This document shows positions 1 to 30,198 of a DNA stretch of 30,198 nt, one piece after another. The notes beneath the pieces are model-generated. The model searched no databases. It was given only the letters and a program-made list of their open reading frames with translations, and was not told the origin of the DNA. Position 1 is the stretch's first letter. Every line of letters begins with the position of its first letter. The position numbers and the translations under genes are program-made. Location: positions 1 to 30,198 of the IMG/VR virus record IMGVR_UViG_3300005914_000052, one strand, 5' to 3'. This DNA is from a virus.

Positions 1-92
1 TTAAAATATTGAATGAGGTTTGTGATGTTCAAGCTTGTGTATGTAAGGGGTGTGATGAAGCTGTTAAATTAGTAGAATCTTTTATAACTTAA
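1..92 (+). CDS. 3' end of a small Cys-containing protein (partial)
   Basis: An open frame enters from the left edge and stops at TAA 90-92. About 29 residues are visible. They hold a compact cysteine cluster (CDVQACVCKGC) followed by a short helical, Val/Leu-rich end. The C-x4-C-x-C-x2-C spacing could bind zinc, but the protein is too incomplete to assign. The stop codon lies inside the 24-base repeat that leads into the next gene, so the two are probably co-transcribed. Confidence 0.45.
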   Translation, partial: KILNEVCDVQACVCKGCDEAVKLVESFIT

Positions 93-110
93 CTAACTGC
101 TATGGATAAA
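87..110 (+). repeat. 24-bp repeated start region, copy 1
   Basis: An exact 24-base match to 534-557. It covers the last 15 bases before the ATG and the first nine coding bases (Met-Asp-Lys). The core before the start is TTAACTAACTGCT. There is no Shine-Dalgarno sequence; two TAAC units end 8 and 4 bases before the ATG. Confidence 0.9.
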
Positions 111-518
111 ATAAAATTTGATAAGATGGAAGGACTGATGTTTGAAGATAATGGAAGTTATCGAAAGGTTTATTTGCATAGAACCAAAAAGGTTTCTGTA
201 CAAAGAATAGAATACGAAGATAAAATTTTTATTTACTTAAAAGATGTACAAACAGGTTCGGCAATAACTCATATATTCGAGCTTTTCGTTGAAAACAATG
301 AAAACAAAAAAAAGTGTCCTATGGAAAATCCAGATTTTATAAAGTGGTATACACAAGAATTTGAAAATAATAATATAAAAAAACAAGAAGAATCACATTA
401 TAATCCTCCATATATACCACCTTATCCTTCTGAATTTGAAAATAATAATATAAAAAAACAAGAAGAATCACATTATAATCCTCCATATATACCACCTTAT
501 CCTTCTGAATTTTCTTAG
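102..518 (+). CDS. Hypothetical protein with duplicated Pro/Tyr-rich C-terminus
   Basis: 138 residues, not recognised. The first ~85 residues are a charged, beta-rich domain with no motif I know. The rest is a 25-residue unit present twice in full, each ending NPPYIPPYPS, followed by a final Glu-Phe-Ser. The two units are identical at DNA level (357-431 and 432-506), so the duplication is recent or kept uniform. The Pro/Tyr-rich ends suggest an extended, disordered tail; they contain PPxY strings, but WW-domain partners are not expected in bacteria. The start follows the repeated TTAACTAACTGCT leader shared with the gene at 549, so both are probably translated under the same signal. Confidence 0.8.
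   Translation: MDKIKFDKMEGLMFEDNGSYRKVYLHRTKKVSVQRIEYEDKIFIYLKDVQTGSAITHIFELFVENNENKKKCPMENPDFIKWYTQEFENNNIKKQEESHYNPPYIPPYPSEFENNNIKKQEESHYNPPYIPPYPSEFS
357..506 (+). repeat. Perfect 2 x 75-bp tandem repeat
   Basis: 357-431 and 432-506 are identical base for base, and the next six bases (gaattt) begin a third unit. The unit is 25 codons, so the frame is kept. It lies inside the coding sequence at 102-518. Confidence 0.95.
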
Positions 519-533
519 CAAATATTAAATAAC

Positions 534-557
534 ACTTAACTAACTGCTATGGATAAA
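534..557 (+). repeat. 24-bp repeated start region, copy 2
   Basis: Identical to 87-110 and again spans the start codon of a gene (549). Outside the 24 bases the two leaders differ, which points to a copied or selected translation signal rather than duplication of a whole gene. Confidence 0.9.
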
Positions 558-854
558 GAAACACTATTGAAAATGAGCAAAGAAGATATTGATGAATTTA
601 TTAAAGAAGAAATTGGGAATGATGATTGTGATAATTGTATTAATTGCTATTATTGCGATGGGTGTGCTGATTGTAAAAATTGTGGCTACTGTGATTGCTG
701 TGAAAGGTGTGAAAACTGTTATGAGTGTTATAATTGTACTAATTGTTATAAGTGCGAACATAAGAGAAATTGTGATTATATGATTTTAAACATCCAACTC
801 ACCAAAGAAGAGTATGAAAAAAAGATGAAAGAACTTAATATTTTACGTAAATAA
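549..854 (+). CDS. Cysteine tripeptide-repeat protein (xxC)15
   Basis: 101 residues. The N-terminus (1-24) is an acidic helix. From about residue 25 every third residue is Cys for fifteen triplets in a row (DDC, DNC, INC, YYC, DGC, ADC, KNC, GYC, DCC, ERC, ENC, YEC, YNC, TNC, YKC), then a last Cys after EHKRN; 17 Cys in all. The C-terminus (LTKEEYEKKMKEL) is helical and charged. I recall similar Asn/Asp/Tyr-Cys triplet proteins in phages and low-GC bacteria, with the same kind of helical ends, but know of no function. A three-residue period would put all Cys on one face of an extended or solenoid strand, suited to binding metal or forming a disulfide ladder; this is inference. Shares its 24-bp start region with the gene at 102. 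Confidence 0.85.
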   Translation: MDKETLLKMSKEDIDEFIKEEIGNDDCDNCINCYYCDGCADCKNCGYCDCCERCENCYECYNCTNCYKCEHKRNCDYMILNIQLTKEEYEKKMKELNILRK

Positions 855-856
855 TT

Positions 857-1483
857 ATGAATATTATACACGGCGAATGCCTAGAAAAAATGAAAGAAAT
901 GGAAAGCAATAGTGTAGATTCTATTGTAACAGATCCGCCATATGGGTTGTCTTTTATGGGGAAAAAATGGGATTACGACGTGCCAAAGGTGGAGATATGG
1001 AAAGAAGCGAACACATACACCACATCAATGGCAATAAAAAAGACAATAGAGTTGAAAACCTTGAAGTCCTTACTATCTCAGAACACTTTAATAAACACTG
1101 GAAGTTTATCAAAGATACAACCGAATTGTGCGCCTATTACTATGGCACGTAAACCATTAGAAGAAAAAACTATTGCTAAGAATGTTTTGAAGTATGGTAC
1201 GGGTGGAATTAATATTGATGGGTGTCGGGTTGAAACAGGAAAGATTGATCAATATGATTTAGAAAGGAGAAAGGTTTCAAAATCATTAGGGAAAGAAACA
1301 AATGTTAATATTGTATCAAGAAATAAATATTTAAAGCATGGCGTACAATCCACTGGCAGATTCCCAGCCAACTTAATATGGTCTTGCAACGAAGACGAAT
1401 ATGTGATAAAATCAAGTGTATCAGAGAAAGATATATTAAATATTAAGACATATTATGAAAACAAGAAACCACAAGTATTATAG
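857..1483 (+). CDS. N-terminal piece of a broken beta-class DNA methyltransferase
   Basis: 208 residues. Residues 1-49 are the start of an adenine/cytosine-N methyltransferase: a typical opening (IIHGECLEKMKEMESNSVD) and motif IV TDPPYGLSFMGKKWDYD, ending at VEIWKE. About 43 residues then have no methyltransferase character; they are an HNH endonuclease fragment read in the wrong frame. From about residue 92 family sequence resumes (CAPITMARKPL, KYGTGGINIDGCRV, GRFPANLIW). The stretch missing between, roughly motifs V-VI, usually holds a PGG-type strand and much of the catalytic domain. The frame runs on 28 bases past the start of the next endonuclease gene before stopping. The SAM-binding motif lies downstream at 1961-2440. 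Activity is doubtful because of the internal loss. Confidence 0.75.
   Translation: MNIIHGECLEKMKEMESNSVDSIVTDPPYGLSFMGKKWDYDVPKVEIWKEANTYTTSMAIKKTIELKTLKSLLSQNTLINTGSLSKIQPNCAPITMARKPLEEKTIAKNVLKYGTGGINIDGCRVETGKIDQYDLERRKVSKSLGKETNVNIVSRNKYLKHGVQSTGRFPANLIWSCNEDEYVIKSSVSEKDILNIKTYYENKKPQVL
967..1152 (+). pseudogene. HNH endonuclease remnant inside the methyltransferase gene
   Basis: In the frame one base away from the methyltransferase, residues coded about 1003-1110 give an HNH core: SEHIHHINGNKKD followed by NRVENLEVLTISEHFNKHW. This contains the paired His, the central Asn and the final His of HNH_3-type enzymes. Only about 35 recognisable residues remain; a full enzyme has 120-200. Both flanks are gone, together with part of the host gene. 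The fragment's length happens to leave the methyltransferase frame open. I read it as the scar of an insertion followed by deletion. Confidence 0.65.
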
Positions 1484-1973
1484 GGCATTTTGGGAAAAGA
1501 TAAATGGGAAGAAAATACCAGAAGGTTATCATATCCACCATCTTGATAATGACAAAACAAATAATGATATTAAAAACCTTTTATGTGTATCTCCTAAAAA
1601 ACACTTTGAAATTCACCAAAAAAACTTTGAACTTTATGGAAACAAAAGAGATTACTTTTCAATGATGTATATACAAAGATACCTAGATGAAAAACAAGAT
1701 TTTAGTAAATACAAAAGACCTCCAATAAGTGAAAGCCATAGGAAATCCATAATAAAGGCAAATACAGGTAGAACTCATCCGAACTATATGCTTAAACACA
1801 GTGAGGAAACTAAGAGAAAAATGTCAGAAAAAAGAAGTATGGAGGGAACTTGGAACTCTACAAAGTGTAAAGATAGCGAAACTGGAATTGAATATAAATC
1901 ATTATCAGATATGGCAAAAGCAACTGGTCTTATTAGAAAAACAATTAACTTCAAAAAAAGATGTATAAGATAA
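1455..1973 (+). CDS. HNH homing endonuclease (HNH + NUMOD3 + NUMOD1-like)
   Basis: 172 residues. The N-terminal HNH nuclease has GYHIHHLDNDKTNND (His28/His29), Asn41 and His54 as likely metal and catalytic residues. Residues ~90-127 (SESHRKSI, NTGRTHPNY, SEETKRKMSEKR) look like NUMOD3 DNA-binding repeats, and ~138-168 (ETGIEYKSLSDMAKATGL) like a NUMOD1/IENR1 helix-turn-helix. This is the usual build of phage mobile endonucleases that nick or cut a specific site and spread by repair. It sits exactly between the two halves of the methyltransferase, overlapping the first by 29 and the second by 13 bases, in a different frame. There is no space for a group I intron around it and no in-frame fusion, so it is neither intron-borne nor an intein. 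Confidence 0.85.
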   Translation: MKTRNHKYYRAFWEKINGKKIPEGYHIHHLDNDKTNNDIKNLLCVSPKKHFEIHQKNFELYGNKRDYFSMMYIQRYLDEKQDFSKYKRPPISESHRKSIIKANTGRTHPNYMLKHSEETKRKMSEKRSMEGTWNSTKCKDSETGIEYKSLSDMAKATGLIRKTINFKKRCIR

Positions 1974-2440
1974 ACGAAAAACAATTTAATGAAATGCCAC
2001 AGGAATTAAAAGCTCTGTATGAGCAACTTCCTAATACTACTCGTGAGGAGGTGAAGGAGTTGTTTACTTATACGCACGGACATAGAAGCAAAAAACATAC
2101 TGAAAGCGACAGTTCGCTATTTGGGAATGGAAGGAAAGTAAAAAAATCTCAAAACGGTGGAGAGTCTGGCTCAGTATCCCGTTATTTCTATTGTGCGAAA
2201 GCGAGTAAGAAAGATAGGGATGAAGGCAATATACATCCAACAGTCAAACCAACAAAGCTTATGCAATACCTCGTTAGACTCGTCACTCCTCCAGGTGGTG
2301 TTGTTCTCGATCCGTTCATGGGGGCAGGTAGTACGGGGAAAGCGTGCGTATTAGAGGGGTTTGATTTTATTGGTATTGAAATGATTGAAGAGTATATAGA
2401 GATTGCGAAATCGAGAATAGAGCATGTTCAAATGGATTAA
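1961..2440 (+). CDS. C-terminal piece of the DNA methyltransferase (SAM-binding half)
   Basis: 159 residues. The family region runs from about residue 70: SRYFYCAKASKKDRDEG, then motif X-like HPTVKPTKLMQYLVRLVTPPGG, then motif I DPFMGAGSTGKAC and the motif II/III region GFDFIGIEMIEEYIEIAKSRI. Motif IV lies in the upstream piece, giving the order IV...I of beta-class N4/N6 methyltransferases. The upstream ~65 residues (FNEMPQELKALYEQL) probably continue the original protein. The start is supported by TAAC 11 bases before the ATG, inside the end of the endonuclease gene. A translated two-piece enzyme is possible, as in phage genes split by free-standing endonucleases, but the first piece lacks its middle. 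Confidence 0.8.
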   Translation: MYKINEKQFNEMPQELKALYEQLPNTTREEVKELFTYTHGHRSKKHTESDSSLFGNGRKVKKSQNGGESGSVSRYFYCAKASKKDRDEGNIHPTVKPTKLMQYLVRLVTPPGGVVLDPFMGAGSTGKACVLEGFDFIGIEMIEEYIEIAKSRIEHVQMD

Positions 2441-2564
2441 GAAAAAGTTTGTGGATTACGAGAATAAGATGGATGCAAATAATTTAATGCTTTTTTCAAA
2501 CAACCTTTTTATTTGGATGAAGAAATTGCGTCAATTGCTTTTGTTCCCATGTTTACCCCAATAA
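2424..2564 (+). CDS. Possible small basic protein at the convergent junction
   Basis: 46 residues beginning MFKWIKKKFVDYENKMDANN. The start overlaps the end of the methyltransferase piece by 17 bases. The first ~20 residues look like a normal phage protein start, while the end runs antisense through the stop region of the minus-strand gene at 2509 and loses protein-like character. It may be a gene cut short at a recombination junction. Low confidence. Confidence 0.25.
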   Translation: MFKWIKKKFVDYENKMDANNLMLFSNNLFIWMKKLRQLLLFPCLPQ

Positions 2565-2700
2565 ATAATGCACTTAGGGTTTGTAAAAACATTGAAAGCC
2601 CTTCCGTAATGTATCCATCTTGTAATAGCCAAGTAGCAAGTGCAAATATAACACCAGCCCAAAATTTTCTACTTGTTAAGAAATCTAGTTTATTATGCAT
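2509..2700 (-). CDS. Small two-segment membrane protein, holin-like
   Basis: 63 residues. SRKFWAGVIFALATWLL (about 10-26) and a second hydrophobic stretch LSMFLQTLSALFIGVNMG (about 35-52) form two likely membrane segments, joined by a short polar turn, with a basic N-terminus. The pattern 'SRKFW..hydrophobic' is common in small phage holin-like proteins. It is the last gene of the minus-strand block, in the same neighbourhood as the amidase at 4275-5063, which fits a lysis role. No catalytic motif; holin function is inferred from size, topology and place. No clear terminator follows before the convergent plus-strand gene. Confidence 0.55.
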   Translation of the reverse strand: MHNKLDFLTSRKFWAGVIFALATWLLQDGYITEGLSMFLQTLSALFIGVNMGTKAIDAISSSK

Positions 2701-2711
2701 AGTATTTTTTA

Positions 2712-2978
2712 TTAATTATTATTTCTAATTTCGTCGTTTATTGATTTTCCGAGGTCTCCATCGACAGATATTTCAAACTTTGAAGCCTCTTTATTATATA
2801 TTTGAATGAGTTCTTTGTACTCACCTAAAGTTAATTCTTCGTTATTTTCAACTTTATTGAAAAGATAATCGTATTCACTTGGCGCGCTTGCGCTATCTCC
2901 AACTACTAAAATTGTTGCAATCCCTATTGCGGCTAATCCAGCTATTCCAATTGATGTTTTCTTTGATTTTTTTGGCAT
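2712..2978 (-). CDS. Hypothetical small protein with N-terminal membrane segment
   Basis: 88 residues. A basic start (MPKKSKKTSI) is followed by one hydrophobic segment, GIAGLAAIGIATILVVGDSA, then an acidic helical domain (YDYLFNKVENNEELTLGEYKELIQIYNKEA). This is either a signal anchor or a signal peptide with cleavage near SASA. No family recognised. It lies between the fibre-like protein (stop-to-start gap two bases) and the holin-like gene, so it is probably co-expressed with lysis genes. Confidence 0.6.
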   Translation of the reverse strand: MPKKSKKTSIGIAGLAAIGIATILVVGDSASAPSEYDYLFNKVENNEELTLGEYKELIQIYNKEASKFEISVDGDLGKSINDEIRNNN

Positions 2979-2980
2979 TT

Positions 2981-3898
2981 TTAGAAATTAGGGGATAATC
3001 TTGTAAGTCCGCTTCCTCCTGAAGCCCCTGCTGCCTCTGAATGATTTACAACAAGCTTTGGGTCTTCCGAGGTTCCTCCTCGATCTGCTGAGTAGTTATT
3101 TACAGAAGATTTGTCTCCAGCAACCCATGTAGGCTCTGAGTCTAGCCTGTCTCCGCTTGCACGTATTCCAAGCTTTGATATACCATATTTAACAATAGCA
3201 GCAAGACCTGCTGCATTTAATGGTATATCGTTATATTGAGACGTTCCGAGAGAAGCAAACGTTACTGAGCCTAGATCTGTAGAACCGAATTGGTCATAAT
3301 CTGAAGTTGCAAGTCCTACATTATTTTCTATGAATTCAAGAGCCGTACCGCCACTATTTACAGCAACAAGCTTTCCTCCACTCGCGGTAAAATTTGATGG
3401 AGTATCACTTAGTCCAACAAACGTTGTGCCAGCAGAGCTTACAAGGTCGGTTTCAGTTCCTGCAGAGTCACGAAAATATAATTTTGTTGTACCTCCATCA
3501 TCTTTTACATAAAATCTACCAATGTCAGCGTCTGGATTTGCTGGAGTGCTTATTTCATCTATATCAATAAACTCAGGAGTTCCAATAGCTCCTCCAAATG
3601 TTGATTTTGTTCCATCCCCATAAATTATTGAGGGGTTTGAACCTGATATTGTGAGAGGACCTTGACCAATAGATCCGCTTATATTTACTGTTACAGCGTC
3701 AAGCGTTTCAGCAAAAATATCAACTCTATCATATGCAGACCCGATAGTATAATCTGATACTGTTTTTACTGCATTTTCACCAGATATCTTTTGAAAGAAT
3801 CTTTGGTAACCAGCACCTTGCCCAAAAGCAAGATTTGTTGTAAAAAGTCCTATAAATAGAACAAGTGCGAACGCTATAAAGTTTTTAAGTTTATTCAT
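2981..3898 (-). CDS. Fibre-like protein with an N-terminal signal peptide
   Basis: 305 residues. Residues 1-26 are a textbook signal peptide (Lys-rich start, AFALVLFIGLF core, AFG cleavage) leaving Gln27 at the new N-terminus. The mature part looks like phage tail fibre or virion surface sequence: ADIGRFYVKDDGGTTKLYF, FVGLSDTPSNFTASGGKL, and an end resembling tail-protein repeats (YSADRGGTSEDPKLVV). Tail fibres are normally made in the cytoplasm without a signal peptide, so the combination is odd. It may be a secreted or surface-displayed decoy, or a virion protein that picked up a signal. The Gln after the cleavage site is a pattern often seen in Bacteroidota. Confidence 0.65.
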   Translation of the reverse strand: MNKLKNFIAFALVLFIGLFTTNLAFGQGAGYQRFFQKISGENAVKTVSDYTIGSAYDRVDIFAETLDAVTVNISGSIGQGPLTISGSNPSIIYGDGTKSTFGGAIGTPEFIDIDEISTPANPDADIGRFYVKDDGGTTKLYFRDSAGTETDLVSSAGTTFVGLSDTPSNFTASGGKLVAVNSGGTALEFIENNVGLATSDYDQFGSTDLGSVTFASLGTSQYNDIPLNAAGLAAIVKYGISKLGIRASGDRLDSEPTWVAGDKSSVNNYSADRGGTSEDPKLVVNHSEAAGASGGSGLTRLSPNF

Positions 3899-3916
3899 AA
3901 TATTGAAAAATTATTA

Positions 3917-4231
3917 TTATTTCCAGATTTGTATTTCTGCTACTTGAGTATTTGAAAGACCTTGTATGTTCAAATACATTTCAGAATTTATTAGTATTTC
4001 TTTCTCGCTCCAATATCCACCACCACCAATTGTATTAAATGTTGGCAAACTTGTTCTTTCTTGATTCCCAAGATCCATTTTAAACCCGTCGCCACTTCTT
4101 AATTGTACAAAAAACTGCTTTGTACCGATTGGAAGTTTGTAAGAATAAACACTTGCAGAAGCAGTTAATGCTAATTCTACTACTGGCTGGGCTTCCGATG
4201 CTGGTTTTTTTGATTCGTCTATAAAAAACAT
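3917..4231 (-). CDS. Hypothetical virion-associated protein
   Basis: 104 residues, beta-rich with short Gly and polar turns (YSYKLPIGTKQFFVQLRSGDGFKMDL, IGGGGYWSEKEI) and an end LSNTQVAEIQIWK that looks like the edge strand of a beta-sandwich. No catalytic motif. It sits between the amidase and the fibre-like protein, and TAAC lies nine bases before its ATG. A minor tail or fibre accessory role is plausible but not shown. Confidence 0.6.
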   Translation of the reverse strand: MFFIDESKKPASEAQPVVELALTASASVYSYKLPIGTKQFFVQLRSGDGFKMDLGNQERTSLPTFNTIGGGGYWSEKEILINSEMYLNIQGLSNTQVAEIQIWK

Positions 4232-4274
4232 TTTTATTGTGTTAGTGATTAAATTTACTATAATTGTTAATTAT

Positions 4275-5063
4275 TTAATTATCAAGAAGTGGATGTATAT
4301 TTCTTAACTGTTTACCAATTTTTTCTGCAAAATACTTCATTTTTTTTGACCCTATCAAATGTAAAACTTTCATTTGATATAAACAACTCTTGAGTATTAA
4401 ATCTTCATCTTCACTGATATCATCATCATCATATGGCAATGCATATACTGTTATTCCAAGGTAATTATAAATTCCATTTGCTATTGCTATTCCATACATG
4501 TCGTCTTTTATTTCATCTTTAAATATATTTGCCTCTTCTTCGTTATCTATAAAACTTGCTTCAATAAGGCATGCAAGAGGTGTTGTGTCGTGAATTATTG
4601 CAAGCTTTCCATGCCTATTTATTTTTTCATCTTTGTCACCTCTGTGATTAATTCCAACTAATTTAGAAACAGAATCTGATATATATGCGCCGAGAGTTTT
4701 TGACTCTTCGCTGTTTATGTAATGCCAAGACTCCACACCTTTACCTCCTCCAGAATTTAAATGTATTGATACTAATATAGAATTTTTATGTGTATACCCT
4801 TCTTTCTTGCATATTGAATTTACTTCACTTATTTTTTCAATTAAATCTAATTCAAAAACTACTCCAACATCATATACTCTTACATTAGGAATAATGTTTG
4901 ATTCTTTAACATTTTTTATAACATCAATAGCAATTTCTAATGCCTCTCTTCTTTCAGTAGTTCCGTTTGACACAGCTCCGTTATCTTTTATGTCTCCGCT
5001 AATACTTTTTCCATGTCCAGCTACTATGAAAATTGCCTTTAAATCTTCTTTTTTAATATTCAT
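4275..5063 (-). CDS. N-acetylmuramoyl-L-alanine amidase (Amidase_3), endolysin
   Basis: 262 residues. It cleaves the bond between N-acetylmuramic acid and L-alanine in peptidoglycan. The zinc ligands of Amidase_3 are visible: His17 in VAGHGK, Glu37 in GTTERRE, His101 in SIHLNSGGGKGVE; catalytic Glu168 lies in CLIEASFIDN. The fold ends near residue 203. The last ~60 residues (DDDDISEDEDL, then a helical basic stretch) are not a cell-wall-binding domain I know. There is no signal peptide, so release would need a holin; small membrane proteins lie on both sides (5075-5392 and 2509-2700). TAAC lies 10 bases before the ATG. Function is well supported; the exact role (lysis or entry) is by context. 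Confidence 0.9.
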   Translation of the reverse strand: MNIKKEDLKAIFIVAGHGKSISGDIKDNGAVSNGTTERREALEIAIDVIKNVKESNIIPNVRVYDVGVVFELDLIEKISEVNSICKKEGYTHKNSILVSIHLNSGGGKGVESWHYINSEESKTLGAYISDSVSKLVGINHRGDKDEKINRHGKLAIIHDTTPLACLIEASFIDNEEEANIFKDEIKDDMYGIAIANGIYNYLGITVYALPYDDDDISEDEDLILKSCLYQMKVLHLIGSKKMKYFAEKIGKQLRNIHPLLDN

Positions 5064-5074
5064 TTTTCTAATGG

Positions 5075-5392
5075 TTATTTTTTATAGTTTTTGCAAGTAC
5101 TGATTTGCGCGGTCTTTATTTCAACAAGTGTGGTTATAATCGCATTCTGATTTGCAATTAATTTATCGCTCATTTTATCTTGGTTTCTTTCCATCTTTTC
5201 TAAAACATCTAACATTTTTTGATGAACACCAGTATTTTCCTTCATTATTTTTATAACGACACTGTCTTCATAGGTTACTATTTTACCCCCTTTTTTCTTT
5301 CCCGAATACCTATCGTATAGTATGATTATAGTCAAGACGAAACCAGCTATTCCTCCAAGTGAACCGTATTGTTGTAAATCCTCGAATCCCAT
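5075..5392 (-). CDS. Membrane-anchored coiled-coil protein, holin-like
   Basis: 105 residues. Residues ~12-28 (LGGIAGFVLTIIILYDRYS) form one membrane segment, followed by a basic patch (GKKKGGK) and a coiled coil (~48-95). One-segment phage proteins with a cytoplasmic coiled coil next to an amidase are often holin or holin-accessory proteins. No ATG occurs between the start and residue ~50, beyond the membrane segment, so the start at 5392 is well founded. Its ATG shares bases with the ATG of the plus-strand gene at 5391. Confidence 0.6.
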   Translation of the reverse strand: MGFEDLQQYGSLGGIAGFVLTIIILYDRYSGKKKGGKIVTYEDSVVIKIMKENTGVHQKMLDVLEKMERNQDKMSDKLIANQNAIITTLVEIKTAQISTCKNYKK

Positions 5393-5777
5393 GAAGAAAT
5401 TTATAAAAGAATTAAAAAAAGATTTAGATAGTTGCCGTGAAAAAGTTGATAACCTCTATAGAAATGAAAGAATAAAACAGTTTTTCATAACAATGTCATG
5501 CATTATTTCTTCTGTATTTTTTGTATTCTTTATTATATCCATGTTTTTTATTGAAGAGAAAATAATATATGATATCAACTACTCTGTAATTTGTGTTAAG
5601 GATTTTTATGATTGTGACGATTTTATATCTTTTGACTCAGCTCAAATGATTTTTAAATATTGCTATGCTGATATTAAGGTGGGAGATATTCACAAGTTAG
5701 ATAATGATGGAGACGGATGGGCGTGTGGTGGTCCTAATCTTTACGGAAGGACTCGACTAGAGAAACAATACGATTAA
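5391..5777 (+). CDS. Membrane-anchored Excalibur-domain protein
   Basis: 128 residues, on the strand opposite to its neighbours. Residues 1-30 are a charged helix, ~31-55 a long membrane segment (SVFFVFFIIS), and ~75-115 an Excalibur domain: CDDF, then SAQMIFKYC, then the Ca-loop-like LDNDGDGWAC (Asp104, Asp106, Asp108, Cys112). Cys75 and Cys112 probably form the disulfide typical of the family. Excalibur domains are extracellular and often sit on cell-surface nucleases, though no nuclease is present here. A surface role such as altering the infected cell is inference. The start ATG overlaps the opposing gene's ATG, and no TAAC or Shine-Dalgarno site precedes it. Confidence 0.8.
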   Translation: MKKFIKELKKDLDSCREKVDNLYRNERIKQFFITMSCIISSVFFVFFIISMFFIEEKIIYDINYSVICVKDFYDCDDFISFDSAQMIFKYCYADIKVGDIHKLDNDGDGWACGGPNLYGRTRLEKQYD

Positions 5778-5778
5778 T

Positions 5779-5919
5779 TTATTTATTCAAATATTCCTCT
5801 TTTAATTCCAATATTCTTTTTTCTATATCTTCAGATTTTACTCCACAAATTTCAAGAGCTTGTTTCTTTCCTATAAGAGATTGAATTTCTTCTATAATTT
5901 CATTTTTTAAAATCGTTTC
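5779..5919 (-). CDS. Open frame without a start codon, -1 to the gene upstream
   Basis: A frame of 46 codons (ETILKNEIIEEIQSLIGKKQ through RILELKEEYLNK) stays open from 5919 to TAA at 5779-5781 and has normal coding character. It has no ATG, GTG or TTG in its first 30 codons. It lies in the -1 frame across the stop of the gene at 5907-6395. Its sequence echoes that gene's C-terminal helix (DDIDDVNLRLKELKIQYIK against SEDIEKRILELKEEYLNK). It could be a frameshift extension, a gene with a rare ATT start, or a decayed duplicate. No classic slippery heptamer is in the right register. Confidence 0.4.
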   Translation of the reverse strand, partial: ETILKNEIIEEIQSLIGKKQALEICGVKSEDIEKRILELKEEYLNK

Positions 5920-6395
5920 TTATTAATCAATTTATTATTAGGTAATATAACTTCTGATTCAGAAAATATAATATCATTCTCAGATAAATTGGGATCTGTA
6001 TATACTGGTTTGTTTTTTTTCAACTTAATATATTGAATTTTAAGTTCTTTAAGTCGTAAATTAACATCATCAATATCATCATCAACAAATTGTTTCGCTG
6101 TTCGCTGTTCGATCAATCTACCAATAACAACACGAATTTCAAGAAGATTACTTTCTTGTTGATCCATTTCATGAGACTTGTCTTGGAAAACAAGTTTTAT
6201 TTTAGAATCGCTTATATCAACTCTAAACCCTTGATGTACTTTTGTATATTGAGATTCAGTGAGTTCAATAAATCTTGCAGAATCATCAAAGTTTTTCTTC
6301 TTTTTTCTAACAAGTTTTATGGCATTAAGCCTTGGGTTTGCTGTAAATCCAAGAACTTTTTTTCCCTTTGTATCAATTATTATTATATTTGACAT
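5907..6395 (-). CDS. Hypothetical protein next to the tail fibre (fibre accessory?)
   Basis: 162 residues. The first ~75 are a beta-rich domain (SNIIIIDTKGKKVLGFT, HQGFRVDISDSKIKLVFQ). The rest is a long helix (ESNLLEIRVVIGRLIEQRT, DDIDDVNLRLKELKIQYIK) and a polar tail. There is no known motif. Lying directly behind the big fibre gene (one base apart), it could be a fibre chaperone or tip protein; this rests on position only. A further open frame in -1 register follows its stop (5779-5919). Confidence 0.55.
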   Translation of the reverse strand: MSNIIIIDTKGKKVLGFTANPRLNAIKLVRKKKKNFDDSARFIELTESQYTKVHQGFRVDISDSKIKLVFQDKSHEMDQQESNLLEIRVVIGRLIEQRTAKQFVDDDIDDVNLRLKELKIQYIKLKKNKPVYTDPNLSENDIIFSESEVILPNNKLINKKRF

Positions 6396-6396
6396 A

Positions 6397-8070
6397 TTAT
6401 GTAGGTAAAGAAAATGTTATAACAACCCCAACTAATTGAAGACCTGGACCATTTGCGTTTACTATTCTTGTGCTGATAATATCATCATCGCTCATAGTTA
6501 GGCCATTATAAGCTGCAATAATGTCATTATATAAAATATATGGTGGGAAGGCTCCAGCACTTGTTAAGCTTTGACCGACAAGATTATCATTGCTATTAGT
6601 TAGCATACTATTTCCACTTCCAGCAGCAACCGTTCGAACGTCAACAGTTTTTGTTACTGAAGTACTATAAGCCAACTCGACACTTTCAATTGCAGTAAAT
6701 CCATCTGGACAGGAGAATGTAAACGTTATTGATTCACTTGCACCACCTGCTAGACTCACATACATATATTCGTTATTTCCTATTGTAGCAGTAGTAAGGG
6801 TTGATGTACCACTTAATGCCATCTCAGCAGGAGTAATAAAGTGTTTTCTTAATGATGGAAATGAATGTAATACTTCCTTGTTCATTGGTTGCAGAAGAAT
6901 ATCTGTTGTGCTTATTGCTCTTCCTACTGGTTGATTATTTGTTGTACTTGGAGTAGTTGAAATTGATCCTGCAGTATCTGAAAGGTAATAAACAGCACCA
7001 ACTGTTAAAGAAGTAAATCCATCAACAATTCCGTTAGTGATTATGTTGTCAGGGTCTCCTGCTGTTGTGCTTTGTTTTACAAAACCGTGAAAATTTATAG
7101 CATCTGTATTTGTTCCGTCATTCGCATCTGCTTTGTAAAATCTTCCAGATGTTCTGCTTCCAGTTCCGTCTGAAACATAAACTGCTTGAGGAGTTGTGGT
7201 GCCATCAACCGTTTCACCTGCGTCAACTGTTGGGTTTATTCTGCTTGAGAAAAATTGTTGAAGCCTTAGTGGGGAAATAGACTTTGTATTTTCTATTGCT
7301 GGCTGTGCCTCTGATTCTGCTTGTGAGGCAATTTGAAAACTTGAAGCATTCGCAATTTGATTTGTCATTATAAATTTATCCTGTGTTGCATCGTATATAA
7401 CAGTAACTCGCATATTTGCAGCTATATCTCCATTGTCTAATGTTGCGCTATGGTTTTTTAATATTGCTTTTGCACCTAAAGAATTTATATTTAGTGTGCA
7501 AGCCCCTGTATTTACAGTATTTGCATCGAATGCGAATTGTTGACCATCTTCGTATGCTTTTACTCCTGTTATTGAAATAACATAAGCGTCGCTCCCTTCT
7601 GAATCTGTAGCAAATGGCTTGTTATATGGAATTATGTTATCTTGAAAAGTTGAAAATAATCGAGTGTCAGTTATAGATCCTCCTGAAAGAGAACAAAGCT
7701 CAAGGTAATTTGAAGAAGGAAGGACTGAAACTTTTTCAATAGTTGCAATACCTGTACCGTCTACGCTATTACTTGAACCATCTGAAACATTGGCATCCGC
7801 CACTCTTACTATTATGTAACCAGTTCCGCTTGTGTCAAGAACTTCTGCAGCTGTTACATGAACTAAAATCAAAAATGTCTCGCTTGGAGAAACACTTGTC
7901 CTTGTTACTTCTACGAGTGCCATACCAGAATTGCAACTATTTGTTGTTACTTCTAATTCATTAGTAAATCCCTTTCTAACACCAGCCGTTAAAATCATTG
8001 ATGGCGGTGTCTCTATATGAACATCTCTATTTAAGTTCGTTCCGTTGATGAGTCCTGTAATTATTGACAT
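6397..8070 (-). CDS. Tail fibre / receptor-binding protein
   Basis: About 557 residues starting MSIITGLINGTNLNRDVHIE. The ATG at 8070 is preferred over one 33 bases upstream because TAAC lies 10 bases before it. The body is repetitive beta sequence, rich in Ser, Thr, Asn and Gly. A middle stretch has fibre-type phrases: ASQAESEAQPAIENTKSIS (like tail fibre N-terminal repeats), TPQAVYVSDGTG, and VGAVYYLSDTAGSI followed by PVGRAISTTDILLQP. The C-terminal ~150 residues look like a compact beta-sandwich tip. No enzyme motif is visible. It follows the tail hub gene, the normal place for a receptor-binding fibre. Confidence 0.7.
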   Translation of the reverse strand: MSIITGLINGTNLNRDVHIETPPSMILTAGVRKGFTNELEVTTNSCNSGMALVEVTRTSVSPSETFLILVHVTAAEVLDTSGTGYIIVRVADANVSDGSSNSVDGTGIATIEKVSVLPSSNYLELCSLSGGSITDTRLFSTFQDNIIPYNKPFATDSEGSDAYVISITGVKAYEDGQQFAFDANTVNTGACTLNINSLGAKAILKNHSATLDNGDIAANMRVTVIYDATQDKFIMTNQIANASSFQIASQAESEAQPAIENTKSISPLRLQQFFSSRINPTVDAGETVDGTTTPQAVYVSDGTGSRTSGRFYKADANDGTNTDAINFHGFVKQSTTAGDPDNIITNGIVDGFTSLTVGAVYYLSDTAGSISTTPSTTNNQPVGRAISTTDILLQPMNKEVLHSFPSLRKHFITPAEMALSGTSTLTTATIGNNEYMYVSLAGGASESITFTFSCPDGFTAIESVELAYSTSVTKTVDVRTVAAGSGNSMLTNSNDNLVGQSLTSAGAFPPYILYNDIIAAYNGLTMSDDDIISTRIVNANGPGLQLVGVVITFSLPT

Positions 8071-8113
8071 TTTTTGTAAAGTTATTTGATATAAAAATAT
8101 CACTTTGATTTTA

Positions 8114-9814
8114 TTATTGCAATTCTTGTCTCTTCAATCTTTCCGCTATTTTAGAAAAATAATTTTGAGCGTTTAGAATTTTTGTTGGATTTTGTGAAAG
8201 TTTGATGCTGTATTGAGCAGATGCATTTTTAAATGATACCTCTTTATATATAACCTTAAAACCAGCCTCAACATCAAGAAGATTTGAATTTCTTTCTATT
8301 CTCAGTTTTATAATGTCTCCTATATTCATTGTTTTAAAGTCTACATTTGGAGAAACCTCTATGTCAAAAACAAGTTTTGCTTCACTGTTCTCAGCTAAAT
8401 ATTCTGTTACCTGATTCGCTAAATCCCCATCATTGAATAACTCTGAACCTTCAATAAATCCGTATAATTCAGTATTATTTGTGCTATCGCTATACGTTGT
8501 GTCATCTTTTCCTATAAGAGATGTAATAATTTCTTCCCCATTATCTAATGATACAAAGTTTGTTATATTATTCTCGTTTGGAGAATCTATATTTGATATC
8601 AATTCAACAAGACCAGATCCACTGCTTTTGTCTTCCCCTATAGTGTCTTTTACTATTATATTATTTTCAACTACATCAATCTCACAATTGAACTCATTTT
8701 CAAAATCACTAAATACTGAACTGTATGAAGTCCCTTTTATATAATCTCGAGTAAGAGTGTCAGTTAAATTTGTTTCATAGGTTAGAACACCGTTTTTGTA
8801 TCCAAATCCATGATATAACTCATCAATTTGCGATTGAGTTTTTGTTGTATTATAAATTCGTACTTCATCAATCATTCCATGCATTCGCTTATCAGATGGC
8901 GAGCTATGCCATTGCCCAATGAACAAAGTGCTTGTGCCTGTCATTGCAGAGTGACCATTTGTTGAAATATCGAGAACTCCATCTATATATATTGATTGAG
9001 TACCTGTTGGTTTATCAAACATAAATGTTATGTGATACCATTTTCCAATTTCTAGAACAGTTGTGCTTTCAAGGTCATCGCCAAAAAATCCCAGTACAGG
9101 TTTCCCGTCATTTAAATACAAAGCAAGTGATTCGTTTGCTACTGCTGTTTCCATCCCAAGTATTGTTTTATTTCCTGAAATGCTTGCGAGGTTTACCCAT
9201 GCTGAAATTGTAAATGAACTATCAACTATTGAAAAATTAGATGCACTTGATAATGTGACAAAATCAGTTGTTCCATTAAATAAAAGTGCTTCATTTAAAG
9301 ATCCGTCCTCTCGTGACATATTTTCTGTATTTTGCTCTGCTGTTCCATCTTCTGAACCAAAAGAGTCAATTACGTTTGTTGTTGCTAAATTATCATCAAG
9401 ATTATAGTGACTCTTGAGTCCCTCTATTTGATTTGTTCTTTCATTTACTTCGTCAACCATTGTTTTTAGTACTGACGAAACAGTGATAGCAGAAAAGCTT
9501 TTATCTTCAAAGAATTGTTTTTTATCGTAAACGTACCTTTTTTCATCACTGCATGTTATAAAAATATCAAAGAAACTATATTCTATTTTTGATATGTACC
9601 CAGTCCACACACGAGAATCAACTTCGTTTTCAATGCTATATATTTGTATTTTCCTGAATTTTAATATCTCGTCAACTTGGGGGTCATTTATTGATATTGT
9701 AAATTTGCACTCGTTAAAACTTCGCAATTCTTGAATATAATTCAGATCACGAGGATTAAGAATTTGAGCTTTTACATCTGTAAAATCGGTGGAAATTTTT
9801 ATAACTGTAGCCAT
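8114..9814 (-). CDS. Tail hub / Tal-like protein with an inserted LamG domain
   Basis: 566 residues. Residues 1-134 are a hub N-terminus (WTGYISKIEYSFFDIFITCSD, then SAITVSSVLKTMVDEVNERT). Residues ~136-335 form a LamG/concanavalin-type domain: NEALLFNGTTDFVTLSS, FTISAWVNL, KWYHITFMFD, SIYIDGVLD, MHGMIDEVRIYNTTKTQSQI. The hub then resumes (GTSYSSVFSDFENEFNCEID) and ends as a second hub domain. LamG folds commonly bind sugars, so the tail tip may grip surface glycans. The ATG overlaps the TAA of the distal tail gene (TAATG), suggesting coupled translation. There is no peptidase motif. Confidence 0.75.
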   Translation of the reverse strand: MATVIKISTDFTDVKAQILNPRDLNYIQELRSFNECKFTISINDPQVDEILKFRKIQIYSIENEVDSRVWTGYISKIEYSFFDIFITCSDEKRYVYDKKQFFEDKSFSAITVSSVLKTMVDEVNERTNQIEGLKSHYNLDDNLATTNVIDSFGSEDGTAEQNTENMSREDGSLNEALLFNGTTDFVTLSSASNFSIVDSSFTISAWVNLASISGNKTILGMETAVANESLALYLNDGKPVLGFFGDDLESTTVLEIGKWYHITFMFDKPTGTQSIYIDGVLDISTNGHSAMTGTSTLFIGQWHSSPSDKRMHGMIDEVRIYNTTKTQSQIDELYHGFGYKNGVLTYETNLTDTLTRDYIKGTSYSSVFSDFENEFNCEIDVVENNIIVKDTIGEDKSSGSGLVELISNIDSPNENNITNFVSLDNGEEIITSLIGKDDTTYSDSTNNTELYGFIEGSELFNDGDLANQVTEYLAENSEAKLVFDIEVSPNVDFKTMNIGDIIKLRIERNSNLLDVEAGFKVIYKEVSFKNASAQYSIKLSQNPTKILNAQNYFSKIAERLKRQELQ

Positions 9815-10689
9815 TATGTAAGTTTAGTATGATACCATTCTACTTTAATTGTTGCCTTGCTTTGGTCTGCAAAATCAAAATCATCACCAGTCAATATAAA
9901 TTCATTTGTTGAAGGAATTACATAAACCCAGTCTGAACCAGATTGCCTATCAGAAAGAACATTTACTCCGTCTTTTTCTGCAGTAAGTGTTTCAGAATTT
10001 ATAATGAGAGTTTCTCCAGATGCAACAGTTATATCTAAACCAAAATATCTACCACTTGCAACGTGATAAACCCGAGGATTAATTATATCTCCTTCTATTG
10101 TAATTATTGCATTCGCTGAAATTGTACCGTCGTTTGTTGCGCTTAATGGGTTTAAATTGCCACTCATTGCAAACGGCATAACAGAAGGAAGCGCAACACC
10201 AGCGTCATTATATTGACCATATATTCCAGTAACCTCATTAATTGACTGTGAAGTTATTAATCCTGTTTCATTAAAAAGTGTAACTGTAAAATCAATAATA
10301 GGTCCAGATCTGCTATTTATATAACGAATTGCAGAAGCAACCTTACACTGCATACTCCAATCATCACCATTATCATCCTCAAAAGTAAGGGGGTAAAACC
10401 CTTCGCCAAGTTGTGGAAAATCTTCGAGTCTAAACAATGTGTCTAATACTGATCGAACAGTTCCACGAGTTTCTTTGCTTGCAGAAAAAACTTGACCACT
10501 TACTTCAATAATTCTTCCTCTTGATAAAGTGGGAAAAGAAATTACTCCGTGATAATCAGTTCTTGGCTGGTTTGTGTTTTCAGTTGGAACGTTTGACCAA
10601 TCGACATCGGCATACCAACCATTAGACTGTCCTTGTGCGGAAGTCCATGGAAAAGCTACCCCTCTGTATGAAAAATTTTTACCTAGCAT
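9814..10689 (-). CDS. Distal tail protein (Dit-like)
   Basis: 291 residues. The start (GKNFSYRGVAFPWTSAQG) and the block RGRIIEVSGQVFSASKETRG, then LDTLFRLEDFPQ and the beta stretch after it, fit the N-terminal ring domain of siphovirus distal tail proteins. The C-terminal ~130 residues (INPRVYHVASGRYFGLDITV, SGETLIINSETLTAEKDG) match the galectin-like second half of this family. Placed between tape measure and hub, as in most siphoviruses, it would form the hexameric ring joining tail tube to tip. Confidence 0.8.
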   Translation of the reverse strand: MLGKNFSYRGVAFPWTSAQGQSNGWYADVDWSNVPTENTNQPRTDYHGVISFPTLSRGRIIEVSGQVFSASKETRGTVRSVLDTLFRLEDFPQLGEGFYPLTFEDDNGDDWSMQCKVASAIRYINSRSGPIIDFTVTLFNETGLITSQSINEVTGIYGQYNDAGVALPSVMPFAMSGNLNPLSATNDGTISANAIITIEGDIINPRVYHVASGRYFGLDITVASGETLIINSETLTAEKDGVNVLSDRQSGSDWVYVIPSTNEFILTGDDFDFADQSKATIKVEWYHTKLT

Positions 10690-10694
10690 ATTTT

Positions 10695-13600
10695 TTAATT
10701 AATTTTTTGTATTAGACCATTAAGCGCTGATTGCATATCTATATTACTATTAATATTATTATTTTGATTTATATTGAAGGTATTTCCTCCATCGTTAACT
10801 CCTGACGCGCCAGAACTGCCCACTAACTTCATCTCTGATTGAGCTTCACGTATTTTATTTATAAGTTCCTGTATTTTATCTTTCTGTCTGTCTACGGACT
10901 CAAAAAATGCAGTTTCAGCCTTTGCTATATATTCTTCTTTAACTATAAATAGCGCTTCTTGTTGGTTTCTCAATTTTCTTTCTTCTATTACAAAACCTTT
11001 CTCGGCATTAGATAATTTTAATAATTCCATTTTCTCTTCTTCTGAAAGCTTGTCAAAACCGAGAGTTTTTAGTTGTTCATTAAATTTAATTTCATCTTCA
11101 AATACTTTCTGATTCGTTAATCCTAATAGTTTTGCTTTTTGATTCGCATTTTCAACAACATTCTTTTCTTCTTCTCCTGCAATTATTTCTAAAAATCTTG
11201 TTCTTAATGCTATCAATTTTTCTTGTGACTCAATTTCTGATTTTATCTCTGCTTCTTTTTCAGATATCCTATTACCTAGGTCAAACTCTTCTCGCTCTGA
11301 ATCGTTAAGGCTTGCTCGTTTTTTCTCAATATCAAAAATTTCTTGTATTTGTTCTTTTGATAATTGAGAATTTCTTGCAGCTATTGCGTCAATGCTTGAT
11401 TTTTCTTCTTGTATCTTTTGTAATTCTTTCTCAGCATCCAGTAAACTTTGAGTCTCGCTTGTTATTCCTTCTCTTGTTCTTAGGCTGTCAATTTCTGCCT
11501 GTAGCCTGTCTATAGAATTAATTTTTGAAATCTTTGTACTTTCTTTTGTGTCCTCTGAATACTCAGATAATTGCAATTGAAGCAGTGAAAGTTTTTTCTG
11601 TTTTTCTATTAAATCATCATCAATGTTTGACTGACTTCCTTTTGCCTGTTCCCTTATTTTTATAATTTCATCATTTAGGGCTTTCTCTTGATTTATTATT
11701 TCAGCATTCCTTGCAGCAATATCTCGTATAAAATCAGTTGTTTCAGACTCCTTGAAACTATCAAGCTCATCTGTTAATTCTTTTTGTCTATTTTTTGCAT
11801 CTATAATACTACTTGCAATCCCACTGTAAAAATCTTTTACACGTTTTGCTAAATTTCCAGACTTATTTGTGGTTTCTTCAAGTCTTTGTTCAAACTCTTT
11901 TAGTTCAGTCTTTGCTATATTTGCAGACGCTTTTAATGCTTGTTGTGCTTTTGACTCTGGACTTCCTCCGCTTCCTCCTCCTTTATTTTTAGGTTTATCA
12001 TCTCCACCAGTTACATCTGAAAGATCAAAAGAGTTTTCGCTTGGTGTTTTGTGAAGTTGAAAAAGTGCCTTTTGTATGCTTTGAGCCTCTGCTTGATGCG
12101 CCATTTTTTTCAATTTTCCAAATGAAGCCTCTACTCTTCCTGAAAAACTATCAATATTTTCAGCGGTTTGTGGGGAAAGAGTTGATATTATGCTCTTCGC
12201 CTGCGAAGCCATTCTATTCAAAATAGGTAACATCTTTGAAAATCCTGTCGCTATTCCTGCACCAGCTGCTTGACCAGTTGCAAGTCCAGCATTTCTAACG
12301 TCAGTAATTCTGTTTGCAATAGTCAAACTTACATCTCGCATCAAGTTGTCAGAACTCTTTAATGCCTCTATTTTTTTATCATCTATTCCTAGTGCAATTA
12401 ATTCTGGAATTGCTTTTCCAATATCTTTTGCCTCAACTGCTTTTTTTATTTGCTCACCAATAAGTTCATCAATATTTTTTATTCCAGCGTTTACAAGGTT
12501 TTTCCGAACCTCATCTCTTGTCATTCCCTCAGTTAATCCAATCATAAAAGCATCCCCAATTTCACCAGACTCACCAGCCATCTTTATATAAGTTTCTGTT
12601 ATTGATCTTGATGTCTTTCCAAGCTTATCTGCAGACGCGTCCATCGCAAGCTTGAATGCATCGTGCCACGTATCAGTTGTTTCTCTAAATGACTCAAATG
12701 TTTTAGTAAAAGTTTTTTCTGCTTCTCCATAGTTTTTTGCAAATATACCTGGAAGACCTTCTGTTATTTTCTCTATTTTTTCTTGGGACAAAGTTAGTGT
12801 GTCTGCAGTTAATCCAAATGATTCCATGAATCTTAATGTCTCAGTACGACTTGTACCAAGGCTTTCCCCAAGGTCTAGTATCTTTCTTCTTAATTCCTGA
12901 ACACTATCACCCATTTCGTTAACAATTTTATTCTGTTCTTGTATATTTTTTGCACTTTTAAAACTATCTTGTAAATCAGTTTGACCTTTCACTATATCTG
13001 AAATTTGTTTATTAATTGACATAGCTTGATTTTTCAATGACTCAAAAGGTGATGTCATATCTTCAATTGTTTTCTTTAGATTAACTAATGCATTATTAAA
13101 TTGAACAGCTCTTAATTTTGAGTCAATCCAAGCGTTTATCAATAAAGGTAATGCAATTGTTGCTATTGTCATTATTGGATTAATTGCTCCAACAAGACCA
13201 GATACTATAGTTTTTGTTGAACCGAGCCTTGCCAAAGAAGCAGCAGCTTGTTTTCCTGCTGTAGCTATTCCTAACAATCCCATTTTTACCCCGTTTAATA
13301 TTTTTATACCCAAGAATGTACCAATAGCTATACCTACAAGTTTTATTATTCCAGCGTATTCTTTTAGCTTTGCACCACCTTTTAGAATATCTACAATAAT
13401 CTCTGCAAACTTTACCAGCCCCTCTGATGCTGGACCCCCAACATTTCTACCAAGATCTAAGAAAAAGTTTTTAACCTTTTGTATTCTTGACTGAAGAGTT
13501 TTAAATTTTTGGTCTGCCTCAATTGTAAGAGCGGTATTTTCTTGAAATGCCTTGTTTGACCTATCTATTGTTTGAGTTAGAAGATCCCCACTACCAGCAA

Positions 13601-14753
13601 TTGTTAAAAATGCACGTTTTAATCTTTCGTTACTTCCAATTAATTCTTCAATAACAACACTCGCATCTTTTCCGCTACTACTAAGTATTTTTACGAAATC
13701 ATTAAACGCCTGAACTGGGTCATTTTCCCACGTATTCACAAACTCCTCTGACGATTTTCCTGAAAGTTTTGCGAATATTTCAAGTTCTTTTCCACCGTCT
13801 CGAACAACATCATTCATTTTTATCAATGCTTTTTGTATTGCAGTTCCACCACTTTCAGCCTCTACACCTACTGATCTAAAAGCAGCTGCAATACCAAATG
13901 TTTCCTGTGCTGTTAATCCAAGTGCATTACCAACACCAGAAAGACGATTAGCAAAACTAAGTATTTCTGCCTCATCTGCTACTACATTATTCCCAAGATC
14001 CACAAGTGAAGATCCAAGTTTCTCCACATCCTTATTTGTTAATCGAAAAACATTCTTCAATCGAGCAAATGATTTGGCTGCGTCCTCTGTTGTAAGATTT
14101 GTTGTAACTCCAAGTTTTGCAACTGTTGAAGTAAACTCTATTAATTCCTCTTTTGCGATGCCAAGTTGACCTCCAAGTTCACCAATTTTTAATAATTCTT
14201 CAACTGTTAAAGGAATATCATCTTTCGCAAGTTTTCTGAAACCTTCTGATAATTGTGCAAACTCTTCCTCTGTTGCATCAACTGTTTTTCTTACTCCTGC
14301 AAATGCAGAGTCAAAAGCAACAACGCTATTAAATACCCCATCCATCAATCTTTTTACTTGGCTAAGAATAAAGAACCCTCCAAACGCTTTTAGTGAATCT
14401 CTTACAATTCCATTTAAATTAAAGAATCCTTTTGCAGATTTTGTTGTCGTTTTTTCAAGATCACTCAACATTTTTCTAGCTTGAGTTACATTCTTTTGTA
14501 ATCCAATTATTTCTATTCTTGCTTTAAGCTGTGCAGCTTTGTCTCCATCCTTTTTAAATTTCCTAAGTTCAGATCTTGCTTTATCCATTTTTAATTGAAG
14601 GTCTGCAATTGTTGCAGTGAACCGAACTTTTGCTCGATCCTTTTGCTCACGTGAAAATTTATCCATTTGTGAACGGGCTTTTGATATCTTATTATCGAGA
14701 TCTTTTGAATCTGCAATTAACGATACTTTGAAGTTTTCTGTTTCTCCTGCCAT
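10695..14753 (-). CDS. Tail tape measure protein (TP901-like)
   Basis: 1352 residues, the longest gene here. The N-terminus (1-115) is coiled coil. Residues ~140-400 match the TP901 core region: FDSAFAGVRKTVDATEEEFA, LSEGFRKLA, FRSVGVEAESGGTAIQKAL. Hydrophobic segments lie around 455-540 (KLVGIAIGTFLGIKIL, IATIALPLLINAWI). The rest is mostly charged coiled coil, ending in an Asn-rich tail. In this family the length sets tail length; at about 1.5 angstrom per residue it would give a tail near 200 nm (rule of thumb). No lytic transglycosylase or peptidase domain is evident. Confidence 0.92.
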   Translation of the reverse strand: MAGETENFKVSLIADSKDLDNKISKARSQMDKFSREQKDRAKVRFTATIADLQLKMDKARSELRKFKKDGDKAAQLKARIEIIGLQKNVTQARKMLSDLEKTTTKSAKGFFNLNGIVRDSLKAFGGFFILSQVKRLMDGVFNSVVAFDSAFAGVRKTVDATEEEFAQLSEGFRKLAKDDIPLTVEELLKIGELGGQLGIAKEELIEFTSTVAKLGVTTNLTTEDAAKSFARLKNVFRLTNKDVEKLGSSLVDLGNNVVADEAEILSFANRLSGVGNALGLTAQETFGIAAAFRSVGVEAESGGTAIQKALIKMNDVVRDGGKELEIFAKLSGKSSEEFVNTWENDPVQAFNDFVKILSSSGKDASVVIEELIGSNERLKRAFLTIAGSGDLLTQTIDRSNKAFQENTALTIEADQKFKTLQSRIQKVKNFFLDLGRNVGGPASEGLVKFAEIIVDILKGGAKLKEYAGIIKLVGIAIGTFLGIKILNGVKMGLLGIATAGKQAAASLARLGSTKTIVSGLVGAINPIMTIATIALPLLINAWIDSKLRAVQFNNALVNLKKTIEDMTSPFESLKNQAMSINKQISDIVKGQTDLQDSFKSAKNIQEQNKIVNEMGDSVQELRRKILDLGESLGTSRTETLRFMESFGLTADTLTLSQEKIEKITEGLPGIFAKNYGEAEKTFTKTFESFRETTDTWHDAFKLAMDASADKLGKTSRSITETYIKMAGESGEIGDAFMIGLTEGMTRDEVRKNLVNAGIKNIDELIGEQIKKAVEAKDIGKAIPELIALGIDDKKIEALKSSDNLMRDVSLTIANRITDVRNAGLATGQAAGAGIATGFSKMLPILNRMASQAKSIISTLSPQTAENIDSFSGRVEASFGKLKKMAHQAEAQSIQKALFQLHKTPSENSFDLSDVTGGDDKPKNKGGGSGGSPESKAQQALKASANIAKTELKEFEQRLEETTNKSGNLAKRVKDFYSGIASSIIDAKNRQKELTDELDSFKESETTDFIRDIAARNAEIINQEKALNDEIIKIREQAKGSQSNIDDDLIEKQKKLSLLQLQLSEYSEDTKESTKISKINSIDRLQAEIDSLRTREGITSETQSLLDAEKELQKIQEEKSSIDAIAARNSQLSKEQIQEIFDIEKKRASLNDSEREEFDLGNRISEKEAEIKSEIESQEKLIALRTRFLEIIAGEEEKNVVENANQKAKLLGLTNQKVFEDEIKFNEQLKTLGFDKLSEEEKMELLKLSNAEKGFVIEERKLRNQQEALFIVKEEYIAKAETAFFESVDRQKDKIQELINKIREAQSEMKLVGSSGASGVNDGGNTFNINQNNNINSNIDMQSALNGLIQKIN

Positions 14754-14754
14754 T

Positions 14755-15390
14755 TTAAGATTTATTAAGTTTTAGTTTCCTCTCAAGATCTTTTGCTCTA
14801 GATAATGCCTCTTCAATGCTCTCTCCGTCACGCATCTCATTCATCCTTGCCTGACGTGCATTTTCTGATTGACCTTCTTTTGTTCTTGACCTCAAATTCC
14901 AAATTATACCCTCATTTAGTGCAATAATTGACTCATATGGAATATTCATTAAACTCTCAAATGTTTCGTTTGTTTGCTCAATTATGAATGCAAAGAAAAC
15001 ACCGTCTGGTGTCATGTTTTTCCTTTTACTTTGTTCTGATAAACGTTTTTCCTGTTTATATTCTTTGTTATTTATCTCTTTAAAATATCCCTTTGCGTAC
15101 GTTTTCATAATATAATTCAATATCTTTTCTGCAGAAATCTCATTTAAATTTATTAAATCTCTTTCTTTAACATTAACATTTTTTGTAAACTTTTGGAAAA
15201 ATGAATTTGTGTAGCATGAGTTTTTATTCAAAAACCACATTATAATGTCGTTGAAATTTCTTTTTACAGTTATCATTTCAGAAAACTCCAAAACCTGCCT
15301 CATAGTTCCTTGTTCATATTCACAAAAAATTGTTTTACCTTTCTTGAGTTCTATTTCTAATGTGAATTTTTTTACAATGAATGCTTCCAT
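14755..15390 (-). CDS. Tail assembly chaperone (by position)
   Basis: 211 residues, between tail tube and tape measure genes. The N-terminal ~110 residues start with a small beta unit (FTLEIELKKGKTIFCEYEQG) then helices. The C-terminus is helical and charged (SLMNIPYESIIALNEGIIWN, EALSRAKDLERKLKLNKS). The place is that of the G/GT chaperone pair, but here one continuous frame covers it, and I see no slippery site or second overlapping frame. Its stop is one base before the tape measure ATG. It follows a strong terminator, so it is probably made at lower level than the tail tube. Confidence 0.6.
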   Translation of the reverse strand: MEAFIVKKFTLEIELKKGKTIFCEYEQGTMRQVLEFSEMITVKRNFNDIIMWFLNKNSCYTNSFFQKFTKNVNVKERDLINLNEISAEKILNYIMKTYAKGYFKEINNKEYKQEKRLSEQSKRKNMTPDGVFFAFIIEQTNETFESLMNIPYESIIALNEGIIWNLRSRTKEGQSENARQARMNEMRDGESIEEALSRAKDLERKLKLNKS

Positions 15391-15401
15391 AAAAAATGTA
15401 T

Positions 15402-15438
15402 TTAAAAAAAAGGAGAGTATTTAAAAAATACTCTCCTT
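15402..15438 (-). terminator. Intrinsic terminator after the tail tube gene
   Basis: A perfect 13-bp inverted repeat (15410-15422 with 15426-15438, loop of three) reads AAGGAGAGTATTT-TTT-AAATACTCTCCTT on the minus strand and is followed by a run of eight T counted from the stem end. It stands 22 bases past the tail tube stop and 12 bases before the chaperone ATG. Confidence 0.9.
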
Positions 15439-15459
15439 CCCAAAAATTTACAATAACAG

Positions 15460-16242
15460 TTATATCAACTGATTAGCGTAAGTAATTGTAGAACCTTCAT
15501 TTGCTTTAAGAACAAATTGAGTCCCTTGCAAGTCTCCATTTTGAACAACATCAAGAAATGAAAACCCGTAAACACCTTCAAAAGTAGCTTCTGATAGTGT
15601 AATAACTCGAGTATTTGCACCTTCGGTAACAGTGATTCGAGCAACAAATTTCTCACTTTCTTGAAAATTGATATCAACAACAAGAGATTCTGTAGCGTTT
15701 GGCGTGTAATCGTAATTGATAACGATTGCTTGACCCTCAATTGTGAGTTCAGAAGCAGCGTCAGCCAACCATATACCCCATTCCCCAGCTTGATTTTTCC
15801 CTAAATGGTAACCATCTCCATCAGTAAGCGCACCGTCTGTTCCACCAGTTACCGAATTAATAGTTGGAGCTGTTCCGTCTCCCATTTGGTTTTCAATAAC
15901 GTAAAAGTTATTAAATAGCCAACCACCACTCGCCAAAGTTTGAACTGCACCAGCAACAGGTGAAGCAGCAACATCAGCAGGAGTTCCGCCGAGAAGCATG
16001 TCAACAATATCACGGTCGCAATTTTCTAGGAATTCTCCTTCGATTCGAGCCTCTGGAGTATATCCTTTGAAAACTGTATTAGTATCGTCAGCTTTTACCT
16101 CAACTTGATTCGAAGTAGTATCAACATTGGCAACAAGTCCTCGAACGGAAGCGAGCCGAGTAAATACAGTTGGAGTGGCAGAAGGTGCTATCTCGAGAAT
16201 TCCTACGAATTTCGATAAAGCATTGTCATTTATAGCACTCAT
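15460..16242 (-). CDS. Major tail tube protein
   Basis: 260 residues, beta-rich, with features of siphovirus tube proteins: an early strand pair (SKFVGILEIAPSATPTVFTR), GYTPEARIEGEFLENCDRDI, IVINYDYTPNATESLVVD, and a C-terminal ring strand set (ESEKFVARITVTEG, GVYGFSFLDVVQNGDLQG). It lies between the tail terminator and the chaperone/tape measure, and is followed by the strongest terminator of the window, which fits a gene needed in high copy. TAAC lies ten bases before the ATG. The protein would stack as hexamer rings around the tape measure. Confidence 0.8.
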   Translation of the reverse strand: MSAINDNALSKFVGILEIAPSATPTVFTRLASVRGLVANVDTTSNQVEVKADDTNTVFKGYTPEARIEGEFLENCDRDIVDMLLGGTPADVAASPVAGAVQTLASGGWLFNNFYVIENQMGDGTAPTINSVTGGTDGALTDGDGYHLGKNQAGEWGIWLADAASELTIEGQAIVINYDYTPNATESLVVDINFQESEKFVARITVTEGANTRVITLSEATFEGVYGFSFLDVVQNGDLQGTQFVLKANEGSTITYANQLI

Positions 16243-16270
16243 AATTTACAAAGTTATTATATAAAAATAA

Positions 16271-16549
16271 TTATTCCGCATCGAATCTATATTCATTGAT
16301 ACGGTGTTCGTATGAGGTTTTAATGTGACCCTCTACGATAATAACATCTCCTTTTTTGTACATTCCGCCTTGAAATGGTCGGCTTACAAGAAAGGTCATC
16401 CGATATTTAACGGCTTTCGGGGGCGCCGATTTTACAAGTTGTTTCTTCCTTCGAATTCTAGGTTTTGAGAATGCCCGCACATCTTCATCCTTGCTTTCTT
16501 CAGAAGTTTCTATATTTTTAGTTTCGTCGATATCATGTTGATTTTCCAT
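16271..16549 (-). CDS. Hypothetical small protein between tail terminator and tube
   Basis: 92 residues. Residues 1-45 are acidic then strongly basic (RIRRKKQLVK) and probably disordered. The second half is a small beta domain (KYRMTFLVSRPFQGGMYKKGD, VIIVEGHIK, HRINEYRFDAE) resembling short SH3-like or tail accessory domains. No family assigned. Its place suggests a minor tail or neck component. Confidence 0.55.
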   Translation of the reverse strand: MENQHDIDETKNIETSEESKDEDVRAFSKPRIRRKKQLVKSAPPKAVKYRMTFLVSRPFQGGMYKKGDVIIVEGHIKTSYEHRINEYRFDAE

Positions 16550-16613
16550 AATTTTTTATTATGTAGTATTAATATAAAGATAAAATTTCTTCACGCAAAT
16601 GTCAAAATATCAG

Positions 16614-16982
16614 TTATGAGTATTGAATCTCTACTCTTATTGTAGTGTAATAGAATCCATTGTTTAACCTTGTATTTCCATCAACTTTTGAAAAAACATG
16701 AATCTTGTAATAGGGATTTGAATTTAATGATGTGTTTCCATCAAGCGCAGTCTTTACAGCATTTGCTAAATCGTCAGCGTCTTTTGTGTCTTTTGAGAAA
16801 CAAAAAATTCTAAATCTTGCCATACTTCTAACATCATCATATTCCTCGGCTGGGTCAAGTCGATATGTAATATATTCTTCAGATTGTTGCTCTATTGGAG
16901 ATCCAAAAAATACACGAGTTGATACTATTGCAGAAACTCCAGCATTATCTTTTAATTCGTTATATAGATCTTCTTTAATCAT
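16614..16982 (-). CDS. Tail terminator / tail completion protein
   Basis: 122 residues. The start (MIKEDLYNELKDNAGVSAIV), then YITYRLDPAEEYDD, RFRIFCFSKDTKDADDLANA and the closing strand YYTTIRVEIQYS follow the pattern of DUF3168-like tail completion proteins, which cap the tube and bind the neck. The ATG overlaps the TGA of the gp10-like gene (ATGA), so translation is likely coupled. The order connector, closure, gp10-like, terminator, tube is standard. Confidence 0.7.
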   Translation of the reverse strand: MIKEDLYNELKDNAGVSAIVSTRVFFGSPIEQQSEEYITYRLDPAEEYDDVRSMARFRIFCFSKDTKDADDLANAVKTALDGNTSLNSNPYYKIHVFSKVDGNTRLNNGFYYTTIRVEIQYS

Positions 16983-17335
16983 CTTTTGGTGCTTGATAGA
17001 ATATTAAATATTTTAGAGTATGTATTCTCTAATGCTCTCGCCATAAAGTGCTGACCTACGCCAACATATACAACTTTCCCATCTCTTTTATACTGGTACG
17101 TTCTTCCTTTTACTCCCATTTCTACAAACCTTTCATACCCAATAGGGTCTGGTCCAACATCAATTGTAAATAAACTATTTCTTTGGATTAATGAGTCTGT
17201 TGTAATAGCTTCATCAAGCTTTCCTGTGTCCTTCGCAACAAGTTTATGCATTTCATCCTCGAGTATAAGAGCTGAACGAATTAAGTTATTCGCTAAGTTT
17301 CTTTTATACCGATCAAGTTGTTTCTCAAGTTTCAT
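16979..17335 (-). CDS. HK97 gp10-like neck protein
   Basis: 118 residues. It carries the family's sequence order: a helical start, DTGKLDEAI, then a beta section with DVGPDPIGYERFVEMG and the C-terminal QHFMARALENTY. This matches HK97-gp10-type proteins of the neck/tail joining region. The gene overlaps both neighbours (11 bases upstream, 4 downstream). It ends in TGA, which overlaps the next ATG; this shows TGA acts as a stop. Confidence 0.75.
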   Translation of the reverse strand: MKLEKQLDRYKRNLANNLIRSALILEDEMHKLVAKDTGKLDEAITTDSLIQRNSLFTIDVGPDPIGYERFVEMGVKGRTYQYKRDGKVVYVGVGQHFMARALENTYSKIFNILSSTKR

Positions 17336-17672
17336 CTATTATTTTTTCAAGAATATATAAAATAAGTTTTGGAGTTGTAGACATTCCTTTTATTTTTCTA
17401 ACCTCTACAATTACATACTTTGATCCTTCTATAACAACTTTGTCATTTCTTTCACCTCCATCATATTCTGGAGTCGTTTGAAAATAATATTGAGATATAA
17501 AGTTTCTTATAGCACCGTCATCAGCTGCAGAAGTAGCTTTTTTTGATTGTGCTATTTTTCCCAAAACACTGGCGTATCTTATTGACTCTGTTTCTTCCTC
17601 AGCCCCGATATCGTTTTGAGACTTCGTTATTGAGTAAAATATTGCCGTATCTGTAAGTGCTGATTTATACAT
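17325..17672 (-). CDS. Head closure / stopper protein (by position)
   Basis: 115 residues, beta-rich: TDTAIFYSITKSQNDIGAEE, ASVLGKIAQSKKAT, NDKVVIEGSKYVIVEVRKIK, KLILYILEKI. Length, strand pattern and place (after the connector, before the gp10-like gene) fit SPP1 gp16 / HK97-type head closure proteins. There is no strong motif, so the call leans on gene order. Its ATG is the TAATG overlap with the connector's stop. Confidence 0.6.
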   Translation of the reverse strand: MYKSALTDTAIFYSITKSQNDIGAEEETESIRYASVLGKIAQSKKATSAADDGAIRNFISQYYFQTTPEYDGGERNDKVVIEGSKYVIVEVRKIKGMSTTPKLILYILEKIIDET

Positions 17673-18124
17673 TAGAATCCAAAGGTTACTCGAGCATTAG
17701 AACCAGACCAAGCTCGTAATAGTCTTGCAACAAGATACGGTAAATCCAAAGAAAGTGATTGAGCCGATTTATTGCTTTTAAGTTTAATTTTATATCCTGT
17801 TGCTGTCCATTCTTGGCTTTCAAAATCAGAAAGTGACTCAAGGGTAGGCTCCCCCTTTAATATCAACCACATTGTTAATTCTATACATGCGAGTTGAACG
17901 TCTGTTGGGAATTCGCTATTTCCCAACCTGTTTTTAATTGGAAATTTCATACTTTGATCAATTTCGTATCTTTCAGTATATCCAACATACGCGTCAATTA
18001 TTCTTTCAGCATGTAAAATATATGGTTTCAGCACTGCATCTGACAAAGTTTGTTGCGCAACTATTCTGCTATTTGCCTTAAATTGAGCATAGGTGATGTA
18101 TGAAATTTCTGTTGATATTGCCAT
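17672..18124 (-). CDS. Head-tail connector (gp6-like adaptor)
   Basis: 150 residues, mostly helical: ISYITYAQFKANSRI, LKPYILHAERIIDAYVGYTE, TDVQLACIELTMWLILKG, then DLPYLVARLLRAW. The first-helix pattern 'LKPYILHAERIIDAYVG' and the mid 'P.DVQLACIEL' are typical of gp6/SPP1-gp15-like adaptors, which form the ring beneath the portal. TAAC lies eight bases before the ATG. The gene follows the intrinsic terminator at 18195-18221. Confidence 0.7.
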   Translation of the reverse strand: MAISTEISYITYAQFKANSRIVAQQTLSDAVLKPYILHAERIIDAYVGYTERYEIDQSMKFPIKNRLGNSEFPTDVQLACIELTMWLILKGEPTLESLSDFESQEWTATGYKIKLKSNKSAQSLSLDLPYLVARLLRAWSGSNARVTFGF

Positions 18125-18194
18125 ATGTTATTGTTATTTCTTTATTTAATAGTATACAATTTTTTTTTCAATTACAAAAATAAAACAGTAAATC

Positions 18195-18221
18195 AAAAAA
18201 GAGCTGGCAAAATACCAGCCC
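18195..18221 (-). terminator. Intrinsic terminator after the decoration-like gene
   Basis: On the minus strand GGGCTGG-TATTTTG-CCAGCTC forms a 7-bp stem with one G-U pair (18215-18221 with 18201-18207), followed directly by TTTTTT (18200-18195). It lies between the decoration-like gene and the connector. Confidence 0.8.
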
Positions 18222-18263
18222 GATTTTGTTGAAACAATGAAAAAACCTATTAAAATTTTAACA

Positions 18264-18758
18264 TTACGCTTCTTTAGTTACAACTCCGTTGGCTTTTGTT
18301 ACCACGTAGTCAGTACCATCAGAGTAAAGTTCTACAAAATTACCGATCACACCAGCGATTATAAGATCTTTGGTTGCTACTCCGTCTCCAAAAAGGTAAA
18401 CCTTTTCTCCTGAAGCAGGTGAAAGTGAAATTTGTTGAGCAGCTCCTACAAATATAGAAAGTGCCAAACCTTTAACATCAGCAACCGCTGGAAGTGTGTA
18501 AACCACAGCTCCACCAGCACCAACATTGTCAATATTGTTGTCAAAATCTGCTAGTACAAGTGCAGTTGTAGATGCTTCTGGTTGTCTAGCACTTTTTCCG
18601 TCAACAACATTTTGCACTGAATTTCTTAGATTTTTGTGTGTCACAGAAAGATCAGGGTTGTTTCTTACAGTATCACCTAAAAAATATAGGTCAGTATCTC
18701 CTGGAATATCTTTCTGTTGTAACATTTCTTCCTCGATAGGATTTTGAATATCACTCAT
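18264..18758 (-). CDS. Decoration-like virion protein
   Basis: About 164 residues starting MSDIQNPIEEEMLQQKDIPG. A longer frame exists upstream, but its extra part is antisense-like low-complexity Lys/Thr, so the ATG at 18758 is taken. The C-terminal ~110 residues are a regular beta domain: GAGGAVVYTLPAVADVKGLA, ISLSPASGEKVYLFGDGVAT, IGNFVELYSDGTDYVVTKA. Such domains appear in phage head decoration and fibre proteins. It lies just after the capsid region and has its own terminator, pointing to a high-copy surface role. The exact function is inferred. Confidence 0.6.
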   Translation of the reverse strand: MSDIQNPIEEEMLQQKDIPGDTDLYFLGDTVRNNPDLSVTHKNLRNSVQNVVDGKSARQPEASTTALVLADFDNNIDNVGAGGAVVYTLPAVADVKGLALSIFVGAAQQISLSPASGEKVYLFGDGVATKDLIIAGVIGNFVELYSDGTDYVVTKANGVVTKEA

Positions 18759-18789
18759 TTTTAAAATGATTATATAAATAAAATTTTCC

Positions 18790-19212
18790 CTATTTTGCAA
18801 CAGCATCAGGGGCAACTGGCGGAACAGGAGATGGTTCATCGTCTCCTTTTTCGTCTTCTTCGTCTTCTTCGTCTTCTGGTTCTTCATTTGGTTCAATTTC
18901 TCCACCTAACGCTTTAGAAACAAGCTCATTTAGATATGCCTTGCTAGCGTTTGGCTGAAAATCTATACCATTTTTGAACCCAAGGTCTTCTAAATCAGAC
19001 ATGCATTGTTTCTTTGAAAGGGTTTTATCTTCTTCTTTTACTTCCTTCTTTATCTCTTTCACATTCAAAGCATTTTTCAAAGCTTCAATTTCTGCTTTGT
19101 CTTCTGTTTCAAATGTTGCCATACCGTCATCACATGAGTCTTGAAAAACAATGTTTCTCATTCTCCCTTTAACGTATACAGCTTTGCCTTTTACGGATTT
19201 GTATAATGGCAT
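18790..19212 (-). CDS. Hypothetical protein behind the capsid gene, acidic tail
   Basis: 140 residues. It starts with a small beta unit (MPLYKSVKGKAVYVKGRMRN), then charged helices (EIEALKNALNVKEIKKEVKE) and a domain with LSKKQCMSDLEDLGFKNGID, and ends in a Glu/Asp run (EPEDEEDEEDEKGDDEP) plus a Pro/Ala end. The middle segment looks like a short helix-loop-helix binding domain. Head-associated by place, function unknown. The GAAGAC-type repeats of the acidic run are low-complexity DNA. Confidence 0.55.
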   Translation of the reverse strand: MPLYKSVKGKAVYVKGRMRNIVFQDSCDDGMATFETEDKAEIEALKNALNVKEIKKEVKEEDKTLSKKQCMSDLEDLGFKNGIDFQPNASKAYLNELVSKALGGEIEPNEEPEDEEDEEDEKGDDEPSPVPPVAPDAVAK

Positions 19213-19224
19213 TATTAATTGGTG

Positions 19225-19257
19225 TTAAAAAATAAAACGGGGGGTTTTACGCCCCCT
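19225..19257 (-). terminator. Intrinsic terminator after the major capsid gene
   Basis: On the minus strand GGGGG-CGTAAAA-CCCCC is followed by CGTTTTATTTTTT. This is a GC-only 5-bp stem, strong for so AT-rich a genome, with a split T tract. It starts eight bases past the capsid stop. Confidence 0.75.
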
Positions 19258-19264
19258 CATAAAT

Positions 19265-20446
19265 CTAAAGACCGAGGTTTTCAATGAGCATACCATTAGT
19301 GAGATAATTCTTGTATTCAAGAGTCATTTCACCTAGCATTTTCCAAGTGTAACCATCTTTTTTATTATCAGTTGTTTCTTCAACAAATAGAGGTTCCATT
19401 GTTTTGATTGAAATATCATTCGGATTGATAAGAGCAATTTTATCTTCTGGAAAATTAGGGTCAACAATAATTTTGTTAACGTTTCCTCCAGCTTCTGGTG
19501 GTAAATCAGATTTAAATCCGATTACTCTATTTCCAGCAACTTGATTATCAAGATTGTACTCTGGTGATGGAAGTAGCGCACTCATTTTTCTAGCTTGTCG
19601 AGTGTGCATAACCATTGCAGTCATGTCTTGAGTATTCGCACCATTATCAATTGCTTGTTCAATTGCGTTATTAATAATAGTTCCTGAAATTGCAGCAGCA
19701 GAAGCGTCTAGTTTAGTAGCAGCTTGTAGTTCAAGAAATGGAATAGCTCCACCCATTGTTCCACGTTTATCAGTTGCAGCAGCTCTTTCTTCTCGGAAAC
19801 CGAGCATTGCTGAATAATTAAGTTGTCTCATAAGTTGATCTATATGAAACCCAATTTGATAATCAACAAGACCAGCAGCTTTATCTTGTAAAGCTTGACC
19901 GTTTAATCCATACAAACTGCTTTGTACAGAAGTTCGAGCCAACGCTAAATCACGTCTGAAAATTTGAGTATAATTATACCCTTGTGTTGGTTTTCCGTTG
20001 TTTTTAAGTTCCTCATCACTCATTTCCTCACGTGGTGAAGCAATCATGAAAGCAACAGCATTGTCAGGAATTTCTACATCAGTATCAATTCTTTCAATTG
20101 TTACGTCAGTTCCATTAGAGTTTATTGTTAAAATTCTTGCTTTAACAGTTACAGAAGCACCTGTAGAAGCTTTGAATCCTATAATATCTCCAACACGAAG
20201 CCCAGAGCTAGCGTCAAAAATAAGAGCAGCTGACGCAATTGCGCTCGCTCCATCTACAACCCAAGCGCTAGGTGCGAAAGAGTCGTTCAACCATTCAAAT
20301 TTAGTATTTTTAACACGATTTAGTGGGTCTGTATCGTATCCAATTACTGAAAGAAATGTTGGTTTGCTTTTGATCATTGTTTCGAAGGCTTCATTTACGT
20401 CTCGAACTCTAAGAGTTCCGTAATCTTCGGAATATGTATTTTGCAT
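19265..20446 (-). CDS. Major capsid protein (HK97 fold)
   Basis: 393 residues. The start (MQNTYSEDYGTLRVRDVNEA, then FLSVIGYDTDPLNRVKNTKFEW) and the helix IGFHIDQLMRQLNYSAMLGF, followed by MTAMVMHTRQARKMSALLP and a late strand DPNFPEDKIALINPNDISI, fit HK97-fold capsid proteins of the SU10/DUF5309 kind. It follows the scaffold gene and is followed by an intrinsic terminator. Two TAAC sites lie 11 and 5 bases before the ATG, the densest start signal seen. It would form the icosahedral shell around the scaffold. Confidence 0.85.
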   Translation of the reverse strand: MQNTYSEDYGTLRVRDVNEAFETMIKSKPTFLSVIGYDTDPLNRVKNTKFEWLNDSFAPSAWVVDGASAIASAALIFDASSGLRVGDIIGFKASTGASVTVKARILTINSNGTDVTIERIDTDVEIPDNAVAFMIASPREEMSDEELKNNGKPTQGYNYTQIFRRDLALARTSVQSSLYGLNGQALQDKAAGLVDYQIGFHIDQLMRQLNYSAMLGFREERAAATDKRGTMGGAIPFLELQAATKLDASAAAISGTIINNAIEQAIDNGANTQDMTAMVMHTRQARKMSALLPSPEYNLDNQVAGNRVIGFKSDLPPEAGGNVNKIIVDPNFPEDKIALINPNDISIKTMEPLFVEETTDNKKDGYTWKMLGEMTLEYKNYLTNGMLIENLGL

Positions 20447-20471
20447 TTTGTGTTACAGTTACGAATTAAAA

Positions 20472-21134
20472 TTATTTCGCTTGTTTGATCTTTTGTATTT
20501 CCGAATCGTATTTCAATACAGATCTAAAATCTTTTTTCTCCTTTGCATCTTTCTTTTTTTCTTCAAGATCAGAAAGCTTTTTAGCATTTTCAGATGTTTG
20601 AGGAGTTCCACCAGTTGGCGGAGTATTGATATTACTCGGAAGCTTGAAACGATCAACAAGTTTTGGTAAAAGCGTTTCTTGTTGTTGAAGCGTTTTACCT
20701 TCAAGCGTTGCATTGAGTAGTTCAAGAGAATCTTCTGGCAAACCTTCTTTCATCTTTGAGATTCGGTCAGTTGCGTCAGTTTCCCATTGTTCTTTGAATG
20801 TTTTAAGTTCCTTATTTTCAGCCTTTAGAGCTTCAGACTCAGTTTTTAAATTATTCGAAAGAGTTTCGTACTCTCCTTTTCGCTTGAGTGTTGCCTCTTC
20901 TCGATCCTTCTCCTTTTGACGAAATTCTGAAAGTTCTTTATCGGCAGCTTCTTTCCCTTCCTTAGCTTTTCGAGCTTCGTAACGGGCTTCTCTAACTGCT
21001 TTATTAAGATCTCCTTTTCCGTCATCAGCTGGAGGTGTTTCTGGTGGTGTTCCGCCATCATTTCCATCAGCTGGAGGTGTAGTTTCTGGAGGTTTGGCTG
21101 CTGGAGGTGTTCCTCCTTCGTCTGGCTTTTGCAT
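20472..21134 (-). CDS. Capsid scaffolding protein
   Basis: 220 residues. Residues 1-40 are Pro/Gly-rich and disordered (GGTPPAAKPPETTPPADG). Residues ~42-130 are a charged coiled coil (AVREARYEARKAKEGKEAAD). A second disordered Pro/Thr stretch follows near 170, and the basic end is (KKKDAKEKKDFRSVLKYDSE). This composition and the place between portal and capsid gene are typical of GP20-like scaffolds, which are lost or cleaved after assembly. No protease domain is visible in the window. TAAC lies 11 bases before the ATG. Confidence 0.8.
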   Translation of the reverse strand: MQKPDEGGTPPAAKPPETTPPADGNDGGTPPETPPADDGKGDLNKAVREARYEARKAKEGKEAADKELSEFRQKEKDREEATLKRKGEYETLSNNLKTESEALKAENKELKTFKEQWETDATDRISKMKEGLPEDSLELLNATLEGKTLQQQETLLPKLVDRFKLPSNINTPPTGGTPQTSENAKKLSDLEEKKKDAKEKKDFRSVLKYDSEIQKIKQAK

Positions 21135-21162
21135 ACGTCTAGTGAGTTAAAAAATATTTTTA

Positions 21163-21182
21163 CGTGGTTCACTGAAACCACG
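21163..21182 (-). promoter_or_regulatory. Hairpin in the scaffold 5' leader
   Basis: CGTGGTT-TCAGTG-AACCACG on the minus strand, a perfect 7-bp stem with a six-base loop, 28 bases before the scaffold ATG and just after the proposed promoter. There is no T tract, so it is not a terminator. It may protect the 5' end of the capsid-operon transcript. Confidence 0.6.
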
Positions 21183-21198
21183 AATACGGGTTGTATAT

Positions 21199-21227
21199 AT
21201 CTAATCAATTATTATTAAAGTTGTCAA
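21199..21227 (-). promoter_or_regulatory. Candidate promoter for scaffold and capsid genes
   Basis: Minus strand: consensus -35 TTGACA (21222-21227), 17-base spacer, -10-like TTAGAT (21199-21204). The -10 is weak (three of six to TATAAT), with other A/T-rich choices close by. It lies directly behind the terminator at 21230-21284, where a restart of transcription is needed. Confidence 0.4.
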
Positions 21228-21229
21228 AC

Positions 21230-21284
21230 AAAACCAAAAAACCGCCCCACAAGTACGATCAAGTGAGACGATAATTTTGGTTTT
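21230..21284 (-). terminator. Large terminator or structured RNA between portal and scaffold
   Basis: Minus-strand RNA can form an outer 10-bp helix AAAACCAAAA/TTTTGGTTTT (21275-21284 with 21230-21239) and an inner 8-bp helix CGTCTCAC/GTGGGGCG (21263-21270 with 21243-21250). The inner helix uses two U-G pairs that would be C-A mismatches in plus-strand RNA, so the structure belongs to the minus strand. GTTTTTT follows the inner stem, as in an intrinsic terminator. Confidence 0.7.
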
Positions 21285-21359
21285 ATCCTCTAATTTTGAT
21301 TAACCATGAGTTGGCAACTAACCTCCTCAAATGCCTAAATATATTATGTTTATATAATA
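21285..21359 (-). promoter_or_regulatory. Leader-like stretch with the clearest AGGAGG seen
   Basis: Upstream of the terminator the minus strand has AGGAGG (21322-21327), then AGTTGCCAACT (a short palindrome), then a five-codon frame ATG-GTT-AAT-CAA-AAT-TAG (21307-21290). A Shine-Dalgarno-type hexamer is rare here, and it precedes no real gene. It could be part of an attenuator or an RNA that binds ribosomes. The rest of the stretch, up to the small gap after the portal gene, is AT-rich. Confidence 0.3.
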
Positions 21360-21435
21360 TTATATTAAAACCTTCTTTGCAAACCAAAGTAATGCAATTA
21401 TTGTAAATGAATACAATACGAAAACGGGGTAAACA

Positions 21436-22878
21436 CTAAGTGCCTTTCTGTGCAGGAACTCCAATGTTTTTTCCTTTGACAACTTTGTTATTCTTGATAG
21501 GGATATTTTTCGGATTAGTCTGTCCATCTGGTAGGTTGTTATTTGGTTCAAATTTTTGTGGATTGAGTGCTTTCTCAATCATTAATTTCTCTTTTATTAT
21601 TTCTTCTAACTGTGCATCCGCCTCCGCTTCATCAAGATCTTGATACATCATTATACTCTTCTTTGTTGATATTAAATTTGCATCCTTTGCCAACTTTAAT
21701 TCACTCGCTTGCTCTTTCTTTTGGATAGGAAAAACCTCTCCCCACATCATCTCTTCATCTTTAAGTTTTACTCCCCATTTTCTTGCAATTTCAACTATAT
21801 CCTCATAAGCGACGGTAAACTTATCTCGTATTTGTTTAACACGCTTAATAAAAGATGACATTCTAACGTTCTTTGCCTCAGCACTTTCAACTCCTCCCGT
21901 ACCTTGTAGGTTAAAAAACTCTGTAGGTATTTTTAGTATTGCTCCAATTTGACGTATATTTGATTCTATATCTTCAAAGCTTTTTTCAATTAAAGGATTT
22001 GAATTAAATATATATTGTGGGATGGGGTCACCTGCCTCCATTCCTATTGCTTCAAGATTCCTTATATCTACTACTCCCTTTGAATCTATAGGAAGACCAG
22101 ATGTTGGAATAGCAAGTTTTGCTCTAAGATGTTTCAAGAATTGATCTTGTATATTTACTTTCGATATTTCGATTGAGGATATAAGCGATTCTATTTTTGA
22201 TAGATCAGACATTCCATAAACCTCATCTCTGATTTTCTTGTTGTGTACTACCACCAACGGAGACCGATCAAGAAATGTTTTTTGCTCAGGCAATAATTCC
22301 TTAGTGAAGTCCAGCGAATCTAATGCAACTTCATCACCAGAAAACCCTCCATAATTAATATTTACACCATTTCTTTTATATAACCTGTTCTCAAGTCGAC
22401 CCTCTGAATTAAAATATCTGGTCACCAACATGTAATATGTTTTTCTTTTCGTTATGTTTTCTTCTGCTTGATAATTGTTTATTACTTCTTCATCTCCATT
22501 CGGATGTTTAATATACCCTGCTGGCGTTTGGTATTCAGCTTTAAATTCTCCCTCAATGTATTGGCAATTAAATATTCCATAACCTCCCCACGAGTACGCC
22601 ATTACTTGACGTTCGATTGATATACCCAGCTCATTTTGAGGTTCTCCAACATAGTCGCTTAATGTATCGCCAACTAAAAAAGGAATAGAATATGAAATGT
22701 TTAACAGTTTAAGTTTTTTCTTTTCATCACTTGAGTCATCTTTGAAAAACTGATTAAACACAAACTCTGTTTGAAGATGTTCAAGGTTCTCCAAATATTC
22801 ATTAGTTAAAGACTCCTCTTTATTAGATAGCGATTTAAGTCTTTCTGCATTGTATGATGAAATAATTTCTTGTGTCAT
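21436..22878 (-). CDS. Portal protein (SPP1 gp6-like)
   Basis: 480 residues, the usual length. Recognisable parts: an N-terminal helical wing (NISYSIPFLVGDTLSDYVGE), the beta clip region (AYSWGGYGIFNCQYIEGEFK), SPLVVVHNKKIRDEVYGMSD, a long stem and crown helix set (IRQIGAILKIPTEFFNLQGT, GGVESAEAKNVRMSSFIKRV), and a basic end. These fit SPP1-type portals, which form the dodecameric DNA gate at one capsid vertex and dock the terminase. TAAC lies 11 bases before the ATG. A short Cys-free, Asn/Pro-rich tail (about 445-480) may be disordered. Confidence 0.85.
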   Translation of the reverse strand: MTQEIISSYNAERLKSLSNKEESLTNEYLENLEHLQTEFVFNQFFKDDSSDEKKKLKLLNISYSIPFLVGDTLSDYVGEPQNELGISIERQVMAYSWGGYGIFNCQYIEGEFKAEYQTPAGYIKHPNGDEEVINNYQAEENITKRKTYYMLVTRYFNSEGRLENRLYKRNGVNINYGGFSGDEVALDSLDFTKELLPEQKTFLDRSPLVVVHNKKIRDEVYGMSDLSKIESLISSIEISKVNIQDQFLKHLRAKLAIPTSGLPIDSKGVVDIRNLEAIGMEAGDPIPQYIFNSNPLIEKSFEDIESNIRQIGAILKIPTEFFNLQGTGGVESAEAKNVRMSSFIKRVKQIRDKFTVAYEDIVEIARKWGVKLKDEEMMWGEVFPIQKKEQASELKLAKDANLISTKKSIMMYQDLDEAEADAQLEEIIKEKLMIEKALNPQKFEPNNNLPDGQTNPKNIPIKNNKVVKGKNIGVPAQKGT

Positions 22879-22946
22879 TAGTGTTTTTTGTTAAAAACTG
22901 TTTATTAAAAAATAAATCTTTTTCGAGCAAAATACAATTTTTTGTA

Positions 22947-23156
22947 TCAATTATACTTCTTGTCAAATTCTTTTTTTGATAAGCATGCAAAGTATATACA
23001 CTCAAAAAATGCTATGGAAGACCCTACATAAGGAAAAAATACAAATAGCAATATATAAGCAAGTCCAATCTCATAACTCTTTAAATATATCCTGTGTATG
23101 CCCAACCCTCCAAAAAGTAAACAAAGAACAATTGTGACGTATTTATTTCTATTCAT
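22947..23156 (-). CDS. TM2-domain membrane protein
   Basis: 69 residues with two membrane segments: KYVTIVLCLLFGGLGIHRIY (about 5-24) and a second at ~30-58. The motif FGGLGIHRIYL with a following GLAYILL matches the TM2 family, found in many bacteria and eukaryotes; function in phages is not known. It is placed between the zinc-ribbon gene and portal, in the middle of the packaging genes, so it is likely a late-expressed accessory (moron-like) gene. TAAC lies eight bases before the ATG. Confidence 0.75.
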   Translation of the reverse strand: MNRNKYVTIVLCLLFGGLGIHRIYLKSYEIGLAYILLFVFFPYVGSSIAFFECIYFACLSKKEFDKKYN

Positions 23157-23169
23157 AAATTTTTGTTAT

Positions 23170-23331
23170 TTATAGATATTCTTCTGTCTCGTGAGCAATT
23201 CCGAATTGGAATAAAGAAAAAACCTCACACTTAACATATGGGCAATATTTAAAAAGCGAATCACCAACGGTTGCAAGAAACAATTCAGTATCACACTTAA
23301 CGCAATGTTTCTTTGTGTTTTCTTCACTCAT
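23170..23331 (-). CDS. Small putative zinc-ribbon protein
   Basis: 53 residues, MSEENTKKHCVKCDTELFLA followed by TVGDSLFKYCPYVKC and a polar end. The pairs Cys-x2-Cys and Cys-x4-Cys about 17 residues apart suit a zinc ribbon. The ATG is three bases after the large terminase stop (TAATATATG), so it is co-translated with it. Too short for a family call; possible roles are protein contact or nucleic-acid binding in packaging. Confidence 0.55.
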   Translation of the reverse strand: MSEENTKKHCVKCDTELFLATVGDSLFKYCPYVKCEVFSLFQFGIAHETEEYL

Positions 23332-23334
23332 ATA

Positions 23335-24948
23335 TTATCGATTAAACTTTATTTCTTTAATTTGTTTTACTCTCCTCATTTGCCAAGCAATACATACGGC
23401 AATTACTCTGTCGAAATGACACGAAACTTCTTCATCAAACGAAACGATATCTAAATCATAGTTTGTAAACGCTCTAAGTTCAAGCAAAAGAGGTCTAGAC
23501 ATTATTTCTATTTCACCATTCTCAAATGATTCTTTGAACTCAAATAGCATATTCGCTTTTGTCTTTGTATTGGTATGCCACCCGTATTTTTGTACGGGAC
23601 GGTTTGATATTTTATCAATACTTTTTTCTCGGTAAAGGTTTTGATAACCTTCCGCTTTGATTTTATCAATCGTCGCTATACCAACAGCGTTTCGCTCTGG
23701 TGCTATTGGACAATTACCATAAACAACACCTTGTTCCGCCATCATTTTACCAAGCAACTCTGGCGGACATCTATCGCTTTCGTATTCAGCTACTTGTTTT
23801 CCTGTCTTAAAATCAAGCACACAAATAACAGAACTATCTCGACCGTATCCTTCAGAAACATCAGCACCCATACCGTACCGATGGGTTTTATCGTATCTTC
23901 CCCAAAACTTCCACTTATCCGCCTTTTCAAAATAATTGTTCATGTTTTTACTCTCACTTTGCCACTCTATAGTTTTTAAATATGCCATACGTTCATCAAT
24001 CTTTCTTGTGTCAAAAAACCTTTCACCATCAACTAATGGCTGGTTTAACATCTCTTGTTCAAACACCCCTGCCCTTACTTTATTCAAAGTCCTTCGCAAA
24101 GACTGAAGGCTTATAACTCTCATCTTTGAATCTTTAATCCCTTCATTTCTTTTATTACCTTCTGCATCAGTTAATGAAAACTTGTCAGCCCAATATAAAA
24201 TATTATCTTTTGTCATTACAGGAATTTCTGAACATCTAAAATCATGATTCCCCTGCGCTGTCTCGATCAACCATTGAACGCTTCCCGTATCTGATATCTT
24301 ATTACACGGGAAAAGTACCTGTGCATCAACCGAAAGCCCCGACATCATTTCTTCAAAGAAACCAATTGCTGTTCTTGTAAGAGCTGCACTCTTCTTTGTT
24401 GTTTTGTTTTCAAAATCATCAATAACGTATAAATCAGGACGTTCAGTACCAAAAATCTTTCCACGTGTGGACTTACGAATACCAGATGCAACAACTTTAA
24501 CGCCGTTTGTTGTAACGAAATTATAGATACTTTTCTTCTCTGGTTTCTTTTCCCCAACTGGTCTCACATCAGGAAACAGCGAACCGAAGTCCTCAAGCAA
24601 TAGTTTGTTTGATTGAAGCCATGTAACTATGTCGAACAATGCATCCCCTGCAGTTTCTTTCTCGTAACATACATAATTTGCAAATGACCTCTTTTTATAG
24701 CAAATACACCACATGAGGTATAATTTACATAAAGAAGTCTTTGCAGACTCACGAAAACCAATTAATATAAAGAATCTAAACTCACCATTGCTAAGATCTT
24801 CAAATAATTTGTACCAAAGTTTATGAAACTTCGGGATTTTGAATTTAAAAAATTCTTTGAAATAAGTAATACAAAACAATTGGAAATTGTTTTTACAAAT
24901 GCTCACACGATAATCTTGTATTTCTAAAAGGTCTTGTAGGTTTTTCAT
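23335..24948 (-). CDS. terL: Terminase large subunit (ATPase and nuclease)
   Basis: 537 residues with the start at 24948 (MKNLQDLLEIQDYRV). A longer frame to 25053 adds 35 residues that do not look conserved. Walker A is GFRESAKT (64-71), Walker B LYVIDDFE (173-180), and a nucleotide-binding ring follows. The RNase H-like nuclease has Asp363 in GMGADVSEGYGRD, Glu418 in APERNAVG and Asp513 in HFDRVIAV, the expected acidic triad. It cuts concatemeric DNA and pumps it through the portal. It is separated from the small subunit by an unusual 590-base gap; there is no TAAC at the proposed start. Confidence 0.95.
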   Translation of the reverse strand: MKNLQDLLEIQDYRVSICKNNFQLFCITYFKEFFKFKIPKFHKLWYKLFEDLSNGEFRFFILIGFRESAKTSLCKLYLMWCICYKKRSFANYVCYEKETAGDALFDIVTWLQSNKLLLEDFGSLFPDVRPVGEKKPEKKSIYNFVTTNGVKVVASGIRKSTRGKIFGTERPDLYVIDDFENKTTKKSAALTRTAIGFFEEMMSGLSVDAQVLFPCNKISDTGSVQWLIETAQGNHDFRCSEIPVMTKDNILYWADKFSLTDAEGNKRNEGIKDSKMRVISLQSLRRTLNKVRAGVFEQEMLNQPLVDGERFFDTRKIDERMAYLKTIEWQSESKNMNNYFEKADKWKFWGRYDKTHRYGMGADVSEGYGRDSSVICVLDFKTGKQVAEYESDRCPPELLGKMMAEQGVVYGNCPIAPERNAVGIATIDKIKAEGYQNLYREKSIDKISNRPVQKYGWHTNTKTKANMLFEFKESFENGEIEIMSRPLLLELRAFTNYDLDIVSFDEEVSCHFDRVIAVCIAWQMRRVKQIKEIKFNR

Positions 24949-25273
24949 AATTACACTATATAATAAAGTAATATTGCAATCAATGCGGATGCGTATATAA
25001 TTAACCAGACTAGAGAACTTTGATTGAAAGATTATGTGGTCATTAAATAACATAATGAATCAATCCAATCGAAACCACGACACCGTAAACACGAGACGAT
25101 TAACTATTTTGAACTAAATTGAATTTTGTATTACTTACCTACTTATTACAAGTAAAAGTATATGTTATGGGAAACTATAACACGACGAAGGAAACGAATA
25201 ACATGTTTCGGGGGAAGGGGGAGAGAGAAGAACTAATAATGTAAAATTCGGGGGGGTCACGCATTTTTGAATC

Positions 25274-25286
25274 ACGCACAATATTA
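25274..25286. repeat. 13-bp repeat acgcacaatatta, copy 1
   Basis: The same 13 bases recur at 25406-25418, 132 bases away, each followed by an ATTGTA-type half that makes a CAATATTA...TTGTA dyad. They may be paired protein-binding sites in the terminase gap. Confidence 0.75.
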
Positions 25287-25403
25287 ATTGTACAATGATT
25301 GAAATGGTTTCTTTGTTTTGTATGAATTATTAAAAACCATTACTACCAAAGGAAAAGTTCGTGTTTTTACGTGTATGATTATACCAGATTTTCAAATCGG
25401 GAA

Positions 25404-25431
25404 TGACGCACAATATTATATTGTAGCGTCA
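25404..25431. repeat. Hairpin/palindrome with 13-bp repeat, copy 2
   Basis: TGACGC-A-CAATAT against ATATTG-TA-GCGTCA pair over 12 bp with one bulge. The 13-bp repeat is its left half. Strand-neutral, so a DNA site (operator or packaging site) is as likely as an RNA hairpin. Confidence 0.65.
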
Positions 25432-25451
25432 TTAAAAACTTATTGAACCAT

Positions 25452-25495
25452 AAATAAAAAAAGCCATAATAAAAGTGGTCTAATATTATGGCTTT
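25452..25495 (-). terminator. Intrinsic terminator after the small terminase gene
   Basis: Minus strand AAAGCCATAATA (12 bp) pairs with TATTATGGCTTT across a 12-base loop (25484-25495 with 25460-25471), followed by TTTTATTTA. It is the first strong structure past the TerS stop, so TerL needs its own promoter or readthrough. Confidence 0.85.
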
Positions 25496-25542
25496 AATCA
25501 ATAGTTTTTATAGGGTGGCTATAAGGGTGGTTAATGGCTAGG

Positions 25543-26085
25543 CTATAAAATAGTGTCTTCCTCTGAAACATCCATCTCTACAACCTCTCCCTCAATTAAA
25601 CCTTTTTTATCAATAGTAGACTCATCAAGTTTCTTTAATCCAGATCCTAGCAAAATACTATTAATTGCCTCTGTTTCATCTTCTGGAATTCTTCCATCAA
25701 TAATACTTGTTGTTAAAATTGACTTAGTTGAAAACTCATCTTTACGTTTTCTCTCCAAATACCATGCAGCAATTTTGGGGTCGTTAAGGTTTTTCATTAT
25801 CGTCTCACGTGCCTTAATTATGGGCAATTCCTTTAGGGCGGACTTAATCCTTACAAAAGCAGGACATATTTTTTGATAGTAGTATAGTTGCCGTTCTGTA
25901 ATATCAGCGTATAATATAGCCTCAGAATCTGGACATCCGTTCGCAAAAGCAGCCTTAATTTTTGTAAGTTTTTCTGATTCACCTCCTTCGTTTTCCCACC
26001 ATCCCCATTCTCTTTCTTTTTTTTCTTCTACTTTGACAATTTCAACATGGGCTTTTGAATGGGCGACTCCTTTTGTACTAGGCAT
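25543..26085 (-). CDS. terS: Terminase small subunit
   Basis: 180 residues. A helix-turn-helix-like segment at ~42-75 (KIKAAFANGCPDSEAILYAD, then ITERQLYYYQK) is the DNA-recognition domain. The central helices (LKELPIIKARETIMKNLNDP, KIAAWYLERKRKDEF) form the oligomerisation core typical of ring-shaped TerS, and an acidic C-terminus (EGEVVEMDVSEEDTIL) would contact TerL. It chooses the packaging start on the genome. TAAC lies nine bases before the ATG. Confidence 0.85.
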   Translation of the reverse strand: MPSTKGVAHSKAHVEIVKVEEKKEREWGWWENEGGESEKLTKIKAAFANGCPDSEAILYADITERQLYYYQKICPAFVRIKSALKELPIIKARETIMKNLNDPKIAAWYLERKRKDEFSTKSILTTSIIDGRIPEDETEAINSILLGSGLKKLDESTIDKKGLIEGEVVEMDVSEEDTIL

Positions 26086-26088
26086 TTT

Positions 26089-26376
26089 TTACGCGTTAAT
26101 TTTTAAAGATTGTTTTTGTGTAAATTCTTCCCACCTTTGAATAATCACATCGCAATAATGTTCATCAAGTTCCATCATGTAACATATACGATTTGCTTTT
26201 TCACATGCTATAAGTGTTGATCCTGAACCTCCAAATGGGTCAAATACAGAGCCATTAGTATCTGTACAAGCTTTTATATATGACAATGGCAACTCAACTG
26301 GGAATGTTGAAGGATGCCCATTGTTGTTATACCTGTACGGTTTTAGAGTTTTTGGGTCTTTGTAAACAATGTTCAT
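26089..26376 (-). CDS. C-terminal remnant of a DNA methyltransferase
   Basis: 95 residues. It carries only the SAM-binding end of an N4/N6 methyltransferase: motif X-like HPSTFPVELPLSYIKACTD and motif I VFDPFGGSGSTLIACEKANR, then CYMMELDEHYCDVIIQRWE. Motif IV (DPPY) and the target-recognition part are missing, and the gene before it (26396-26710) does not supply them. The ATG has TAAC 11 bases before it, so it is probably still translated. It may be a leftover of the ParB-methyltransferase genes often seen upstream of phage terminases, or part of a two-protein enzyme. Confidence 0.75.
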   Translation of the reverse strand: MNIVYKDPKTLKPYRYNNNGHPSTFPVELPLSYIKACTDTNGSVFDPFGGSGSTLIACEKANRICYMMELDEHYCDVIIQRWEEFTQKQSLKINA

Positions 26377-26395
26377 AATATTTTAAAGTTATATT

Positions 26396-26710
26396 TTAAA
26401 TTTTTGGTCTGTTTTCTTCATGAATATCTATGCCCATATTTTGGTGTCTTTTTTCCCAAATTGACTTCCATATTTCAGACATCACCAAAATACAAAGCTT
26501 TTCATACTCATTTTCCTTCATGTTTTGGCATAATTTTCTCATAGGAGAAGCAAGGCATACTTTTCCTGGATAAAGATATCCTGCAGGGTTTTGGATAGAT
26601 TGTTCAACAATCCTCAAGCATTGAATCGGGTCTGCTGTGTGGTTAAGCTTGAAAAAGTCAATTGCCTCTTCTGCTGTCAATGTTTTTATTTCATCTTGTG
26701 TTATTGGCAT
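26396..26710 (-). CDS. Hypothetical protein upstream of the methyltransferase remnant
   Basis: 104 residues, helical and charged: DEIKTLTAEEAIDFFKLNHT, ADPIQCLRIVEQSIQNP, then KLCQNMKENEYEKLCILVMS. It has four Cys but no metal-site spacing. Not recognised. Its ATG overlaps the end of the 42-residue gene before it, and TAAC lies 11 bases upstream inside that gene, which supports the start. Confidence 0.6.
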   Translation of the reverse strand: MPITQDEIKTLTAEEAIDFFKLNHTADPIQCLRIVEQSIQNPAGYLYPGKVCLASPMRKLCQNMKENEYEKLCILVMSEIWKSIWEKRHQNMGIDIHEENRPKI

Positions 26711-26819
26711 TTTCTATAAAGGTTATTATTCCATTAATAAGTTCTGGTTTTACTTCCCCGTCTTTGATTATTTTTTTCAACATTACAATTACCATTTTAG
26801 AGGTTTCATTATTTGTCAT
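26691..26819 (-). CDS. Tiny protein, second of an overlapping cascade
   Basis: 42 residues: MTNNETSKMVIVMLKKIIKD then GEVKPELINGIITFIENANN. It is a short amphipathic helix pair with no motif. The start overlaps the stop of the 45-residue gene by 11 bases and its end overlaps the start of the 104-residue gene by 20. Overlap on both sides and normal composition suggest it is real, though it is short and lacks a TAAC. Confidence 0.4.
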   Translation of the reverse strand: MTNNETSKMVIVMLKKIIKDGEVKPELINGIITFIENANNTR

Positions 26820-26946
26820 TATATTTATATCGTTTAAGTAAAATTATTGAAGCCTTTACAATTTGGTCTGCATCTTCCCCCTCCATATCTGTTAAAGTGT
26901 CTTCTAACATATCGATGATTGTTTCGAGTTCGTGTCGTTCGAGCAT
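26809..26946 (-). CDS. Tiny acidic protein, first of an overlapping cascade
   Basis: 45 residues: MLERHELETIIDMLEDTLTD then MEGEDADQIVKASIILLKRY. Two predicted helices, acidic then basic. Its first 43 bases overlap the end of the exonuclease gene in another frame. Probably translated by coupling. No family recognised. Confidence 0.45.
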   Translation of the reverse strand: MLERHELETIIDMLEDTLTDMEGEDADQIVKASIILLKRYKYNDK

Positions 26947-27644
26947 TTTCTATAATGTAATATTGTAAATTTTATGTCTTTGCTTATTCCTTCTTGTTTT
27001 AGTAAATAATCACAATACGAAGGGTCAACTGAAACCATCTGCTCCATTCTCATCCCTTTATGTTTACCAAACTTTATTTTTCTCATCATTTGAGGATTCC
27101 TAGAAATGTTTATCATTCTTGTTAGTATGTCTTTTTCTTCGTCGCTATTTACTTCTATTTTTATTTTAACATAAAGCTCATTCCATAGCTTCTGTAACAT
27201 GATAACGTCGGTCAATGCATCGTGTGGCATGAGCTTCTGAAGTTGATCACAATTTAGATCAAGTGCGTATCTAATATACTGTAGTGAGTGTTTTTCCAAG
27301 TCATAAAAATGATACGCGATTTTTTGGGTGCAAATGAAAAAAGGACATTCAACACCCTCCTCTTTCAATACCCCAACATCAAACTCCGCATTATGAGCAA
27401 CGATTATGTTATTTTTACACAACTCTTGAAGCTTTCTTTTATGTCCTGACCCCTCAAAGGTTGGCTTTTTATCAACGGTTTCTTGTTCAATATGATGCGT
27501 TGCCATTGCACCAAAATCTATTTTTTTTTCTGGATTGAATAGTTCGTTTACAATCTCACCATTTGCAAGATTCTTGTACGCAAGTTGTACAATTTTTGGT
27601 TCTTCGAACCCCGTTGTTTCCGTATCTAGTAGTATTATATTCAT
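26904..27644 (-). CDS. DnaQ-like DEDDh exonuclease with ExoX-like C-terminal domain
   Basis: 246 residues. It removes nucleotides 3' to 5' from DNA or RNA. DEDDh residues are visible: Asp7 and Glu9 in LLDTETTGF, Asp89 in IVAHNAEFDVGVL, His141 and Asp146 in MPHDALTDVIML. Residues ~189-218 (IKFGKHKGMRMEQMVSVDPS, YCDYLL) match the short C-terminal domain found in exodeoxyribonuclease X-like proteins, which helps bind DNA. The last ~16 residues run into the overlapping tiny gene. Possible roles are nucleotide recycling, DNA repair or replication proofreading; no polymerase is in the window. Confidence 0.9.
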   Translation of the reverse strand: MNIILLDTETTGFEEPKIVQLAYKNLANGEIVNELFNPEKKIDFGAMATHHIEQETVDKKPTFEGSGHKRKLQELCKNNIIVAHNAEFDVGVLKEEGVECPFFICTQKIAYHFYDLEKHSLQYIRYALDLNCDQLQKLMPHDALTDVIMLQKLWNELYVKIKIEVNSDEEKDILTRMINISRNPQMMRKIKFGKHKGMRMEQMVSVDPSYCDYLLKQEGISKDIKFTILHYRKCSNDTNSKQSSIC

Positions 27645-27682
27645 AATTTTTTATTATTAAAATATTATAATTTTTATGAAAG

Positions 27683-27693
27683 ACCACCTCTGA
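27683..27693. repeat. 11-bp inverted repeat arm downstream of the PQ-loop gene
   Basis: ACCACCTCTGA (plus) is the exact reverse complement of 28058-28068 on the other side of the gene. Together they frame 27711-28028. Confidence 0.8.
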
Positions 27694-27710
27694 ATGATCT
27701 TTGTTTTTAG

Positions 27711-28028
27711 TTATTTATCTTGAGATAAAGTGACTTCTCTGAATGCAGTTATACGACACGTTTGATTATTTGCATATTTTTTAACAAGCAATATAGTCCA
27801 AACATTTGATATAACGTAAACGGTAACGAAGCCAATTATAACGGTATCTTTTAACATTAACGCTTTTATAATTAAGAGTATATCTATAATTATGCATATT
27901 ACGTATTTCTCTAAAGAAATGTCGTCTGAGCTTTTTCTTCTGTAAAGTTTTAAGATTTGCGGTATACATTGAATTATTCCTAACGGTATCAACAAGTAAG
28001 TGATTAATTCTAAAATAAATAAGTTCAT
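27711..28028 (-). CDS. PQ-loop / SemiSWEET-like membrane protein
   Basis: 105 residues with three membrane segments (~5-25, 42-58, 63-83), the size of a SemiSWEET half-transporter. The PQ-loop is present in the first segment: LIPLGIIQCIPQILKLYRRK (Pro23-Gln24), with the basic turn and Ser-Ser-Asp-Asp after it as in the family. SemiSWEETs work as dimers moving sugars; related PQ-loop proteins move other small molecules. It stands apart from its neighbours with its own promoter-like site and is framed by inverted repeats, as expected of a moron. Substrate unknown; a transporter in a phage is unusual. Confidence 0.7.
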   Translation of the reverse strand: MNLFILELITYLLIPLGIIQCIPQILKLYRRKSSDDISLEKYVICIIIDILLIIKALMLKDTVIIGFVTVYVISNVWTILLVKKYANNQTCRITAFREVTLSQDK

Positions 28029-28057
28029 TTCTATTTCTTCCTTTTTTAATTAGCCAA

Positions 28058-28068
28058 TCAGAGGTGGT
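28058..28068. repeat. 11-bp inverted repeat arm upstream of the PQ-loop gene
   Basis: TCAGAGGTGGT (plus), reverse complement of 27683-27693. From the proposed promoter, transcription would begin at about this arm, so the 5' and 3' ends of the mRNA could pair. Confidence 0.8.
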
Positions 28069-28069
28069 A

Positions 28070-28098
28070 TATATATAGTTATCGCCTCATCCCGTAAA
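28070..28098 (-). promoter_or_regulatory. Candidate promoter of the PQ-loop gene
   Basis: Minus strand TTTACG (28093-28098), 17-base spacer, TATATA (28070-28075). It lies 42-70 bases before the ATG, in the only sizeable gap near this gene. A palindrome at 28107-28125 just upstream could be an operator. Confidence 0.4.
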
Positions 28099-28106
28099 GA
28101 ATGGAC

Positions 28107-28125
28107 GTTTAACATCTTGTTAAAC
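28107..28125. repeat. Palindrome GTTTAACA-TCT-TGTTAAAC
   Basis: Perfect 8-bp arms around a three-base centre, overlapping the stop codon of the gene at 28120-28569. There is no T run, so it is not a terminator. It shares the half-site TTAACA/TGTTAA with the palindrome at 29319-29337. Confidence 0.7.
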
Positions 28126-28569
28126 TTGTATTATTCCTCTATGGAAATGCTCCATGTTTGGTTTTGTATCTTCTACATAGCACCAAGTTGACCCAAAGAG
28201 TTCAAATGCAATTCTTCGAGCGTCTTCTTTGCTTTTTCCAATAATTAATCCAACACTATCTTTATCAAAAGTTTTTCCGTTCAAGCTATGAACATGAACC
28301 TGACCAAATGTTATATAGAATTTTTTATATTCTATTTTATCTTCTTTAATATCAAATAGGTCACAATATTCATCGGTAATATTTCTTGAAAGTGTGTGGT
28401 TTTCCTCCCAAGATCTTATAAATGTAGACGATTGAATCAATGTCTGTATTCGCTCTTTTTCCCTTTCATCAATTACTACTTTTTCAATGTAAGAAATTAA
28501 TGTTCCATGAAAACCGATCTTTTCCGCCTCCTCTTTCCATTGATTATTTTTGTTGTGCGTGTATTGCAT
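28120..28569 (-). CDS. Hypothetical phage protein
   Basis: 149 residues. The N-terminal half is helical (EKVVIDEREKERIQTLIQSS). The C-terminal half is a compact alpha/beta unit: KKFYITFGQVHVHSLNGKTF, then SVGLIIGKSKEDARRIAFEL, FGSTWCYVED and HFHRGIIQV. The 'FGQ.H.H..ng.t.D' pattern recurs in uncharacterised phage proteins as I remember them, without function. The His-x-His pair could bind metal. Neighbours are a CPCC protein upstream and the PQ-loop gene downstream. Confidence 0.6.
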   Translation of the reverse strand: MQYTHNKNNQWKEEAEKIGFHGTLISYIEKVVIDEREKERIQTLIQSSTFIRSWEENHTLSRNITDEYCDLFDIKEDKIEYKKFYITFGQVHVHSLNGKTFDKDSVGLIIGKSKEDARRIAFELFGSTWCYVEDTKPNMEHFHRGIIQV

Positions 28570-28586
28570 ATTATTTATAATTTTAA

Positions 28587-29075
28587 TTAGTAATTAGAAC
28601 TCATTATTTCTGAATAATTAAATTTGTTTCCAAGTGCTTCTTTTATCGTTATTTTTCCCCCATCAAAACCGAGGAATTTATTATTGAAAACATAAACCGA
28701 TTTTCTTACAGATTCATCATTCATTACAAATTTAACACCACGCGCTGTTATTGACCACATCCCCGAAGCCTTTTTGTAAAATTCATTATTTTTCATTGGC
28801 TCTATAAGCCCCCAAAACCTAAGCTGTGCAAAATGTGAAGCACGTGGCAACCCATTCCTCGCCTCAGCAAATGTTTTTACATGATGATATTGATCTCCTG
28901 TTTCTTTTGAAATTTTAAGTAAATCAATTAATGCTAAAGCAGATGTAGCAAATAAGTTGTATTTGTATTTCTTTACAAACTGCCCACAACAAGGGCATGC
29001 CAATCCTTCAGAAAAGTTTTCTCGCAAATAAAGTTTTGCATCGTAGACTGTTGTTTGTTCATTTATTTCTTCCAT
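28587..29075 (-). CDS. Hypothetical phage protein with a CPCC knuckle and winged-helix-like part
   Basis: 162 residues. Near the start, SEGLACPCCGQFVKKYKYNL contains Cys27-x2-Cys30, half of a zinc site. The middle has a helical section (TSALALIDLLKISKETGDQY) and ASHFAQLRFWGLIEP followed by GMWSITARGVKFV, which looks like a winged helix or MarR-like beta wing. The end is DGGKITIKEALGNKFNYSEI. This pattern occurs in phage and plasmid proteins of unknown role, possibly DNA-binding. TAAC lies eight bases before the ATG. Confidence 0.65.
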   Translation of the reverse strand: MEEINEQTTVYDAKLYLRENFSEGLACPCCGQFVKKYKYNLFATSALALIDLLKISKETGDQYHHVKTFAEARNGLPRASHFAQLRFWGLIEPMKNNEFYKKASGMWSITARGVKFVMNDESVRKSVYVFNNKFLGFDGGKITIKEALGNKFNYSEIMSSNY

Positions 29076-29077
29076 TT

Positions 29078-29290
29078 TTATGTGTTAATATATATTTCTC
29101 TTGATTTGAACCCTTTTGATTTTAAGAATCTGAGCCTTTCTCCATGGGTCATAGATTTAACTTCTTGCTCTGTTTCTTGGTCTTGCGCATAAGACATGGC
29201 AACAACAAACGAATCGTGAACTCTGTTAATAAAGAAGTGTCTTGATAGTTCGAATCCAAAGGGAGGTACTAAAATTTCTTGTTTTTTCAT
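29078..29290 (-). CDS. Hypothetical small protein
   Basis: 70 residues from MKKQEILVPPFGFELSRHFF. An upstream extension to 29398 is possible but is Lys-rich with no family look and overlaps the gene before it; the inner ATG is preferred. Middle and end: NRVHDSFVVAMSYAQDQETE, then MTHGERLRFLKSKGFKSREI, a likely helix-turn-helix-sized end. Not recognised. A palindrome 29 bases before the ATG may control it. Confidence 0.5.
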   Translation of the reverse strand: MKKQEILVPPFGFELSRHFFINRVHDSFVVAMSYAQDQETEQEVKSMTHGERLRFLKSKGFKSREIYINT

Positions 29291-29318
29291 TGTTTTTTTG
29301 TTTAGGGATTTTATTGTT

Positions 29319-29337
29319 TTAACAAAAATTTTGTTAA
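29319..29337. repeat. 19-bp perfect palindrome ttaacaaaa-a-ttttgttaa
   Basis: Nine-base arms around one central base, between genes 29347-29541 and 29078-29290. There is no T run following on either strand, so it looks more like a protein-binding site than a terminator. Confidence 0.6.
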
Positions 29338-29346
29338 CTAATTTTT

Positions 29347-29541
29347 TTATTTTTTTTCTTCTGGTGGTCTCATAAATGGCGGAATATCGTTCTTGCATCG
29401 ATTAAATATCATGCAATCTATTAACATATTTTGATTACCAATAATTCCATCAAGCTTTTTATTTAAATCTTTCGCTAAACCTATTGTAAAACCGAAAAGA
29501 ACAGCAATAAGTGATGTAATTAAGAATAAATTAAATTTCAT
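29347..29541 (-). CDS. Small single-pass membrane protein
   Basis: 64 residues. Residues ~3-22 (FNLFLITSLIAVLFGFTIGL) form one membrane segment or uncleaved signal. Then comes a helix (AKDLNKKLDGIIGNQNMLID), two Cys (DCMIFNRCKND) and a Pro-rich end (PPFMRPPEEKK). Its start overlaps the stop of the preceding gene. The shape resembles spanin or Rz-like accessory proteins, but nothing confirms it. Confidence 0.5.
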   Translation of the reverse strand: MKFNLFLITSLIAVLFGFTIGLAKDLNKKLDGIIGNQNMLIDCMIFNRCKNDIPPFMRPPEEKK

Positions 29542-29824
29542 TGTTTTTTGGTAAATAATTATGTTGTTCTGGCTCGTGTGTTATCTGCTTTTGAAAAAAA
29601 TCTTTGTCTTTTAGGCTCAAAGCTCTATCTCTAAAGAATGTCCCCATCCCCTCTAGTTTATCCTCCAAGTTTTTAATATCTTTTGATCTTTTCTTTTGCT
29701 TTGTAAGCTCTCTATCTGCCTCTGTTGCAAATATCTCCATTACTACCGAAAACCTAATGAGGTTCTCTTTTTTTATTGCTTTTTTTGCGAGCCATCTTAT
29801 TATTTTTTCTTGAAATTTTGTCAT
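29531..29824 (-). CDS. Hypothetical coiled-coil protein
   Basis: 97 residues, mostly charged helix: EKIIRWLAKKAIKKENLIRF, SVVMEIFATEADRELTKQKK, then RSKDIKNLEDKLEGMGTFFR. It ends in a polar tail and overlaps the next gene by 11 bases. No family recognised. It lies just behind the 3D-domain protein, so a cell-wall or lysis link is possible. Confidence 0.5.
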   Translation of the reverse strand: MTKFQEKIIRWLAKKAIKKENLIRFSVVMEIFATEADRELTKQKKRSKDIKNLEDKLEGMGTFFRDRALSLKDKDFFQKQITHEPEQHNYLPKNNEI

Positions 29825-29851
29825 ATGTTTTTGTTTAATTTATAGATTATA

Positions 29852-30198
29852 TTATTTTATTAAGTATATTTTTTGCAATCCGCTACCCTTTCCTACAAAT
29901 GCGTCGTCTCCAAACCCTTGCCATATATCCATCCTTTTCCCTTTTATCGCGCCCCCTCTATCTTCACACGTAACCTCTCCAACATTATCAATATAGAATT
30001 TTGTTCCAAGCTTGAACTCTGGCGGACAGGCTATTATTTTTCCAGCATCTTCTTTTTTTAATTTATATCCGCTTGCAGTTGTGTCACAAGATCCTTGACA
30101 ATTAATGTACATATCTTTCTCATAGCTCCCATTGAAATATTTCTTTTGGTTTGGCATCGGATGGTAATACGTCGTCATCTTCCAATCACCTATATAAC
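29852..30198 (-). CDS. 3D-domain cell-wall protein (partial, 5' end beyond window)
   Basis: At least 114 residues. The domain has the MltA-like double-psi barrel marks: MTTYYHPMPNQKKYFNGSYE, INCQGSCDTTASG, ACPPEFKLGTKFYI, then GEVTCEDRGGAIKGKRMDIW. The acidic residues of EDRGG and KRMDIW are the '3D' aspartates. An ATG at 30178 exists, but the frame stays open to the window edge (YIGDWK before it), and the family normally has residues or a signal peptide upstream, so that Met may be internal. Enzymes with this fold cut or bind peptidoglycan. Cys in CQGSC, CPP and TCED may pair outside the cell. Confidence 0.8.
   Translation of the reverse strand, partial: YIGDWKMTTYYHPMPNQKKYFNGSYEKDMYINCQGSCDTTASGYKLKKEDAGKIIACPPEFKLGTKFYIDNVGEVTCEDRGGAIKGKRMDIWQGFGDDAFVGKGSGLQKIYLIK

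Follow-up and report, generated by a model that had tools for sequence, protein, structure and literature searches.

Pentapeptide repeat proteins such as MfpA and Qnr are assembled from a short tandem unit and fold as a right-handed quadrilateral β-helix. In the beetle antifreeze protein TmAFP (1EZG), a β-helix of 12-residue TCTxSxNCxxAx coils, residues 2, 5, 8, and 11 of each coil face inward (PMC8038014). The only described family of Cys-Xaa-Xaa repeats is that of the heterocycloanthracin-type bacteriocin precursors (PMC2674419). Phage proteins with Cys at every third position, referred to here as xxC arrays, are collected in PHROG 15341, whose function is annotated as "unknown," and a literature search found no paper on an xxC-repeat phage protein.

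The window analyzed here is the whole 30,198-nucleotide stretch of the virus record IMGVR_UViG_3300005914_000052, a low-GC (34%) tailed-phage fragment that carries portal, major head, terminase, tape-measure, and endolysin genes on its minus strand. The plus strand carries an xxC gene, preceded by an unknown 138-amino-acid ORF and followed by a DNA methyltransferase gene, which starts two bases past the xxC stop codon. The features of the locus are as follows.

87-110, plus strand: 24-nt start region ACTTAACTAACTGCTATGGATAAA of the preceding ORF, identical to 534-557
534-557, plus strand: 24-nt start region ACTTAACTAACTGCTATGGATAAA of the xxC gene, identical to 87-110
549-854, plus strand: complete xxC-array gene, 101 amino acids; an ORF with relatives that have the same caps
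549-620, plus strand: N-cap, residues 1-24, KETLLKMSKEDIDEF, predicted helix; conserved in relatives, AlphaFold2 helices at residues 3-8 and 11-20
621-755, plus strand: xxC array, fifteen triplets at residues 25-69; residues 26-76 match PHROG 15341, AlphaFold2 strands every 6 residues
756-851, plus strand: C-cap, residues 70-101, EHKRNCDYMILNIQLTKEEYEKKMKEL, strand plus helix; alignment of relatives, AlphaFold2 helix at residues 86-95

Translation of the complete ORF, from ATG to TAA, confirmed the run of fifteen xxC triplets and the 17 Cys in 101 residues reported in the original prediction. The triplets occupy residues 25 to 69 without interruption (DDC DNC INC YYC DGC ADC KNC GYC DCC ERC ENC YEC YNC TNC YKC), and the two Cys outside this lattice are found within DCC and downstream in RNC. 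The probability that fifteen Cys in a row fall in register in a 101-residue protein with 17 Cys is about 1e-10; six TGY codons at 9-base spacing occurred in none of the shuffled windows, and the real window yielded ten overlapping matches. The codons of the repeat do vary, as originally observed (TGT 13, TGC 4, AAT 8, AAC 2), and Tandem Repeats Finder detected only two to three copies of 9-bp repetition in the gene, so the pattern sits in the protein and is not a recent microsatellite. Where two charged helices were proposed to flank the array, the N-cap is helical and the C-cap a strand plus a helix. The 549-854 array is the only one found in the 30-kb record.

Several other features of the neighborhood were recorded. 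The ACTTAACTAACTGCTATGGATAAA start regions stand ahead of two unrelated ORFs, and no copies beyond those at 87-110 and 534-557 are present in the window. Within the ORF at 102-518, an exact 75-nt tandem duplication (357-506, plus strand) produces two copies of EFENNNIKKQEESHYNPPYIPPYPS. The N6/N4 DNA methyltransferase gene (857-2440, plus strand; PF01555, phrog_67) is in two parts, 857-1483 and 1961-2440, interrupted by an HNH endonuclease ORF at 1455-1973, and the N-terminal half of the methyltransferase gene contains another HNH-like reading frame (967-1152); no Rfam intron match was found at the split gene.

The window protein has no match in Pfam or NCBIfam. It matches the PHROG 15341 profile over residues 26 to 76 (E=5.1e-7; E=2e-9 in a one-genome search), starting at profile position 38. 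The type-B N-cap (D-x-NNNxW ... A ... S-x-L) is absent ahead of the window array, which is preceded instead by a type-A N-cap, KETLLKMSKED; judged by these sequences, its apparent kinship to PHROG 15341 is via the array only. Closer relatives, 30 to 48% identical to the window protein and sharing both its N-cap and C-cap, were found at L131 (two tandem copies), L248 to L251, L264 (three paralogs), and L058 (two), with arrays of 15 to 36 triplets. The window protein likewise combines the N-cap, the array, and the C-cap YxIxNIQ[LF]TxEEYEKKM in one ORF. In an alignment of 12 such cap-A sequences, T85, E88, Y89, and the array Cys are invariant and N81 nearly so, and the caps are kept at the protein level between unrelated phages.

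To place these proteins in a wider set, viral contigs were scanned for nine in-register TGY codons, which returned at least 120 stretches, often frame shadows; many raw pattern matches elsewhere were likewise discarded as frame shadows of simple repeats. After an automatic filter, 17 of the 120 viral stretches retained a real-looking array versus 1 of 116 genome stretches, and the sole genome-side array was of the bacteriocin-precursor type. A tblastn search of phages with Cys-rich queries gave no match, for which the low-complexity filter is probably responsible, and no defense-system match was obtained. The xxC family is mostly viral, with 10 to 85 triplets per array and lengths that vary by single triplets. 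The search for other (xxC)n proteins suggested at the outset led to a large phage family with up to about 15 copies per genome, and the original remark on similar triplet proteins lacking a function is borne out by PHROG 15341. The product of 549-854 is a real, selected protein with relatives and not a lone curiosity.

Three further sets of proteins were encountered in this search. Two related phages with another cap type (G002 and G014; L255 to L261) contain dispersed array matches, about 10 in one and about 15 in the other, and among their apparent counterparts the outward residues change faster than synonymous sites (dN/dS >1), a ratio left uninterpreted because repeat shuffling breaks codon homology; the change may reflect diversification or repeat shuffling. 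A Cys-rich non-xxC protein at L374:5928-5954 terminates in KQYCILNKQYTKEEYEEIL, strikingly like the window C-cap YMILNIQLTKEEYEKKM, which suggests from sequence resemblance that the C-cap may be common to another Cys-rich family. In Mycobacterium MAGs (L220 and L244), 12-residue GSxATxGSAxVA repeats are followed by about 12 xxC triplets; these bacterial proteins form a separate family with a terminal Cys array.

The relatives do not have the irregular Cys spacing that the original prediction had named as counterevidence, since 1,336 of 1,370 Cys-Cys intervals are exactly 3. The off-3 intervals comprise eight 2+1 pairs, in which an extra Cys lies inside a triplet, 12 single substitutions, and six one-residue insertions. 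Family-wide, Cys occupies 1,649 of 1,666 core positions (99.0%), the remainder being Ser (10), Leu (3), Phe (2), Arg (1), and Tyr (1); for comparison, the core of pentapeptide arrays is Leu at 662 of 737 positions (90%). This near-total strictness suggests that thiol chemistry may matter beyond packing. The outward pair favors Ser at its first position (37%) and Asp/Asn at its second (49%). When Cys numbers were examined modulo 2, 3, or 4, no preference for even counts or multiples of four emerged, a result that argues mildly against any fixed stoichiometry of metal or disulfides.

Members of the family in cultured Campylobacter phages were reached by DNA blastn. The xxC gene lies between portal (gp20) and DNA ligase (gp30) in CC_R7, WX1, IBB_35, CP21, CP220, F379, and CPt10, with an array length that varies widely, and these genes are annotated as "hypothetical," the F379 copy (QOI69496.1) as "cysteine rich." PHROG 15341 members in the Firehammervirus group include CC_R7 XLL17427.1 (E=7e-74 against the profile), IBB_35 AEI88196.1, and F379 QOI69496.1. 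Selection on the protein, proposed originally from codon variation, is upheld by a dN/dS of 0.11 to 0.25 among these orthologs and by the retention of Cys despite synonymous codon switches: CC_R7 and WX1 share 62 of 63 Cys, and 15 of those 62 codons differ synonymously (TGT/TGC). The copies in CPt10 and CJLB-12 have an in-array stop and that in CJLB-14 a frameshift, so propagation apparently does not require the gene; the broken copies indicate an accessory gene. For IBB_35, virion proteomics gives 38 structural proteins.

A further architecture was observed in a sister branch, where some xxC proteins end in a phrog_31265 domain (type IHKxIYxAxSxPxALDMxxWHxCxxTHCRAGW; function "unknown"). Among 77 viral phrog_31265-domain proteins, the repeat in the same ORF is xxC in 27, the pentapeptide A[DN]LxX in 43, another kind in 4, and cut in 3. 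An N-cap, WxxDxNGNxxSVxxxGSxExAxxALxSL, was detected in over half of the proteins with xxC arrays in this set and in none of the pentapeptide ones, and no type-B N-cap lacking xxC occurred among 12 confirmed loci. Read plainly, these sequences would represent a repeat-specific cap, a solenoid of either kind, and a shared domain, and the swap of arrays points to an interchangeable β-solenoid. The swap itself is seen in the sister branch, whose cap type differs from that of the window protein, and would carry over to the window protein on the strength of the identical array. The same domain also stands behind STVDRVLSIASD 12-mers, ALPALTSIGGYADLRGYTH units, and RRGPEK 6-mers (L320, L336, L341, and L343), so phrog_31265 is a domain placed behind many different repeat rods.

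In structure prediction, one of the checks proposed originally, AlphaFold2 placed, for the window family, 3-residue strands every 6 residues in the array (pLDDT about 60) and helices outside it at residues 3 to 8, 11 to 20, and 86 to 95, but the model is weak (mean pLDDT 62.5, pTM 0.46) and had no Foldseek match in the PDB. The array of a longer relative did not fold. Foldseek against BFVD gave nothing significant; the top entry (E about 1) came from IBB_35, an xxC-carrying phage. The best PDB sequence match of a long array was TmAFP 1EZG, with an E=1.4e-4 that is composition-inflated (bias of 36 bits versus a score of 24 bits), and the same entry was also listed for the window family at E=0.17 and E=1.8. 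The inward positions of TmAFP coincide exactly with the register of xxC arrays, a resemblance for which no homology is claimed. A triplet autocorrelation at lag 4 (z=4), a hint of a 12-residue coil, disappeared in a pooled phase test. Because pooled testing found no period beyond the triplet, coil size is not fixed by the sequence. The solenoid, one of several options raised originally, is the best-supported fold, based on the domain swap, the cap pattern, and the TmAFP match; the analysis yielded nothing positive for disulfides, metal storage, or redox control, the other ideas put forward there.

On balance, we consider it probable that the window gene encodes a small accessory phage protein in which a Cys-cored, short-repeat β-solenoid serves as a binding scaffold. 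The middle of the protein would fold as a β-solenoid of xxC tripeptides, with the Cys, the third residue of each triplet, pointing to the core and the two other residues outward. The likely geometry is TmAFP-like, with 12 residues and four triplets per turn, the inward Ser/Ala also having become Cys, and the type-specific N-cap and C-cap would close the ends of the solenoid. The number of triplets (10 to 85 in the family) may set the length of the rod, which could be tuned by single triplets, and the outward residues would form the binding surface for a partner. Such a rigid, easily lengthened scaffold could bind another macromolecule in the infected cell, either a host target or a phage partner, and may play in these phages the role that pentapeptide-repeat helices have in others. 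We infer the β-solenoid fold, its coil size, the reduced state of the thiol core, and the intracellular binding role from the observations above.

Alternatively, the Cys could bind Zn, Cu(I), Fe, or Fe-S clusters, so that inside the infected cell the product would act as a metal-thiolate store or sink or as a redox element. This reading is unlikely: 17 Cys in 101 residues, a core Cys stricter than the Leu of pentapeptide cores (99.0% versus 90%), and weak PDB sequence matches to CXXC zinc fingers speak for it. However, even numbers and multiples of four are not overrepresented among the Cys counts, array length changes in steps of a single triplet, core positions accept Ser, Leu, and Phe, the arrays swap with metal-free pentapeptide arrays, and no metal-handling gene name appeared among those neighbors of cap-A arrays that were examined. 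The more specific proposal of a cysteine-lined tube, whose stacked thiols would hold metal or pass electrons as a metal-thiolate wire or sink acting on host metal or redox state and would make the protein a phage effector of a new type, is less probable still.

A DNA or RNA mimic, in which an acidic rod would occupy a DNA-binding protein, for example gyrase, a restriction enzyme, or a defense enzyme, in the manner of MfpA and Qnr, is similarly doubtful. Pentapeptide proteins of similar design include gyrase-binding DNA mimics (PMC8145042), the window array has a charge of -6 over 15 triplets, other cap-A arrays range from -0.14 to -0.52 per triplet with one neutral, and the window, L249, and L252 have methyltransferase genes in the vicinity. 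Such genes are widespread in phages, however, and family-wide the charge is near neutral (mean of -0.15 per triplet; 56 of 76 arrays carry a negative charge). These near-neutral arrays weaken the case for a general DNA mimic, although the cap family of the window is more acidic.

In a disulfide-ladder rod, the Cys would form pairs across the coil, like those of beetle antifreeze proteins, and the protein would function in oxidized form, either extracellularly or as part of the virion. TmAFP, which is the nearest fold analogue and gave the best PDB sequence match, does have one disulfide per coil (PMC8038014). Yet a signal peptide is absent from the window protein sequence, the bacterial cytosol is reducing, and even Cys numbers are not preferred, making this arrangement improbable.

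A thiazole-modified peptide precursor, that is, a bacteriocin of the heterocycloanthracin Cys-Xaa-Xaa type, is largely refuted and must be regarded as extremely unlikely despite the triplet-wise length variation in common. TIGR03601 matched none of the phage members, while two bacterial controls matched below the curated cutoff. The YcaO cyclodehydratase was found in 0 of 17 phage records, which include five complete or near-complete Campylobacter phages and a window record that may be a fragment, and the array is followed by a conserved C-cap, which such precursors do not have. Just as unlikely is a spurious frame generated as a by-product of the expansion of a selfish 9-bp repeat: copy number changes readily, broken copies occur in some Campylobacter phages, and many raw matches elsewhere are simple-repeat frame shadows, but dN/dS is 0.11 to 0.25 with Cys kept through synonymous change, the caps are conserved as protein in unrelated phages, and DNA-level repetition in the window is scant.

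If the binding-scaffold reading is correct, xxC would be among the shortest solenoid repeat units, with an all-cysteine core, in a protein scaffold extendable by single triplets, a building block that phages use interchangeably with pentapeptide repeats. PHROG 15341 would also gain its first structural and functional hypothesis, and the cultured Campylobacter phages offer a testable family, with long, short, and naturally broken versions at one fixed locus.

Compared with described systems, the window protein has an xxC array on the same lattice as PHROG 15341 but differs in its N-cap and C-cap (both type A) and in its far shorter array. Pentapeptide repeat proteins have a similar small-[D/N]-core pattern (A[DN]L versus S[DN]C in xxC), share the short tandem unit, and in the sister branch are fused to the same C-terminal domain, whereas the xxC unit is 3 residues and not 5, its core is Cys and not Leu/Phe, and its N-cap is another; the window protein contains no run of eight or more A(D/N)LXX pentapeptides in a row and has no Pfam pentapeptide match. 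TmAFP has Asn before Cys as well and, on the proposed fold, would be alike in its inward-facing every third residue and its core Cys; however, it has Cys at only every second inward residue, is secreted and disulfide bonded, and carries ice-binding TxT ranks that are absent from xxC arrays. Heterocycloanthracin/sonorensin precursors (TIGR03601) resemble the phage proteins in having Cys-Xaa-Xaa repeats that vary by whole triplets, but the phages lack the leader match and the YcaO enzyme. The xxC proteins are best filed as a real, selected repeat family that fits the short-repeat solenoid kind, with a putative fold and target.
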